NCBI GenBank assembly: GCA_015057625.1
Contig: SVDZ01000001.1
Coordinates: 306,921-370,920 of the forward strand
DNA length: 64,000 nt
Direction of reading: 5' to 3'
Origin: Lachnospiraceae bacterium
Lineage (GTDB): Bacteria > Bacillota > Clostridia > Lachnospirales > Lachnospiraceae
Positions within the stretch are counted from its first letter, which is position 1. Each line of letters opens with the position of its first letter. Of the stretch, positions 1-64,000 are shown in pieces. The translations under genes were made by a program, and so were the position numbers. The notes beneath the pieces were generated by a model. That model was given only the letters and a program-made list of their open reading frames with translations. It searched no databases and was not told the DNA's origin.

Positions 1-20
1 CTACTGTCCTGATTAATCAT
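1..20 (-). CDS. 5' end of an unidentified gene running off the left edge
   Basis: An ATG at 18-20 (minus strand) is preceded eight bases upstream by a purine-rich AGAGAGG stretch, a plausible ribosome binding site. Only six codons (MINQDS) are visible, so no function can be given. It would be transcribed in the same direction as pyrG, whose terminator lies just upstream. Confidence 0.4.
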
Positions 21-98
21 AAAACGACCTCTCTTTCATTTTCTCTGATATTATTTCTCCGCTCAATTTAAATTATTAATTCCATTTTACCAAAAAGA

Positions 99-138
99 AG
101 AGCAGTTGGGTGAATAATTTCTTCATCTCAACTGCTCT
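99..138 (-). terminator. Intrinsic terminator of pyrG
   Basis: Ten-base inverted repeat (AGAGCAGTTG / CAACTGCTCT) with a 20-base loop lies just after the pyrG stop codon. On the minus strand it is followed by a T-rich run at 92-98. Confidence 0.85.
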
Positions 139-152
139 AGTAAAAAAATATG

Positions 153-2300
<2,148 letters not shown>

Positions 2301-2312
2301 GTATGAGCGTCA

Positions 2313-2413
2313 GTTTCAAAAAGTATGCGTTATGAAACACAGCATCGTAACGGGAAAAGCTATGCAATAATGAGATGAGACGATAGCGAGACTTTCGTTA
2401 CGACGAGCATGCT
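2313..2413. repeat. Intergenic repeat modules A and C (copy next to dapL)
   Basis: Module A (2313-2338) is an imperfect inverted repeat GTTTCAAAA...TTATGAAAC. Module C (2330-2413) is an 84-bp block that recurs at 18518-18602 with only a few changes. It contains the CGTAACG/CGTTACG inverted pair and ends in the palindrome ACGAGCATGCTCGT (2403-2416), ten bases from the dapL stop codon. The modules also appear after purF and around gltB, always against the 3' end of a gene. Confidence 0.85.
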
Positions 2414-2422
2414 CGTACGTTT

Positions 2423-3637
2423 CTACAGTTTCTTGATTCTGTCCACTGCTTCGATTGTGTTCTCTTTGCTACCGAATGCTGTGAGTCTGAAGAAGTGTTC
2501 ACCGCTTGGTCCGAATCCGGAGCCCGGTGTTCCTACCACATTTGCTTTTTCTAAAAGATAATCAAAGAACTCCCAGCTGGTCATGTTGTCCGGCGTCTTA
2601 AGCCAGATATAAGGTGCATTCACTCCGCCGGATACACTGTAGCCTGCAGCTTTAAGTCCGTCGTAGATGTACTTTGCATTTTCCATATAATATGCAATCT
2701 GCTGCTCTATCTGTTTTCTTCCTTCCGGAGTGTAAATTGTTGCGCCTGCTTTTTGTATTATGTAAGGTGCTCCGTTGTACTTTGTTCCGTGTCTTCTTGC
2801 CCATAAGTCCCAAAGTTTAACTCCATCAACCACAAGATCTTTTGGAATTACTGTGTATCCAAGTCTCAAGCCTGTAAATCCTGCTGTCTTTGAGAATGAT
2901 CTAAACTCGATGGCACAGGTTCTTGCGCCCTCACATTCAAAGATACTGTGTGGCACATTTTCCTCTGAGATAAATGCTTCATAAGCTGAGTCATAGAGAA
3001 TTATTGAGCCGTTCTTATTTGCATAGTCAACCCACTCCTGCAACTTGTCTTTTGTCATTACTGCTCCGGTAGGATTATTTGGGAAGCAAAGATAAATCAA
3101 ATCAGGAACTTCTGTCGGAAATTCCGGCATAAATCCGTTCTCTTCCTTGCATGGCATGTAAATAACTCTGCTGTATTTTTCAGAGGCTTTGTCATAATCC
3201 CCGGCTCTTCCGGCCATTACATTTGAGTCAACATACACAGGGTATACAGGATCACACACTGCAATTCTATTTTCAATACTGAATATTTCCTGAATATTTC
3301 CGCAATCACACTTTGCTCCATCGGATACAAAGATTTCATCCGGAGCAATGTCACATCCTCTTTTTTTATAGTCGTAATCTGAAATTGCATTTCTCAAAAA
3401 TTCATATCCAAGATCCGGAGCGTAGCCCTTGAATGTCGCTGCATTTCCCATCTCATCAACTGCTTCATGAAGATTTTTAATTATTTCAGGTGCAATCGGC
3501 TGTGTAACATCGCCAATTCCGAGTCTTACTATTTTAGCTTCCGGATGTGCCTCAACATATCCGTTAACTTTTTTTGCTATATTTGAGAAGAGGTAACTTC
3601 CCTGTAATTTTAAATAATTATCATTTACTTTTACCAT
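2423..3637 (-). CDS. dapL: LL-diaminopimelate aminotransferase
   Basis: PLP-dependent enzyme that turns tetrahydrodipicolinate plus glutamate directly into LL-diaminopimelate. This short lysine/peptidoglycan route is typical of Clostridia, plants and some other bacteria. The 404-residue length and the opening VNDNYLKLQGSYLF and IGDVTQPI motifs match DapL. The PLP lysine lies in the SFSKTAGFTGLRLGY motif. The start has a good AAGGAG site. It lies 77 bp downstream of gltD on the same strand, so it could be co-transcribed with the glutamate-forming genes, and glutamate is its amino donor. dapF, the next pathway step, is at 17-18 kb. The last codons (minus-strand ATCAAGAAACTGTAG) closely resemble the 53-bp repeat unit found upstream of dapF. 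Confidence 0.96.
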   Translation of the reverse strand: MVKVNDNYLKLQGSYLFSNIAKKVNGYVEAHPEAKIVRLGIGDVTQPIAPEIIKNLHEAVDEMGNAATFKGYAPDLGYEFLRNAISDYDYKKRGCDIAPDEIFVSDGAKCDCGNIQEIFSIENRIAVCDPVYPVYVDSNVMAGRAGDYDKASEKYSRVIYMPCKEENGFMPEFPTEVPDLIYLCFPNNPTGAVMTKDKLQEWVDYANKNGSIILYDSAYEAFISEENVPHSIFECEGARTCAIEFRSFSKTAGFTGLRLGYTVIPKDLVVDGVKLWDLWARRHGTKYNGAPYIIQKAGATIYTPEGRKQIEQQIAYYMENAKYIYDGLKAAGYSVSGGVNAPYIWLKTPDNMTSWEFFDYLLEKANVVGTPGSGFGPSGEHFFRLTAFGSKENTIEAVDRIKKL

Positions 3638-3714
3638 AATATGCTCCTTATTGTTTTTACAATTTATTCTTTCATATTTACAGTTAATATTTTCTAATCC
3701 TTCTTGCCGATATT

Positions 3715-5247
3715 CTATAAGTTTGTGTAGCCCATCAATGCTTTATCCACTTCTTTTGCCACACTTCTACCTTCAGCGATTGCCCAGACTACAAGGGACT
3801 GTCCTCTGTGCATATCTCCTGCTGTGTAAACACCCGGCACTGAAGTTTCGTGCTTACCACATGCAGTCTTAACGTTTGTTCTCTGATCTGTCTCCACCCC
3901 AAAGTTCTCTGTCACATACTGCTCGCTTCCAAGGAAACCTGCGCAAATAAGCACTAACTGTGCAGGTACTGTTTTTTCTGTCCCCGGCTTTTCTGCCATT
4001 ATTACTCTTCCTGTTTTTTTATCTTTCTTTGGCTCTAAAGATACAATAACAACTTCCTTGAGATTTCCTTTTTCATCTTTGATGAATTCTTTTACTGTTG
4101 CCTGATACATTCTCGGGTCGGAGCCAAATTTCCATGCAGCCTCTTCCTGACCGTAGTCTGTTTTAAGGACCTTTGGCCATTCAGGCCATGGATTGTTTGG
4201 AAGTCTTTTTGCTGCTGCCTGTGGCATCATCTCTAACTGGAGAATGCTCTTTGCTCCAAGACGCATACAAGTTCCAACACAGTCATTTCCTGTATCTCCG
4301 CCACCGATTACAATAACATCTTTATCTTTTGCCAATTCGTATGGATAATCCTTAAAATCAGAGTCAAGCAGTTTCTTTGTGACAGTACCTAAGAAATCTA
4401 CTGCAAAATAGATTCCCTTTGCCTCTCTTCCCGGAGCCGCAATATCTCTTGGATTTGAAGCACCACATGCGAGAATTACACTGTCATAATCTTCTTTAAG
4501 CTTAGCTGCATCCACAAAAGTTGCTGTATTCTCTGTCAGTTTATCGACACCTGAATTAATATCTGCTCCTCCTACATTTGCATTGTAAACAAACTTAATT
4601 CCTGCCTCTTCCATCATTGCAATTCTTCTATCAATTACCTTCTTATCAAGTTTCATGTTTGGAATTCCATAACGAAGAAGTCCACCGGCGCGGTCACTTC
4701 TCTCGTATACTGTCACCTCATGACCTCTTCTGTTGAGAAGCTGTGCTGCCGCAAGTCCTGAAGGTCCACTACCTACAACAGCAACCTTCTTTCCCGTTCT
4801 GGAACTAGGAATTTCTTCCTTAACAAGTCCGTTTTCAAAAGCATATTCAATAATTGCTTTCTCATTTTCCTTTACTGTGACAGCCTCATTGTGAAGCGAA
4901 CATGTACATGCTGCCTCGCAAAGTGCAGGACAAACCCTGCTTGTGAATTCCGGAAAACTGTGTGTTATGGCAAGTCTATTGTATGCCTGCTCAAGTTTCC
5001 CCTTGTAGACAAGTTCATTAGTTTCCGGAATAAGATTGTGAAGCGGGCAACCTGAAACCATTCCTGCAATCATTAATCCCGCCTGACAGAACGCAACGCC
5101 GCAGTCCATACATCTTGCCGCCTGCTCGCGCTGTTTATCAAGGGACAGTTTTCCATGAAACTCATCAAAATTCTTAACTCTTTTTTCTTCCTCTATAACC
5201 GGAGCGTCAACTCTCTCATATTCTAAAAATCCCGTTGGTTTTCCCAT
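3715..5247 (-). CDS. gltD: Glutamate synthase (NADPH) small subunit
   Basis: Electron-input subunit of GOGAT: it takes electrons from NADPH through FAD and iron-sulfur clusters to the large subunit, which makes glutamate from glutamine and 2-oxoglutarate. The 510-residue length is normal. The N-terminal ferredoxin-like part has the cysteine motifs CMDCGVAFC and GCPLHN. It is followed by an FAD-binding GSGPSGLAAA dinucleotide fold (about residue 155) and an NADPH-binding GGGDTGNDC fold (about residue 320). AGGAGG precedes the start. The large-subunit gene is upstream on the same strand, but 950 bp of repeats separate the two, which is unusual for a pair normally adjacent. Confidence 0.95.
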   Translation of the reverse strand: MGKPTGFLEYERVDAPVIEEEKRVKNFDEFHGKLSLDKQREQAARCMDCGVAFCQAGLMIAGMVSGCPLHNLIPETNELVYKGKLEQAYNRLAITHSFPEFTSRVCPALCEAACTCSLHNEAVTVKENEKAIIEYAFENGLVKEEIPSSRTGKKVAVVGSGPSGLAAAQLLNRRGHEVTVYERSDRAGGLLRYGIPNMKLDKKVIDRRIAMMEEAGIKFVYNANVGGADINSGVDKLTENTATFVDAAKLKEDYDSVILACGASNPRDIAAPGREAKGIYFAVDFLGTVTKKLLDSDFKDYPYELAKDKDVIVIGGGDTGNDCVGTCMRLGAKSILQLEMMPQAAAKRLPNNPWPEWPKVLKTDYGQEEAAWKFGSDPRMYQATVKEFIKDEKGNLKEVVIVSLEPKKDKKTGRVIMAEKPGTEKTVPAQLVLICAGFLGSEQYVTENFGVETDQRTNVKTACGKHETSVPGVYTAGDMHRGQSLVVWAIAEGRSVAKEVDKALMGYTNL

Positions 5248-5271
5248 AGCAACCTCCTTTATAATTTCAAT

Positions 5272-5369
5272 TTTTCAAAACGTATACTTTATGAAACGTA
5301 TATCTGCGCAAGATTCAGGATTGATGCCGTGTACCTGCAAGCCTATACAATAATAATCTGAGACACGCA
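5272..5369. repeat. Intergenic repeat modules A, B and D upstream of gltD
   Basis: Module A (5272-5297, CAAAACGTATACTTTATGAAAC) is followed by module B (about 5302-5340, TGCGCAAGATTCAGGATTGAT...). Module B is nearly identical to 5880-5918 in the large element nearby. Module D (5344-5369) is a 26-bp sequence that recurs perfectly, in inverted orientation, at 18690-18715. The whole reads as a partial copy of the repeat family placed just upstream of the gltD start. Confidence 0.8.
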
Positions 5370-5398
5370 CAAAGAAACAATCCGTGACACACTATATT

Positions 5399-5838
5399 TT
5401 ACCGTTTTACCTTCCATTTAAGTTTTTTCTTGCATTGGAAGGTAAGGAAAATTTGTTAATTTGTTATCAATTACCTTCCAAACTAATTATTTACCGTTTA
5501 GAAGGTAATTTAAGTTTGTCTATTTTTTGTCAATTACCTTCCAAACTAATATATTTACTATTTGGTAGGTAAATTAAGTTTGTCATAATTTTGTCAATTA
5601 CCTTCCAAACTAACAATTCTCTTATTTAGAAGGTAATTCTTTTGCCAAGCTATTTTTGCTCCATACCTTCCAAACTAACAAATATCACATTTGGAAGGTA
5701 ATTCTCATGACAAGCCATTTTTGCTCCATACCTTCCAAACTAACAAATATCACATTTGGAAGGTAATTCTCATGACAAGCCATTCTTGCTCCATACCTTC
5801 CAAACTAACAAATATCTTATTTGGAAGGTAATTCTCAT
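5399..5838. repeat. Tandem array of seven ~64-bp palindromic units
   Basis: Units begin with (T/A)TACCTTCCAAA at 5407, 5471, 5534, 5598, 5663, 5728 and 5793 (spacing 63-65 bp, about six helical turns). Each carries the complementary half TTTGGAAGGTAA about 15-20 bases later, so every unit is a dyad. The last three are almost identical; the first four have drifted. The sequence differs from the other two arrays, but position and architecture are the same. Confidence 0.9.
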
Positions 5839-5849
5839 GACAATTCTTT

Positions 5850-6196
5850 GTTTCAAAACCTATACTTTATGAAACGTAAATCTGCGCAAGATTCAGGATT
5901 GATACCGTGTACCTGCAAATGTTTTTTCTGATAACATTGAAACAAGTACTTTAAGGTTATCTGATAAAAGAAGATTAATCCGAGTCAAATTTCGAGGATT
6001 ACAAGTCCTCGAAATTTAGCATTCGACGCGGGTTGTCATCAAGAGAACCCGCGTATGTATGCGGGCGAGGAATTAATATTCTTTTGAAGATATAACCTTA
6101 GTGCTTGTTTGCGTTTCAGAAAAAACATTTGCAGGTATACGGTAAAAGACTGAATCTTAAGCAGAGGATTGTTTCAAAACGTATAGGTTTTGAAAC
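5850..6196. mobile_element. 347-bp long-inverted-repeat (MITE-like) element
   Basis: Both ends begin with the module A hairpin (5850-5875 and 6171-6196, inverted), followed inward by inverted copies of module B. The similarity continues through TGCAAATGTTTTTTCTG to the AAGGTTAT words, giving arms of roughly 110-120 bp with scattered mismatches. The core holds two strong hairpins: AAATTTCGAGGA/TCCTCGAAATTT (5987-6017) and GCGGGTT/AACCCGC (6028-6052). No transposase and no clear target-site duplication was seen, so it may be a non-autonomous element or a structured RNA. It ends two bases from the gltB stop codon. Confidence 0.7.
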
Positions 6197-6198
6197 AT

Positions 6199-9100
6199 TT
6201 AATTGTTAAATTTCTTGAATGCTTCTATTGCTGCCTGCTCATCATCAAATCCTGCAAGCTTTGCTTCTGAAATCAGTCGTTTCATTTCCTTGTAATCTGT
6301 TGGGATGATTTTCTTGAAGTGTTTGATGTACTCATCAAAATCATCAAGTACTTCTTTTCCCTTTTTAGATCCTGTGTTTTCAACATGTTTTTCGATAATG
6401 CGTTTTAATTCTTCTATATCGCCCTTATCTTCCACATTCTCCATGCTTACAAGCTGCTTGTTGAGGTTTCTGTAAAGTTTGTTATGTTCATCTAAAACAT
6501 ATGCGATACCGCCGCTCATTCCTGCTGCAAAGTTCTTGCCTGTAGGTCCGAGGATTACTGCACATCCACCTGTCATGTATTCGCATCCGTGTTCGCCAAC
6601 ACCTTCAACTACTGCAAGTGCTCCTGAGTTTCTTACGCAGAATCTCTCACCTGCCATACCTGCGATATATGCTTCACCGGATGTTGCACCGTAGAGAGCA
6701 ACATTTCCGATAATTATATTCTCGCCCGGATTGTACTTTGCTTCCTTTGGAACATTTATAATAAGCTTTCCGCCTGACAATCCTTTTCCGTAATAGTCAT
6801 TGCTGTCACCGCTTATCTTAAGTGTAAGTCCTTTTGGAATGAAAGCTCCAAAACTCTGTCCGCCGGAACCTTTACAATTTACTGTAATTGTATCTTCCTC
6901 AAGGCCTTCAGGATGTTGTCTTGTTATCTCTGCTCCAAGCAGTGTTCCGAAAGTTCTGTCTGTGTTTGTAATATCAATGTCAATCTCACTCTTCTTTCCT
7001 TTTTTGATTGACTCCTTAATCTCTTTTGAATTCAAAAGAACGCTCTCGTCTTTTGTCTCCTCCAATTTGAAATCATATGCAAAATCAGGATTGAATGTAA
7101 CATTTTCTCTTCCAACTTCTGACATGTCATAAAGAATTTTTGAAAGATCAATCTTTGCTTCATCTTCTGCAAGATTTTCTTTTTTCTTGAGTAAATCAGT
7201 TCTGCCGACTAACTCGTCAACTGTTCTCACTCCTAATTTTGCCATGTACTCCCTGAGTTCTCTTGCCACATAAATCATGAAGTTTTCAACGTGCTCAGGT
7301 TTTCCTGCAAATCGCTTTCTGAGTTCAGGATTCTGTGTTGCAATACCCATTGGACATGTATCCGACTGGCATACTCTCATCATGACACAACCCATTGTTA
7401 CCAGTGGCGCTGTGGCAAATCCGAATTCCTCGGCACCAAGAATTGCTGCGATTGCAACATCTCTTCCGCTCATCAACTTACCGTCTGTCTCTATTACCAC
7501 CTGATTTCTCAGTCCGTTTGCGATAAGTGTCTGATGTGTCTCTGCAAGACCTAATTCCCAAGGGAGTCCCGCATTGTGTATTGAACTAAGTGGCGCAGCC
7601 CCTGTTCCTCCGTCGTAACCCGATACAAGCACAACCTGCGCTCCTGCTTTTGCTACACCTGCTGCAACTGTACCTACTCCTGACTCAGAAACAAGTTTTA
7701 CTGAAATACGCGCGTTCTTATTTGCATTTTTCAAATCGTATATAAGCTGCGCCAAATCTTCTATTGAATAGATGTCGTGATGTGGTGGTGGTGAGATAAG
7801 GCTCACACCCGGTGTTGAATGTCTGGTCTTTGCAATCCATGGATAAACTTTCTTGCCCGGAAGATGTCCGCCTTCGCCGGGCTTAGCACCCTGCGCTAAC
7901 TTAATCTGAATCTCTTTTGCACTTACTAGATATCTTTCTGTCACTCCGAAACGTCCGCTGGCTACCTGCTTAATTGCAGAACTTCTGTCATTCTTTGTTC
8001 CTGCTGAGAGAATTCTCTCTTCACTCTCACCGCCCTCGCCACTGTTTGACTTACCGTGAAGTCTGTTCATGGCAATTGCCAATGTTTCATGGGCTTCCTC
8101 TGAAATTGAACCGTAAGACATGGCTCCTGTCTTGAATCTCTTAACAATTTCTTCTTCACTCTCAACCTCATCTATTGAAACACCCTTTTTAGGATATTCA
8201 AATTCAAGAAGGCTTCTTAAGTAACCTGTCTTTTCAGAGTCAACCATATCTGTATATTCTTTAAACAGCTCATAACTTCCCTCTCTTACTGAGCGCTGAA
8301 GCATATGAATTGTCTGAGGATTATATCTGTGATTTTCTCCTCCGCTTCTTAATTTGTGTCTTCCTGTTGCGGACAATTCAAGATTTACTGAAAGTCCAAG
8401 AGGATCAAAGGCATGACTGTGCTGAGCATCCTGAGCCTTCTCTATATCCTCAAGCGTAATACCGCCAATTCTGCTTACAGTTCCTGTGAAATACTCATTT
8501 ATAACTTCATCTGAAATACCGATTGCTTCAAATATCTTACTTCCCTGATAAGACTGAACTGTTGAAATACCCATCTTTGATGCAATCTTTACGATTCCGA
8601 ATAATATTGCATTGTCATAATCATCAACTGCTGCATAATAATCTTTGTCCAGATTTCCATCCTCAATTAGTTCTGCGATTGTTGCATGCGCAAGATAAGG
8701 ATTAACTGCTGAGGCACCATATCCTAGAAGAGTTGCAAAATGATGTACCTCTCTTGGCTCTCCGGATTCAAGAATAAGTGACATTGCTGTACATTTCTTT
8801 GTTTCAACAAGGTGCTTGTGCACTGCCGCAACTGCAAGGAGGGATGGTATAGCCACGTGATTTTCGTCAACACCTCGGTCTGAGAGAATTATGATATTGG
8901 CTCCCTCTTTGTATGCCTTGTCAACTTCAACGAACAAATGCTTGAGCACCATTTTCATAGGTGTGCTCTTGTAGTAAATAATAGGAACTTTCTTTACATT
9001 GAATCCCTCTTTCTTCATATGCTCAATCTTAAGCAAATCAAGATCTGTAAGAATAGGATTATCAATCTCAAGCACATGACAGTTCTCCGGCTTTTCTTCA

Positions 9101-10749
9101 AGAAGGTTACCATTCTTTCCCACATACACTGTTCTTGAGGTTACAATCTCCTCTCTCTGTGCGTCGATTGGTGGATTTGTAACCTGCGCAAATAATTGTT
9201 TGAAATAGTAGAACAATGGCTGATACTGTTCTGAGAGTGCAGCTATCGGAGTGTCAACACCCATTGAGCCGATTTTCTCAGTTCCGTTAAGTGCCATGTT
9301 TCTGATTCCTTCGTAATAGTTTTCATATGTGTACCCAAATGCCTTCTGAAGTTTCTTTCTCTCTTCTCCTAAAAGTTCAGGTACCTTCATGTTTGGAATC
9401 TTTATATCTGCAAGGTGGATAAGCCCCATATCAAGCCATTCGCCGTATGGTTCCTTTCCTGCATATTTTTCTTTTATTTCGTAATCTTCGTAAATTCTTC
9501 CCTCCACCGTATCTACAAGAAGAATTTTACCCGGATGAAGTCTTTCTTTTTTAACAATGTGCTCTTCAGCAATATCAAGTACTCCCACTTCTGATGAAAG
9601 AATAAGTCTTCCGTCATCACATATGACATATCTTGAAGGTCTGAGGCCGTTTCTATCAAGAATTGCTCCCATCACATCACCATCCGAGAAAAGAATTGAT
9701 GCCGGTCCATCCCATGGCTCCATCATTGTTGCATAATACTGATAGAAATCTCTTTCTTCCTGTGAAAGTGTATCGTTATGAGCCCATGGTTCAGGAATTG
9801 CAATCATTGCAGCCAGCGGAAGATCAAGTCCGCTCATCACAAGAAATTCCAGTGTATTGTCAAGCATTGCTGAGTCTGAACCACTCTGGGAAATAACGGG
9901 AAGAACCTTTGTCATGTCTTCATCAGAAAATGTATCTGTGTGCATTGTCTCTTCTCTTGCAAGCATTTTGTCTGCATTTCCCTTGATTGTATTAATCTCA
10001 CCGTTGTGAACAATAAATCTGTTTGGATGAGCTCTGTTCCAACTTGGGGCTGTGTTTGTTGAGAATCTTGAATGAACCATGGCAATGGCTGATTCGTAAT
10101 CTTCATCCTGCAAATCATTGAAGAATGTCCTAAGCTGTCCTACAAGGAACATTCCTTTATATACTATTGTTCTACATGAAAGAGACGGAACGTAAGTATT
10201 TACATTACTCTGTTCAAACTCTCTTCTTATAATGTAGAGCATTCTGTCAAATTCAAGGTCTGTCTGCGCACTCTCAGGTCTCTCAATGAACACCTGAGAA
10301 ATGTGAGGCATACACTCTCTTGCTGTATTTCCAAGAACGTCAGGAGTTGTGTTTACCTCTCTCCATGCAAGAATTTTAAGTCCTGCTTTTTTTACTATTA
10401 TCTCAAACATTGATTTTGACTGTCTCATGTCGAGATCATTCTGTGGAAAGAAAAACATTCCCACACCGTACTGTCTCTTTTCCGGTAAATCAACTCCGTT
10501 TTCTTTCATTATCTTTTTGAAATATTTATGTGGAATCTGTGTGAGAATACCTACACCGTCACCGGTTTTTCCTTCAGCATCCTTACCTGCTCTGTGTTCA
10601 AGATTTTCAACAATTGAAAGAGCATCACACACCAGCTGATGTCCCGGCTTTCCCTTAATGTCAATCACAGCTCCTATACCGCAATTGTCATGTTCAAAAC
10701 TTTTGCTATACAGTCCGTTTTTTTCAATTTTTTCTAATTGATTTACCAT
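6199..10749 (-). CDS. gltB: Glutamate synthase large subunit
   Basis: Catalytic subunit of GOGAT. The N-terminal class II amidotransferase domain releases ammonia from glutamine, which travels through the protein to the FMN domain and aminates 2-oxoglutarate. The 1516-residue product is full length. The amidotransferase cysteine is Cys23 in DNCGIGAV; the short segment before it is probably removed as a propeptide, as in related enzymes. The FMN-domain motif GYDGGTGAAP and the 3Fe-4S cysteines in CQSDTCPMGIATQ are intact, and the C-terminal glycine-rich beta-helix is present. AGGAGG precedes the ATG. A promoter, a leader hairpin and an ANTAR-like terminator lie upstream, implying nitrogen control by antitermination. 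Its partner gltD lies downstream beyond the repeats. Confidence 0.97.
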   Translation of the reverse strand: MVNQLEKIEKNGLYSKSFEHDNCGIGAVIDIKGKPGHQLVCDALSIVENLEHRAGKDAEGKTGDGVGILTQIPHKYFKKIMKENGVDLPEKRQYGVGMFFFPQNDLDMRQSKSMFEIIVKKAGLKILAWREVNTTPDVLGNTARECMPHISQVFIERPESAQTDLEFDRMLYIIRREFEQSNVNTYVPSLSCRTIVYKGMFLVGQLRTFFNDLQDEDYESAIAMVHSRFSTNTAPSWNRAHPNRFIVHNGEINTIKGNADKMLAREETMHTDTFSDEDMTKVLPVISQSGSDSAMLDNTLEFLVMSGLDLPLAAMIAIPEPWAHNDTLSQEERDFYQYYATMMEPWDGPASILFSDGDVMGAILDRNGLRPSRYVICDDGRLILSSEVGVLDIAEEHIVKKERLHPGKILLVDTVEGRIYEDYEIKEKYAGKEPYGEWLDMGLIHLADIKIPNMKVPELLGEERKKLQKAFGYTYENYYEGIRNMALNGTEKIGSMGVDTPIAALSEQYQPLFYYFKQLFAQVTNPPIDAQREEIVTSRTVYVGKNGNLLEEKPENCHVLEIDNPILTDLDLLKIEHMKKEGFNVKKVPIIYYKSTPMKMVLKHLFVEVDKAYKEGANIIILSDRGVDENHVAIPSLLAVAAVHKHLVETKKCTAMSLILESGEPREVHHFATLLGYGASAVNPYLAHATIAELIEDGNLDKDYYAAVDDYDNAILFGIVKIASKMGISTVQSYQGSKIFEAIGISDEVINEYFTGTVSRIGGITLEDIEKAQDAQHSHAFDPLGLSVNLELSATGRHKLRSGGENHRYNPQTIHMLQRSVREGSYELFKEYTDMVDSEKTGYLRSLLEFEYPKKGVSIDEVESEEEIVKRFKTGAMSYGSISEEAHETLAIAMNRLHGKSNSGEGGESEERILSAGTKNDRSSAIKQVASGRFGVTERYLVSAKEIQIKLAQGAKPGEGGHLPGKKVYPWIAKTRHSTPGVSLISPPPHHDIYSIEDLAQLIYDLKNANKNARISVKLVSESGVGTVAAGVAKAGAQVVLVSGYDGGTGAAPLSSIHNAGLPWELGLAETHQTLIANGLRNQVVIETDGKLMSGRDVAIAAILGAEEFGFATAPLVTMGCVMMRVCQSDTCPMGIATQNPELRKRFAGKPEHVENFMIYVARELREYMAKLGVRTVDELVGRTDLLKKKENLAEDEAKIDLSKILYDMSEVGRENVTFNPDFAYDFKLEETKDESVLLNSKEIKESIKKGKKSEIDIDITNTDRTFGTLLGAEITRQHPEGLEEDTITVNCKGSGGQSFGAFIPKGLTLKISGDSNDYYGKGLSGGKLIINVPKEAKYNPGENIIIGNVALYGATSGEAYIAGMAGERFCVRNSGALAVVEGVGEHGCEYMTGGCAVILGPTGKNFAAGMSGGIAYVLDEHNKLYRNLNKQLVSMENVEDKGDIEELKRIIEKHVENTGSKKGKEVLDDFDEYIKHFKKIIPTDYKEMKRLISEAKLAGFDDEQAAIEAFKKFNN

Positions 10750-10784
10750 ATTTCAGTCCTCCTAAAATTAAAGATTTACATTTT

Positions 10785-10820
10785 ATAGCACAGATTTTCA
10801 CTTGGCTCGTCGTGGATAAC
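10785..10820 (-). other. Conserved post-terminator element E (gltB leader copy)
   Basis: Read on the minus strand, this element (TTATCCACGACGAGCCAAGTG, then AAAATCTGTGCTAT) directly follows the U-run of the leader terminator. Very similar sequence follows the terminators at 22.53, 58.51 and 60.16 kb. A short CAC/GTG stem encloses the conserved loop GACGAGCCAA. Confidence 0.65.
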
Positions 10821-10826
10821 AAAAAA

Positions 10827-10863
10827 GGCACTTTGAGTCCATTACTCAAAGCGCCCTTGCTTT
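10827..10863 (-). promoter_or_regulatory. ANTAR-type antiterminator/terminator in the gltB leader
   Basis: Two mutually exclusive structures on the minus strand. P1 is AAAGC-[AAGGGC]-GCTTT (10848-10863), a five-pair stem with a six-base loop having A at position 1 and G at position 4. The overlapping 12-pair terminator stem (10827-10855) is followed by six Us (10821-10826). The downstream hairpin can also present AATGGA, another AxxGxx loop. This is the layout known for ANTAR targets; no ANTAR protein gene is in the window. Confidence 0.75.
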
Positions 10864-10886
10864 TCAAAATCAATATTAGTTTTAAA

Positions 10887-10911
10887 TTAGTCAAATTTGA
10901 AATATGACTAA
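10887..10911. promoter_or_regulatory. Dyad in gltB leader
   Basis: Perfect TTAGTCA-N11-TGACTAA inverted repeat, about 20 bases after the predicted transcription start. It could be a DNA operator or a leader hairpin. Confidence 0.45.
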
Positions 10912-10936
10912 CAAATATGTTTTTTAAACATGATTA

Positions 10937-10966
10937 ATTATATACACCACTAAAAATGAAAGTCAA
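10937..10966 (-). promoter_or_regulatory. gltB promoter
   Basis: Minus-strand -35 TTGACT (10961-10966), 18-base spacer, -10 TATAAT (10937-10942). The spacer TTTTTnGTGG word is shared with the purF promoter and resembles that of glnN. Transcription would start near 10930, giving a leader of about 180 bases. Confidence 0.75.
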
Positions 10967-11187
10967 TATCACTCAGCAAAACCCACGAAAATAATTAATT
11001 ATGTTAAGAGTCAAAATTAATTAATCAAATTCTCTTTCTCTTTAGACTTAATAAAATAATGTTTTATATAGCTATAACTTATGATAATTAATCAGCATGA
11101 AGAATTCACATCCTAAATCACAACCTGATATCATCTCCATTCCACCACCAATCCTTTCATAAAACTATGAAACACTTCAGAGGCTTC

Positions 11188-11352
11188 TTACCCCAAGGCT
11201 ACATCAAGTGCCATCATAATTACAAATCCTACCGAGAACATGATAACACCTATGTTTGAATGTTCGCCTGCAGACATTTCAGGAATCAGTTCTTCCACTA
11301 CCACATAGATCATTGCTCCTGCTGCAAAGCTTAATAACACCGGCATGATTGG
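11188..11352 (-). pseudogene. Remnant of a ZIP-family metal transporter (C-terminal end)
   Basis: About 54 residues match the C-terminal two membrane helices of ZupT/GufA-type zinc transporters: LSFAAGAMIYVVVEELIPE, with the metal-site EE and a terminal hydrophobic helix ending in ALDVALG. The upstream part of a full transporter (about 200 residues) is absent. The residues before the match are unrelated, and there is no ribosome binding site. It is best read as a decayed, 5'-truncated gene. It sits head-to-head with the nitroreductase gene. Confidence 0.75.
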
Positions 11353-11489
11353 AACGACAATTCCCTTCACAATTATACGATTATTTGTATTTAAGAATAT
11401 GATTGCTTTACAGAAAAAAGAACACAAAAAAAACATCAATTCCTACTAATATACTTGGTATAGCATATTAATTAGAGGAGGCATTTTTT

Positions 11490-12143
11490 ATGACAGAACT
11501 TGAAGCTATTGTGGAAAGACATTCCGTTAGAAATTATAAGCCGGAAAAGATTTCAAAAGAACTTGTCATCAAAATAAATGAGAAAATTAAAGAACTCAAC
11601 AAAGCCGGAAATCTTCATTTACAATTCATTGAGGATGCCGGAAATACTTATAACAGATTACTCAACAAAGCTATGGGATTAGGCTCAGCTCCTAGCGTTA
11701 TCGCTTGCGTTGGCAAGAAGTCTGAGGATCTTGACAAACGAATCGGTTACTATGGTCAGCAGTTAGTACTTTACGCTCAGACATTAGGACTCAACACATG
11801 TTGGGCTGGTACATTTAATAAGAAAAACATCGGCGCCGTAGTGGAAGACGATGAAAAACTTGTTATCTCAATTGCCATTGGTTATGGTGAAAATCCAGGA
11901 AGAATACGCAAATCAAAAACAGCTGAACAAGTAAGTGAAGTAAAAGGTGATTGCCCGGAGTGGTTTAAAAAAGGTGTTGAGATGGCACTCTTAGCTCCAA
12001 CAGCAATCAACCAGCAGAAGTTCTTAATTGTATTAAATGAAGATGGAACTGTTGATTTTATAGATAAGGGTGGACCTTATAGCAAGGTGGACCTTGGAAT
12101 TATAAAATACACATTTGAAGTAGCTACAAGAAATAGAGCGTAG
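11490..12143 (+). CDS. Nitroreductase-family FMN oxidoreductase (TM1586-like)
   Basis: Predicted FMN-dependent NAD(P)H oxidoreductase; the physiological substrate is unknown. The 217-residue protein has the nitroreductase opening RHSVRNYKPE, a flavin-binding fold, the segment GLNTCWAG and the paired motif LAPTAINQQKF, which are hallmarks of the two-lobed TM1586-like subgroup. AGAGGAGG precedes the ATG. It is one of few plus-strand genes in this half and appears monocistronic. It converges with bioB 35 bp downstream, with no obvious terminator between them. Confidence 0.85.
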   Translation: MTELEAIVERHSVRNYKPEKISKELVIKINEKIKELNKAGNLHLQFIEDAGNTYNRLLNKAMGLGSAPSVIACVGKKSEDLDKRIGYYGQQLVLYAQTLGLNTCWAGTFNKKNIGAVVEDDEKLVISIAIGYGENPGRIRKSKTAEQVSEVKGDCPEWFKKGVEMALLAPTAINQQKFLIVLNEDGTVDFIDKGGPYSKVDLGIIKYTFEVATRNRA

Positions 12144-12178
12144 GATACCAGACTTTATTTCATCATTTTTAAATTCTT

Positions 12179-13144
12179 CTATTTAACTATTCTTCCCATT
12201 TTGGTAAGCATCTCTCTGTCGCTCTTTATGGTTGATCCGACGGTTGTAAGCATATCCCCTGTAATGGTTGCGCTAGCTCCTCCCTTAAATGCCGCCTCGC
12301 CGTTACCTTCGATTAGTTTTCTGCCGGCAGCAAGACGGATATCCGCTTCAGGATTAATATATTTAAATATGGAAATGGTTCTTAATATCTCCTCATTAGA
12401 AAGCTGAGGCAGATTTTCAAGTGGCGTTCCTTTAATTGGCATCAGAGCATTAATTGGAATTGATTCAATCCCAAGTTCTGACAGCACCAGAGCCATGTCA
12501 ATTCTGTCATCCATACTCTCACCCATTCCGATGATTCCTCCGGAACATACATTAAGCCCCGCCTTTTGGGCACGTTTTATATTGGCTACCTTATCTTCAA
12601 AAGTATGAGTTGTACAAATCTTTTTAAAAAATTTCGGGGAGGTCTCCACATTATTGTGATAACTCCTAACTCCAGCCTCGTAGAGCCTTGCAAACTGCTC
12701 TTCTGTAAGAAATCCCAAAGACGCACAAAGTTCAATCTTTAAGTTTTCCCTTAACTTTGTATATATATCAATTATCCTGTTAAAATCTCCGTCCGAAGGT
12801 CCATGCCCCGATATAACAACTGCGAACCTGTCCACTCCTGCTTTTTCATTATAGGAAGCACGAGCGTAAATATCATCATATTCCAAAAGGTCATAAACTT
12901 TACAGTCTGCATGATTATGGGCTGACTGGGCGCAGTACTTACAATCTTCCGAGCAGGCGCCGTTCCGACCCGAAATTATGGAGCAAAGATCAACTCTGTC
13001 TCCGGAAAAGTATTCTCTCAATTTATCTGCTCCCTCCATTAAATCTTCAAGAGGGGCTTCTTTTAGGAAAGATAAATCATCATCCTTTGAAAGTCTGTAT
13101 CCATCTATAATTTCTTCTGCTAATTTAAGTACATCCGTATTCAT
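12179..13144 (-). CDS. bioB: Biotin synthase
   Basis: Radical-SAM enzyme that inserts sulfur into dethiobiotin to make biotin. The 321-residue protein contains the radical-SAM cysteines in ACSEDCKYC and the conserved AGVxxYHNN-type segment (AGVRSYHNNVETS). The frame extends six codons upstream, but the ATG at 13144 is chosen because GGAAGGAG lies just before it and because it overlaps the symporter stop codon (TAATG), a typical translational coupling. No bioA, bioD or bioF is nearby, so the cell may depend on imported dethiobiotin, possibly through the co-transcribed symporter. Confidence 0.95.
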   Translation of the reverse strand: MNTDVLKLAEEIIDGYRLSKDDDLSFLKEAPLEDLMEGADKLREYFSGDRVDLCSIISGRNGACSEDCKYCAQSAHNHADCKVYDLLEYDDIYARASYNEKAGVDRFAVVISGHGPSDGDFNRIIDIYTKLRENLKIELCASLGFLTEEQFARLYEAGVRSYHNNVETSPKFFKKICTTHTFEDKVANIKRAQKAGLNVCSGGIIGMGESMDDRIDMALVLSELGIESIPINALMPIKGTPLENLPQLSNEEILRTISIFKYINPEADIRLAAGRKLIEGNGEAAFKGGASATITGDMLTTVGSTIKSDREMLTKMGRIVK

Positions 13145-14517
13145 TATTTTTGCTCCTTCCACTTAACTGAAATTAATGAAAATACAAGAGATAATCCCAT
13201 ACCGATTATAGTTAAGTAGTTCATTATTACTGCAGGTACTCCAAGGCTTGTAAGGGTATTACCAAAATAATTTCCAAGGATGCCAAAGAGACCTCCAAGA
13301 ACTACGGCTCCAATCCATAATCCCAAATTAATTCCGCGTTTTTTATATGCGAAAATTGCAATCATAAGCGGGAATATAACGCCGGGAGTATAAATACTGT
13401 AAGCGCCGGTAAGAAGACTCATAATGTCACCCTGCCCCAGGACTGCCAGAAGGAGGGAGATAATGCCAATTACAACAACCGTAATTCTTACGCACTTTAC
13501 GCTTTCCTTTTTTAATATATCCTTCACAAAAATTGTGGAAGCATTAATTATACAGGTGTCCGTGGATGAAAGAATTGCTGAAAGAAGTCCAAAAATCAAC
13601 AGCACAGCCACCCTCTTAGGCATAATGGAGATGGCATACATTAGGGCACCCATGTCACCCATTTCTTCCGGAGTAATATTATATTTAATCCACATACCAA
13701 TTAAGGTAATCATTACCGAGAAAACAAATAAAACCATACCTGCAATCCAGGCTGCACTCTTAGCTGACTTGCTGTCCTTGGCAATGAAGTTTCTGGACAT
13801 AATATCAGGACCCAGGAAATACACACCTCCAATTACAAAAAACTGTGTAATGAGATTTGAAACCTTATAATTCTCATTAAGAAGTTCCACATTCTGCATA
13901 ATTGTTCCATTATTCTCACCCCTAGTAATATAAAGGTAACTCATGCAGATAGCCACGCCGGCAAGAATAATAAAAAGCTGAACCTTGTCAGTTTTTACAA
14001 CAGACATCTGACCGCCGATGGTAGTATATGCAATTACAATAATGGATGTAATAACAAAGATTAAGGTGCTGCTCTTTCCAAGAGCGAAGGTTATGAGAGA
14101 ATTCATGGCCACAAGCTGACCTGCAATAACACCAATCCAGGATATAACAATTATCAGAGATATAATAATCTCCGCAGGTCTTCCCACGATTCTTCCTGCC
14201 AGATCAGGCAGTGTATCAGCCCCAATATTCCTTACCTTTTCAGAAAGAAATACTGACTGAAGAATAAGTCCGATAGCGCCAAAAGCCAGCCACCAAATAC
14301 CCGGGAAACCTATATTATAAACTGTTGTTGTAATACCTACAGTAGTTGAAGCTCCTACAACTGTGGCAAGGAGGGTCATTACTACTGAGCGGGAATTTTG
14401 CTTTTTTCCTGCAACGGAATAATCTGTAAAAGACTTGATATTTCTGATATCAAGAATACCGATAGAAATAAAAATAACAAGATATAAAAGTAATGCAATA
14501 ACGAAAATATAATTCAT
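13144..14517 (-). CDS. Sodium:solute symporter family transporter, biotin-linked
   Basis: A 457-residue, largely hydrophobic protein with about 12-13 predicted membrane helices and the SSS-family sequence near its N-terminus (FTDYSVAGKK, then GASTTVGITT). SSS proteins use a sodium gradient to import small organic solutes. The start at 14517 (MNYIFV) has an AGAGG site; a TTG further upstream lacks one. It is translationally coupled to bioB, and its promoter is covered by a BirA-type operator. I therefore infer that it imports biotin or, more likely, a precursor such as dethiobiotin. The family call is firm; the substrate is inference. Confidence 0.85.
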   Translation of the reverse strand: MNYIFVIALLLYLVIFISIGILDIRNIKSFTDYSVAGKKQNSRSVVMTLLATVVGASTTVGITTTVYNIGFPGIWWLAFGAIGLILQSVFLSEKVRNIGADTLPDLAGRIVGRPAEIIISLIIVISWIGVIAGQLVAMNSLITFALGKSSTLIFVITSIIVIAYTTIGGQMSVVKTDKVQLFIILAGVAICMSYLYITRGENNGTIMQNVELLNENYKVSNLITQFFVIGGVYFLGPDIMSRNFIAKDSKSAKSAAWIAGMVLFVFSVMITLIGMWIKYNITPEEMGDMGALMYAISIMPKRVAVLLIFGLLSAILSSTDTCIINASTIFVKDILKKESVKCVRITVVVIGIISLLLAVLGQGDIMSLLTGAYSIYTPGVIFPLMIAIFAYKKRGINLGLWIGAVVLGGLFGILGNYFGNTLTSLGVPAVIMNYLTIIGMGLSLVFSLISVKWKEQK

Positions 14518-14552
14518 AATAAAAAACCTCTTCTTTGTGATAACCAAATAAA

Positions 14553-14581
14553 GTTATACAATGAAGAGGCTTGTTTGTCAA
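14553..14581 (-). promoter_or_regulatory. Promoter of the symporter-bioB operon
   Basis: Consensus -35 TTGACA (14576-14581), 17-base spacer and -10 TATAAC (14553-14558) on the minus strand. The -35 box lies inside the BirA-type operator. Confidence 0.85.
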
Positions 14582-14622
14582 CCTATTTTATTATTACGGT
14601 TGACTGTTTCAAACAGTCAACC
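14577..14622. promoter_or_regulatory. BirA-type operator with three half-sites
   Basis: GTCAACC (14577-14583), 14-base spacer, GGTTGAC (14598-14604) matches the spacing and core of known BirA operators (GTTAACC-N14/15-GGTTAAC in Firmicutes). A third half-site GTCAACC (14616-14622) makes a nearly contiguous 25-bp palindrome (14598-14622). The first half overlaps the -35 box, so binding should repress. Confidence 0.8.
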
Positions 14623-14627
14623 AAGTC

Positions 14628-15380
14628 CTAAAGTTCAGCAAATCTTGCAATAAGGGCTGCAATTACCTGATTCTTGGAAGGGAGGTGATCCTTAAGTTTT
14701 TCAAGGATATCTGCTCTAATTCCAACACCCACAATAAATCTTGAATATACTCCTGTCTCCAAATCTAAGAGAGCTTCAGTCAGCATGCCACAGATTTTCT
14801 TATTTCCTACATAAAGAGAATTATTCTCCTTTTTAACTGCCTTCACACCATAAAGTTTCTCAACCGCATCAACAACCATTTCTGACACCACACGGTTAAC
14901 CGGCTTTTTGGTTACCAGTTCGGAAGGAGTCAGAATCATGCTTAAATAAATACCACCATTCGGCGAGTCAAAATTCCTGCCGCCGTGTCCCTTACCATCA
15001 CTCTGAACCCTTGCCACAATTGTAGTCTTGTGAGGTACGTCAAAACCATCGATTAAAATCTCTCTCTTAGCCTGTGTATTGGTTGAATCAATATTGTCAT
15101 ATACGAAAAGATTATCGATAATTGCTCTTGCATCTCCCTTCACCTTCAAATCACGAAGGCAAAGTTCAATTCCTGCCTTACTGATAATGTCAGAAGTTTC
15201 CGAAAGCATATAGCCCTTGTTCTTAACAGAATCAATGGCATATCCTTTTTTCTTAAGTTCATTAACAGCCTTCCAGATTGCATTTCTAGACAGTCCCAAG
15301 TCACCCGCCAGTTTTTCTCCGGAAATATATTCACCTTTTGCCTGTTCCAATGCCTGAATAATTAGATCTTTTGTACTCAT
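14628..15380 (-). CDS. BirA-like biotin regulator with degenerate ligase domain
   Basis: BirA proteins sense biotin through biotinyl-AMP, attach biotin to carboxylases and repress biotin genes. This 250-residue protein has the N-terminal winged helix (residues 1-60, GLSRNAIWKAVNELKKKGY) and the start of the ligase fold (STNTQAKRE). However, the nucleotide motif usually written GRGRxGR reads GKGHGGR, and the KWPND motif reads KKENN. The usual C-terminal domain of about 50 residues is missing. It may therefore be a regulator with reduced or no ligase activity. The operator just downstream supports regulation of the symporter-bioB unit. A full ligase would be expected elsewhere in the genome. 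Confidence 0.8.
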   Translation of the reverse strand: MSTKDLIIQALEQAKGEYISGEKLAGDLGLSRNAIWKAVNELKKKGYAIDSVKNKGYMLSETSDIISKAGIELCLRDLKVKGDARAIIDNLFVYDNIDSTNTQAKREILIDGFDVPHKTTIVARVQSDGKGHGGRNFDSPNGGIYLSMILTPSELVTKKPVNRVVSEMVVDAVEKLYGVKAVKKENNSLYVGNKKICGMLTEALLDLETGVYSRFIVGVGIRADILEKLKDHLPSKNQVIAALIARFAEL

Positions 15381-15460
15381 ATATTTTCAACTGTCCTTTT
15401 AATATACTTTATTTCATTTTCTTTACTAGTGTTGCAATGATAGTTCTACTGTTCAATCTT

Positions 15461-16858
15461 CTATTTATATACTCTCACATAATCAACATAGAAGTAATCC
15501 TCCAATGTCTGAATATCTCCCTCTTCATTTACAACTGTCCAACCCGTTGGTTCATGTCCCTCAGTATTATCCAATTCTGGATATATCCCATATAATGCAC
15601 AATTCAAAACAAAGAAGAACTCATGATCAAATACCCAGTAATGATTTCTCTGTTCAGCCGTATATTTTGAAGGATCAAATTTACCTACATATCTGCCATC
15701 AACAGAGAATTCCAAATATGAATCAGTCCACTCAACTGTATATGTATGATACTCATCTGCTGCCATTTGCTTTGTAAGTCCTGTGTCGTAGTTCTTAACT
15801 CCACCCCACGGACTATAACTACTGTTATAATATGGAATGTGAAAAGTCTGTGGAACACCTTGATCGAACACTTCCATAATGTCAATCTCACCGCATTTTG
15901 GCCAAATATTTGTATCGCAATCCGCGCCCATCATCCATCCAAACGAATAATTACCTACTCCTTTTGCAGCCTTTGCACGAAGCTCCATTTTACCATATTT
16001 AAATTCTTTTTTGCCTTTTGTATGAATTCTTACGGATGTAGCCGTGTCATACAAAAATTTTTTTGTGGATTTGTTGTAATCTATTCTTGGAATGATAACA
16101 AGTTTTCCATCTTCAAGCTTATAATTATCGCCTTCCGAATCTGTATATTCTTGCCATTCCGTACTTCCCCAGGTTTCCATTCCATCACATGTTTCAAATG
16201 ACCAATTATTTGTATCTATTGTTTTTTCATTAAATTCATCAGACCATGCCAGTTTCCAAATCTTTACCGGTTCTGAAACCACCTTAGAGCCAAATGAACT
16301 TCTCAACATTTTCTTTCCTACTTTTTTGTAAGCTTTTACTTTGAAATAGTATGTTCCCGAATCGAGATTAGCAATATCTGCTTCGGTAGCATTTTTATCC
16401 TTTACTGTTTTTACCTGTTTAAAACCTTTGTTTTCAGCTTTGGAAATATAGATTTCATATCCGGTAACTCCAGACACCTTAGCCCATGAGACTTTAACAG
16501 TTCCATCCTCTTTTGCTGCTGCTTTTACTGCCTTAACACTTTTTGGATTAACTGTAACTTTGACTTTCTGTGTCTTCTTTGCTCCTTTGACAGTAATGGT
16601 AGCTTTTCCCGGTTTAAGAGCTTTTACTTTTCCCTTTTTTGTTACCTTAGCTACTTTCTTGTTACTTGATTTAAACTTTACGGTACCATTTTTCTTTAAT
16701 ACTATCTTGAATGACTCCCCTACTGTTAAGTGGTGAGCTTTACCATTCCTAATTTTAATTGATGTTGCTGTAGCTGCAGTGGCACTATACATATGTGTCG
16801 GTTCCACCAACAATGTTGCAGTAAGCAAAACTGCAGTCGCTACTTTTAATACTTTCAT
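15461..16858 (-). CDS. Secreted GH16 beta-glucanase with Ig-like and Fn3 domains
   Basis: Predicted endo-acting beta-1,3- or mixed-linkage beta-glucanase. The 465 residues comprise a signal peptide (1-30), a bacterial Ig-like Big_2 domain (about 33-104, ending KPGKATITVKG), an Fn3-like domain (about 106-195) and a C-terminal GH16 domain (about 202-465). The GH16 motif GEIDIME gives Glu324 as nucleophile and Glu329 as acid/base. AAAGGAG precedes the start. It is placed alone among nitrogen and biotin genes, away from the glucanase neighbourhood at 45-63 kb, and carries no wall-anchoring motif. The choice between laminarin and lichenan as substrate cannot be made from sequence alone. Confidence 0.9.
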   Translation of the reverse strand: MKVLKVATAVLLTATLLVEPTHMYSATAATATSIKIRNGKAHHLTVGESFKIVLKKNGTVKFKSSNKKVAKVTKKGKVKALKPGKATITVKGAKKTQKVKVTVNPKSVKAVKAAAKEDGTVKVSWAKVSGVTGYEIYISKAENKGFKQVKTVKDKNATEADIANLDSGTYYFKVKAYKKVGKKMLRSSFGSKVVSEPVKIWKLAWSDEFNEKTIDTNNWSFETCDGMETWGSTEWQEYTDSEGDNYKLEDGKLVIIPRIDYNKSTKKFLYDTATSVRIHTKGKKEFKYGKMELRAKAAKGVGNYSFGWMMGADCDTNIWPKCGEIDIMEVFDQGVPQTFHIPYYNSSYSPWGGVKNYDTGLTKQMAADEYHTYTVEWTDSYLEFSVDGRYVGKFDPSKYTAEQRNHYWVFDHEFFFVLNCALYGIYPELDNTEGHEPTGWTVVNEEGDIQTLEDYFYVDYVRVYK

Positions 16859-17030
16859 ACCTTTTTTCTCCTTTTGATCCGTACTTTCTCCCTAACGACT
16901 ATTTTAGCACAAATACTATTGCCATAGAACAAGCCTGTCCGTCATAAGTGTAAAACATTTGCAAAAGGAATGCCATTTATTTCAAAAGAAACGTTCCATA
17001 CTTTCAAAAGGATTTTTTCTTATTATTTTC

Positions 17031-17909
17031 TTATATCTCCACTTCGCCGTCAAAAACTTTTGTTGCAGGTCCTGTCATAAATGCCGAATGATTTTCATTA
17101 CCATCCCACTCAATTAGCAAATCGCCACCAAGCAATTTCACAGTAACTTCGTTGCCAGTATAACCATTGATAATGCTTGATACCGCAACTGCTGTTGCAC
17201 CTGTTCCGCAGGCAAGAGTTTCTCCTGAGCCTCTCTCCCACACACGCATCTCAACAGTATTTCTGTCAATCACACGTACAAACTCTGTGTTTACTCTGTT
17301 TGGAAATGCCGGGTGACTCTCAAATAACGGTCCCCAATAATCCAGCAAGAATTCCTCCACAGGCTCATTGATGTACACGATAGCATGAGGATTTCCCATT
17401 GAAACACAGGTAACTTTGAATTTCCTTGTCACAACCTCAAGCTCTGCGCTCTTAATCATATTGTTATATCTATCATCACTCTTGTTATTTTTAAAACACG
17501 AAGGATCACAAGGCACTTTTTCTGCTTCAAGAATCGGAGCACCCATATCAACCTTTGCTGACTTAACCTTATTTGTCTCCTCATCCACAGTAACATCTAT
17601 CTTCTTAATACCTGCCAAAGTCTCAACATTTATAGTCTTGCTTTCAACAATACCATTGTCGTAAACATATTTTGCAACACATCTCACACCGTTACCACAC
17701 ATTTCACCTCTTGAACCGTCGGCATTGTACATCTCCATCTCACAATCAGCAACCTCAGAAGGATTAATGAAAATAATACCATCAGACCCAATACCAAAGT
17801 GAGATTTCGACAATTCAATGGCAAGTTCAGACTTGTTATCCACATTTTCCTCAAAACCATTCACATATATATAATCATTTCCCAATCCATGCATTTTAGT
17901 AAATTTCAT
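17031..17909 (-). CDS. dapF: Diaminopimelate epimerase
   Basis: Cofactor-independent racemase that converts LL- to meso-diaminopimelate for lysine and peptidoglycan. The 292-residue protein begins FTKMHGLGNDY and has both catalytic cysteines, in GEMCGNGVRC and in ETLACGTGA. The frame extends seven codons upstream, but those codons overlap the AAGGAGAG ribosome binding site; MKFTKMHG at 17909 is the proper start. It acts directly after DapL (2.4-3.6 kb). The 850-bp spacer upstream holds the 53-bp repeat array, so any promoter must lie within or beyond it. Confidence 0.96.
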   Translation of the reverse strand: MKFTKMHGLGNDYIYVNGFEENVDNKSELAIELSKSHFGIGSDGIIFINPSEVADCEMEMYNADGSRGEMCGNGVRCVAKYVYDNGIVESKTINVETLAGIKKIDVTVDEETNKVKSAKVDMGAPILEAEKVPCDPSCFKNNKSDDRYNNMIKSAELEVVTRKFKVTCVSMGNPHAIVYINEPVEEFLLDYWGPLFESHPAFPNRVNTEFVRVIDRNTVEMRVWERGSGETLACGTGATAVAVSSIINGYTGNEVTVKLLGGDLLIEWDGNENHSAFMTGPATKVFDGEVEI

Positions 17910-17962
17910 AATATCCACTCTCCTTATCATGATAACAATTAATAACTAATTCCGTCCGTTTT

Positions 17963-18475
17963 TGTTAGTTTCTTGATTTTTGTACGTAATCCCCAGAACA
18001 CTTTTACGTACCTTCTGTTAAATTCTCGATTTTAGTACGTAATCCCCTGAACAATTTTACGTACCTTTTTGTAGTTTCTTGATTTTTGTACGTAATCCCC
18101 AGGACACTTTTACGTACCTTTTTGTAGTTTCTTGATTTTTGTACGTAATCCCCTGAACACTTTTACGTACCTTCTGTTAAATTCTCGATTTTAGTACGTA
18201 ATCCTCAGAAAACTTTTACGTACCTTTTTGCAGTTTCTTAATTTTTGTACGTAATCCCCTGAACACTTTTACGTACTTTCTGTTAAATTCTCGATTTTTG
18301 TACGTAATCCTCTGAACACTTTTACGTACCTTTTTGTAGTTTCTTGATTTTTGTACGTAATCCTCTGAACACTTTTACGTACTTTTTTACAGTTTCTTGA
18401 TTTTTGTACGTAATCCCCAGGACACTTTTACGTACCTTTTTATAGTTTCTTGATTTTTGTACGTAATCTTCTATC
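17963..18475. repeat. 53-bp tandem array, ten units with exact period
   Basis: GTACGTAAT occurs at 17982, 18035, 18088, 18141, 18194, 18247, 18300, 18353, 18406 and 18459, exactly 53 bp apart (about five helical turns). Each of the first nine units pairs it with an inverted TTACGTAC half about 14 bases later. Two unit types can be read from the linker: A (TTTGTAGTTTCTTGATTTTTG) and B (TTAAATTCTCGATTTTAG), in the order A B A A B A B A A A. Spacers repeat like the boxes, so it is not a CRISPR. Confidence 0.95.
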
Positions 18476-18517
18476 TTGTATCTTCGTTTCCCAAATATAC
18501 TTTATGAAAATTGTAAT

Positions 18518-18602
18518 TTATGAAACACAGCATCGTTATATGGAAAGGCTATGCAATAATGAGATGAGACGATAGCGAGGCTTTCGTTATGACGAGCATG
18601 CT
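18518..18602. repeat. Module C, second copy (downstream of purF)
   Basis: An 85-bp block matching 2330-2413 over its full length, with the differences clustered around the CGTAACGG/CGTTATATGG segment. Preceded by a degenerate module A (18486-18526). Confidence 0.85.
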
Positions 18603-18607
18603 AGCTG

Positions 18608-18658
18608 AAAATGCGGGCGCTGTTTGAGTCCGAAGGACGAGTTGCGCAGGAGCATTTT
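18608..18658. other. Three-tier hairpin in the purF/dapF spacer
   Basis: Nested inverted repeats AAAATGC/GCATTTT, GCGC/GCGC and GTCC-GAA-GGAC within 51 bp. It is GC-rich compared with its surroundings and suggests a folded RNA segment in the purF 3' region. No U-run follows. Confidence 0.6.
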
Positions 18659-18689
18659 CTAATAAGCGCATGCGAGGAATAGAAAACGA

Positions 18690-18763
18690 TGCGTGTCTCA
18701 GATTATTATTGTATAGACTTTCTAAAGACGTATGTCCGTTTCAAAAAGTATAGTTTTTGAAAC
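18690..18763. repeat. Modules D and A abutting the purF stop codon
   Basis: Module D (18690-18715) is a perfect 26-bp inverted match to 5344-5369. Module A (18738-18763) is a perfect hairpin, GTTTCAAAAA-GTATAG-TTTTTGAAAC, whose last base is the last base of the purF stop codon. It could stabilise or end the purF transcript. Confidence 0.8.
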
Positions 18764-20229
18764 TACACCGGGTAGTTGTTATCGAAACACGCCTTACAAA
18801 TCGGCAAATCTCCGACCATTGTTTTAAAATCTTCTATCTCAAGATACTGTAGCGAATCCGCGCCGATATTTTGGCATATAAAATCAACGGAATGTTCTGA
18901 TGCAATCAGTTGCTTACTGCTTGGTACATCTGTGCCGTAATAGCAAGGATACAAAAAAGGTGGTGAACTAATCTTTACATGCACTTCTTTTGCTCCGGCT
19001 TTTTTAAGCATCTCTATAATTTGTTTCATTGTAGTTCCTCTGACTATTGAGTCATCTATGATAATTATGTTTTTGCCTCGAACTACATTATCTATAACAC
19101 TAAGTTTCATATGAACAGCTTCTCTTCGCTCTTCATCTGTAGGCTTAATGAAACTTCTTCCTATATAACTGTTTTTGTGGAATGCCAATGCAAACGGAAT
19201 TCCGGATTCTTTCGCATAACCTGCTGCAGCGGCAAGTCCTGAGTCAGGAACACCAACTACGATATCTGCATCTATTTTTGATTTTCTGGCAAGTGCTCTT
19301 CCTGCACGTTCACGTGCCTCATGTACTTCAATACCGTCAATTACAGAATCAAGCCTTGCAAAATAAATGTATTCAAAAATACAGTGAGCATGTTTCTTGT
19401 TGCACAAATCCTCATTTGAGCTGATGCCCTCCGGAGTTATTGTTATGATTTCTCCAGGCTTCACATCACGAATAACTTCACCTCCGGTTGTTGTAATTGC
19501 CACACTCTCAGAAGCCAAAATGTATGTATCATCTCTCTTTCCAAGAACTAGAGGCTTTATTCCCTGCGGATCACGCATTCCCACAAGCTTTCTCGGGCTC
19601 ATCACAATGACTGCGTAACCGCCATGAATTTTATCAGCAGTATTTTCAACCGCCTCTTCAATTGAGCCAGACTTTACCCTCTCACTAATAATTTCATAGG
19701 TAAGTACTTCTGAATCAGACGACGTGTAATGCGCCTGTCCTCTGTACATCTGTTTTTCTTTTATTTCGCCGGCATTTACAATGTTGCCATTATGCACTAC
19801 GGCAAGACTTCCCTTGATATAATTCATTGCTATTGGCTGAGCATTTTCAGGAGTACTTCCTCCTGTTGTTGAGTATCTGACATGGCCCACTCCAATATTT
19901 CCGACCAATTTTTTCGAATTGGCATCTGCCGTTCCGTCAAAATCAGTATTATCAAAAACCTCGCTGACAAGTCCCATACCTTTCTTTGTTTTGATATTTC
20001 CCATAGGTCCTGTCGTATCTGAGATTGACATACCTGCCGACTCCTGCCCTCTGTGCTGCAATGCAATCAATCCATAATAAATATCCTTTGAAACATTTAC
20101 TCCTTCAGGTGCATAGATTCCAAACACTCCACATTCTTCATGAAGTTTGTCATCATAATCACCAACTTCATAGAAATTCTTTTCACATTCGCCCATTTGA
20201 TTTTTGCATGATAAAATTTCGTTTTGCAC
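18763..20229 (-). CDS. purF: Amidophosphoribosyltransferase
   Basis: First committed enzyme of purine synthesis: it moves the glutamine amide to PRPP to give phosphoribosylamine. The 488-residue protein resembles the Bacillus type. It has a propeptide of about 32 residues before the class II amidotransferase cysteine (HEECGVFGIY), the PRPP-binding motif IIIDDSIVRGTT, and cysteines near the C-terminus (FLYPCYYGTD, ICKACFDN) consistent with the 4Fe-4S cluster. The start is a GTG at 20229 with AAGGAGG six bases upstream. Its leader has the same ANTAR-like hairpin and terminator as glnN and gltB, an unexpected link of purine entry to nitrogen status. Other purine genes are not nearby. Confidence 0.95.
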   Translation of the reverse strand: MQNEILSCKNQMGECEKNFYEVGDYDDKLHEECGVFGIYAPEGVNVSKDIYYGLIALQHRGQESAGMSISDTTGPMGNIKTKKGMGLVSEVFDNTDFDGTADANSKKLVGNIGVGHVRYSTTGGSTPENAQPIAMNYIKGSLAVVHNGNIVNAGEIKEKQMYRGQAHYTSSDSEVLTYEIISERVKSGSIEEAVENTADKIHGGYAVIVMSPRKLVGMRDPQGIKPLVLGKRDDTYILASESVAITTTGGEVIRDVKPGEIITITPEGISSNEDLCNKKHAHCIFEYIYFARLDSVIDGIEVHEARERAGRALARKSKIDADIVVGVPDSGLAAAAGYAKESGIPFALAFHKNSYIGRSFIKPTDEERREAVHMKLSVIDNVVRGKNIIIIDDSIVRGTTMKQIIEMLKKAGAKEVHVKISSPPFLYPCYYGTDVPSSKQLIASEHSVDFICQNIGADSLQYLEIEDFKTMVGDLPICKACFDNNYPV

Positions 20230-20254
20230 TTTGTGCCTCCTTAAAAATAAAAGA

Positions 20255-20292
20255 AGACACTTCGAGTACTATACTCAAAGCGCCTTTGCTTC
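20255..20292 (-). promoter_or_regulatory. ANTAR-type antiterminator/terminator in the purF leader
   Basis: P1 is GAAGC-[AAAGGC]-GCTTT (20277-20292), with a loop having A1 and G4. It overlaps a 13-pair terminator stem (20256-20284) followed by TTCTTTTATTTTT. The second hairpin can expose ATAGTA, again AxxGxx. Position and sequence match the gltB and glnN leaders. Confidence 0.75.
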
Positions 20293-20333
20293 TCTAAATC
20301 ATCATTTTATTTCTTATTGTTCTTATTTAACTT

Positions 20334-20392
20334 GGGATAATTGTATTATTCCCACATTTCAAATTATAAGCACCACGAAAAACGAATGTCAA
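20334..20392 (-). promoter_or_regulatory. purF promoter and 5' leader hairpin
   Basis: -35 TTGACA (20387-20392), 18-base spacer, -10 TATAAT (20363-20368). A GGGAATAAT/ATTATCCC hairpin (20334-20353) lies at the start of the transcript. The promoter spacer strongly resembles that of gltB. Confidence 0.75.
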
Positions 20393-20558
20393 CAATCAAC
20401 ATCTGAGCAACGAACAAATGTTAACATTGTAAAGAATTATCATGCCATTTAACAAATAGTGTTAAAAAAAACTTTAATTAATTAATATTGTTATATAACA
20501 ATTTATAAAATCTATTTATTAAATAAATCTTGCCATGTACAACGGTAAAGTAAATAAG

Positions 20559-20591
20559 AAGGCACTTTGAGTACAATACCCAAAGTGCCTT
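20559..20591 (-). terminator. Terminator of the amt gene
   Basis: AAGGCACTTTG/CAAAGTGCCTT stem, then a moderately T-rich stretch on the minus strand. It resembles the leader terminators of gltB and purF but lacks the P1 hairpin. Confidence 0.7.
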
Positions 20592-20675
20592 GGTTTCTTT
20601 TAAGAAACATTTGTCATACGTGTAAAGATTTATATCAATAATTTTTCAATTATTAATACCGCTTATATGATGCTA

Positions 20676-22436
20676 TTACTCAACATCCTGTAATGCCTCT
20701 TCGTTTTCTTCACCTGTTCTGATCTTAACGACACGGCTTACAGGGTATACGAAGATCTTACCATCACCGATTTTTCCTGTGTAAAGTGTCTTCTTAGCAG
20801 TCTCAATAACACTGTCTACAGGGATGTCGCTGACAACAACTTCCAATTTGATTTTTGGTAAAAGTGTGAGGTCCATCTCAACTCCACGGTACATCTGTCC
20901 GGCACCTTTCTGAATACCACAACCGCTGACCTGAGTTACTGTAATACCTGTAACACCTAAGTTGTTGAGGGCTCTCTTAATCTTGTCATATCTTGATAAT
21001 TTAGTAATAATAACTACTTTATAAATTCCTGTATCAAGGGTTGTTCCCTGAAGAGGAGTTACATTGTTTTCTACTTTTACTGAAGCTTTCTTCATAGCCT
21101 CACTTGCGTTTTCATATTCATCAACACCAAGTTTTGTGTTTTCATTTGCAAACATTGCAGACTCTGTAATATCAACAATTGAGAAGCCTGCGTAAGCAGA
21201 TGTAAGACCATGTTCTTTAACATCAAGACCTTCAATCTCTTCATCCTCTTCAACTCTAAGTCCGAAAATTGCTTTGATAACTGAGAATACAATTACCATT
21301 GTTACAATTGTCCATGCTGCTACTGAAATAAAACCAATAAGCTGAATTGATAATAATTTTAATCCACCACCGTAGAATAAACCTGTTAACTCATCGTTTC
21401 CGGGAGCTGAAGTTGTTGCGAACAAACCAACTGCTATTGTTCCCCAGATACCGTTCATCATATGTACGGCAACTGCACCTACAGGGTCGTCAATGTGAAG
21501 CTTGTAATCAAGAAGCCAAACACCAAAGCATACTAAAAGTCCTGCAACTGCTCCGATTACGATTGCACCAAAGGCATCTGTTACATCACAAGGAGCTGTG
21601 ATAGCAACAAGTCCTGCAAGGGAAGCATTTAAACACATTGATACATCAGGCTTACCATATTTAATCCAAGTGAAAATCATACATACTACTGTTGCAATTG
21701 ATGGTGCAATTGTTGTTGTAACAAATACTGATGCAAGCTGATCAGTAGAAGTACATGCTGCACCGTTAAATCCGTACCATCCAAACCAGAGGATGAATAC
21801 ACCTAAACATCCGACTACGATATTGTGTCCCGGAATCGCGTTAACTTTTACTACTTTTCCATTTTCATCTTTATCGAATTTTCCGATTCTTGAGCCTACC
21901 ATCTTAGCACCGATAATAGCTGCGATACCACCTACCATGTGAATTGCACATGATCCTGCAAAATCGTGGAATCCCATCTGTGAAAGGAATCCGCCACCCC
22001 AAATCCAGTGAGCTTCTACAGGATAAACAAGTCCTGAGATAATTCCTGAGTATACACAATAACTTAAGAATTTTGTTCTCTCAGCCATTGCTCCTGAAAC
22101 GATTGTTGCTGTTGTTGCACAGAAAACTAAGTTGAATACGAAGTTTGACCAGTCAAAATTCTGGTAGTTTGTTAGAATGTCAAATCCCGGTTTCCCGATA
22201 AATCCAAACAAATCTTCTCCTAGTAACAATCCAAATCCGATTATGATGAACATTGCACAACCTATACAAAAATCCATAAGGTTTTTCATAAGAATATTAC
22301 CTGCATTCTTAGCTCTTGAAAAACCTGCCTCAACCATTGCGAATCCTGCCTGCATCCAAAATACAAGGGCAGCTCCGATTAAAAACCATACGGCAAATAC
22401 CTCTCCGCTAACTGCATTCATTATTTCTTCCGTCAT
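20676..22436 (-). CDS. amt: Ammonium transporter fused to a PII signal domain
   Basis: Amt proteins conduct ammonium across the membrane; PII proteins bind ATP, ADP and 2-oxoglutarate and gate Amt. Here both are one 586-residue protein: an Amt domain with about 11 helices (residues 1-420), a linker, and a C-terminal GlnK/GlnB-like domain (about 465-575). The latter has the PII signatures (GCGIQKGAGQMYRG and TGKIGDGKIFV). The T-loop tyrosine that is uridylylated in enteric PII is replaced by methionine (YRGVEM), so control is probably by ligand only. AAGGAGG precedes the start. It lies downstream of glnN with an ANTAR-like leader between them. Confidence 0.93.
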   Translation of the reverse strand: MTEEIMNAVSGEVFAVWFLIGAALVFWMQAGFAMVEAGFSRAKNAGNILMKNLMDFCIGCAMFIIIGFGLLLGEDLFGFIGKPGFDILTNYQNFDWSNFVFNLVFCATTATIVSGAMAERTKFLSYCVYSGIISGLVYPVEAHWIWGGGFLSQMGFHDFAGSCAIHMVGGIAAIIGAKMVGSRIGKFDKDENGKVVKVNAIPGHNIVVGCLGVFILWFGWYGFNGAACTSTDQLASVFVTTTIAPSIATVVCMIFTWIKYGKPDVSMCLNASLAGLVAITAPCDVTDAFGAIVIGAVAGLLVCFGVWLLDYKLHIDDPVGAVAVHMMNGIWGTIAVGLFATTSAPGNDELTGLFYGGGLKLLSIQLIGFISVAAWTIVTMVIVFSVIKAIFGLRVEEDEEIEGLDVKEHGLTSAYAGFSIVDITESAMFANENTKLGVDEYENASEAMKKASVKVENNVTPLQGTTLDTGIYKVVIITKLSRYDKIKRALNNLGVTGITVTQVSGCGIQKGAGQMYRGVEMDLTLLPKIKLEVVVSDIPVDSVIETAKKTLYTGKIGDGKIFVYPVSRVVKIRTGEENEEALQDVE

Positions 22437-22492
22437 AGTAATTCCTCCTTTTTCCTATCCTTTATATCTATATTCAATATCTACGATTTGCT

Positions 22493-22529
22493 AATCACAT
22501 CGAATCTGCTTTGCTCGTCGCAGATAACA
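22493..22529 (-). other. Conserved post-terminator element E (amt leader copy)
   Basis: Follows the amt leader terminator. Here the stem is ATCTGC/GCAGAT around the loop GACGAGCAAA. Compared with the other copies (CAC/GTG), both sides of the stem have changed together while the loop is kept. Confidence 0.65.
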
Positions 22530-22534
22530 AAGAA

Positions 22535-22605
22535 GGCCATCCCAAAGAGCTTTTAATATCATCGGATTAAATCCTTTGAAATCTCCACGCCCTTGTGGGA
22601 TGACC
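22535..22605 (-). promoter_or_regulatory. ANTAR-type leader and terminator upstream of amt
   Basis: P1 is CCAC-[AAGGGC]-GTGG (22585-22598). A ten-pair terminator stem GGTCATCCCA/TGGGATGGCC (22596-22605 with 22535-22544) shares the CCCA strand, so the two structures exclude each other; a T-rich run follows. A second hexaloop hairpin is less clear than in the other leaders. Confidence 0.65.
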
Positions 22606-22618
22606 TGTTTTTAGTTGC

Positions 22619-22646
22619 CCGAGTTGGCATTTTACCTCCAACCCGG
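22619..22646 (-). other. Hairpin between glnN and amt
   Basis: Nine-pair stem CCGGGTTGG/CCAACTCGG with no U-run after it, just downstream of the glnN stop codon. It may protect the glnN 3' end or process a glnN-amt transcript. No separate amt promoter was found here. Confidence 0.5.
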
Positions 22647-22667
22647 ATGAAAATTGGTATCTATATC

Positions 22668-24767
22668 TTAATATACACTGAACAATAACTTGCCATAACT
22701 TGGGAATGGCCAGTATCTTTCAGATGTAAGCATTTCTGCCTCATCAACATATTTTCTGAGGTTTTCCATTGCAGGAAGAATCTCATCTCTCATTGCTTCT
22801 GATGTCTTAATAATGTTGTCATAATTTACAAGACTTGCAAGTTTCTCTTCCAAAGCTTTTGTAGCTTCGTTGATAGAATCAGTAAGTTCTGAAAGTCTTT
22901 CCATAGTAGAAATCTCATAATTACATTTTACATTTGCGCTTACTGACTTCATAAGTGATGTAGTCTTTGCAAGGCTGTAAAGATATCCTTCGATTGCTGC
23001 AAGATAATTCTTTCTTACCATATCAACCATTGTATGTCCTTCAATGTTGATTGTCTTGCAGTAGTTCTCCAACATAATTTCACATCTTGAGTGAAGCTCT
23101 GACTCTGTAAATACTTTGTGAGCGATAAGCATATCCATGTTCTTCTTATCTAATAAGTGTGGCATAGCATCAGCTGTTGTCTTAAGATTTGAGAGGCCTC
23201 TAACCTTTGTAGCTTCCTCAATCCACTCTTCACCGTATCCGTTTCCGTTGAAGATGATTCTCTCATGAGCTTTGATTGTCTCTTTGATAAGTTCATGAAG
23301 TTCACTTTCAAAATCAGCTGCTCCCTCAAGTCTGTCAGCAAACTGCTGTAAACTCTCTGCAACTGCTGCATTTAACATGATGTTACAGCAAGCAATACTG
23401 TTTGCTGAACCAAGTGATCTGAACTCGAACTTGTTTCCTGTAAATGCAAATGGTGATGTACGGTTTCTGTCAGTTGTATCTCTAGAGAATCTTGGAAGTG
23501 AATGTACTCCAAGTTTCATAATTACTTTCTCTGTTCCTTCATAAGGAGTGTCATTCTTGATTGAATCAAGGATTGCTGTAAGCTCATCTCCAAGGAAGAT
23601 TGAGATGATTGCAGGAGGTGCCTCGTTAGCACCAAGTCTGTGGTCATTTCCTGCTGTAGCTACTGACAATCTAAGTAAATCCTGATACTCATCAACAGCT
23701 TTGATTACTGCACAGAGCATAAGTAAGAACTGTGCATTTTCACTTGGTGTATCTCCAGGTGAAAGGAGGTTTGCTCCTGTATCTGTTGCCATTGACCAGT
23801 TGTTATGCTTTCCAGATCCGTTAACTCCTGCAAATGGTTTTTCATGAAGAAGACAAACCATACCGTGCTTTCTTGCAACCTTCTGCATAATCTCCATTGT
23901 AAGCTGATTGTTATCTGTAGCTACGTTTGTTGTAGAGAAGATTGGTGCAAGCTCGTGCTGAGCAGGTGCTACTTCATTGTGCTCTGTCTTTGCAAGGATT
24001 CCAAGTTTCCAGAGTTCCTCGTTTAACTCTTCCATAAATGCGTTTACTCTAGGTTTGATTACACCAAAGTAGTGATCATCAAGTTCCTGTCCTTTTGGAG
24101 GCATTGCTCCGAAAAGTGTTCTTCCTGTATATACAAGGTCAGGTCTCTTTTCGAACATTTCCTTATCTACTAAGAAATATTCCTGTTCAGGACCTACGCT
24201 TGTTCTAACGTACTTAACGTCATTTCCAAATAATTTTAATACTCTCTTTGCCTGGCGGTTAAGTGCCTGCATTGATCTAAGGAGTGGTGTCTTCTTATCA
24301 AGAGCATCTCCTGAGTATGAACAGAATGCTGTTGGAATGCAAAGTGTGTGATCCTTGATAAATGCATATGATGTAGGATCCCAAGCTGTATAACCACGTG
24401 CCTCAAATGTTGCTCTAAGTCCTCCTGAAGGGAATGATGAAGCATCAGGTTCACCCTTAATCAACTCCTTACCTGAGAATTCCATAATGATTCCGCCATC
24501 AGGTGAAGGTGTGATAAAACTGTCATGCTTTTCAGCTGTGATTCCTGTAAGTGGCTGGAACCAATGTGTATAATGTGTAGCTCCGTTTTCAACTGCCCAC
24601 TTCTTCATCTCTGTAGCAACTGCATCTGCTACCTTATCATCTAATCTGGTATTTTCATCTATTGTCTTTCTGAGAGAACTGTAAATATCCTCCGATAATC
24701 TTGCTCTCATTACTCTGTCATCAAAGACAAGAGCTCCAAACATTTCAGGTACGTTTTGTGTATTCAT
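22668..24767 (-). CDS. glnN: Glutamine synthetase type III
   Basis: Makes glutamine from glutamate, ammonia and ATP. At 699 residues it is the large GSIII type common in Bacteroides and Clostridia, not the 440-470-residue GSI. Family motifs include [22 protein letters not shown], here named by its first and last residues only (about residues 136-158), plus [29 protein letters not shown] and [18 protein letters not shown] precedes the ATG. The strong promoter starts transcription only a few bases before the ANTAR-like hairpin. With Amt-PII downstream and GltBD elsewhere, it completes the GS-GOGAT ammonium route. Confidence 0.97.
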
Positions 24768-24798
24768 AACATATTCTCCTTTCCTTAGACAAAAAAAT

Positions 24799-24837
24799 GG
24801 CGCCTCGGAGGTTCAATCTCCAAGACGCCTTTGTCTT
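24799..24837 (-). promoter_or_regulatory. ANTAR-type antiterminator/terminator in the glnN leader
   Basis: P1 is AAGAC-[AAAGGC]-GTCTT (24822-24837), with loop A1 and G4, beginning about three bases into the transcript. It overlaps a 12-pair terminator stem GGCGTCTTGGAG/CTCCGAGGCGCC (24799-24829), which is followed by ATTTTTTT. The second loop reads ATTGAA. This is the clearest example in the window. Confidence 0.8.
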
Positions 24838-24846
24838 ATGTCGTGA

Positions 24847-24875
24847 ATTATAGCCACAAAAAAAACTGCTGTCAA
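24847..24875 (-). promoter_or_regulatory. glnN promoter
   Basis: Perfect -35 TTGACA (24870-24875), 17-base spacer, perfect -10 TATAAT (24847-24852). The start of transcription is expected near 24840. The rest of the glnN-serpin spacer (to 25077) is AT-rich with no clear terminator. Confidence 0.9.
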
Positions 24876-25077
24876 GTTTTTTTCTGATTTCTTAATTTTT
24901 TTAATTGCCAAGTTTAGATTATTAATTTTTTATTTTTATTTTTAAAGTCCATATCCGTTTTTCTCTTATTCACAAACTAATCATACCAATTTCTTTGCAT
25001 ATTATTCATCCACCATAAAAAAACTGTTGGATAAATTACTAATATTCAATTTTCAAGTTTTTTCAAAAATTTTGACA

Positions 25078-26274
25078 TCATTCTTCAGGATTAACATATT
25101 TTCCGACAAATAATATCTCACCGGATATGTTATCTTTAATCATATAAGCAAAAGGCCTGTCAAGGTATACCGTTTTTTCATAATCACCAAGTACTGCGCT
25201 TACTTTTTTAAAACTTGTAACTGCCACTGCCCTGGTTCCACTTTCATCAAGAGTAATTTTGGTCTTTTGAAAGAGTGTTCCCATTTCTTCAGCCGGACAA
25301 TTCTCAAGCATTTTACACGTCTTTACGCCGGAAAGATTCAGTTCATCAAGAACATTATCCAATGTCTTTGAATTTACTCTTAAATCATCTGATTTCCATT
25401 CATATTCAAACTTTGGAAGTTTTATTGATACATCATCAAACTCACGCCTTGATGCCATAAATGAGCTGATATCCAGATCTGCTAATTTGAACTCCCCTTC
25501 TTCTTTTGGAAGAATTGCAATAAATGAGTATTCCCCTTTTTTGCCATATGTTTTTTCAAATCCTTGAGCGTATCTATTTTCGTAATAAATAGATTCTTCT
25601 GAATTCAACATTGAGACCTGTTTTATTGAACCGTCTGCCAATGTAAAATCTTCAGTTTCTGTATCAGACTTCTTAAATTTCTTTGTCCATTTGCCATCAA
25701 AGGCTGTTGCGTTAAATATTGCAATATACTCAGGAGGACTATCAACCACCTGTTTAATCAATCTGTGAGTGTGTTTGTATGCCCATCTATTTATCTTTTT
25801 AACTGTCGATGAATTCATAGGCTCCTTATACACTTTTGCAACATAATATTTTTTAGCGTTTTTGCTAAAACTTCCGTTCAGTTTATATTTGTTGTCATAC
25901 CATACGCTATTTGCAATATTTAAAACACCTTTAGCTTTTGCTGATTTTATCAATGCATTTACATATTCATTATATTCATCAACATTTATGCCTAAATAAT
26001 CACTCACTTCCTTTTTCACATTTTCATCTGAACTGTTTGCTACCATTCCAAGAACACAATTTAATGATATCGGACTGACAAGAATATTGCCATTAGACTC
26101 AAACAAATCAACAAGTTCTGTTGCTCTCTTTATATTTGCCTCAGCATACTCTGTGTCTTCAACTCTCGATTTTGCATTAATATTGTACTTGTATTCTGTT
26201 GTTGTTTTCCTAACTGAAATGACACCTATTGTTAAAGCCAGCGCCATACAAATAATTCCGATTATTTTTTTCAT
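25078..26274 (-). CDS. Serpin-family protease inhibitor
   Basis: Serpins trap serine or cysteine proteases by cleavage of an exposed reactive loop. The 398-residue protein has an N-terminal hydrophobic segment (about 3-20), consistent with export or membrane tethering, and then a full serpin fold. Recognisable parts are NILVSPISL, NATAFDGKW, the loop hinge ESGTRAVAVT, and the C-terminal DRPFAYMI...GEILFVGKYVNPE. The reactive loop centre is around FKKVSAVLGDYEKTV; the cleaved bond cannot be read directly. GGAGG precedes the start. It is the last gene of a run with an ECF sigma factor and DUF4367-like proteins. Gut clostridial serpins that inhibit elastase-like host proteases are known. Confidence 0.92.
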   Translation of the reverse strand: MKKIIGIICMALALTIGVISVRKTTTEYKYNINAKSRVEDTEYAEANIKRATELVDLFESNGNILVSPISLNCVLGMVANSSDENVKKEVSDYLGINVDEYNEYVNALIKSAKAKGVLNIANSVWYDNKYKLNGSFSKNAKKYYVAKVYKEPMNSSTVKKINRWAYKHTHRLIKQVVDSPPEYIAIFNATAFDGKWTKKFKKSDTETEDFTLADGSIKQVSMLNSEESIYYENRYAQGFEKTYGKKGEYSFIAILPKEEGEFKLADLDISSFMASRREFDDVSIKLPKFEYEWKSDDLRVNSKTLDNVLDELNLSGVKTCKMLENCPAEEMGTLFQKTKITLDESGTRAVAVTSFKKVSAVLGDYEKTVYLDRPFAYMIKDNISGEILFVGKYVNPEE

Positions 26275-26315
26275 TTTTACTCGCCTCCATTCTCAGCTAT
26301 TGAATTGGCTGATAA

Positions 26316-26936
26316 TTATCTGTCTGTTATATTCTCTGCAAATTTTTCAGCCATCTCAACCGTCGCATCCTTGCCTTCGATTATGATATCCATATAATAG
26401 TTATCTCCTTTATATTCAGCGATAACCTTGTCCTCATATGAGCTTATTACTATCTTTCGGCCTGACACCTCTTTTTCTACGGTCTCTATTGGTGTCATTT
26501 CCTCCGGCTCATATTTTTCAAGTAAATCCTGTTGGAATGTAACTTTTGAATCTTCTGATTCAAATTCCTGTATCCATAAATAGTAATCATCTTTAATCAT
26601 TTGCATCGGTCCTTCTTTATAGCCATCCGGCACAGCAAGTCTGTATTTTGGCATTTCAACAGTGCTTCTGATTACGATTGTCTCACGAGTTGTATCTTCA
26701 TTTTTCTTTGGCACACGAATTTTAAACGGTTCTCGCTTTGTCTGATCTTCCTTAACCCAAGAATCATAATTTGGCAACGTTTCATTCATATCATAGTACT
26801 CCACCATACCAAATCTATCTGCCACATCAACAACTACATTATATCCATAAACAAACGCCAAACGTGCTACATCAGGAACGCAAGTTATAATAATTATTAA
26901 ACATAGAAATATTACACTTATAATCTCTTTTTTCAT
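26316..26936 (-). CDS. Membrane-anchored DUF4367-like protein (paralogue 3)
   Basis: A 206-residue protein with one N-terminal membrane helix (about 7-28) and an outside domain whose last 110 residues are nearly identical to those of the next two upstream genes (LAVPDGYKEGPMQ, YLWIQEFES, EYKGDNYYMDIIIEGKDATVE). This is the domain found at the C-terminus of many clostridial anti-sigma factors. It lacks the cytoplasmic N-terminal region expected of an anti-sigma factor, so its role is unclear. The ATG at 26936, nine bases after GGAGG, is preferred over the GTG two codons earlier. Confidence 0.75.
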   Translation of the reverse strand: MKKEIISVIFLCLIIIITCVPDVARLAFVYGYNVVVDVADRFGMVEYYDMNETLPNYDSWVKEDQTKREPFKIRVPKKNEDTTRETIVIRSTVEMPKYRLAVPDGYKEGPMQMIKDDYYLWIQEFESEDSKVTFQQDLLEKYEPEEMTPIETVEKEVSGRKIVISSYEDKVIAEYKGDNYYMDIIIEGKDATVEMAEKFAENITDR

Positions 26937-26980
26937 TTTCACTCGCCTCCATTCTTGAATGTCGAAACTTTGGCTGTTAA

Positions 26981-27508
26981 TTATCTGTCCGTTATATTCC
27001 CTGCAAATTTTTCAGCCATCTCAACTGTCGCATCCTTACCTTCGATTATGATATCCATATAATAGTTATCTCCTTTATATTCGGCGATAACTTTGTCTTC
27101 ATATGAGGTTATTACTATCTTTCGGCCTGACACCTCTTTTTCTACGGTCTCTATCGGCATCAATTGCACCAGCGAATAATTATCCAGTAAGTCCTGCTTG
27201 AAAGTCACTTTTGAATCATCTGACTCAAATTCCTGAATCCATAAATAGTAATTACCTTTTATTATTTGCATCGGTCCTTCTTTATAGCCATCCGGTACAG
27301 CAAGTTTATACTTTGTCATATTATATGGTGCTCGCGTTGGCAGCTCCCCCATTATACCGTCATAAGGAAGTTGGTAATTCTCCGCTTTCCAGTATTTCGA
27401 AAACCCCATTTCAACAGCCAGTTTTAAAGCCACACTTGCCCCTACAGGACTAAAAGCCAAAATAACTAATGACGTTAGTGCTATTGAAATTATAATCTCT
27501 TTGTTCAT
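26981..27508 (-). CDS. Membrane-anchored DUF4367-like protein (paralogue 2)
   Basis: The 175-residue middle copy of the tandem trio. It has an N-terminal helix (about 5-30), a short variable stretch, then the shared domain (about 65-175), which ends in the same NITDR residues as its neighbours. A cytoplasmic sigma-binding part is absent. GGAGGAG precedes the ATG. The neighbouring genes keep high DNA identity through the shared domain, suggesting recent duplication or gene conversion. Confidence 0.75.
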   Translation of the reverse strand: MNKEIIISIALTSLVILAFSPVGASVALKLAVEMGFSKYWKAENYQLPYDGIMGELPTRAPYNMTKYKLAVPDGYKEGPMQIIKGNYYLWIQEFESDDSKVTFKQDLLDNYSLVQLMPIETVEKEVSGRKIVITSYEDKVIAEYKGDNYYMDIIIEGKDATVEMAEKFAGNITDR

Positions 27509-27564
27509 AGGCTCTCCTCCAATTTTGAATATCCAAGAACGTCCGCGGTATTCCGATTTGACAA

Positions 27565-28266
27565 TTATCTGTCCGTTATATTCTCCGCAAATTTTTCAGC
27601 CATCTCAACTGTCGCATCCTTACCTTCGATTATGATGTCTATATAATAGTTACTTCCTTTATATTCAGCGATAACCTTGTCCTCATATGAGCTTATTACT
27701 ATCTTTCGTCCTGCCACCTCTTTTTCTACTGTCTCTTTTGGTGTCATTTCCTCCGGCTCATATTTTGTCAGTAAATCCTGCTTGAAAGTCACTTTTGAAT
27801 CATCTGACTCAAATTCCTGAATCCATAAATAGTTATCATCTTTAATTATTTGCATCGGTCCTTCTTTATAGCCATCCGGTACAGCAAGTCTGTATTTTGG
27901 CATATTAATAATATTTGGTTTTTTAGGCGAGGTATAATTATCCCAAGGATTAGAGTCCCCATCCGGTAATGTCCCATTAACTTTTTCGAACAGCGATCCA
28001 ATCTTTGGTCCTAACATTCCTAAATATATTGGTGTACTGAATACTACAATTAAACACGCCGCAATTGCAATTCTGCTTGCATACATTGTAAAGTGCCCTA
28101 TCCAAATATTTTTACCATAATGATTATTCCACTTAATAAGTTTTTTCATTTTTTTCTCAAATGGTTCAGAAAAAATGTGTCCTTTGACATTTTCAGGGAT
28201 CTGCTCCATATAAATGGAGTTATAACGTAAAACTGCTTCTTCTAAAATTTTATCATCAAGCTCCAT
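27565..28266 (-). CDS. Anti-sigma factor-like protein with DUF4367 domain (paralogue 1)
   Basis: A 233-residue protein with a cytoplasmic N-terminal region (about 1-70, rich in charged residues), one membrane helix (about 73-97) and an outside DUF4367-like domain (about 120-233). It begins four bases after the ECF sigma gene ends, and its ribosome binding site lies in the sigma gene's last codons. This is the usual sigma/anti-sigma arrangement. It probably holds the sigma factor inactive until an envelope signal arrives. Paralogues 2 and 3, which follow it, lack its cytoplasmic part. Confidence 0.78.
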   Translation of the reverse strand: MELDDKILEEAVLRYNSIYMEQIPENVKGHIFSEPFEKKMKKLIKWNNHYGKNIWIGHFTMYASRIAIAACLIVVFSTPIYLGMLGPKIGSLFEKVNGTLPDGDSNPWDNYTSPKKPNIINMPKYRLAVPDGYKEGPMQIIKDDNYLWIQEFESDDSKVTFKQDLLTKYEPEEMTPKETVEKEVAGRKIVISSYEDKVIAEYKGSNYYIDIIIEGKDATVEMAEKFAENITDR

Positions 28267-28270
28267 TTCA

Positions 28271-28783
28271 TCACTCCTCCATCATTTTTTCTAACATCTT
28301 TTTTGCTCTGAAAAGCTTCTGTCTGATATTTACCTCTGTGAGTCCTGTTATCTCGGAAATCTCCTTTCCCGAATAGCCAAACACATATTTTAGCTGCATC
28401 AAAGATGACATTTCTCCCGGCAACATATCGATAAGTTTCACCACATCATTAACTATATTCGATGAACTGTTGCCGCTGACATTTTCCAATGCCTCATCAC
28501 TGACAACAGCGTATTTGCTATTTTTATCAGCAATTCTGCAAGCTTCTCTCTTCACTATTACGGCTACAAAATTCTTGGTCTCAGAGCTATCTACATCTCC
28601 GATTTTATCCATATTCTTTGCAATTCTTATAAGTGCTTCCTGAACAGCATCTTCTGCATCATGCTCACTGTTTAGCATCTGACTAGCTATGTAATATAGT
28701 AAATTTCGATACTTGTAATACAACTTTTCAAATTTACTTTTTTCCTCTTCCCCCTCAATTAAAGATAAATATAGCGCTATCAT
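28271..28783 (-). CDS. ECF-type RNA polymerase sigma factor
   Basis: A 170-residue sigma-70 family protein containing only regions 2 and 4. Region 2 (about 18-85) includes NLLYYIASQML and DAEDAVQEALIRI; region 4 (about 112-165) includes GYSGKEISEITGL and VNIRQKLFRAKKML. Such factors switch on small regulons in response to envelope or stress signals. It is followed by its presumed anti-sigma partner. A possible self-recognised promoter lies about 50-80 bases upstream. AAAGGA precedes the start. Confidence 0.88.
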   Translation of the reverse strand: MIALYLSLIEGEEEKSKFEKLYYKYRNLLYYIASQMLNSEHDAEDAVQEALIRIAKNMDKIGDVDSSETKNFVAVIVKREACRIADKNSKYAVVSDEALENVSGNSSSNIVNDVVKLIDMLPGEMSSLMQLKYVFGYSGKEISEITGLTEVNIRQKLFRAKKMLEKMMEE

Positions 28784-28835
28784 TTTTATCCTTTCTTCCG
28801 TACAGACATATTTTTTTATGTCTCATATATATAAA

Positions 28836-28860
28836 CCCGACTTTTTTACAATATGTTACA
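28836..28860 (-). promoter_or_regulatory. Possible ECF-type promoter of the sigma operon
   Basis: Minus-strand TGTAAC (28855-28860) and GTCGGG (28836-28841) with ECF-like spacing. The AAC core and CG pair fit the usual ECF pattern, suggesting autoregulation. Unproven. Confidence 0.4.
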
Positions 28861-28937
28861 CTTTAAAAAAATTTTTTCAACTTTATTTTTGCTCACCACT
28901 TATAGAAGTGGGTGTCTTATCCGACTGAGATAAAAAT

Positions 28938-29001
28938 AGTGCCCGCTACATATGATTTGTTCCCTGAATCCCGGGTCCATAATTATATTGAAGCAGGCAC
29001 T
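28938..29001 (-). terminator. Terminator downstream of the lipoprotein gene
   Basis: AGTGCCTGCT/AGCGGGCACT arms enclose a large loop; on the minus strand ATTTTTATC follows. Confidence 0.65.
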
Positions 29002-29043
29002 TTTCTTTTCGACTCTCTTACGAGTCTTATTGCGAAATCTAAG

Positions 29044-29556
29044 TTACTTTTCAAACATTTTTAAAAAAGCACTCTTAACATTATCAGCATTATTGCAGAT
29101 AATTAGTGCAATATATTGTTCCTTTTCAACTATCTTTGCCGTATCTACCCTTGGAACTTCCGATGGTTCGTACTGCTCAAATGTGTTGTGGCGTTTCTTA
29201 AGATGTTCCTCCAGGCTCGCCTTTGCCCCCGCCATATCCGACTTTGACTTTAACTCAATAACTGCTATTTCATCTGCTTTTCCCTCTGACGAGTATAGAA
29301 GGAAATAATCAGACACCTTGCTGTAATCGAGTCTAGACAAATATTTAAACGAACTCTCTCCTTCTGCTTTCTTAGAATTCATTATTTCCATCTGTGGAAG
29401 AGACGAATCCGCCTCAAGCATATCCTTTTGCATTTTTTCCATATCAACTCTTGCCAAATTGCTCTGGTTATTGTTGCATCCGGTTACTCCCAAAGCAATA
29501 AACATAGCAAGCAAAGCTGCGGTAAATTTAACCACTATTTTTCTATTTATTTTCAT
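29044..29556 (-). CDS. Predicted lipoprotein, DUF4358-like
   Basis: The 170-residue product has a signal peptide ending in the lipobox LGVTGC, so it is probably lipid-anchored on the outer face of the membrane. The remaining domain (KADEIAVIELKSKSDMAGAKASLEEHLKKR and onward, residues about 95-160; first residues EIAVIELK) resembles DUF4358 proteins of Clostridia, whose function is unknown. The ATG at 29556 is chosen because AAGGTGAT lies before it and a proper signal peptide starts there; an upstream GTG does neither. It is probably co-transcribed with the transglutaminase-like gene 43 bp upstream. Confidence 0.7.
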   Translation of the reverse strand: MKINRKIVVKFTAALLAMFIALGVTGCNNNQSNLARVDMEKMQKDMLEADSSLPQMEIMNSKKAEGESSFKYLSRLDYSKVSDYFLLYSSEGKADEIAVIELKSKSDMAGAKASLEEHLKKRHNTFEQYEPSEVPRVDTAKIVEKEQYIALIICNNADNVKSAFLKMFEK

Positions 29557-29599
29557 AACATCACCTTTTGGTATTTGATTTCTCTTTTTCACTTATCCG

Positions 29600-31009
29600 T
29601 CATCCGGCTTCTTTGTAGCTTTCTTCTTTGTTGCTATCATCTATATAATCTTCGCCATTATCTTCTTCATAATTGTCATTTATATACACTGTAAGCGTAT
29701 CTCCAAAAGCTTCATCAAAGGCTTTTTGAAGTTTTTTCCTTTGGTCATCTGTGAGAGAATCCACTGCTGCATCTGCATTTTTAATCAAATTAATCCAATA
29801 AAGGTATCCGCCGTTTTCCTCATCACTAATCCATGCGCGATTATTGATATAATACGGAACCTTATCTGCGATTGATAGCGCATCATCTAAGCTTGCCATA
29901 ATAACATTAATGATATTTTCTGTTTCATCATCAATTTTTCCGTTATATCTGATACAGTAAGATGTAACACCGCTATCAATATTCTTTTTAAGAATTGCAG
30001 GGATTTCGTATGGACTATTCACTTCCTCTATGTTCTGACAAGCCATATTGTACTGCAGCGAATCTGCCGCAGGGAAGAATGCTGTATCCCACTCCTGATC
30101 CACACAACGCATCGAATCCGACATATTAAAATGACTGTAATCTTTCGTCTCAGTATCTGCATATACGTCCGTGTGATACCAATGACCTTCAATTTTGACC
30201 AAATCCCATGAGTGGTAGCAGTCCAAATTATGTACTACCATACAATCGATTCCCAACATATTCATAAATAATCTGAAGGTGGTTGCATATCCTACGCAAA
30301 CCGCTTTTTTGTATTTGATAGTTCCTAAAGGATTATCACTTTCCTTACTGTTAGTTGGAATTACCGTGAGCATTCCTTTGTCTCCGCCAATATTTTTGAC
30401 CATCCAATCATAGATGGCCTTCTCCTTCTCATAATCAGTCATCTTATCATTTGTTTCTGATTTAATAACTTCCGCCGCGAGAGAATAAATTTCCTTGTCT
30501 CTATCACTTAGTCCCTTATCACTTCCACTCTTGTATGCATCGGAAATGTTTGATGTATCTTTGATGACATATCTGTCTGAAATAATTACATCATTTTCTT
30601 TTGTTTCGTCAAGTTTATCATTTTGCTGACTTTCGATATACCTATTAACTATGCTGAAAGTTTTAATAGAGAAAATCATAGCAATAAGAACACACAAAGA
30701 TAATACAACTCCTGCACCTGCAAGAACATAAATATTTAATATGGATTTGTATTCTCCATATTTTTTCACTATGCTATCCACAGTTTCTGATTTTGTGCTT
30801 TTATCTGTTCCTTCTGATTTTACATTTTTACCTGCAGTATCTGATTTCTTAATTTCATCTGCAATGTCATTGATGCTTTCTAAGTTATCTTTATATTCCT
30901 CTTTAACTTCATTTTTGATATTTTGGGAAGTCTTTTGATTTATATTATTATTTTGAGTATTTTTGTTTTGAGTCTTTTTCTTTTTATTCGTTTTTTTACT
31001 TTTTGCCAT
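29600..31009 (-). CDS. Membrane protein with transglutaminase-like domain
   Basis: A 469-residue protein. Its first 25 residues are Lys/Asn/Gln/Thr-rich, and a membrane helix lies at about 93-120. The outside region contains a transglutaminase-like (papain-fold) core with the expected triad: Cys in AVCVGYATTF, His in CYHSWDLV and Asp in WYHTDVYAD. Such domains in bacteria act as proteases, peptide cross-linkers or cell-wall peptide enzymes; the substrate here is unknown. A weak AGGTAAGA site precedes the ATG. It is divergent from the YtrA-type operon and lies upstream of the lipoprotein gene. The proximity of a serpin and an ECF system suggests an envelope theme. Confidence 0.8.
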   Translation of the reverse strand: MAKSKKTNKKKKTQNKNTQNNNINQKTSQNIKNEVKEEYKDNLESINDIADEIKKSDTAGKNVKSEGTDKSTKSETVDSIVKKYGEYKSILNIYVLAGAGVVLSLCVLIAMIFSIKTFSIVNRYIESQQNDKLDETKENDVIISDRYVIKDTSNISDAYKSGSDKGLSDRDKEIYSLAAEVIKSETNDKMTDYEKEKAIYDWMVKNIGGDKGMLTVIPTNSKESDNPLGTIKYKKAVCVGYATTFRLFMNMLGIDCMVVHNLDCYHSWDLVKIEGHWYHTDVYADTETKDYSHFNMSDSMRCVDQEWDTAFFPAADSLQYNMACQNIEEVNSPYEIPAILKKNIDSGVTSYCIRYNGKIDDETENIINVIMASLDDALSIADKVPYYINNRAWISDEENGGYLYWINLIKNADAAVDSLTDDQRKKLQKAFDEAFGDTLTVYINDNYEEDNGEDYIDDSNKEESYKEAG

Positions 31010-31113
31010 ACTTCTTACCTACTTTCCGAACAAAATACTGTAAGTCAATTATACTACAAAATGGGATTATTAGGCTAATTTTCAGCTATTTTCCGATTAA
31101 ATTTTACCTTTTG

Positions 31114-31144
31114 AAAATTGTATGGCACAAAATAATACAATTTT
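31114..31144. promoter_or_regulatory. YtrA/GntR operator 1
   Basis: AAAATTGTAT-N11-ATACAATTTT, a perfect dyad lying between the divergent genes. Its spacing equals that of operator 2. Confidence 0.75.
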
Positions 31145-31186
31145 TTCAAAATCTATTGACTTTTTGTATTAATATGTTTACCATAC

Positions 31187-31211
31187 ATTGTATGGTACCA
31201 AGTAATACAAT
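31187..31211. promoter_or_regulatory. YtrA/GntR operator 2
   Basis: ATTGTAT-N11-ATACAAT, the same half-sites as operator 1, 24 bases before the regulator's start codon. A TTGACT -35-like box (about 31158) lies between the two sites, so binding would repress the operon. Confidence 0.75.
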
Positions 31212-31234
31212 TTTGTTAAAAAGGAGATTTACTT

Positions 31235-31603
31235 ATGCTTACAGTTAATTTCCAATCAAGAACTCCCGTATATATCCAGCTTTACGAAAATTTCATTCGT
31301 ATGGTTTCAGTGGGAGCAATTAAACCTCATGACAAACTTCCACCGGTTAGAACATTGGCTTCTAACCTTGGCATTAATCCAAGCACTGTGCAAAAAGCAT
31401 ACAAAATGCTGGAAGAAGAAGGTTATATTTACTCAACTGTGGGAAGCGGAAGTTTTGTTTCTGATAAGTTAGATAATAACGAAGCCGCAAAACAACTTGC
31501 GCGCAAAGAACTTGATGAAGCTTTGTCGAAAGCTTATAAAAACGGACTCTCTAAAGAGGAGATGCACCAAATGGTAGATAATATAGAAAGGGTGGAAAAC
31601 TAA
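31235..31603 (+). CDS. GntR-family repressor, YtrA subfamily
   Basis: A 122-residue regulator with an N-terminal GntR winged helix (residues 10-75: PVYIQLYENFIR, KLPPVRTLASNLGINPSTVQKAY) and a short C-terminal helical tail, the length and layout of YtrA-type repressors. These repress the ABC transporter operon they head and respond to envelope-active compounds in Bacillus. AAAGGAG lies before the ATG. Two identical dyads upstream are its probable operators. The next gene begins one base after the stop codon. Confidence 0.9.
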   Translation: MLTVNFQSRTPVYIQLYENFIRMVSVGAIKPHDKLPPVRTLASNLGINPSTVQKAYKMLEEEGYIYSTVGSGSFVSDKLDNNEAAKQLARKELDEALSKAYKNGLSKEEMHQMVDNIERVEN

Positions 31604-31604
31604 T

Positions 31605-32489
31605 ATGATTGAAATAAAAAATCTAACAAAAAAGTTCGATGATACAGTTGCCCTTAATAATCTGAATTGCAAAATCAATCCGGGCACAATTATGGGACTC
31701 ACCGGAAGTAACGGAAGTGGAAAAAGTACTCTTCTTCGAACACTTTCAGGTGTATATGCGCCGGACGGAGGAGAAATCCTTATTGATGAAATAAATGCAT
31801 TTGATGATGCCAAAATAAAAGAACAATGTTTTTTCATCTCAGATTTTCCATTTTTCTTTAATGACAGCACTTTAGATAAAATGGCATCCCTGTATCGTGG
31901 CATGTACGCTGGATGGGACGAAGAACACTACAAAGAATTATGTTCTTTATTTCATTTAGATAGTAACAAAAAAATTATACTTATGAGCAAGGGAATGCAG
32001 AGACAAGCCTCTCTTATTCTTGCTTTCTCAACAAGGCCAAAATATCTTTTCCTGGATGAGATATTTGACGGACTTGATCCTGTTATCAGAAAAACTCTCA
32101 AAACATTACTGATCAGTGAGGTTTCCGATAACAACTTAACTTGCATAATTGCCTCTCACAATTTGAGAGAAATTGATGATATCTGCAATAATATCATTCT
32201 TCTTCATCAGGGTAATGTTGTTGACTCTGATGATACAGACAACATCAAGAACCGCATTCACAAAATACAAATTGCCTTTAACGAAACACCGGGAGAGGAT
32301 ATTTTTGAAGGACTTGATGTTCAGATTTTAAACCATCTGGGTAATTATTTCTCTTTGATGATAAAGGGTGATGAAGACGTAATTTTAGATAAATTAAACA
32401 GCCTCAATCCTGCATTTATAGAAGTATTACCTGCCACTCTCGAGGAGGCATTTATCAGTGAAATGGAGGATGTAGGATATGGAAAATAA
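31605..32489 (+). CDS. ABC transporter ATP-binding protein (YtrB-like)
   Basis: A 294-residue ATPase with Walker A GSNGSGKST (about residue 37), a variant signature motif MSKGMQRQ in place of LSGGQ, Walker B YLFLDEIFDGLD and the switch histidine in IIASHN. It would power the membrane protein encoded next, whose start overlaps its end by 11 bases. Substrate unknown; related operons act in cell-envelope stress. It forms a three-gene operon with the GntR regulator. Confidence 0.9.
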   Translation: MIEIKNLTKKFDDTVALNNLNCKINPGTIMGLTGSNGSGKSTLLRTLSGVYAPDGGEILIDEINAFDDAKIKEQCFFISDFPFFFNDSTLDKMASLYRGMYAGWDEEHYKELCSLFHLDSNKKIILMSKGMQRQASLILAFSTRPKYLFLDEIFDGLDPVIRKTLKTLLISEVSDNNLTCIIASHNLREIDDICNNIILLHQGNVVDSDDTDNIKNRIHKIQIAFNETPGEDIFEGLDVQILNHLGNYFSLMIKGDEDVILDKLNSLNPAFIEVLPATLEEAFISEMEDVGYGK

Positions 32490-34311
32490 TAATGTTTTTT
32501 CAGAAAAGCAAAAAAGTATAGCCCTTTGCAAATGGCTCTTAAAAAAATATAAACCTGCAATGATTGCCTACTGGATATTAATGCTATTGGCTTTCCCTTT
32601 TGTTGAATTGTGCGCAATATTACTTAATGCAAAAACTAACTCAGGCTTTGATTTTTCGGCATATTTAGATTATGCGGAAGTTGATTTAATACTAATTCAG
32701 GTATCTGTCACTCCGTTGATTGCTTTTATATTTTCATCTATATTAGCCATATTATGTTTTAGATTTCTCCATAATAAAAGATTAACAGATTTATTTGGCG
32801 GATTACCAATAAGCAAAAAGTCTATGTTTTTAGCCTGCTATTTTTCTGCTGCTGTCATGAGCATTGTCCCTGTTATTGGAAGCGGAATAGTCGGTGCTAT
32901 TATTTCATTTAAAATACGTTTTGCCTTGGCAATTCTGCTATCCACACTCAAGTTCTCACTGGTAACACTTGGAAATGTAAGCCTCATCGCATTTATATCA
33001 ATATGCTGCGGTTTAACATTGGATACTATAATTTCACATCTCATTTTATGTATAGTGTATCCTTTGTTTATTTTTATTACATTATACTTTCCATCCACGA
33101 TAATTCCCGGAATGGATATGCACCAGCTTCCGTATAATCTGTATACTTTATTATGCCCACTAGGCGCATATTATACCGGATCAGAGGCAAGTGATTTATT
33201 CCTTGACCACACCGTTATTTTCATAATCTGGTGGAGTGCTTTAAGTGTAATATTAACTGTTCTTTCCACTTTATTATATAAGAAAAGAAAAGCTGAAGTG
33301 GCACAGGCAGGTTTTGCATTTAGTATTGTTGAAAAAATAATCAAATTCTTTGCCTGCTTCACAGGTGGATTGTTTGTGGGCTATTTAATAACATTCTTTT
33401 TTGCTGTCATACATTCTTTTGGAATCAGAGGACAATACATTTTTCTGGGAATTGATTTCATTCTCGGTGCATTACTTGTACACTTTTTAATTCATCTGAT
33501 TTTCCACAAAGGACTTGAAGGATTTAAAGCAAGCTTAAAGGAATGTGCAATTGTTGTTGTCGTTGGCTTTGCTTATATTATAATTGCCGGTTCAGGATTA
33601 TTTGGTTATGTATCTCAGGTGCCAAAAGCAGATGATGTAAAAAATATATCCATATCGGAAAAATACCATAAATTTACAGTTAACGGTAAAAATATTGCTG
33701 AAATGAAATATTCAGACAAAGAATCCATAGAGGCCCTTATCTCATTCCACCAGGAAATAGTTAATGATGCCAATTCATATAGTGGATATAATCACTATGG
33801 TTTGTACAACATTTTAAATCCTGCCAATGGATTCTATTATGAAAGTACCTTTATAGATAATTGGTCATTTCCAATTGAAATAAAGTATAAATTAAAAAAC
33901 GGACGCACTATCAAAAGAACATATTACTATACATATGACGATGATATTGATACTGAGCAATTATCAGGTGTATTAGCTAAGCGCGAAAAGCAGGTTTTAT
34001 ATTCAATTCCTAAAGATAATTTGGAAAGTATAGGAATTAATAAAGGTAGAGATGGCGGTTCAGATGACATCGATTTTTATTTTTCATATAATAAGAATGC
34101 AAAAGATAAATTGTACGATGCTTTATTAAAAGACTATACTGAAAACGGCCCATACGACTACAAGAAGAATACTTGTGTTTATACGATTGAATTATATTAT
34201 TCAAATAGTACTAAATATGGGGAAGATAATTATTTCTCATATAAAATTTATATTCCCGATTCTTTCACAAATACCCTTTCATTAATTGGTAAGGCTAGAC
34301 GATCTTTGTAA
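32479..34311 (+). CDS. ABC transporter permease-like membrane protein
   Basis: A 610-residue protein with about ten predicted membrane helices in two groups (roughly residues 30-270 and 290-385), followed by a hydrophilic outside domain of about 220 residues (390-610). It overlaps the ATPase gene, so it is the probable membrane partner. The large C-terminal domain has no motif I recognise. A strong bidirectional terminator follows. Confidence 0.8.
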   Translation: MENNNVFSEKQKSIALCKWLLKKYKPAMIAYWILMLLAFPFVELCAILLNAKTNSGFDFSAYLDYAEVDLILIQVSVTPLIAFIFSSILAILCFRFLHNKRLTDLFGGLPISKKSMFLACYFSAAVMSIVPVIGSGIVGAIISFKIRFALAILLSTLKFSLVTLGNVSLIAFISICCGLTLDTIISHLILCIVYPLFIFITLYFPSTIIPGMDMHQLPYNLYTLLCPLGAYYTGSEASDLFLDHTVIFIIWWSALSVILTVLSTLLYKKRKAEVAQAGFAFSIVEKIIKFFACFTGGLFVGYLITFFFAVIHSFGIRGQYIFLGIDFILGALLVHFLIHLIFHKGLEGFKASLKECAIVVVVGFAYIIIAGSGLFGYVSQVPKADDVKNISISEKYHKFTVNGKNIAEMKYSDKESIEALISFHQEIVNDANSYSGYNHYGLYNILNPANGFYYESTFIDNWSFPIEIKYKLKNGRTIKRTYYYTYDDDIDTEQLSGVLAKREKQVLYSIPKDNLESIGINKGRDGGSDDIDFYFSYNKNAKDKLYDALLKDYTENGPYDYKKNTCVYTIELYYSNSTKYGEDNYFSYKIYIPDSFTNTLSLIGKARRSL

Positions 34312-34330
34312 ATACAATAATAAGTTTATA

Positions 34331-34382
34331 AAAAGAGCGGGAAGCGAACTGATATTTTTCAGTTCCGCTTCTCGCTCTTTTT
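34331..34382. terminator. Bidirectional terminator between convergent genes
   Basis: Long stem AAAAAGAGCG-G-GAAGCG...CCGCTTC-T-CGCTCTTTTT, with A-run before and T-run after. It serves the ABC operon (plus) and the symporter unit (minus). Confidence 0.9.
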
Positions 34383-34425
34383 GTATGAATTAATCATTTT
34401 ATTTCTTTTTTATGCACAAACCACT

Positions 34426-34869
34426 CTAACTCTTTTTATGATTCATCAGATTGAAATCTTTTTCCGGAAAATCTGTGCCGGTGTCATGTTGCATCTTGTA
34501 AATGAAATTTTCAGGGTCCGATTTCATTTTAATAAATGTGTCAAAGGCCATAAGCAACATATACGCACCGTTATTTTTATATTTACTCAAATCCGGACGA
34601 TCTAACAGTGATTTAAAATGATCCACCTGATATACTAAAACGTCCGCCAAAGTATAGCCCTTAATTTCCGCTTTGCAAAGAAAATCGTTGTGGTCCATAT
34701 AATATATAAATTCTTCATAAACATCATCATAAGATATCAGTTTATTCCAAAATCCGGCAAGGAATTCATTGTCCAGCTCTGACATCTGTGCCAAATTCAT
34801 GGCCCAGGTAAAGGCTTTCACCTGTATTTCATCATCCATGTTTAAGTGAATAGATGGTTTTTCGCTCAT
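34426..34869 (-). CDS. Uncharacterised 147-residue protein, symporter partner
   Basis: Not recognised. It is acidic, soluble, rich in aromatic and helical segments, with no signal peptide or membrane helix. Features include MDDEIQVKAFTWAM near the N-terminus and YLLL-like helical stretches (GAYMLLMAFDTFI) near residue 110. It starts 11 bases after the NSS symporter gene, so the two are surely co-transcribed. It may be a cytoplasmic enzyme or modulator tied to the symporter's substrate. AGGAGAA precedes the ATG. Confidence 0.7.
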   Translation of the reverse strand: MSEKPSIHLNMDDEIQVKAFTWAMNLAQMSELDNEFLAGFWNKLISYDDVYEEFIYYMDHNDFLCKAEIKGYTLADVLVYQVDHFKSLLDRPDLSKYKNNGAYMLLMAFDTFIKMKSDPENFIYKMQHDTGTDFPEKDFNLMNHKKS

Positions 34870-34880
34870 AAGAATTTCTC

Positions 34881-36263
34881 CTACAATTTTATAATTCCGA
34901 ATGACTGAAGCAATAATACAAACAACATTATTGGTGCAATATATTTAATCATGAGTTTATATATACGTCTTCTTGCAAACTTATTATCACCCTGAACCAA
35001 TTCGTCAATTACATAATCCGGTTTTACCACCCAGCCAATAAGTATACATGTAAGGAATGCAACCAACGGCATCAGCCAACTGTTACTAATATAGTCCATT
35101 ACATCCAGTATCTGACCTTTGCTACCGTTTGGCAATGTCACTTCAAAGTAAAGTTTATTATATCCAAGACATACTATCACTCCAAGTATAAGCGAATATA
35201 AAGTTGTTATTAAACCACTGACTCTTCTTGAAAGATTAAACTTATCCATAAGACCTGATACAATTGCTTCCATCACGGATACTGAAGATGTGACAGCTGC
35301 AAATATTACTGTAAGGAAGAATACTATTCCTATTACTGTTCCTGCTCCTCCCATCTCAGCGAATACTTTTGGAAGCGACTGAAACATAAGTCCAGGACCT
35401 CCCTTTGACATTCCCTCTCTACCAAAGAATACAAATACGGCTGGTATTATCATAAGACCGGCAAGCATTGCTACTAATGTATCAAAAAACTCAATTCTGT
35501 TAATTGATTTCATAAGGTTCGCATCTTTCTTTGCATAAGAGCCGTAGGCTACCATAATACCCATGGCAACACTTATCGAAAAGAAAAGTTGCCCCATTGC
35601 GTCCGTTAAAATTACCAAAAACTTATCGAAAGTCAACCCTGTAAAATCAGGAATCAAATATACTTTAAGCCCGTCAAGTCCTGTCACTCCATCTTTGCTT
35701 ATTGTAATCGAAAACACTGAGATACCAAGAATTAATACTATAAGAATCGGCATTAAAATCTTACTTACATTTTCAATACCATCATTTACGCCCTTGAGTA
35801 CTACTATTGCTGTGGCAATAAGGAAAATTATAAACCAGACAATAGGCTCAACTTCGCTAGTAATGTATCCTCCAAAGAATCCATCCTCTGCTGCTGTTTT
35901 TCCTGCACCTGATACAAATACCACGAAATATTTCAGTACCCATCCACCAATAGCACAATAATATGGAAGAATAAGAACCGGTACAATCCATGCTAACCAT
36001 CCTAAAAATTTCCATTTTTTATGAACTTTTCCATAAGCTGTAAGTGGTCCCTGAGCAGTTCTTCTACCGATAGCTATTTCTGTGGTAAGAAGTGCGAAAC
36101 CAAAAGTAAGAGCCAATATAATGTAAATTACTAAGAAAAGTCCGCCGCCATCTTTGGCCGCAAGGTAAGGAAATCTCCAGATATTACCAAGCCCAACCGC
36201 GCTTCCGGCCGCTGCCATAATAAAACCGATAGATGAAGTAAAATTATTTCTCTTGTTATCCAT
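34881..36263 (-). CDS. Sodium-dependent NSS-family transporter
   Basis: Neurotransmitter:sodium symporter family (LeuT-like), which imports amino acids or related amines with sodium. The 460-residue protein carries the family signature AAAGSAVGLGNIWRFPYL in helix 1, with the sodium-binding unwound segment, and about 11-12 helices. The start at 36263 (MDNKRNN) fits the family's N-terminus and lies ten bases from a GAGAG site; an ATG three codons upstream is possible. The substrate cannot be named. A terminator for the V-ATPase operon lies just upstream. A sodium V-ATPase next door could supply the gradient it needs. Confidence 0.88.
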   Translation of the reverse strand: MDNKRNNFTSSIGFIMAAAGSAVGLGNIWRFPYLAAKDGGGLFLVIYIILALTFGFALLTTEIAIGRRTAQGPLTAYGKVHKKWKFLGWLAWIVPVLILPYYCAIGGWVLKYFVVFVSGAGKTAAEDGFFGGYITSEVEPIVWFIIFLIATAIVVLKGVNDGIENVSKILMPILIVLILGISVFSITISKDGVTGLDGLKVYLIPDFTGLTFDKFLVILTDAMGQLFFSISVAMGIMVAYGSYAKKDANLMKSINRIEFFDTLVAMLAGLMIIPAVFVFFGREGMSKGGPGLMFQSLPKVFAEMGGAGTVIGIVFFLTVIFAAVTSSVSVMEAIVSGLMDKFNLSRRVSGLITTLYSLILGVIVCLGYNKLYFEVTLPNGSKGQILDVMDYISNSWLMPLVAFLTCILIGWVVKPDYVIDELVQGDNKFARRRIYKLMIKYIAPIMLFVLLLQSFGIIKL

Positions 36264-36392
36264 TTTAAACATTCTCTCTTTCTTATTTTAATGTAAAATG
36301 CACAGTTATCTTTTTCAAAATTCAATGTCAGACAAAATCTGCCATTCTTCCGACACACTATCACATCTCATATATCATACAATTATGATAAA

Positions 36393-36424
36393 AATATGTC
36401 CACCCTTATTATGGTGGACATATT
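36393..36424 (-). terminator. Terminator of the V-ATPase operon
   Basis: Perfect 12-pair stem AATATGTCCACC/GGTGGACATATT, four bases after the last gene, followed by T-rich sequence on the minus strand. Confidence 0.9.
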
Positions 36425-36427
36425 ATA

Positions 36428-37093
36428 CTATTCATATGCTTTTTCTTTGTAGTGATGTGCTTCTTCAAGCATCATATCCTTAACCTTCATAAGTCGACTC
36501 TGTGTACTTCTCTCATTCTCGTCAAGCTTCATTGTAATGTATCTGATATTCTGTTTTGCTTCCGGAATAAGTACATGCTCTAAAGCATTAACTCGACGTC
36601 TGGTCTTTTCAATCTCTATAGACATTCGCTGACACGCCTTCTCAACTTCTGCAAGTCTAAGCATATCATTCTGAATATCTGCCAGAGATTTTACTGCGTC
36701 ATCCAAATCGCCTGTGGTAAATGCAAAACCATAAGAATAAATATCATTTGGATCTGCAGTCTTTGACTTTACAGTAAATTGAGGAATTTCTACACTCATA
36801 ATATTTTTGCTGTCACAGAATAAATCAAGTTTCTGCTTCGATGCCATAAGAGCAGTTGTAAGTGTCTCCTGCGACATTCCTGCTCTTGCTACAACAAAGT
36901 TTACGTTGGCTCCTTTTATTCCCTGCTCAACTTTTTTTCTGAGTTCCATATTCTCTCTTACCAGTTCTAGGAACTGTCTCATAAGCTCATCACGTTTATC
37001 TTTCAACAGCTTATGGCCTCTCACAGCAGAGACAAGCTTTTTCTTCTGCTTTGTGAGTTCCATACGCGTTGGATTAACCTGCGTTCTAGCCAT
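36428..37093 (-). CDS. ntpD: V-type ATP synthase subunit D
   Basis: Central-stalk subunit that couples rotation of the catalytic head to the membrane ring. The 221-residue protein has the family opening NPTRMELTKQKKKL and long coiled-coil helices at both ends. AGGAGG precedes the ATG. It is the last gene of the operon and is separated from ntpB by 231 bp of tandem 55-bp repeats, whereas most of its neighbours are nearly contiguous. Confidence 0.93.
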   Translation of the reverse strand: MARTQVNPTRMELTKQKKKLVSAVRGHKLLKDKRDELMRQFLELVRENMELRKKVEQGIKGANVNFVVARAGMSQETLTTALMASKQKLDLFCDSKNIMSVEIPQFTVKSKTADPNDIYSYGFAFTTGDLDDAVKSLADIQNDMLRLAEVEKACQRMSIEIEKTRRRVNALEHVLIPEAKQNIRYITMKLDENERSTQSRLMKVKDMMLEEAHHYKEKAYE

Positions 37094-37106
37094 AGATTAC
37101 CTCCAT

Positions 37107-37330
37107 AATTATTTCGCAATTAGTAATCGCTTTCGCTCCCTCTTGTAGCTTTCGCGATTATAATTGCTCCGCAATTCATAATCGCTATCGCTCCCTCTTG
37201 TAGCTTTCGCGATTATAATTGCTTCGCAATTCATAATCGCTATCGCTCCCTCTTGTAGCTTTCGCGATTATAATTGCTTCGCAATTCATAATCGCTATCG
37301 CTCCCGATTAAATTGCTTCGCAATTTAATC
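37107..37330. repeat. 55-bp tandem hairpin array inside the V-ATPase operon
   Basis: Units begin GCAATT(C/A) at 37116, 37171, 37226 and 37281, exactly 55 bp apart; the last unit is shortened. Each holds a tight hairpin (AATTGC-TTC-GCAATT or a near copy) and a wider TAATCGC...GCGATTA pair. If transcribed, it becomes a chain of hairpins between the B and D coding regions and reaches the ntpB stop codon. Confidence 0.9.
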
Positions 37331-38698
37331 TTGTATATAATACATGTCCAGGTACTTATCGTCGATACGTTTAAGTTCTGCTCTAGGTAAGATTGACAAT
37401 AATTCCCAACCTATCTTCAGGGTATCCTCAATTGAACGGTCTGCCAAATATCCCTGAGAAACATATCTCTTTTCAAATTCTTCAGCAAACTTTGCATATA
37501 TCAAATCTATTTCCGAAAGAGCTGCCTCTCCCAAAATAACCATGAGTTCCTTCGCGTCCTTACCGCGGGCATATGCTGAGAACAACTGGTTCATTACATT
37601 TGAATGATCTGCTCTTGTCTTGCCTTCACCGATACCCTTATCCTTAAGACGTGAAAGTGATGGAAGTACATCAATCGGTGGTGTGACACCCTTTCTGAAA
37701 AGTTCACGGCTAAGAATAATCTGACCCTCTGTGATATATCCTGTAAGGTCAGGGATTGGATGTGTCTTGTCATCTTCAGGCATTGTGAGGATTGGAATCA
37801 TAGTAACACTACCTTCTTTTCCTCTCTGACGACCTGCACGCTCATACATTGTAGCAAGGTCAGTGTACATGTATCCCGGATAACCTCTACGTCCCGGAAC
37901 TTCTTTTCTTGCTGCCGATACCTCACGAAGAGCATCCGCGTAGTTTGTAATGTCTGTGAGAATAACAAGTACGTGCATACCTTCTTCAAAAGCAAGATAT
38001 TCTGCTGCTGTCAGTGCCATACGTGGTGTGGCAATACGCTCTACCGCAGGGTCATTTGCAAGGTTGATGAACAATACTGTTCTGTCGATAGCTCCTGTCT
38101 CCTTGAAGCTGTCGATGAAGTAATTCGACTCCTCAAATGTGATACCCATAGCTGCGAATACAACGGCGAACTGCTCGTCTTTTCCTCTAACCTTTGCCTG
38201 TCTTGCAATCTGTGCTGCAAGCTGGGCATGTGGAAGACCTGACGCTGAGAAAATAGGAAGCTTCTGTCCTCTAACCAATGTGTTAAGTCCATCGATTGCT
38301 GATATACCAGTCTGAATAAACTCAGATGGATAATTTCTTGCTGCAGGGTTCATTGGAACACCGTTGATATCTCTTCTCTCAACCGGAAGAATTTCAGGAC
38401 CGTCATCAATTGGATTTCCAAGACCGTCAAATACTCGTCCAAGCATGTCCGGTGAAACTCCAAGTTCCATACTTCTTCCAAGGAATCTAACTTTACTGTT
38501 TGAAAGGTTGATACCTGTAGAACTCTCAAATAACTGAACTAAGGCATTTTGTCCGTCAATCTCTAAGACCTTACATCTTCTAACCTCTCCGCTTGCAAGT
38601 TCAATCTCTCCAAGCTCATCATATTTTACGTTGTCAACACCTTTTACGAGCATCAAAGGTCCTGCAACTTCTTCTATAGTTCTATATTCTTTTGCCAT
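37325..38698 (-). CDS. ntpB: V-type ATP synthase subunit B
   Basis: Regulatory (non-catalytic) nucleotide-binding subunit of the head. It is 457 residues, with the family segments [30 protein letters not shown] and [21 protein letters not shown]. The site equivalent to Walker A reads SASGLPHA, as expected for B subunits, which do not hydrolyse ATP. It starts one base after ntpA. The stop codon overlaps the start of the 55-bp repeat array. Confidence 0.96.
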
Positions 38699-38699
38699 T

Positions 38700-40466
38700 T
38701 TAGAAATCCTCCTTCTCGTATGCTGTGAGTATTTCCTTATCCAGCTGTTTTACAATCTCATCAAATCTCTCTTCAATGTTTGCTTCCTCTGTGTATTTGT
38801 AACGGCCGATAGCCTCACGTACAGGAAGGCTGATAAGCTTATCAATAGATGCACCATTTCCAAGTGCATCTGCTGATTTGTCATAATATGAAATAACCAG
38901 CTTCATCATTAAGTACTGTTTCTTAACTGATGTGTAAGTATCTATCTCATGGAATGAGTTCTGGTGAAGATAATCTTCTCTGATAGATCTTGAAGCTTCC
39001 ATCTTAAGACGGTCAGGTGCTGAAAGTGCATCCATACCTACCATCTTAACGATTTCTTCAAGCTCTGCCTCATCCTGAAGAAGTGACATAAGTCTCTGAC
39101 GAAGATCCATCCACTCTGGGGATACTTCTTTCTCAAACCATCCACCGATATTGTCAACATAGAGTGAATAACTTGTAAGCCAGTTGATAGCCGGGAAATG
39201 TCTCTTGTAAGCAAGCGCTGAATCAAGTCCCCAGAACACTTTTACAATACGAAGTGTTGCCTGTGATACAGGTTCTGAAATATCACCACCCGGAGGAGAT
39301 ACAGCACCGATTACAGAAAGTGCTCCCTCTCTTCCCTCGCTACCAAGTGAAATAACGTCTCCGGCTCTCTCGTAGAACTGAGCAAGACGGCTTCCAAGGT
39401 ATGCAGGATAACCTTCCTCACCAGGCATTTCCTCAAGACGACCTGACATTTCTCTTAACGCCTCTGCCCATCTCGATGTGGAATCTGCCATAAGGGCTAC
39501 TGAGTAACCCATATCTCTGAAGTACTCTGCTATTGTAATACCTGTGTAAATTGAAGCCTCTCTGGCTGCAACAGGCATATCTGATGTATTTGCAATGAGT
39601 ACTGTTCTTTCCATAAGTGAACGTCCTGTCTTTGGATCCTTAAGTTCAGGGAACTCGTTAAGAACGTCTGTCATTTCGTTTCCACGCTCACCACATCCGA
39701 TATATACTACGATATCCGCCTCTGCCCATTTTGCAAGCTGATGCTGGATAACTGTCTTTCCTGAACCGAATGGTCCCGGAACTGATGCAACACCACCTCT
39801 TGCAATAGGGAAAAGAGTATCTACAACTCTCTGTCCTGTAACAAGTGGTCTTTCAGGTGGAAGTTTCTTTGCATAAGGTCTTCCCTTTCGAACCGGCCAT
39901 TTCTGCATAAGAGTAAGCTCTCTGTCACCCTTCTTTGTCTCTACAACTGCAACTACTTCCTCTACTGTAAAGCTTCCCTCTTTTATTGATTTGATAGTTC
40001 CCTCAACTCCGAAAGGAACCATAATCTTCTGTGTTACAACTTCTGTCTCTTTAACTGTACCGATAACATCTCCGGCTACAACCTGGTCGCCCACCTCGGC
40101 ACAAGGGACAAAATCCCATTTAATATCTCTCTTAAGAGATGGCACTTCAACGCCTCTCTTAAGGCTGTTTCCTGATACTTTCATAATATCATCAAGCGGT
40201 CTCTGGATTCCATCGTAAATACTCTGGATAAGTCCAGGTCCAAGTTCTACTGAAAGAGGACTTCCTGTAGATTCAACCACTCCACCCGGTCCAAGTCCGG
40301 AGGTCTCTTCATAAACCTGGATTGACGCTTCATCACCGTGCATCTCAATGATTTCGCCAATAAGACGTTCTTCTGAAACTCTAACCACGTCAAACATATT
40401 GGCATCTCTCATTCCCTGCGCTATTACCAAAGGTCCTGCAACCTTCTTAATAACTCCTGTGCTCAT
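38700..40466 (-). CDS. ntpA: V-type ATP synthase subunit A (catalytic)
   Basis: Catalytic ATPase subunit of 588 residues. Walker A is [11 protein letters not shown] (about residue 232). The long non-homologous insert typical of A subunits (about 115-185) is present, as are [27 protein letters not shown]-type family segments near residue 325. It acts as A3B3 with NtpB on the inner membrane face. AAGGAG precedes the ATG. The gap of 60 bases to ntpF is short enough for a single transcript. Confidence 0.97.
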
Positions 40467-40526
40467 AACTATCTCCTTTATTACTGTTTTCTTCAGACAT
40501 ATGGCTCTTAAGCCTTACGGCTCAGA

Positions 40527-40844
40527 TTAGTTTCCGAACAAAATGTCTGCTCCGACTGCCTGCTCTACGCTCTTCTTTACGTTTTTTACTCCGTTTCCGG
40601 TATTTCCCATAAGTCCCGGAATCAGGATTATTGCAGGTAGTAATTTTTCATTGTATTTTTGTATTTCACGACTTATCATATCTGCCAATTGCTCTGTGAT
40701 ATAGACTATTCCGTATTCACTGTTGGCAAGTCTTCGAAGAGTCTTTGCCGCCTCTTCCGCATCTGTTAAAGGAAATGTATCCATTCCTAATGCACTAAAG
40801 CCGTATATGCTGTCGTAATCACCCATAACCGCTATCTTATACAT
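40527..40844 (-). CDS. ntpF: V-type ATP synthase subunit F
   Basis: A 105-residue small central-stalk subunit with the family opening KIAVMGDYDSIYGFSALG and a Rossmann-like alpha/beta fold. It overlaps the end of ntpC by eight bases. It binds subunit D in the rotor. In Enterococcus nomenclature this subunit is called NtpG. Confidence 0.92.
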   Translation of the reverse strand: MYKIAVMGDYDSIYGFSALGMDTFPLTDAEEAAKTLRRLANSEYGIVYITEQLADMISREIQKYNEKLLPAIILIPGLMGNTGNGVKNVKKSVEQAVGADILFGN

Positions 40845-41808
40845 ACATCTTCCTTACCCTTTCTCTGATAAAGTCTTCATCTAATTCATTTACTTTTCCT
40901 GTCAGTATTACTCTGACTGTTTTAATTTCATTTTCTTTTGCGAGAATATATGCAAGTATTGGACCTTCCGAAAATGAATTGTATTTCTGGCTCATTATTG
41001 TGTCCATGATTTTGTTGTCACACCACTTTTCAAACGCCGAAGGTGATTCCTTGATTGCCTCAACAATTTCTGTCTTTCCTATTTTTTCCAGGTAATCGCA
41101 TACACCGGTTATTCCTGACACTGCAGCATCAATAAGATCTTTCTTTTTGATGCCCTCGCATTCGACCATAGCCTTATCCATAAACATTTTGGATTTTCCG
41201 GTCTTTGCGCTTCTCACTGCAATTCTTATATCTGCTACCATTAATGTGTCTTTGACATATTCCTTAACAAATGCAGATGAACTGTTTTCTCCGATTTTTG
41301 CAATGGCTTCAAGTGTTGCTCTGTCAATTAGGATGTCGCACATCTGCCCATCCTTTGTCTGAAGCAATGTCTCAACTGCAACGGAAGCAACCTCTGCCAT
41401 CTCTTTAGGAAGTTTGTCAAATTTACGTTTTGCAATCATTATCATCAGCTCGTCTGGATTATACAATGTATCGTCGAAAAAAATATTCTCTGCCTTATCG
41501 CCTGCGCAGACTTTTTTGATTGCCGCTTTAAGATTATGGTATTCTCTCGGAGCCATCAACACGTCAAAAACGCTTCTGTCCATAACCAAATCCTTAGCTT
41601 CGCGCCAGGCCTTCGTCATCTCGTTTGACAACATTTCATCCGCACTCTCCTCGAGGCTACCGTTTCCCCATCCCTTTTCTCTAAGAAATGCCAAACAGTT
41701 TTCCTCTGTTTTTAATGCTATAAGCTGTTCAATATCCGCGTTTGACAGAAGAAAGACTTCTTTTGCACGAACACGTGCCACCGCATAGGTATAAGCTGTA
41801 TCTGCCAT
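40837..41808 (-). CDS. ntpC: V-type ATP synthase subunit C
   Basis: A 323-residue, mostly helical subunit that caps the membrane ring and receives the central stalk. Family-like segments are YTYAVARVRAKEVFLLS at the N-terminus and ILAYILAKENEIKTVRVILTG, listed here by its ends (about 285-305), near the C-terminus. AAGGAGG precedes the ATG. It overlaps ntpF by eight bases, indicating coupled translation. Confidence 0.93.
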   Translation of the reverse strand: MADTAYTYAVARVRAKEVFLLSNADIEQLIALKTEENCLAFLREKGWGNGSLEESADEMLSNEMTKAWREAKDLVMDRSVFDVLMAPREYHNLKAAIKKVCAGDKAENIFFDDTLYNPDELMIMIAKRKFDKLPKEMAEVASVAVETLLQTKDGQMCDILIDRATLEAIAKIGENSSSAFVKEYVKDTLMVADIRIAVRSAKTGKSKMFMDKAMVECEGIKKKDLIDAAVSGITGVCDYLEKIGKTEIVEAIKESPSAFEKWCDNKIMDTIMSQKYNSFSEGPILAYILAKENEIKTVRVILTGKVNELDEDFIRERVRKMYV

Positions 41809-41819
41809 AGTCTTCCTCC

Positions 41820-42401
41820 TTACCCAAAGATATATTTATTTACTTTATCCTGAAGGATTTCCTTCTTTTCATTTATCAATGCCTGGATAGTACAGTTTTC
41901 CTCGATATCGCCGTAGCATAATATCATACCATCCTCAATATTAACCGCCTCTTTTGCCACCTTAAGCTCAAGTCCCAAAGCCGCTAATTTCTTTTCAAAA
42001 TCTGCCGGAACTCTGGCAAGATCTTTTGCGTTGAAGGCAATCTCTCCCGCCTCTTTGTGCGCGTTATTTTTCGCTATCTCAAGTAGCATATCAAAATATT
42101 TGTCAGCATCCTGACTCGCCATCTTAGCATGCGCTTTTTCGATAGTCTCTACAATAAGTTTCTGCTTTATTCTTAAGACATCCTGTTTCTTTTTAACCTC
42201 AGCACCTGATTTCATTTTTTCAAGTGCCAGATTTGCATCAGCCTTTGACTGATTATTCTTTGTCTCAATAAGGGCATCAACTTCTTTTTTATTGTCGGCT
42301 TTTAATTTATCACAATCTCTTTTTGCAGACTTGAGAATGTCATCTGCCTCTTGAGATGCTTCAATATTAATCTGCTTAATTATTTCTTCTAATCCGCCCA
42401 T
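41820..42401 (-). CDS. ntpE: V-type ATP synthase subunit E
   Basis: A 193-residue peripheral-stalk subunit. The N-terminal half (1-100) is a charged coiled coil that pairs with the small H/G subunit. The C-terminal half is the globular domain that grips the head. An ATG with a GGAG site starts it, 29 bases after ntpK. Confidence 0.9.
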   Translation of the reverse strand: MGGLEEIIKQINIEASQEADDILKSAKRDCDKLKADNKKEVDALIETKNNQSKADANLALEKMKSGAEVKKKQDVLRIKQKLIVETIEKAHAKMASQDADKYFDMLLEIAKNNAHKEAGEIAFNAKDLARVPADFEKKLAALGLELKVAKEAVNIEDGMILCYGDIEENCTIQALINEKKEILQDKVNKYIFG

Positions 42402-42430
42402 ATTTTAATCTCCGTTCTATGTGTATTTAT

Positions 42431-42940
<510 letters not shown>

Positions 42941-43004
42941 CTATTAATAATTTTTTAATCTGTTTAAATATTTATTTTTTAATTTCGTTTATAATATTTG
43001 ATTT

Positions 43005-43020
43005 TTATTCTTCTATTTCT
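43005..43020 (-). other. AT-rich tail of ntpI leading to the ntpI-ntpK gap
   Basis: The ntpI stop is followed by about 84 bases of nearly pure A/T before the ntpK ribosome binding site. No hairpin or promoter is evident. An unstructured gap here may favour high translation of the ring subunit, which is needed in many copies. Confidence 0.3.
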
Positions 43021-45026
43021 ACATACCTGTTGTTAAGTTTGAATGGTTTGAAGCTCTCGCCTCCACCTTCGTAGAACTTACCAAAGTACTCAACATACTC
43101 TAATCTGTTAGTGTGAACGTATGCACCTAAAAGATTGATACCCATATTGAGTGTATGCCCAAAGATAAACACAACTATAAATACCACCGGGCCAACCGGT
43201 GATTTACTCGGCATTGCCGCCATCAGATTTACAACCTTTGCGATAACTCCTGTGGCAAGTCCTAAGGCCAACAATCTTGAGTATGAAAGCAAATCACTAA
43301 GCCATCCTGAAATTCCATACAAGTCGTAAAGTCCAAGAGCAATTCTAAGAGCCCAGTTCTTCTTGCGTCTTCCGGCTGTAAATACAATTCCTGCAGCTCC
43401 CACAATAGCCAATGCTTTTATAACTGTCTGGCCTGTCGCAGGAATCTGTATTCCGATTCCGAAAATAGATTGGAACATGTCAGATGATGCAAGCATCAGT
43501 ATCAGACCTGCAAGCAACATCAGCCAAAAGCCAACATCACAGAAGCAGTCAAAATACTTTTTATCTTTTAATAGCATGTAACCTTTAATAAACAATCCAA
43601 GAAGCATATGCGCTAAACCTATGCACAATGATGCCAACAAAAGTTTCATAGGCTCCTGAAGTGGATCAAACCATACAGGTTTTACCGCCACTTCTTTTCC
43701 AAAGAAGGTTCTTGATATAACCTGAACCGCGTCACCGAAATATCCTCCGAACATCACTCCCCAGAATGTTGTTGAAAGTCCACAGAACATAAACATTTTC
43801 AGGGATTTTCTAAGTCCTTTTTCCATTTTAGGAAAGGCCTTTATCATTGCAAAACATGCAGCAAACATTATAAATCCGTAGGCTGCATCTGAAAGCATCA
43901 ATCCAAAAAGGAAATAGTAAGAAAGTGCCATCAGTGCACTAGGGTCAAACTCTTTGCTCTTTGGGAGACCGAAGGATTCTACTATTCCTTCAAGGGAATC
44001 TGCAATTCCGTCATTATCAAGAAGTACCGGTGCCTCTTCACCTTCCTTCACATCCTCTGTAGCGATTGCCGTCTGGAACTTATCTTCTATAGATGAAACA
44101 AATTCCTCTTCAATACTTTTTGGGATATATCCTGTCATAAAGAATGTGTGATGTGACTGATATAATTCTCCTAATACTTTGTACTTTTCTGCTCTGGCTC
44201 TGAAATAATCCGCCGCGCATTTAAGCAATTGTCTCTTATCTGCATAAGACCTTATCTCATCTATTAACTTCTGTTCCTCTTCCACGAAAGTTACAAGTCT
44301 GGCATTCCATTTCTCCAAACTCTTTTCCGGAACACTACGGATAATGACCGGTGGTTTAGTGAAACCTATTGAACGAAGTGCACTCTCAAATACAGCTTCA
44401 TCACCTTTCATACAAAATCCGGCTATGCTTATCAAACCCGTCTTTTCATCTGTATAGAAAATACGTACATCTGACGCTTCCGGAAATGTTCCGTTTTCTT
44501 CAATCTTTCTGTAAAGCTCTTCCTGGGACAATTTTTCTTGAATGTATCCGTAAAAATATGAAGTCCTAAGAGTTCCCGTAGTAAGTCCGGGCACATCCAT
44601 CGCAAGCCAAGGTTTGATTGCTTCAATCTGACCTTGCAATTTTGCTATGTCCAGCTGTTTTGCGGTTAGTTGTTTATTAAGTCTTAGAAGTACATCAGCG
44701 GCTCTCACTGCCTCGTCTCTCCTTCTTACTACTTCCGCAAATTCACTTTCATTCATAGTTGGTTTGCCCCGGAATGCATCAAACATTCCTTTCTCTTCAC
44801 GACACTGTGAATCAAGAATTTCAAGAGCCTGCTCAATATTCGTCGCATTTCTCTCAAATCCTGCCTGAGAAGTCTGGGTTTCTGTTTTCCTGAAAAAATC
44901 TTCACCACTTTGATCTTCTATCTGGCAAACCTGCATTACTCCATATTTTTGAATTTGTTCCAGGATAGGTTTTCTTTCACTCTTTAGTGCACATATACAG
45001 ATTTTTTTCATCTGTAATACTGCCAT
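43005..45026 (-). CDS. ntpI: V-type ATP synthase subunit I (stator)
   Basis: A 673-residue stator subunit with a soluble helical N-terminal arm (1-340) and a C-terminal membrane domain of about seven to eight helices (360-650). It contains the conserved SYSRLLALGLA region with the arginine needed for ion passage, and GHTLNMGINLLGAYVHTNRLEYVEY-type sequence near residue 625. GGAGGGGG precedes the ATG. It follows the small H subunit by 16 bases. Confidence 0.94.
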   Translation of the reverse strand: MAVLQMKKICICALKSERKPILEQIQKYGVMQVCQIEDQSGEDFFRKTETQTSQAGFERNATNIEQALEILDSQCREEKGMFDAFRGKPTMNESEFAEVVRRRDEAVRAADVLLRLNKQLTAKQLDIAKLQGQIEAIKPWLAMDVPGLTTGTLRTSYFYGYIQEKLSQEELYRKIEENGTFPEASDVRIFYTDEKTGLISIAGFCMKGDEAVFESALRSIGFTKPPVIIRSVPEKSLEKWNARLVTFVEEEQKLIDEIRSYADKRQLLKCAADYFRARAEKYKVLGELYQSHHTFFMTGYIPKSIEEEFVSSIEDKFQTAIATEDVKEGEEAPVLLDNDGIADSLEGIVESFGLPKSKEFDPSALMALSYYFLFGLMLSDAAYGFIMFAACFAMIKAFPKMEKGLRKSLKMFMFCGLSTTFWGVMFGGYFGDAVQVISRTFFGKEVAVKPVWFDPLQEPMKLLLASLCIGLAHMLLGLFIKGYMLLKDKKYFDCFCDVGFWLMLLAGLILMLASSDMFQSIFGIGIQIPATGQTVIKALAIVGAAGIVFTAGRRKKNWALRIALGLYDLYGISGWLSDLLSYSRLLALGLATGVIAKVVNLMAAMPSKSPVGPVVFIVVFIFGHTLNMGINLLGAYVHTNRLEYVEYFGKFYEGGGESFKPFKLNNRYVEIEE

Positions 45027-45042
45027 GAAAACCCCCTCCTCT

Positions 45043-45354
45043 CTATTTTGTTAATTCTTGAATGACTAATTCAATAGCCCCTGCTTCTTTGCTCTGCGCT
45101 AATTTTATGACATTCTGTTTTTCTTTTACAGCTTCTTCCTCTACTTTTGAAGCGTACTTATCGCCTTCTTCTTTGGCTTTTTCCATCATAGCATCAGCGT
45201 TTTTCTGTTGTTTTGCAAGAGCATCTTTTTTGTACTCATCACATTCAGTTTTTACGTTATCAACCATATACTTTGCCTTGTATTTGGCATCTTCAAGAGA
45301 TTTTTCAGCTTCCTGTTCAGCTTTCTTAATCTCGTCCATGATTTCTTTTACCAC
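45043..45354 (-). CDS. ntpH: V-type ATP synthase subunit H/G (peripheral stalk)
   Basis: A 103-residue charged coiled-coil protein (EIKKAEQEAEKSLEDAK) that forms the peripheral stalk with subunit E. The start is taken as the GTG at 45354, six bases after GGGAGG. The open frame extends 21 codons further, but those codons include the ribosome binding site. It heads the nine-gene operon. Confidence 0.85.
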   Translation of the reverse strand: MVKEIMDEIKKAEQEAEKSLEDAKYKAKYMVDNVKTECDEYKKDALAKQQKNADAMMEKAKEEGDKYASKVEEEAVKEKQNVIKLAQSKEAGAIELVIQELTK

Positions 45355-45394
45355 TGCTAACCTCCCTCTCTCTGATAGTCTAAGCAATTCATAC

Positions 45395-45428
45395 TGTGCA
45401 ACAAGTGCACAACACAAGTTTTATTATA
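45395..45428 (-). promoter_or_regulatory. V-ATPase operon promoter and dyad
   Basis: A -10 TATAAT (45423-45428) lacks a good -35 box, which suggests an activator. The perfect dyad TGTGCA-N5-TGCACA (45395-45411) lies just after the expected transcription start and may be an operator or leader hairpin. Confidence 0.5.
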
Positions 45429-45567
45429 CCATTATTTCATCCTTTAAGTATATACAGTTTATTAAAAATGTCGTTTATATATTTAAGAAAAAATGGCGAA
45501 TTACACCACATTAAATCGCCACCTTCAGAAAAAACATAAGAGCACAATACTTTCCTATGAATAAAAG

Positions 45568-45611
45568 AAAACGCAGGAAAAATTATTGTTTCAAATCTTT
45601 TCCCGCGTTTT
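45568..45611 (-). terminator. Terminator of the GH3 lipoprotein gene
   Basis: AAAACGCGGGAAAA/TTTTCCTGCGTTTT stem, about 40 bases after the stop codon, followed by TCTTTT on the minus strand. Confidence 0.75.
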
Positions 45612-45646
45612 TTATTAATTGTTTTTCTTTTATTTATTGATTTTAT

Positions 45647-47602
45647 TTATTTTATAGAACTTCCGTCTTTCTTAAGTCCTGTTCCATACTTAAATAAAAC
45701 TACACTGTCATCTACTAATTTATTTGAAATATCAAATGCTGTTACCGGCCATGTCACAGGTGAAGTACCTGTAAATTCTTTTTCACCGAATAACACATCC
45801 GCAATTCCTGCGCACTCGCTTCCCGGAAGCCATGCACTCATAAGTGCATCGATGTTATCATATGAATCTCTGAGTGTGAGAGGTCTTCCGGTAACAAGGA
45901 TTACTATAACAGGAACGTTGTCACCTACTTTTGCCTTCGCTTCATTAATCAATGTAGTTCCTTCTTCATCAAGGAATAAACCAAATCCTGTAGAATCTCC
46001 CTGTGTCTCTGAATATGGATCTTCTCCTGCCACAACTACAACTGCCTGTGTATCTGCTGATATTTTGTCAGCGGAATCCACATACTCAAACTCTTTATCA
46101 GAAGCGACCTGTTTAAAGCCTTCAAGAATAGTGGTTCCTTCTGTGGTTTTTCCTTTACTTCCTGTCCAGCTGATAGTCCATCCGCCGCACTGAGTTCCGA
46201 TATCATCTGCTGCCTCACCCATTACTGCAATCTTATTTGCAGCTGCAAGTGTCTGGATTGCAGTCTTATCATCACTCATCTTTTCATTCTTCAACAATGT
46301 GAGGGATTCACTAACGGCCTGTCTTGCAAGTGTTCTGTGCTCCTCGCTGCCAATCTGTTTTAACTGTTCTTTTTCTATATCAGAATTGATTTTTTCTTCA
46401 AATAATCCGGCATCAAATTTTACTGTGAGAATTCTTGATACCGCATCATTAATTCTGTCTTCAGAAACTGTTCCGTCATTTACAAGGTTAATCATAGTGT
46501 AGTAGCAGTTCTGCCAGTCAAGAGGCTCCATAAGCATGTCAACTCCCGCATTTACACATTCAGCAAGCTGAACCTTGTACTCTGCACCCTTACAATGCTC
46601 TACTCCGTCGTAATCCGAAATAACAATTCCCTTAAATCCGAGCTCACCTTTGAGATAATCTGTGATGAGTTCTTTATTTTCATGACAGTTTACTCCGTTG
46701 ATTGAGTTATATGAAACCATAAGTGTCTGGGCACCTGCTTCAATTGCTGACACGTAAGGTTTGATAATGTCGTTCTTTAACTTATCATCCCACTCTTTTG
46801 CATCCATCTCCACATTGCCCTGGTTGTAGCCATTCTTAACCTGACCTTCACCTACAAAGTGCTTGATCGAACAGAGAAGATGATTCTGTGATAAGAAATC
46901 ATCACTGTCTTTTCTTCCCTGAAGTCCGTTAACATACGCTGTTCCAAGTTCTGTAACTAAATCTGTATTCTCGCCGAAGCACTCATAAAATCTTCCCCAA
47001 TGCTCATCATAAGCAACTCCGAGTACAGGTGAGAATGCGTAGTTTGAACCGATTCCTCTTGTCTCTGACGCAGTAACTGTTCCGATTTTTTCAACCAGCT
47101 CTGCATCTCCTGTTGCACCAAGTCCGATCTGGTGTGGGAAAATAGTGGTTCCGTATACATTGCTGTTTCCGTGAACAGAATCTACACCGTAAAGAATAGG
47201 AATACCGAACTTGCTCTCGCTTGCCGCTTTTTTATAATTATTAATCTCTTCAGACCAGTTTTCCGGATTATTTCCGCTAGTTGGTGCAGAGCCTCCGCCA
47301 CTGAGCATTGCTCCAAGACCATACTGCTTAACCATAGCATATGCAGCTCCACCACCATCAACATTTCTCTCCGCCATAATCATCTGAGCTATCTTGTCAT
47401 TGATGTCCATCTTTGACATAAGATCCTTAACTCTATCTTCAGTAGATGCTTTTGCATCTCTGAATACTGCTTTTGCATAAGGATCTTTTTCAGCCTTGCT
47501 TCCATCCTTTTTTTCACAACCTGACAGCATCGAGGCTGCAAGTACAAACACCATACCTGCAGATGCGATTTTCTTTGCAGGTAACAAATTAATCTTTCTC
47601 AT
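45647..47602 (-). CDS. GH3 beta-glucosidase, lipoprotein
   Basis: Exo-acting glycosidase of family GH3 that releases glucose from beta-glucan oligosaccharides on the cell surface. The 651-residue protein has a lipobox LSGC (Cys29), the KHFVGEG segment (Lys247-His248) and the nucleophile Asp330 in GIVISDYDG. The C-terminal alpha/beta sandwich domain (about 420-640) is present, so the domain order is the classic one, unlike the GH3 at 52-55 kb. Closest in layout to exo-1,3/1,4-beta-glucanases. GGGAG precedes the ATG. It lies next to a secreted GH16 gene that would supply its oligosaccharides. Confidence 0.9.
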   Translation of the reverse strand: MRKINLLPAKKIASAGMVFVLAASMLSGCEKKDGSKAEKDPYAKAVFRDAKASTEDRVKDLMSKMDINDKIAQMIMAERNVDGGGAAYAMVKQYGLGAMLSGGGSAPTSGNNPENWSEEINNYKKAASESKFGIPILYGVDSVHGNSNVYGTTIFPHQIGLGATGDAELVEKIGTVTASETRGIGSNYAFSPVLGVAYDEHWGRFYECFGENTDLVTELGTAYVNGLQGRKDSDDFLSQNHLLCSIKHFVGEGQVKNGYNQGNVEMDAKEWDDKLKNDIIKPYVSAIEAGAQTLMVSYNSINGVNCHENKELITDYLKGELGFKGIVISDYDGVEHCKGAEYKVQLAECVNAGVDMLMEPLDWQNCYYTMINLVNDGTVSEDRINDAVSRILTVKFDAGLFEEKINSDIEKEQLKQIGSEEHRTLARQAVSESLTLLKNEKMSDDKTAIQTLAAANKIAVMGEAADDIGTQCGGWTISWTGSKGKTTEGTTILEGFKQVASDKEFEYVDSADKISADTQAVVVVAGEDPYSETQGDSTGFGLFLDEEGTTLINEAKAKVGDNVPVIVILVTGRPLTLRDSYDNIDALMSAWLPGSECAGIADVLFGEKEFTGTSPVTWPVTAFDISNKLVDDSVVLFKYGTGLKKDGSSIK

Positions 47603-47711
47603 AATAATCTCCCTTTACTAATATTGATATGTTCCGTGTTTCACCAGTAAATTCATTTTAATTGTATAGGGCAAAATGTTTTTATACAAGCAAAAAAAAT
47701 GCAAAAAATTA

Positions 47712-47732
47712 TAGGGCCGCATTGCAGCCCTA
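47712..47732 (-). terminator. Terminator of the 47.8-50.0 kb GH16 gene
   Basis: TAGGGC/GCCCTA stem with an inner GC pair, followed by TAATTTTTT on the minus strand. Confidence 0.85.
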
Positions 47733-47751
47733 CAATCATCACTTTTTATTT

Positions 47752-50007
47752 TTATTTAACTTTCTTTACTTTTGACCAGCCACTGTATGTTGCCTGTCCG
47801 TCATTATCTAAAATATATGCTCTTACTTTTATATAATATTTCTTTTTAGGATTAAGTTTTTTAACTGTCTTTGTAGTCTTAGAACTGTCACCGGTCTTAG
47901 TCAATTTCTTCTTGAATTTACTTGATGTGGAAATCTTATATTCATATCCGTCCACTCCGGCAACTTTCTTAAATGTAAGTTTTATTTTCTTTCTGTCCTT
48001 GCTTCTCTTTGCACTTTTAACCTTTGACTTTCCTACAGTAACTTTTATAGCTTTTGTAGTTGCAGGTGTAACCTTTGTTGTCTCCACAGGTTTTGCTGTA
48101 GGCGCTACTGTTGTTGGTGCAACTGTAGGCGCTTCTGTTGTTGGTGCAACTGTAGGCGCTTCTGTTGTTGGTGCAACTGTAGGAGCTTCTGTTGTTGGTG
48201 CAACTGTAGGCGCTTCTGTTGTTGGTGCAACTGTAGGAGCTTCTGTTGTTGGTGCAACTGTAGGCGCTTCTGTTGTTGGTGCAACTGTAGGCGCTTCTGT
48301 TGTTGGTTCCTCTGTTGTAGGCTCTTCTGTCTCAGGCTCATTCTCCCAAAGTCCATCTTTATCCCATGTACCTGAATTCTTAGCCTCAGGAACCTTTGAC
48401 TTATTCTGATATGCCCTTACGTAATCAACGTACATAGTAGAGCCTTCCCATGAACTGCTAGGAATTGCTCCTCCTATAAAGTTACCTCCAATAGCCATAT
48501 TGAGAACGAAGTAATGTTCATGTTCTGTAAACTCTTTCTTCATTGAATCTGAAATCTTAACTGTCGCAATCTTAACATCATCAATGTAAAAAATCATCTT
48601 TGTCGATGTCCAATCAACTGCATATACATGCCAATCATTTATGCTTCCGCCTGGAATCTGAGCATTTCCTCCACTCATATCATGCTCATACGGTTTCTTA
48701 CTGTCATCTCCATTATTCCAATGAAGTGTAGATAAAATATTAGTATCAGCATTTTTGTGTTCCATTATGTCAATCTCACCACAGTATGGCCATCCCATAG
48801 GATCTTTATCACCTAACATCCAGAATGCCGGCCAAACACCTCTGCACATTCCGTTGTCAAATCTAATTCTAGCCTCCATACGTCCATACTTAAAGCTGTG
48901 TTTTCCGGATGTCTGAATTCTTGCAGATGTATATGTACTAGTTCCATCGCGCTGAGCATGAATAGCTAATGCCTTTCCGTCATCTGAAGAACTATCATCT
49001 GAAATATCCGCTATATAAAGATTCTTTTCACTTGTTGTATATATCTGCTTTTCTTCATTTCCCCAGCCGCCACCGCCGGTTTCAATATTCCATGATTTAT
49101 CATTGAGCGAAGTTGAGCTGAACTCATCGCTCCACACTAAATCTCCGCCTGTATAACCAAATGATTTTGCATAATCATTGGTATATTCCACTCCTGAGTA
49201 AGGTGTCTGTGTAACTATCTTTTCCTCTTCCTCTTCCTGTGAGCCAGTATTCAGGCGTGACTCTTTCTCTTCATATTCACTGGTATATCCCAAGTCTTTG
49301 ATGTCGAAGTCTCTGATATGGACAGTTCCTTTCCATTTTGACTCTTCATGTATATTAATTTCATTACCTGCAAAATCTCTCTTGCCTCCAAAAGCACCCA
49401 ATAACAGTCTGATTGCCATACTGCTTTGATCCATCCAATTGATAAACTCAAATGAATATGTACTCTCTGTAGTTCCTAAAGATATAATCTGTCCGTCACT
49501 ACCTTCCTGCATACCCAACTCACCAAATGGAGAAGGATTAAAATCAACATAACAATATTTTGAAGTATACTCTGAAGTTGAAGCAGGCTCTGACCATCCC
49601 TTGAAAGTCACTCTGTAGAGATGACCCTTTTCAACATTAAACCCAGACATCTCGGCTCTAACCTGGCTAGGCTCAATTGTATTAGTTCCCCAATCACGGT
49701 TCCATCCGGTATTTTTAATAGTCATATCAAAGCCGTTCGAAACGCCGGTTGCCTCCTCACTATGACTGGTTAATGGCCAGTTAGTAAGAGTTTCTTCTGT
49801 CTCCGTAAGCGAAACCGACTCAATTATTCCAACATTGTCTGGTTCTCCCCAGGTATTTACTCCCTGGTGTGTAAACTTCCACTGCTTAAGAGTCAGTACA
49901 GTTTCATCTGCATTAATCTTCTTTGAAGTATTAATTCCTGCAAATGTAGATACTACTAATGTTGCAGACGTAATGCCTGCAATAATCCTTTTAAATTCCT
50001 TTTTCAT
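47752..50007 (-). CDS. Secreted multidomain GH16 beta-glucanase
   Basis: Endo-beta-1,3- or 1,3-1,4-glucanase, 751 residues. It comprises a signal peptide (1-33); an N-terminal carbohydrate-binding-like domain (38-238) homologous to the whole N-terminal part of the protein at 58.6-59.9 kb; GH16 (about 285-535) with GEIDIME (Glu411 nucleophile, Glu416 acid/base); a linker of nine-residue PTTEAPTVA repeats (about 555-640); and a C-terminal Fn3-like domain (about 665-751) found in other secreted proteins here. No membrane anchor or LPxTG motif is visible, so the C-terminal domain may hold it at the wall. A palindrome (50039-50055) lies before the gene. Confidence 0.92.
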   Translation of the reverse strand: MKKEFKRIIAGITSATLVVSTFAGINTSKKINADETVLTLKQWKFTHQGVNTWGEPDNVGIIESVSLTETEETLTNWPLTSHSEEATGVSNGFDMTIKNTGWNRDWGTNTIEPSQVRAEMSGFNVEKGHLYRVTFKGWSEPASTSEYTSKYCYVDFNPSPFGELGMQEGSDGQIISLGTTESTYSFEFINWMDQSSMAIRLLLGAFGGKRDFAGNEINIHEESKWKGTVHIRDFDIKDLGYTSEYEEKESRLNTGSQEEEEEKIVTQTPYSGVEYTNDYAKSFGYTGGDLVWSDEFSSTSLNDKSWNIETGGGGWGNEEKQIYTTSEKNLYIADISDDSSSDDGKALAIHAQRDGTSTYTSARIQTSGKHSFKYGRMEARIRFDNGMCRGVWPAFWMLGDKDPMGWPYCGEIDIMEHKNADTNILSTLHWNNGDDSKKPYEHDMSGGNAQIPGGSINDWHVYAVDWTSTKMIFYIDDVKIATVKISDSMKKEFTEHEHYFVLNMAIGGNFIGGAIPSSSWEGSTMYVDYVRAYQNKSKVPEAKNSGTWDKDGLWENEPETEEPTTEEPTTEAPTVAPTTEAPTVAPTTEAPTVAPTTEAPTVAPTTEAPTVAPTTEAPTVAPTTEAPTVAPTTVAPTAKPVETTKVTPATTKAIKVTVGKSKVKSAKRSKDRKKIKLTFKKVAGVDGYEYKISTSSKFKKKLTKTGDSSKTTKTVKKLNPKKKYYIKVRAYILDNDGQATYSGWSKVKKVK
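48087..48330. repeat. 27-bp repeats encoding the PTTEAPTVA linker
   Basis: About nine near-identical 27-bp units inside the GH16 gene encode a Pro/Thr/Glu linker. The high DNA identity suggests frequent change in copy number. They also create a false open frame on the plus strand. Confidence 0.9.
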
Positions 50008-50038
50008 TCAATTTCCTCCACTCTTTCAATTTTATAAA

Positions 50039-50055
50039 ATGTGTCCCCGACACAT
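50039..50055. promoter_or_regulatory. Perfect palindrome upstream of the GH16 gene
   Basis: ATGTGTC-CCC-GACACAT, 32 bases before the start codon. A possible operator for a sugar-responsive regulator. Confidence 0.5.
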
Positions 50056-50146
50056 GGATTCCGTCCCACAATACTACCTCTAATTTTAACATTTCGATTT
50101 TTTAACCGCAACTCCATTAATGAAATATAATTGCAAAAAAAAAGCA

Positions 50147-50188
50147 AAAAATCGAGGCTAACTGATTTTTGCAATTAGTCCCGATTTT
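50147..50188 (-). terminator. Terminator of the spore-coat gene pair
   Basis: AAAATCGGGACTAATTG/TAGCCTCGATTTT-type stem with wobble pairs, then a long T-rich run on the minus strand. Confidence 0.75.
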
Positions 50189-50215
50189 CAAAATATAGTT
50201 ATATTCTCAACACTT

Positions 50216-50467
50216 CTATAATGTAGCCGTAAAAATCGACTTCACTCTCTGAATTTCCTGCTCAGTTGCTTTCTGCGCCGGAATGTAATAATTTTTGCTT
50301 CTGGCCATTTCGTACAAATCTTCCTGTGACTTTTCACAATTATCTCTGAATGTTTTAAGTGTCTGCTTTAACTGCTTGTTATCTGTCTGCGCAATCATGT
50401 TTGCGTATTTTCCAAGCTCTGCATTAATACATGCGAGAGCATCTGTAACCATATACTTTTCCTGCAT
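50216..50467 (-). CDS. CotF-like spore coat protein
   Basis: An 83-residue small helical protein (MVTDALACINAELGKYANMIAQ...) resembling the clostridial coat-F family found in spore coats. The ATG at 50467 has AAGGAG seven bases upstream; the frame continues upstream without a site. It lies 43 bases downstream of a similar-sized gene with the matching partner sequence. The pair implies a spore former, although related small proteins occur in poorly sporulating strains. Family call moderate. Confidence 0.65.
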   Translation of the reverse strand: MQEKYMVTDALACINAELGKYANMIAQTDNKQLKQTLKTFRDNCEKSQEDLYEMARSKNYYIPAQKATEQEIQRVKSIFTATL

Positions 50468-50510
50468 AACAATCTCCTTTACTTCAAATCTCATTAATCC
50501 CAATATTTCA

Positions 50511-50696
50511 TTATCCCAAATATTTCAGCAACATCTGTTTGTTGTTCTCGGCATCCTTAGCTGCCTTGTCAAAAAACTGTTTAAACTGAGAATCACTCAC
50601 TTCTTTAGCGTAAGTGGTCATCTTGTCGTAACTTGTCTCATATCCCATAATGAGATGTCTGATATTTTGAAGTTCAAGTTCTGTTAAATCTCCCAT
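50511..50696 (-). CDS. Small CotF-like partner protein
   Basis: A 61-residue helical protein beginning MGDLTELELQNIRHLI, with a ferritin-like helical pattern (GYETSYDKM...FKQFFDKAAKDAE). AGGAGG precedes the ATG at 50696. Such short proteins usually occur directly before a coat-F gene in Clostridia and are thought to be coat components or partners. The longer upstream frame is not supported. Confidence 0.6.
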   Translation of the reverse strand: MGDLTELELQNIRHLIMGYETSYDKMTTYAKEVSDSQFKQFFDKAAKDAENNKQMLLKYLG

Positions 50697-50798
50697 TGCA
50701 TACCTCCTAAATGTTTTTACCCTTTTAGTATTGACGCACGGGAAATTTTTATACAGCAAAATTTTATATTGCAAATTTTTTATTGTTATTCTACAAAA

Positions 50799-51938
50799 CT
50801 ATTTATTGAAATATGTGTTTACTCCTTCAACTATTCCCTTTGCAATCTTATTTATCTCTGTAAAACTGCCGGAAAAGCTTCTGTCTCCCACTTCTAAATC
50901 AACTGACGGAACCGTTGAATAAGATGTCTGGGTCAAATCAAGAGCCATTGTTCCATTTCCGAAAATACCCACACCGCTTTTTCTCATTCCACCAATCAGA
51001 TTCGTTCCCAATTTATTGTGCTTTTTCCAATTCATTTTTACGGGCTCCATATTTCTGTAAGACACCACATTTGGAACTGTAATTGCAAAGGCGCCTTTTC
51101 CGTTTGTAGATGAGTCAAAATGAATGGAAATATGACAGTCTGCGCAGTTATTTGCTACCACTGTTCTTGCTATGTTATCAAGGTTTACATTTCCTTCCTG
51201 TCTAATCATCAAAACGTTGTACCCCTCTGCAAGAAGTTTTGCCTTCACCGCTTTTGCAACCTTTAGATTCATAGCCGCTTCAGAATATCCGTTAAGAAGC
51301 GATGTTCCTCCGTTAATTGATGAGGCATAGACTGAACCGCTTGATGTACTTCCACCGGTAACCTTTGGTGTTCCATCAGGATGGCATTTTGTTTTAAGTC
51401 CTGCACCTCTTGCGCAACCATGGCCTGCATTGACGCAAACTGTGATATTCTTTTTCTTTGAAGATGTCTTTGCATAAAACAAAGCGGCGCTTCCACTGTT
51501 TGTCAGTGATTCATTGGCGTATTTCCACCTTTTATTCCACTGAATCTTCTTAACTATTCTGCTCCATTTTGAGTATTCTTTCACGCCTGCATTATCACTG
51601 TATGCTCTTACCCTAAAGAAAGTATCTTTTTTCTTTGAAATTTTCTTTATAACCCTTGATGTACTATTTCCGCCTTTGACTACAAGCGTCTTCCCCTTAG
51701 CCCATGTTCCTCCGGTTTTATACTGAATTTCATAGCCGTCTGCCGACTTTACCTGCTTCCAACTTAATGTGGCACTTCCTGCCACATCAGAAGTCAGAGT
51801 AGTAATCTGAGCTTTTGAGACACTTCCTGCACTGGCCTCAGCCGAAATCATCATTGCAAATATAAGAGAAGTAACACAGGTGTTTTTAAGATTTCTGATA
51901 ATAATATTTTTCTTCATATTGTAGTTTTTAAACTTCAT
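50799..51938 (-). CDS. Secreted N-acetylmuramoyl-L-alanine amidase (Amidase_3)
   Basis: Cleaves the bond between muramic acid and the stem peptide of peptidoglycan, using zinc. The 379-residue protein has a signal segment (about 10-37), an Fn3-like domain (about 42-132) like those in the glucanases here, and an Amidase_3 domain (about 163-379). Expected zinc ligands are visible: His in CVNAGHG, Glu in YSEAAMN and His in CHISIHFDSS. The catalytic Glu lies in SVDLEVGD. GAGGTGA precedes the start. The Fn3-like fusion suggests wall targeting shared with the glucanases. Confidence 0.88.
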   Translation of the reverse strand: MKFKNYNMKKNIIIRNLKNTCVTSLIFAMMISAEASAGSVSKAQITTLTSDVAGSATLSWKQVKSADGYEIQYKTGGTWAKGKTLVVKGGNSTSRVIKKISKKKDTFFRVRAYSDNAGVKEYSKWSRIVKKIQWNKRWKYANESLTNSGSAALFYAKTSSKKKNITVCVNAGHGCARGAGLKTKCHPDGTPKVTGGSTSSGSVYASSINGGTSLLNGYSEAAMNLKVAKAVKAKLLAEGYNVLMIRQEGNVNLDNIARTVVANNCADCHISIHFDSSTNGKGAFAITVPNVVSYRNMEPVKMNWKKHNKLGTNLIGGMRKSGVGIFGNGTMALDLTQTSYSTVPSVDLEVGDRSFSGSFTEINKIAKGIVEGVNTYFNK

Positions 51939-51999
51939 ATATTAATTCACCTCGTTCTTAAAATTTATCTCAAAGATATTATTATTGTACCACAAATAG

Positions 52000-52052
52000 A
52001 AAAGGAGCGTTGCGCTTGTGATTTTTAATCACTAACGCAACAGCTCCTTTTT
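52000..52052 (-). terminator. Terminator of the cytoplasmic GH3 gene
   Basis: Long stem AAAAAGGAGC(T)GTTGCG...CGCAACGCTCCTTTT with T-rich flanks on both sides. Confidence 0.85.
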
Positions 52053-52077
52053 GCCTTTTTATAGATTAAGTTCAATA

Positions 52078-54894
52078 TTATTTCTTTATTTTCTTTGGAA
52101 CTTTCTTAAACTGAATGTAGTCAACATTAAGTCCTGCCAGCACATGCTCGAGTCCAATATTGTAAATACCCTTGTGTAATTTAACTTTAACAAGTTTCTG
52201 TAAGTTCCAGTTTCCATCTGTTCCGTTAGTCTGGATGATGAATGCAGTCTGTCCGTTTAAGCTTACATTACATGTAGACTGTGCAAGGTTAGAGAACGGT
52301 GACATGATGTTAACAATAATTGAGTACTCTGCTTCCTCATCAACTTCGAAGCTTGCAGATACCACATCTGTTCCAATCTTAACTTTGTTGTCATCTGCCA
52401 ATTTCTGAACATCACACTCTGCGCTGTCAGCCGGCTGATATTCAACGGCAACATCAGGATCAACAAGTTCTCTGTGAATACATCCACAGTCAAGAAGGAA
52501 TGAGCAGATATTCTTTGCAGTTCTCTGAAGTTCTCCGATAGTGAGTCTTCCCTCTGCAACAGACTTCTCTGTGTTGTCTCCGAGAGAGTTAATCTCTGCA
52601 CCGTTATTATTTACTACCATATATACATCGTTCTGTGAACGAATCATATTTCTTGTATCTTCTCTTGTATCCTCACCGCGGTCAACAACGTCGTTCATGC
52701 GTGCCCACCAGTCAGTCATTACGATACCTTTGAATCCCCACTCTTCACGAAGCACTACTGTGTTAAGGTCATAGTTTGATGCTGACCAATGTCCGTTGAT
52801 TGGGTTGTAAGATGTCATAATTGATCTGATACTGTCAGCCTTTACTGCCATCTCAAATGCTTTTAAGTAAATCTCTCTGATTGCTCTTTCTGAAGCAATA
52901 GCGTTGATTTTAAATCTGTGAGCTTCCTGTCCGTTACATGCAAAGTGCTTGATAGTTCCCCATCCGCCGCCTTCTTTGATACCAAGACAAGTTGCTGTTG
53001 CCATAATACCTGTAAGGTATGGATCTTCTGAGTAATACTCGAAGTTTCTGCCGTTAAGTGGATGTCTGTGAACATTTGCTCCAGGTCCAAGTAATGTATC
53101 TACTTCATTTGCAAGAAGAGCCTGTCCCTCAAAAGTATATAATTCTTTTACTAATGGAACATTCCATGATGCTGCAAGCAATGTTCCGATAGGAAGCTGA
53201 ACTGATTTAGCCTCCATACGAAGTCCTGAAGGTCCGTCTGCGCAACATGCTGCAGGAACACCGTAGTTGAAAAGTGAATCGCACATTCCTCCGAATGCAG
53301 ATGCTGTACCCGGTGTTACTCTAGGGTTACTCATACCTTCACCACGAACCAATATAGCCATCTCCTCAACTGTGAGCTGAGCTACAAATGCATCAAGAGT
53401 TGCCTTTCCATCTCTGACATCCTGAAGAGTAATACCCTGATCACCTGTGATTTCCATAGATGGTGGAAGAGCATCTTCGATTCTCTTTGCCATATCAACT
53501 GTGCTCTTAGATGCTTCTATATATGTAAGTTCATATGTACCGTCTGCTTTCTTAGCTCCCGGCTTCATAATCTTCAAATCATCAATAGGTCCCATAACCT
53601 CAACAAGCTTTTCTGTAACTACAAGATTGCTTGTGATGTAATTGCCATCTGAGATCTCTGAACCGTCTGCAGCCTTTGATCCTGACTTAAATGAAACCTT
53701 CTGTACGTTTCTAACACTGTTACCTGCGAATATCTCATATTCACCTGCTTCTAAAACGTAACATGACTTGTTTCCTGTAACACCACTGTCATCGTAAGAT
53801 TCCATCTGCTTAACAGGGAATGTTACGCTTACGACTTCAGATGCACCAGGTTTTAACTCAGAAGTTTTAACGAACCCTGCAAGTTCTTTTGCCGGCTTTC
53901 CAAGTGCTCCCTGAGGTGCACCGTAGTAAACCTGAATAACTTCTTTACCGGAATACTGGTCTCCTGTATTTGTTACTTTTACAGAAACTGTAATTTCCTT
54001 TTCATCTGCTACTGCTTCAACAACCTCATATTCAAAAGTTGTATATGAAATACCAAAACCGAATTCGTACTGAACCTTATCAGGACAGAATGTCTCGAAA
54101 TAACGGTATCCCACATAAATATCTTCTTCGTAGTAGTTGTCTGTCTCACTGCCAAAGTTCTTTGCTGCCGGATAATCATCAATGCTGTAAGCTATAGTAT
54201 CCGGAAGCTTTCCGCTAGGAGAAACCTTTCCTGAAATAACATCAGCTACGGCACATCCACCTTCCATACCACCTGCCCATACAAACAATACAGATTTGAT
54301 ATGTCCGTTGTACTCAGGAGCATCAATCCAGCTGATATCAATGATGTTTGATACATTGAGAACAATAATTACATTTTCAAACGCATCAGTAATATTTTTG
54401 ATATTTTCTTTTTCTTCTGATGTGAGAATGTAACTTCCTTCCCAAACTGCATTATCCTTATCTTCGCCGGCAGTTCTACCGATTACGTAAATTGCCTTAT
54501 CAGATTCAGACGCAGCTTTCTTTGCCATATCCGGTGTGATAGGCATATCTTTCTGGAACCATGGCTCGCAAGCCCAGCCACCGCCACCATTGTCAAATGG
54601 ATGATCCTTAAGCCATTCCTCATATGCATCTGTAATTTCTTTATTGTAGTTAATATTATCCTGTTTTAAACCATCTAATATGTTTGTAGCATATTCTACA
54701 TTTACCGCTCCACCGGAACCTGTTCCGCTTCTGTAATAATCAATGAGCGGTCTTCCGAAAACAGAAACCTTTTCATTTGAAAGGATAGGCAATGCCTTAT
54801 CTTCATTCTTGATGAGTACTGCTCCTTCAACTGCGGCTTCTCTACTCTTACTTGTAAAAACTTTCATCTGTTCTGCTGTAAGTTTATTGCTCAT
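52078..54894 (-). CDS. Cytoplasmic GH3 beta-glucosidase with permuted domain order
   Basis: Family GH3 enzyme, 938 residues, no signal peptide, so it acts on imported oligosaccharides. The usual C-terminal alpha/beta sandwich comes first (about 15-270), then an Fn3-like domain (about 295-400). The catalytic TIM barrel follows (about 480-790), with KHFACNG (Lys649-His650) and the nucleophile Asp728 in GIVMTDWWA. A terminal beta-sandwich resembling CBM6/35 closes it (about 850-935). This inverted order is known in ruminococcal and clostridial GH3 enzymes. GGTAGAT precedes the ATG. A motif shared with the GH55-like gene lies upstream (54931-54961). Confidence 0.9.
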   Translation of the reverse strand: MSNKLTAEQMKVFTSKSREAAVEGAVLIKNEDKALPILSNEKVSVFGRPLIDYYRSGTGSGGAVNVEYATNILDGLKQDNINYNKEITDAYEEWLKDHPFDNGGGGWACEPWFQKDMPITPDMAKKAASESDKAIYVIGRTAGEDKDNAVWEGSYILTSEEKENIKNITDAFENVIIVLNVSNIIDISWIDAPEYNGHIKSVLFVWAGGMEGGCAVADVISGKVSPSGKLPDTIAYSIDDYPAAKNFGSETDNYYEEDIYVGYRYFETFCPDKVQYEFGFGISYTTFEYEVVEAVADEKEITVSVKVTNTGDQYSGKEVIQVYYGAPQGALGKPAKELAGFVKTSELKPGASEVVSVTFPVKQMESYDDSGVTGNKSCYVLEAGEYEIFAGNSVRNVQKVSFKSGSKAADGSEISDGNYITSNLVVTEKLVEVMGPIDDLKIMKPGAKKADGTYELTYIEASKSTVDMAKRIEDALPPSMEITGDQGITLQDVRDGKATLDAFVAQLTVEEMAILVRGEGMSNPRVTPGTASAFGGMCDSLFNYGVPAACCADGPSGLRMEAKSVQLPIGTLLAASWNVPLVKELYTFEGQALLANEVDTLLGPGANVHRHPLNGRNFEYYSEDPYLTGIMATATCLGIKEGGGWGTIKHFACNGQEAHRFKINAIASERAIREIYLKAFEMAVKADSIRSIMTSYNPINGHWSASNYDLNTVVLREEWGFKGIVMTDWWARMNDVVDRGEDTREDTRNMIRSQNDVYMVVNNNGAEINSLGDNTEKSVAEGRLTIGELQRTAKNICSFLLDCGCIHRELVDPDVAVEYQPADSAECDVQKLADDNKVKIGTDVVSASFEVDEEAEYSIIVNIMSPFSNLAQSTCNVSLNGQTAFIIQTNGTDGNWNLQKLVKVKLHKGIYNIGLEHVLAGLNVDYIQFKKVPKKIKK

Positions 54895-54930
54895 ATCTAC
54901 CTCCGTACTTTCCCTTTCAATTTCATAACC

Positions 54931-54961
54931 TCGTCGTACCCACCAATGCCACCGTGTGACA
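54931..54961. promoter_or_regulatory. Shared upstream motif, GH3 copy
   Basis: TCGTC...CACCAATGCCACCGTGTGACA matches the motif at 58225-58249 (TCGTCACCAACCCCGCTACGTGACA) with one insertion. Both lie 25-70 bases before start codons of glucan genes. Possibly a common regulator site. Confidence 0.4.
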
Positions 54962-55280
54962 TTTCAGGATTTATGTTTTCATCATAGCATATACATATTT
55001 GCATTTCCATAATCAGAGCACATAAAAATACTTTTATTTAAGTTTTTAAATCGTTTTCTAAAAATCGTTTTTACCGTTATAAATACTAGCTTTTCGAAGC
55101 CCTTAAGCCGCCGACATTTGCTCACTTTTTCAAGCAATACCTTGAATCTGAATAAATCTATTTTATTTTTATTATTTGCAGACAATATTTGTAAAAATAT
55201 TTTCTTTCTCAAAAATAAAATATTTTTCATTGTATTTTAAGTCGAAAAACCTGAAACTTCTTCCGGCATAAAATAAGGAA
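54962..55280. other. AT-rich spacer without recognised gene
   Basis: Stop-rich in all frames apart from a low-complexity minus-strand stretch rich in Lys/Phe that lacks a start signal. No hairpin or repeat from the other families was seen. Confidence 0.5.
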
Positions 55281-55315
55281 GGACGGAAGAAACAGCGGGA
55301 ATGTTTCAACCGTCC
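55281..55315 (-). terminator. Terminator of the GH55-like gene
   Basis: GGACGG outer stem and GAAACA/TGTTTC inner stem; T-rich TTCCTTATTTT follows on the minus strand. Confidence 0.75.
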
Positions 55316-55339
55316 AAAAAAATATAGAGGCAAATTTAT

Positions 55340-58198
55340 TTATTTAATGTAGTCAATCATCTGATAATCAGGATTAACCACTCTTATAATCTTTTCATAA
55401 ATAGCGTTGTGAATTTCAGCTGAGCCTGAAAGCATCTCTGAATAAACTTTTTCTGCAACTGTATAAGCTGAATATCTCTCCACTGTTGAGTAGATGTATG
55501 AGCCGTCATCCAGCTTTGCATATGCTCTCACATAGAACACCGAAGAATACTCTTCCTTAATTCCATATGCAAACATCATCGTCATCGCATATGTTCTGTC
55601 GAGACTCTGAACGTACTTCATTCTTCCTTTATTCTCTGTACCTACAAAACTTGCTACACTAGCACTATTGCTTCCCACATACATATCTGAGACATTGAAG
55701 AATTCATCTTCTATTCCGTATACAAGTCCCACTTCTTCCACATTGTGACCATTAATTCTGTCTGCAGTAGAATAAATTGTTCTTATTCCCATTGCAGTCA
55801 TATTTATTTGCATTCCATCTACTTTCAATTTATCTGTAATTTCAATTCCGTCCTGATACTGATGCTCATGCTCATTTCCTACATGAGACTCAATTCTCTT
55901 CATATATAATTCATCGGTCATATTCCAAACCGGAATTTCATCATCAACAGATGGATTTTCTTTTTCTATCACAACATCTGCTGCATCATCATTGCTCATA
56001 ACAGCACCCTGCTCTGTTATTTTAGCAGTAGTATTCTGATCTCTGTAATAGTCATCAATGGCTACTGACTGTCCTCCCTGATAGCTTAAAAGTCTCTGAA
56101 CTGCATAACCTCCGCCTGAGCCTGCACCTGTTCTTATACCACAACCCGTTCCGTTAATAATATGATTAATACCAACTAAAGGTCCGTTTCCGTTTGCAAT
56201 TTCAACTATACATGCATTCTCAATTAAAACGTCAGGGCTGTTTGGCACCTCAATGGCATTTTCAAGGTGAATGCTTGCTCCGTTTGTGTAAATGAATACG
56301 TCATACATTCCAAGTCCCACCGCATAATGTTTCTTTACATTATTTGCAACTTTATATGATGCATATCCATCCACTGTATCATCGTGGCTTCTCCACTCTT
56401 CCTGTTTTTGCGGGTCATAACATTTCTCATTCTGTAAGAAATATGTTTTTCCATTTTCACCTCTCCAGAGAATGTCATACTCCTGGAAATGTTCACAGAA
56501 AAGTCCGTAGGTAATGATATTGTCACCGTTTACCACCATGCCGTTCTTCGCTGTGTTTGCATACCATCCGGTATTATTTCCGTGATCTGCTCTCCAGATC
56601 CAGGTATGATCAACAATTACATCATTACTGTTAATGACAAGACAGCTTCCGCATCTTCCAAGCTCTCCTGTTCCACCAACTCTGTAGAATACATCCTGAA
56701 GGACTGTAGGATTGCTGTCATGATTTTTATTACAACCTTTTGGTCCAACTTCAAGCAATTCCTCCGATTTGTTTCCTGCATCAAAAATAAGTCCGCAAAT
56801 ACTAACTCCTCCCACATCAGCAACCTTCATAGCCGCCACATCATTGTTTGGAATAATTGTAGCAAGTCCAAGACCCAGCACAATTGTGTTTGCATATTTT
56901 ACTTCAAGTGGCTTATCCACATAATACACTCCGGGACTGAATATAATATTCTTTCCTGCTTTTAGCTGTTCATTGATTGTGTCAGCAGTATCTTTTTTTG
57001 CATTTGCAATGTAAAATGAATCGCTGACTCTTAGAGAAATTCCATCTCCCATATTTTCGAAAGACCATGAAACATTGGATGTGTTGTATTTTAAGGACGG
57101 AACAAATACTTTATATTCATCATCTGTCTCGTCAAAATACAGAAATGGCTTTTCTCTAAGTTTATCAGTATTATCAATAATAGTTGTAGCCTTATTGTAT
57201 CCCCAGTCAGTTTTACCGTTTGTTCCTTTTAAGGAATCCATTCCGGCTGTATTGACTGTGTTTCCGGTACATCCCTGAATAACTTTATTCCAGTTAATTC
57301 CGTATGCGCCGTCATTTATATAACAGTTTCTGTAGTAGTACTGCTGCTGCGAATAAGAACCTGCTGCTTTTTCAAAATATGAATCTGCTACATATCCTCC
57401 GCTGGCCCAGCCCCAGTACCAGTCGAACACTGCATTTCTCTCAACGTATAATCTTCTTGCAGGAGCTGCCTGTGAAACTGCCCACTGGAATCCAAAATAA
57501 ACATCATCATTGTGATCTGTATCCGCAACGAGAAGGTTCTCGATTCCTACCCAGAAGTTACATGTTGCATTTGTGCTGTCCTCTCCCAAAGCACTCGGCG
57601 TCTTAACATTTCTAATTTTTACATCATAAGGTGTCTTTCCAAGTCCCATCATCTGAGTATAATACCCGATGTTTACAGTATCAGTATTTGTATAATCACC
57701 TTTTTTATAAGCAAAGAGATATCTGTCTTTTCCAAACTGATTAAATCTTTGTTTTGAAAATACATTCTCTGTAACTGTGTTTATATCATTTCTGTTATCA
57801 CCATCGGAAAAAACGTAAGTATTTTCTCCAAACATCTGTATTTCCAAAGATGCAGGTTTGGAATAGTCACTCTCAAAATTAGTTCCTACGGCCTTCACCT
57901 TATAGTAATTTTCATATTTGGATTTTCCTATGGTTGTATCCGTGAATTTACTCTCATTTGTGTTGGCTATAAACTCATAATTTCCGAATCTGCTTTTAGC
58001 TCTGTAGACATTATAGCTCTGTGCGTTGTTAACGTCATTCCAATTGATTGTGATAGTTCCCTCGTCGTACTCTGTGGTAATTACTTCAGGAACATTACCA
58101 TCAGCTGCCTTGACTGCTCCTTTCTCCGTTGCAAAACCTGATACGAAAACCACACCTGCCAATGATATGGCAAGGGCTTTCTTAACATTCTTTCTCAT
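55340..58198 (-). CDS. Secreted beta-helix protein, GH55-like candidate exo-beta-1,3-glucanase
   Basis: A 952-residue secreted protein: signal peptide (1-31), an Fn3 domain (about 36-125), then a long right-handed beta-helix region (about 130-700) and a C-terminal domain of about 165 residues (about 790-952). That last domain is shared with the GH16 enzyme at 61.4-63.4 kb. The beta-helix contains segments resembling the two-helix GH55 glucanases often mislabelled adenylyl cyclase (NDINTVTENVF; VWAVS-like; IIFSPGVYYVDKPL; DVIVDHTWIWRADHG). The glucanase context supports a role on laminarin-like glucan, but catalytic residues cannot be fixed by eye. A pectin-active enzyme is the main alternative. 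Confidence 0.6.
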   Translation of the reverse strand: MRKNVKKALAISLAGVVFVSGFATEKGAVKAADGNVPEVITTEYDEGTITINWNDVNNAQSYNVYRAKSRFGNYEFIANTNESKFTDTTIGKSKYENYYKVKAVGTNFESDYSKPASLEIQMFGENTYVFSDGDNRNDINTVTENVFSKQRFNQFGKDRYLFAYKKGDYTNTDTVNIGYYTQMMGLGKTPYDVKIRNVKTPSALGEDSTNATCNFWVGIENLLVADTDHNDDVYFGFQWAVSQAAPARRLYVERNAVFDWYWGWASGGYVADSYFEKAAGSYSQQQYYYRNCYINDGAYGINWNKVIQGCTGNTVNTAGMDSLKGTNGKTDWGYNKATTIIDNTDKLREKPFLYFDETDDEYKVFVPSLKYNTSNVSWSFENMGDGISLRVSDSFYIANAKKDTADTINEQLKAGKNIIFSPGVYYVDKPLEVKYANTIVLGLGLATIIPNNDVAAMKVADVGGVSICGLIFDAGNKSEELLEVGPKGCNKNHDSNPTVLQDVFYRVGGTGELGRCGSCLVINSNDVIVDHTWIWRADHGNNTGWYANTAKNGMVVNGDNIITYGLFCEHFQEYDILWRGENGKTYFLQNEKCYDPQKQEEWRSHDDTVDGYASYKVANNVKKHYAVGLGMYDVFIYTNGASIHLENAIEVPNSPDVLIENACIVEIANGNGPLVGINHIINGTGCGIRTGAGSGGGYAVQRLLSYQGGQSVAIDDYYRDQNTTAKITEQGAVMSNDDAADVVIEKENPSVDDEIPVWNMTDELYMKRIESHVGNEHEHQYQDGIEITDKLKVDGMQINMTAMGIRTIYSTADRINGHNVEEVGLVYGIEDEFFNVSDMYVGSNSASVASFVGTENKGRMKYVQSLDRTYAMTMMFAYGIKEEYSSVFYVRAYAKLDDGSYIYSTVERYSAYTVAEKVYSEMLSGSAEIHNAIYEKIIRVVNPDYQMIDYIK

Positions 58199-58461
58199 TT
58201 TTCCCTCCTAAATTAATTTCAAAATCGTCACCAACCCCGCTACGTGACACTCTCCGCTTCTTATATTTTGAAATTTATCAAGTAAAAATGTTTTCTTCAA
58301 GTTTTCCTTTAAATATCGTGATTTTTCATCATATAATGTTGGATTTTACCATTATTGCACCCACTTTATTTATCATATTTACCAAAAGAAATAAACCTGC
58401 TTCTTCCAGGCAAAAAATGGCTTGAAATATTTTTAAACAATATGTCTACTAAATCTAAAAA
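58199..58461. other. Spacer upstream of the GH55-like gene
   Basis: Contains the shared upstream motif at 58225-58249 and then AT-rich sequence. No gene, array or clear -35/-10 pair was seen. Confidence 0.5.
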
Positions 58462-58500
58462 TAATCCACCACGAATTTTCACTTGGCTCGTCGTGGATAA
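58462..58500 (-). other. Conserved post-terminator element E (58.5 kb copy)
   Basis: Minus-strand TTATCCACGACGAGCCAAGTGAAAAT, continuing to a TCGTGGTGGAT tract that can pair back with ATCCACGA. It directly follows the terminator of the binding-protein gene. Confidence 0.6.
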
Positions 58501-58508
58501 GAACAAAA

Positions 58509-58541
58509 GAAACCTGCAGTGGAAATACCACTACAGGTTTC
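58509..58541 (-). terminator. Terminator of the binding-protein gene
   Basis: Fourteen-pair GAAACCTGTAGTGG/CCACTGCAGGTTTC stem (one wobble), followed by TTTTGTT on the minus strand. Confidence 0.9.
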
Positions 58542-58586
58542 TCTGTCTAAGATCATTTCTGATCTTTATTATAGTATTTAGTTAAA

Positions 58587-59858
58587 TTATTTTTTAACTT
58601 TATTAACTTTGATTGTCTTAGCTTTTGACCAGTCACCTGCTACGCCGGCTTTTACAGCTCTAACTCTAGCATAGTATACTTTTTTAGCTTTTTTAAGTTT
58701 AACATTAAGAGAAGTCTTCTTTGTATTAAGGATCTTAGCATTTTTGAACTTCTTGCTTGTTGAAACCTGATAATCGTAACTGTCAGCACCTGTTACTTTC
58801 TTGAATGTAAGTTTAACTTTCTTGTTGTTTTTAGCTCTCTTTGCAGATTTGATTTTTGATTTTCCTGGCTTAACAACTTTTGCTGTTGTCTCTGGAGCTT
58901 TTGTTGTAGGAGCTACTGTTGTAGGTGCAACTGTTGTTGGAGCCTGTGTAGTAACAGCCTGTGTTGTTGTTTCTGTCTGTGTTTCTGTCTGTGTCTCTGT
59001 CTGTGTTTCTGTCTCTGTTTCTGTCTCTGTCTCTATCTGTGTTTCTGTCTCTGTTTCTGTCTCTGTTTCTGTCTCTGTCTCAATTTCAGCTGTATTATCA
59101 ATTACTGTAAGATCAGAAATTGTAACAACGCCTGTATATGAAGCATCTTCAGCCAATGTAAAATCATTTCCGTTAAGATCTTTCTGTCCTGCTACACAAC
59201 CTAACATAAACTGAATCATAATAGGTTCCCCATCATATACCCAGTTATCAAATGTGTATGTAAATTCTTTTTCTGTTGTTCCAATCTCAATAAGTGTGTT
59301 GTCTCCGGAAATTGGATCCTGATCACATGGAGCTACTCCATATGAACCTGTGAAAGCAACTACTGCTAATTTTCTTGCAGAAGCTTTAGCTTTAAATGTT
59401 ACAGTGTAGTTATGCTCAAACTCACCTTCAAATTCTGTAGAAGCCATAATAGACCATGGGTTAATGATTGTAGGCTCTCCCCATATTCTATCCCATCCTG
59501 TAGCTGCAATATCAATAATTGCACCATTTGCAGGAGCTTCGCTTGTCTGTGACTGATTTTCAGATAAATCCGGCTCTCCTGTTGAATCCTGTGTCTCTTT
59601 TCCAACACCTCTAAGCCATCCTGTGATTAGCTCATCTGTTCCAATCATAGTAACACTGTTAAGGTAACCACAGTTTCCCCACTCTGTTTCCTGATTGCTT
59701 GAGTAAGCTCCACCCTGAGTAAATGTCCATGCACCTACTTCAACCTGAGTTCCTGTTACTTCTTCTTCATCGGCGCCAACTGCTACTCCTGCAAAAAGAG
59801 TTGCAACCATAGCTAATGTAGTAACGCCTGCTACTGCATTCTTAAAATTCTTTTTCAC
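58587..59858 (-). CDS. Secreted non-catalytic glucan-binding-like protein
   Basis: A 423-residue secreted protein without any glycosidase domain: a signal peptide (1-28), then a domain of about 230 residues (35-265) homologous to the N-terminal domain of the GH16 at 47.8-50.0 kb (shared words TGWDR(I)WG, VTFK, IGTTE, NW, GQKDLNGN). A Glu-Thr repeat linker with a Pro/Thr section (about 270-335) and a C-terminal Fn3-like domain (about 340-423) follow. I infer that it binds the same glucan and presents it at the cell surface, or is a decayed enzyme. The start is taken at 59858, preceded by an AAGGAGG site. Confidence 0.75.
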   Translation of the reverse strand: MKKNFKNAVAGVTTLAMVATLFAGVAVGADEEEVTGTQVEVGAWTFTQGGAYSSNQETEWGNCGYLNSVTMIGTDELITGWLRGVGKETQDSTGEPDLSENQSQTSEAPANGAIIDIAATGWDRIWGEPTIINPWSIMASTEFEGEFEHNYTVTFKAKASARKLAVVAFTGSYGVAPCDQDPISGDNTLIEIGTTEKEFTYTFDNWVYDGEPIMIQFMLGCVAGQKDLNGNDFTLAEDASYTGVVTISDLTVIDNTAEIETETETETETETETQIETETETETETQTETQTETQTETTTQAVTTQAPTTVAPTTVAPTTKAPETTAKVVKPGKSKIKSAKRAKNNKKVKLTFKKVTGADSYDYQVSTSKKFKNAKILNTKKTSLNVKLKKAKKVYYARVRAVKAGVAGDWSKAKTIKVNKVKK

Positions 59859-60067
59859 TTTTAAAAAGCCTCCTTTTTTAATTTTTTAATAAATAATTAT
59901 AGTTTGGTTAGTTCATACAAACAACGTTCATATTAAACACTAGCATCAATATATCACAATAATTTTGTTTAATCAATGCATAAAAATCTTTTTATTTCAT
60001 TATTTTTATTCATTTTTCACAATATCGCAACAAGAAAGTTTGATGGATATTCCTTTGTGAGCCATGA

Positions 60068-60118
60068 GATAACTTACTTAGTAAGTTATCGACTGCGACA
60101 GCGATTATTTATAATCGC
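60068..60118. repeat. Two perfect hairpins downstream of rpsR
   Basis: GATAACTTAC-TTA-GTAAGTTATC (60068-60090) and GCGATTA-TTTA-TAATCGC (60101-60118). The second resembles the hairpins of the 55-bp array at 37.1-37.3 kb. AT-rich sequence without a gene fills 59880-60067. Confidence 0.7.
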
Positions 60119-60119
60119 G

Positions 60120-60155
60120 ATAGCACAGATTTTCGCTTGGCTCGTCGTGGATAAC
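60120..60155 (-). other. Conserved post-terminator element E (rpsR copy)
   Basis: Minus-strand TTATCCACGACGAGCCAAGCG, then AAAATCTGTGCTATC. Near-identical to the gltB copy and located directly after the rpsR terminator. Confidence 0.65.
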
Positions 60156-60156
60156 A

Positions 60157-60191
60157 AAAGAGGGACCATTCCTTTTGGAATAGTCCCTTTT
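60157..60191 (-). terminator. Terminator of the rpsF-ssb-rpsR operon
   Basis: AAAAGGGACTATTCC/GGAATGGTCCCTCTTTT stem with a four-base loop, then T-rich sequence. Confidence 0.9.
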
Positions 60192-60205
60192 GTATATCGC
60201 ATGTA

Positions 60206-60469
60206 TTACTCTACTGTATATGGCATTAATGCAATATGACGTGCTCTCTTAACTGCAACTGTAAGAGCTCTCTGGTGCTTAGCACAGTTTCCTGTAATTC
60301 TTCTAGGAAGAATTTTACCTCTTTCAGATACATATCTCTTTAATTTTGCAACGTCTTTATAATCGATTGTGTTATTTTCTGTACCGCAGAATACACAAAC
60401 TTTTTTTCTTCTACGACCGCCTCTTCTTCTCATTGGAGAATCTGGTCTTTCACTCTTATTAAATGGCAT
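60206..60469 (-). CDS. rpsR: 30S ribosomal protein S18
   Basis: An 87-residue S18 of the cysteine-containing type (CVFCG...CAKHQ), with the conserved core [18 protein letters not shown] and [12 protein letters not shown]. It binds the small subunit with S6. It is the third gene of the conserved rpsF-ssb-rpsR operon. AGGAGG precedes the ATG. Confidence 0.97.
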
Positions 60470-60517
60470 AATAACTTGACCTCCTATAAATTGTTATCAA
60501 CAAAATGTTAATAGTTC

Positions 60518-60973
60518 TTAGTTGAATGGTAATCCTTCGTCTTCAACTCCATCAGGAATGTTCATAAAGCCTTCGCCTACAGGTGACATAGGCTGCTGTG
60601 GAGCCTGGCTTGCGAATCCGCCGCCCATTCCATTTCCTGCAGCTGTAGCTTTGCTCTCAGCAAATTCTGAGTTCTCAACTACTACGTCTGTAGTGTAGAC
60701 TTTCTGACCATCTTTGTTAGTGTAGCTGCCGGTCTGAATTCTTCCCTCAACTACAATCTTTGTACCCTGATGTAAGTACTTCTCAGCAAATTCGCCCTGT
60801 CTGCCAAAAGCAGTACATGAAATAAAATCTGCTGTCTGCTGGTCACCATCTCTCTTAAATCTACGGTCAACGGCTAATGTATATCTGGCAATTGCCAACT
60901 GTCCGTCGCCTGACTGTGAGTATCTAACTTCTGGATCTCTTGTTAAACGACCCATTAAGATAACTTTGTTCAT
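60518..60973 (-). CDS. ssb: Single-stranded DNA-binding protein
   Basis: A 151-residue SSB with an OB fold (1-110; MNKVILMGRLTRDPEVRY) and a Gly/Gln/Pro-rich tail ending in the acidic tip DEGLPFN, which recruits replication and repair partners. It lies between rpsF and rpsR as in most Firmicutes. AGGAGG precedes the ATG. Confidence 0.97.
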   Translation of the reverse strand: MNKVILMGRLTRDPEVRYSQSGDGQLAIARYTLAVDRRFKRDGDQQTADFISCTAFGRQGEFAEKYLHQGTKIVVEGRIQTGSYTNKDGQKVYTTDVVVENSEFAESKATAAGNGMGGGFASQAPQQPMSPVGEGFMNIPDGVEDEGLPFN

Positions 60974-60995
60974 CCTATTACCTCCTGTTGTTAAA

Positions 60996-61286
60996 TTATG
61001 CTTCTACCTTTACGCATAAGAATCTAACAACGTTCTCGATAATACGAATCTGTTCTTCAACTTTGTTAGGACAATCTGTGTCTTCAGAATCGAAGTGTAC
61101 GAAGTAGTAGTAAGCTTCAGACATTTTCTGAATTTCGTAAGCTAACTTCTTCTTACCCCAATCATCAACATCAGTTACTGTGCCACCGAAACGAGCGATG
61201 AGTTCTTTAACCTTTTCGATTACGTTTGCTCTTTCTTCATCTTCGAGTTTTGCACTAACAACAACTGTTAATTCATATTTGTTCAT
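60996..61286 (-). CDS. rpsF: 30S ribosomal protein S6
   Basis: A 96-residue S6 (MNKYELTVVVSAKLEDEERA...VEEQIRIIENVVRFLCVKVE), which pairs with S18 on the small subunit. AGGAGG precedes the ATG. The leader contains a foldable segment (CCTTG...CAAGG) that might hold the S6:S18 autoregulatory site, but I could not identify the defining CCG bulge with confidence. Confidence 0.96.
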   Translation of the reverse strand: MNKYELTVVVSAKLEDEERANVIEKVKELIARFGGTVTDVDDWGKKKLAYEIQKMSEAYYYFVHFDSEDTDCPNKVEEQIRIIENVVRFLCVKVEA

Positions 61287-61365
61287 GCTTAGTACCTCCT
61301 TGTGGTCTCTGGCCTTTCCTCAAATTGGGAAAAGCAAGGAATTTTATTTTATATCACGAATTGAC

Positions 61366-61394
61366 ATTTTATCACAAATCAAATTCAATTTCAA
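61366..61394 (-). promoter_or_regulatory. rpsF operon promoter
   Basis: -35 TTGAAA (61389-61394), 17-base spacer, -10 TAAAAT (61366-61371) on the minus strand. Confidence 0.75.
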
Positions 61395-61424
61395 GTCCCA
61401 AAATGAAACTAAACTAAATCCGAA

Positions 61425-63419
61425 TTAATACGGTACTATATCACTCCACAAATAATCCACAGGCTTATAGTTTGGATTTACTACTTTTAAAATGTTGTTA
61501 TAAAGATAGTTGTGATTCTCCACTGTATTCATTCTTGATTTCTGGTAAAGATCATCTGCCAATGCGTACACACTGATTGTTCTTATGTCGCCGTATTTGA
61601 CAGTTCCGTCTTTCAATTTAACATACGGTCTGATATATATTTCTTCATTTAAAAATTCCTGACTTACATCACCGTAACTCATTGTCATAATAAATGTTTT
61701 GGCAGTTGCAGGTGCACCGTAGTCATTAATTGCTATCCCTTTTGATGTAGCTTTGTAAGAATGAACATCCGCACTGTTACTGTTAATTACCATCTGATTT
61801 GTTGTACAACCACTCTTAAGTCCGTAAATGAGTCCTGCCTCATTTACATTTCCTTCGTAATTGTCTACATAGTAAATTGTTCTCATTCCCTCTGTTTTAG
61901 GATTTATCTGAAGACCTAAAATTTTTGGAGTCACAACCTTTGGTGCTTCTGTCGGTGCTTCTGTCGGTGCCTCTGTTGGAGCCTCTGTTGGAGCCTCTGT
62001 AGGCGCTTCTGTTGGTGTCTCAATTACTTTGTCAGTTGCAAGTGAAACATTTGTAACTTTAAATGTCATTGAAGAATCCGCACTGACTGACTCATTATTC
62101 TGAATTCCGGCTGGTGCTATCAGCATCATAAGCGGATCTGTATATCCGGCAGGGATTGTTACATCCATAGTATAGTCATATGGAACTCCCGCCTTTAAAT
62201 TCACATAACTTTCAGCAAGGGCTGCATTGTTACTTCCCTCCGCCTTAACAAAAACTGTCTTATTTATATTGGACAGCATTGTACAATGGAATTTGTAGGT
62301 ATTTCCGGCTACATAGCTAATGTTTGGAAGCTGTGCCATTACACCCCACATATCAGTTCCCACTTTTGTGAGATTATATGTAAATCCATCTTTTGGTCTT
62401 GCTGATACACTGCTTGTTCCTGCTGCGCCTGACCAAGTGCCGAGAGAACACTGCCATGTTCCGTTGTAATTTTCCAAAAGATCTGTTCCTGTCACTACAT
62501 ATGCTGTAGTTGGTTCCTCAGCCTTTGTAGTAGGCGCCTGCGTTGTAACCACTTCGCCCGAATTCTTTGTGTAGTATCTTACATAATCAACTTCCATTGT
62601 TGCAGGGAATGCCGAATTGTCAATGCTATGTCCCGGCCACTCTCCACCAATGGCAAGATTTAATAAGATATAAGCTTCTAATTTAAGTGGCGCTTTGTTG
62701 TAAGCATCAGTTGTGAGATCAACTGTGTGATATGTTCTACCGTCAACATACCATGTAATTGCTGTATCTGTTCTCTCTATCCCGTATGTATGCCACTGAG
62801 TAAGATCAAGATTCCATCCGTAAGTTCCGTTACCTTTGCTGTTTACGTCAGAACTTCCGGTTCCGACATTCTTTGGCCAGTGAGCTGTACCGTAAGCAAC
62901 ATTCTCAGTATTTACCGCCTCCATGATGTCAATCTCACCACATTCAGGCCATGTCTTTCCGTTGTTGCCCATAAGCCAAAATGCTGGAAATGTGCCCTTG
63001 AAAATAGGTAATTTGATTCTGGCTTCTATCTTTCCGTTTCCAAGTTTAACTTTGTTTTGAGAATTGATACGTCCTGATGTGTAATCATATGACTTGTACA
63101 CACCCTCTGCATCCGTACCCCAAACTGTCTGTTTTCTAGCTATAATCTTAAGAGTTCCGTTATTGACCTGAATGGTATCGTCTCCGTCTTTGTAATACTG
63201 GTGTTCCTCGTTCCATCCACCGTATCCGTTTACTTCAACATTCCAAACGTTTCTGTTGAGGGAGCTTCCATCAAACTCCTCGCTCCAAGCCAAAGTGTAT
63301 CCCGGATACCCTTCGTCTGCCACTACTTTTTTGGGTGCAATCCCATCAATTGCAAGTCCTCCTGCAATCATCGATGCTGACAATCCAAATGTCAGCAATT
63401 TTTTTGTTACTTTGCGCAT
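61425..63419 (-). CDS. Secreted GH16 beta-glucanase with CBM and novel C-terminal domain
   Basis: A 664-residue enzyme: signal peptide (1-35), GH16 domain (38-285) with GEIDIME (Glu162 nucleophile, Glu167 acid/base), a CBM4/9-like beta-sandwich (about 305-465), a PTEA-repeat linker (467-493) and a C-terminal domain (498-664) shared with the GH55-like protein. Endo-beta-1,3-glucanase (laminarinase) or mixed-linkage activity is expected. The shared domain might bind glucan or the cell wall. AAAGGGG precedes the ATG. Confidence 0.92.
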   Translation of the reverse strand: MRKVTKKLLTFGLSASMIAGGLAIDGIAPKKVVADEGYPGYTLAWSEEFDGSSLNRNVWNVEVNGYGGWNEEHQYYKDGDDTIQVNNGTLKIIARKQTVWGTDAEGVYKSYDYTSGRINSQNKVKLGNGKIEARIKLPIFKGTFPAFWLMGNNGKTWPECGEIDIMEAVNTENVAYGTAHWPKNVGTGSSDVNSKGNGTYGWNLDLTQWHTYGIERTDTAITWYVDGRTYHTVDLTTDAYNKAPLKLEAYILLNLAIGGEWPGHSIDNSAFPATMEVDYVRYYTKNSGEVVTTQAPTTKAEEPTTAYVVTGTDLLENYNGTWQCSLGTWSGAAGTSSVSARPKDGFTYNLTKVGTDMWGVMAQLPNISYVAGNTYKFHCTMLSNINKTVFVKAEGSNNAALAESYVNLKAGVPYDYTMDVTIPAGYTDPLMMLIAPAGIQNNESVSADSSMTFKVTNVSLATDKVIETPTEAPTEAPTEAPTEAPTEAPTEAPKVVTPKILGLQINPKTEGMRTIYYVDNYEGNVNEAGLIYGLKSGCTTNQMVINSNSADVHSYKATSKGIAINDYGAPATAKTFIMTMSYGDVSQEFLNEEIYIRPYVKLKDGTVKYGDIRTISVYALADDLYQKSRMNTVENHNYLYNNILKVVNPNYKPVDYLWSDIVPY

Positions 63420-63621
63420 TTTTTACCCCTTTCTTTTTCGCGCCAAATGTTCTCCCATCATCTGTGCATATTAAGACTTATATATATGTTGCGGATTAAC
63501 AAAGCACACCTTATCATGCTTTTCAAAGTACAGTTGTCCCTACTGCACAATGTAACCGCAAAATATTCAATTACGAATTGCGTTTTTCACATAAATATTC
63601 AATTATTTGATATTCCGCTGT

Positions 63622-63801
63622 TTATTCTTCTATCTTTCCCCTGAAATTCTTTTCAACCATAGTTCTTGGAACCATAACCATGTGTCCGCACTGTCTGCAT
63701 TTTAATTTAAAATCCGCGCCCACACGCAAAATTTCCCACGCATTTCCTCCACATGGATGTCCTTTTTTTAATTTGATTACGTCTCCGATTTCAAATTGCA
63801 T
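63622..63801 (-). CDS. DUF951 family protein
   Basis: A 59-residue conserved small protein, MQFEIGDVIKLKKGHPCGG, with a CGG...CRQCGH zinc-finger-like cysteine set and RTMVEKNFRGK near the end. DUF951 genes commonly sit upstream of rpsF-ssb-rpsR in Firmicutes (YyzM-like); here a GH16 gene lies between. The role is unknown, possibly nucleic-acid binding. AGAGGG precedes the ATG. Confidence 0.85.
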   Translation of the reverse strand: MQFEIGDVIKLKKGHPCGGNAWEILRVGADFKLKCRQCGHMVMVPRTMVEKNFRGKIEE

Positions 63802-64000
63802 ATTAGTCCCTCTATTCTGTCTTATTCGTTCAATACACTCTGATATTAACTCTACATTCTATTTCAAAAAACTTCAAGGGGTAATCTGATTTTAATCGCT
63901 TCTGTGAATCCACTCCCTGCTCCGGGAGTATGCACTAAGCAAAAAAATGTCTCCAATGCAAATTGGGCATTCACCTTAAATCTGATATACCAAATCTGCC
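63802..64000. other. Unassigned right edge
   Basis: No supported gene. A short hairpin (ACTCCCTGCTCCGGGAGT, about 63911-63928) stands out. Minus-strand frames here are short and unsupported. Confidence 0.4.

Follow-up and report, generated by a model that had tools for sequence, protein, structure and literature searches.

The leaders of glnN, gltB, purF and amt in the analyzed window (the whole stretch of DNA, 64,000 nt of a Lachnospiraceae genome) are, with a probability of roughly 0.78, single-hexaloop ANTAR-type transcription attenuators, released by a NitR-type protein when nitrogen is short. All four lie on the minus strand, and each carries a hairpin of 4-5 bp with the loop AAAGGC (glnN, purF) or AAGGGC (gltB, amt), mutually exclusive with an intrinsic terminator (Table 1). 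The first-pass annotation had described these stems and their AARGGC loop, and had noted that one strand of the stem doubles as a strand of the terminator; the sequences are confirmed for all four leaders, and so is the overlap. The paired (dual) hexaloop structure that it also proposed has to be given up, and the element is filed here as a variant of the dual-hexaloop ANTAR family, being ANTAR attenuator-like with a single hexaloop in place of the two that define the family. Control of the GS/GOGAT genes by NitR in Clostridium has itself been reported before: NitR of Clostridium saccharobutylicum induces them by antitermination on nitrogen limitation, according to the passage on this protein in PMC6316151 (citing Stutz et al. 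2007).

In the glnN, gltB and purF leaders the 5' arm of the terminator is formed by the 3' strand of the hairpin together with the loop; in amt the outer stem of the terminator contains the hairpin's 5' strand instead. The covariance model R1, which describes the terminator structure, matches glnN (24790-24838, 43.8 bits), gltB (10818-10864, 45.1 bits) and purF (20247-20293, 39.8 bits), all three sequences being included in its seed. The interval originally annotated, 24799-24875, spans the glnN leader from the -35 box of the promoter (24875) to the 3' end of the terminator. Only 9 nt separate the end of the glnN promoter from the antiterminator stem, thus leaving no space for a P1 hairpin (see below), and the glnN hairpin is the first element on the predicted RNA, whereas a leader of about 65 nt precedes the hairpin in gltB and purF. 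The amt hairpin is retained as CCAC-AANGGC-GTGG in genomes G001, G002, G009 and G013.

Table 1. Leader elements and genes of the nitrogen loci in the window (positions counted from the first letter of the window).
Feature	Position	Strand	Basis
glnN promoter, predicted sigma-70 type, TTGACA-17-TATAAT	24847..24875	-	sequence read directly
glnN antiterminator hairpin AAGAC-AAAGGC-GTCTT (hexaloop A1, G4)	24822..24837	-	sequence and model R1
glnN intrinsic terminator GGCGTCTTGGAG...CTCCGAGGCGCC with T-run	24791..24829	-	predicted -21.2 kcal/mol
glnN, type III glutamine synthetase	22668..24767	-	ORF; partial glutamine synthetase model match; homologue searches
amt antiterminator hairpin CCAC-AAGGGC-GTGG	22585..22598	-	sequence
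amt terminator AGGTCATCCCA...TGGGATGGCCT	22534..22606	-	predicted -32.9 kcal/mol
amt, ammonium transporter with C-terminal PII domain	20676..22436	-	NCBIfam TIGR00836 and P-II models
purF promoter, predicted	20363..20392	-	
purF antiterminator hairpin GAAGC-AAAGGC-GCTTT	about 20277..20292	-	sequence and model R1
purF terminator	20252..20293	-	predicted -18.9 kcal/mol
purF, amidophosphoribosyltransferase	18763..20229	-	TIGR01134
gltB promoter, predicted	10937..10966	-	
gltB antiterminator hairpin AAAGC-AAGGGC-GCTTT	10848..10863	-	sequence and model R1
gltB terminator	10825..10858	-	predicted -20.6 kcal/mol
gltB, glutamate synthase large subunit	6199..10749	-	NF008730
gltD	3715-5247		NCBIfam TIGR01317

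The ANTAR protein postulated by the first-pass annotation is indeed encoded in the genome (3.1 Mb, with Lachnospiraceae MAGs from the rumen as its closest named relatives), and exactly once, by a gene (G000:C7:39796-40377) that overlaps with the end of glnA, the NitR arrangement; among 30 ANTAR loci, 27 have glnA directly before the ANTAR gene. This protein, referred to as NitR below, matches Pfam PF03861 (58.1 bits) C-terminally to a receiver-like domain that itself stays below the Pfam cut-off, and its predicted fold (mean pLDDT 83) is closest to RNA-bound EutV (6ww6, TM 0.63). In the region of the RNA contacts defined for EutV (PMC8934654), residues equivalent to K149, E160 and A163 show no variation among the 30 relatives, and position 164 is occupied by an aromatic residue or His. 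The EutV residue in this position, Tyr164, stacks on G4 (PMC8934654); His replaces it in 26 of the 30 relatives, mostly glnA-linked ANTAR proteins, a possible case of protein-RNA co-adaptation. NitR has lost the phospho-acceptor Asp, which is replaced in 32/32 aligned NitR relatives (IxxCGYxLxDM), and its activity is therefore probably governed by a factor that is not a histidine kinase. Here it differs from EutV, a phosphorylated two-component ANTAR protein, and from the eut-type ANTAR protein of G037, a genome of the same order, whose receiver retains the Asp and whose locus includes a histidine kinase.

The covariance-model search finds the element mostly before nitrogen genes, both across the order and across the class. 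Order-wide, RNA matches are present in 194 and ANTAR proteins in 243 of the 294 genomes, and the two co-occur (186 genomes with both, 8 with the RNA only, 57 with ANTAR only, 43 with neither; odds ratio 17.5, p 3.5e-16, overstated since the genomes are related rather than independent). At the level of individual leaders, the motif is found in 0/7 from ANTAR-less genomes versus 50/75 from ANTAR-bearing ones. Of the 90 strong R1 matches, 55 precede glnN (27), amt/PII (18), gltB (8) or glnA (2); other genes behind such matches are asnA, asnB, gdhA, nifH, pyrG, the serine ammonia-lyase gene, argD and those of glutamine-type ABC transporters. Class-wide, matches occur in 98/243 genomes at E 1e-4, and the hairpin is present in 25/25 new loci inspected, mostly before glnN, amt, PII, asnA and nifH; the best class-level matches outside the family likewise lie mostly before nitrogen genes. 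The glnA-nitR operon itself bears a site in Clostridium tertium (TTGAGC-AATGGC-GTTCAA) and in several Lachnospiraceae, and a search at this operon in the window's own genome found no motif. Taken with the single ANTAR gene and the kept loop, the co-occurrence and the leader counts favor what had been proposed for the four genes, a coordinated nitrogen regulon under antitermination of the ANTAR type, with the protein presumably binding the loop. Neither of the outcomes that the first-pass annotation had named as refuting it, a genome devoid of ANTAR genes or loop bases that change freely in orthologous leaders, was observed. Moreover, hexaloop attenuators lie before nifH-type genes in two loci (L204 of G058 and L332 of G482), which suggests that nitrogenase or nitrogenase-like genes can be controlled by this switch as well.

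It is unlikely that some other RNA-binding regulator, or a small ligand, reads C-AANGGC-G and that the association with ANTAR is an indirect one, through shared nitrogen physiology. Such a reading would account for the 25/75 leaders of ANTAR-bearing genomes that do not have the motif, and for the few motif-bearing genomes where no ANTAR gene was detected, e.g., G305 (motif before glnN) and G291 (before asnA); these two genomes have no type I glnA either, so that the glnA-nitR pair may fall into an assembly gap or have been lost recently. It is opposed by the co-occurrence itself, by the position of the motif at the head of the glnA-nitR operon in several genomes, C. tertium among them, and by the absence of matches to Rfam riboswitch families, the only match in a search of the window against Rfam 15 being a spurious tmRNA, with the attenuator copies unmatched. 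It is opposed also by the loop consensus, which is that of a eut-type ANTAR site of the same order. This site, at the ANTAR locus of G037 mentioned above, consists of gattacac-AACGGC-gtgtaatc, 6 nt, and gagc-AATGAG-gctc, followed by a terminator. Its loops, C-AACGGC-G and C-AATGAG-G, share the consensus of the nitrogen leaders but are paired, and this match is the strongest argument from sequence that an ANTAR protein reads the nitrogen leaders.

In the known ANTAR motif, P2 is the hairpin located at the terminator base, and P1 lies upstream of it, with a linker of 5-12 nt in eut (PMC3369931). The AARGGC hairpin corresponds to P2 and not to P1, and no second hexaloop is found either inside the terminator or upstream. 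The first-pass candidates for it, ATTGAA, AATGGA and ATAGTA, were rejected, as they are parts of loops that measure 7, 5 and 3 nt, and these sequences vary freely in relatives. An A1/G4 hexaloop hairpin at most 45 nt upstream is seen at 6/113 sites, as expected by chance (5.65 +/- 2.1 in shuffled sequences), and upstream of these 113 sites A1/G4 loops are no more common than other loops. In the four window leaders no hexaloop hairpin of at least 3 bp occurs within 75 nt upstream, and a strict dual-hexaloop scan of the window gave no match. For 91 of the 113 sites a promoter of the TTGACA/TATAAT type is predicted, with a spacing of at most 13 nt from the -10 box to the stem in 66 of the 91 cases. 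As transcription normally begins 6-8 nt past the -10 box, the hairpin is, as far as these predictions hold, usually the first element on the RNA, right at its 5' end.

These observations make it quite improbable that the leaders are canonical sites, with the AARGGC loop as one contact of a dimer and another hexaloop, in the terminator or upstream, as its second. Known ANTAR targets are indeed dual (PMC3369931), and a positive control, the scan with the same criteria of eut-type and other second ANTAR loci, recovered the true dual site of G037; however, the putative second loops have the wrong sizes and are unconserved, upstream hexaloops appear at the shuffled rate, and most of the predicted promoters leave no room for one.

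The single-hexaloop structure is further supported by conservation and covariation in orthologous glnN, gltB and amt leaders gathered from 40 related genomes, in which the stems vary and the loop is constant, as had been annotated for the window alone. When sites are picked by AANGGC and a T-run alone, with the stem ignored, a stem of at least 4 bp flanks AANGGC before the T-run in 34/48 leader cases versus 21/804 (2.6%) elsewhere in the same loci (Fisher p 4e-35), while re-pairing of strands between leaders yields, in place of 34, a mean of 5.4 and a maximum of 13. A strict scan of the window retrieves gltB, purF and one spurious site, compared with 0.25 sites per shuffled window. In the alignment of 34 sites, made without reference to structure, columns 13-18 covary with columns 1-6, their antiterminator partner (score 0.725 vs 0.263 shuffled, 60 double-change cells), and the same six columns covary with columns 44-52, their terminator partner (14-pair score 0.648 vs 0.250 shuffled). 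In neither case is the score reached in 500 shuffles, and both scores exceed all slid controls. The aligned sites were selected for both folds, so that the percentage of paired positions is biased and the variety of compensating pairs is the informative part. Judged by this covariation, selection acts on both of the two folds, which exclude each other.

As for the loop itself, 39 distinct leader sites have hexaloops, compared with 7 and 6 sites with loops of 5 or 7 nt. A1 together with G4 is present in 31/39 leader hexaloops versus 13/82 elsewhere, several of these 13 being leaders of other genes. The closing pair is C-G in 110/110 instances (selected for A1/G4), over 25 different 4-bp stems. 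The first-pass annotation regarded both A1 and G4 as fixed; for A1 this is nearly so, the exceptions being the glnN leaders of four ANTAR-bearing genomes, which have G1. In most leaders A1, A2 and G4-C6 join the base of the terminator, and for loop positions 4-6 conservation is thus partly expected from the terminator alone. Still, it is very improbable that these are ordinary constitutive terminators, with the hexaloop a by-product of AAGGC...GCCTT bases after A-rich sequence, given that the 5' strand (columns 1-6) is mostly outside the terminator and yet covaries strongly, that AANGGC is so seldom stem-flanked elsewhere and strict matches outside leaders are few, and that a nitrogen gene with a terminator behind its strong promoter would stay silent if there were no release mechanism.

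If the leaders act as single-hexaloop attenuators, RNA polymerase would start just upstream, and the C-AANGGC-G hairpin, supported by sequence and covariation, would be made first. Left unheld, it would lose its strand to the stronger intrinsic terminator, and transcription would stop, as the predicted energies and the T-runs suggest. Under nitrogen shortage, the NitR-type ANTAR protein whose gene lies beside glnA may bind the hexaloop, and the terminator would then be blocked, allowing transcription of glnN, amt, purF and gltBD. The leading candidate for the sensor is GlnA, the adjacent glutamine synthetase, a role suggested by gene adjacency and by analogy with the GS-TnrA interaction in Bacillus. 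Extended to the whole class, the proposal is a tentative one: a nitrogen regulon of Clostridia controlled by antitermination at a single 5'-end hexaloop, where the ANTAR pseudo-receiver might read the adjacent glutamine synthetase and not a kinase signal.

EutV contacts its hexaloops singly, one after the other, and requires both for antitermination (PMC3369931, PMC8934654), and hence a single loop should fail if NitR behaves like EutV. NitR may manage with one loop by a higher affinity or rate, or the short 5'-terminal leader may allow it enough time. How far single hexaloops matter is a question raised by the EutV authors (PMC8934654), and the many natural sites with one hexaloop and an overlapping terminator make the both-hexaloops rule of EutV directly testable. 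They also offer a compact model for RNA-level control of ammonium assimilation in gut and rumen Clostridia.

The nitrogen leaders share with the dual-hexaloop ANTAR RNAs (EutV/eut, NasR/nasF, AmiR/amiE; PMC3369931, PMC8934654) the A1/G4 hexaloop, the C-G closing pair and the short stem, as well as the overlap with an intrinsic terminator, the nitrogen genes downstream and an ANTAR protein in the genome. They differ in having one hexaloop with neither P1 nor linker, in the usual position of the hairpin at the transcript 5' end, and in the narrower consensus AANGGC. As in C. saccharobutylicum, whose NitR is described in the corresponding passage of PMC6316151 as linked to glnA, the ANTAR protein here is a neighbor of glutamine synthetase, and a Clostridium glnA-nitR leader bears the same single hexaloop; compared with the targets named in that passage, the regulon here extends further (to amt, purF, asnA, asnB, nifH and others) and is class-wide. 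The regulator of the Pseudomonas aeruginosa system, AmiR, is also an ANTAR protein. It is controlled by a partner protein, the sensor AmiC, and not by phosphorylation. Unlike the leaders described here, its targets are dual hairpins (PMC3369931), and in fold NitR resembles AmiR less closely than EutV (TM 0.31-0.36).

Several minor observations concern further copies of the element. R1 finds in the window's own genome, apart from gltB, glnN and purF, one new true-looking site (G000:C25:330842-330888, TGAGAC-AAAGGC-GTTTCA), located before the gene of a PPDK_N-domain protein of >770 aa that has no obvious role in nitrogen metabolism. The other matches in this genome (one of 31.2 bits, the rest at most 24.6 bits) were rejected, as they look like ordinary terminators that have no hexaloop stem, with the exception of the amt-purF intergenic terminator (20552-20598, minus strand, 25.5 bits), which is attenuator-like, likewise without a hexaloop stem, and is perhaps a decayed or partial attenuator copy. 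Tandem attenuators, with two full hexaloop/terminator units before one gene, are seen in the amt leader of G014 (L068) and in a glnA-nitR leader (L271, at 4558 and 4631). Finally, a repeat starting with GTTATCCACGACGAGCC has 13 copies in the genome, each immediately 3' of the T-run of an intrinsic terminator; the copies agree over their first 20 nt or so and thereafter diverge into modular repeats. Those in the window are on the minus strand (10802-10820, 22510-22528, 58483-58501 and 60137-60155), and the gltB and amt attenuators are among the terminators trailed by this repeat, which looks like a terminator-targeted one.
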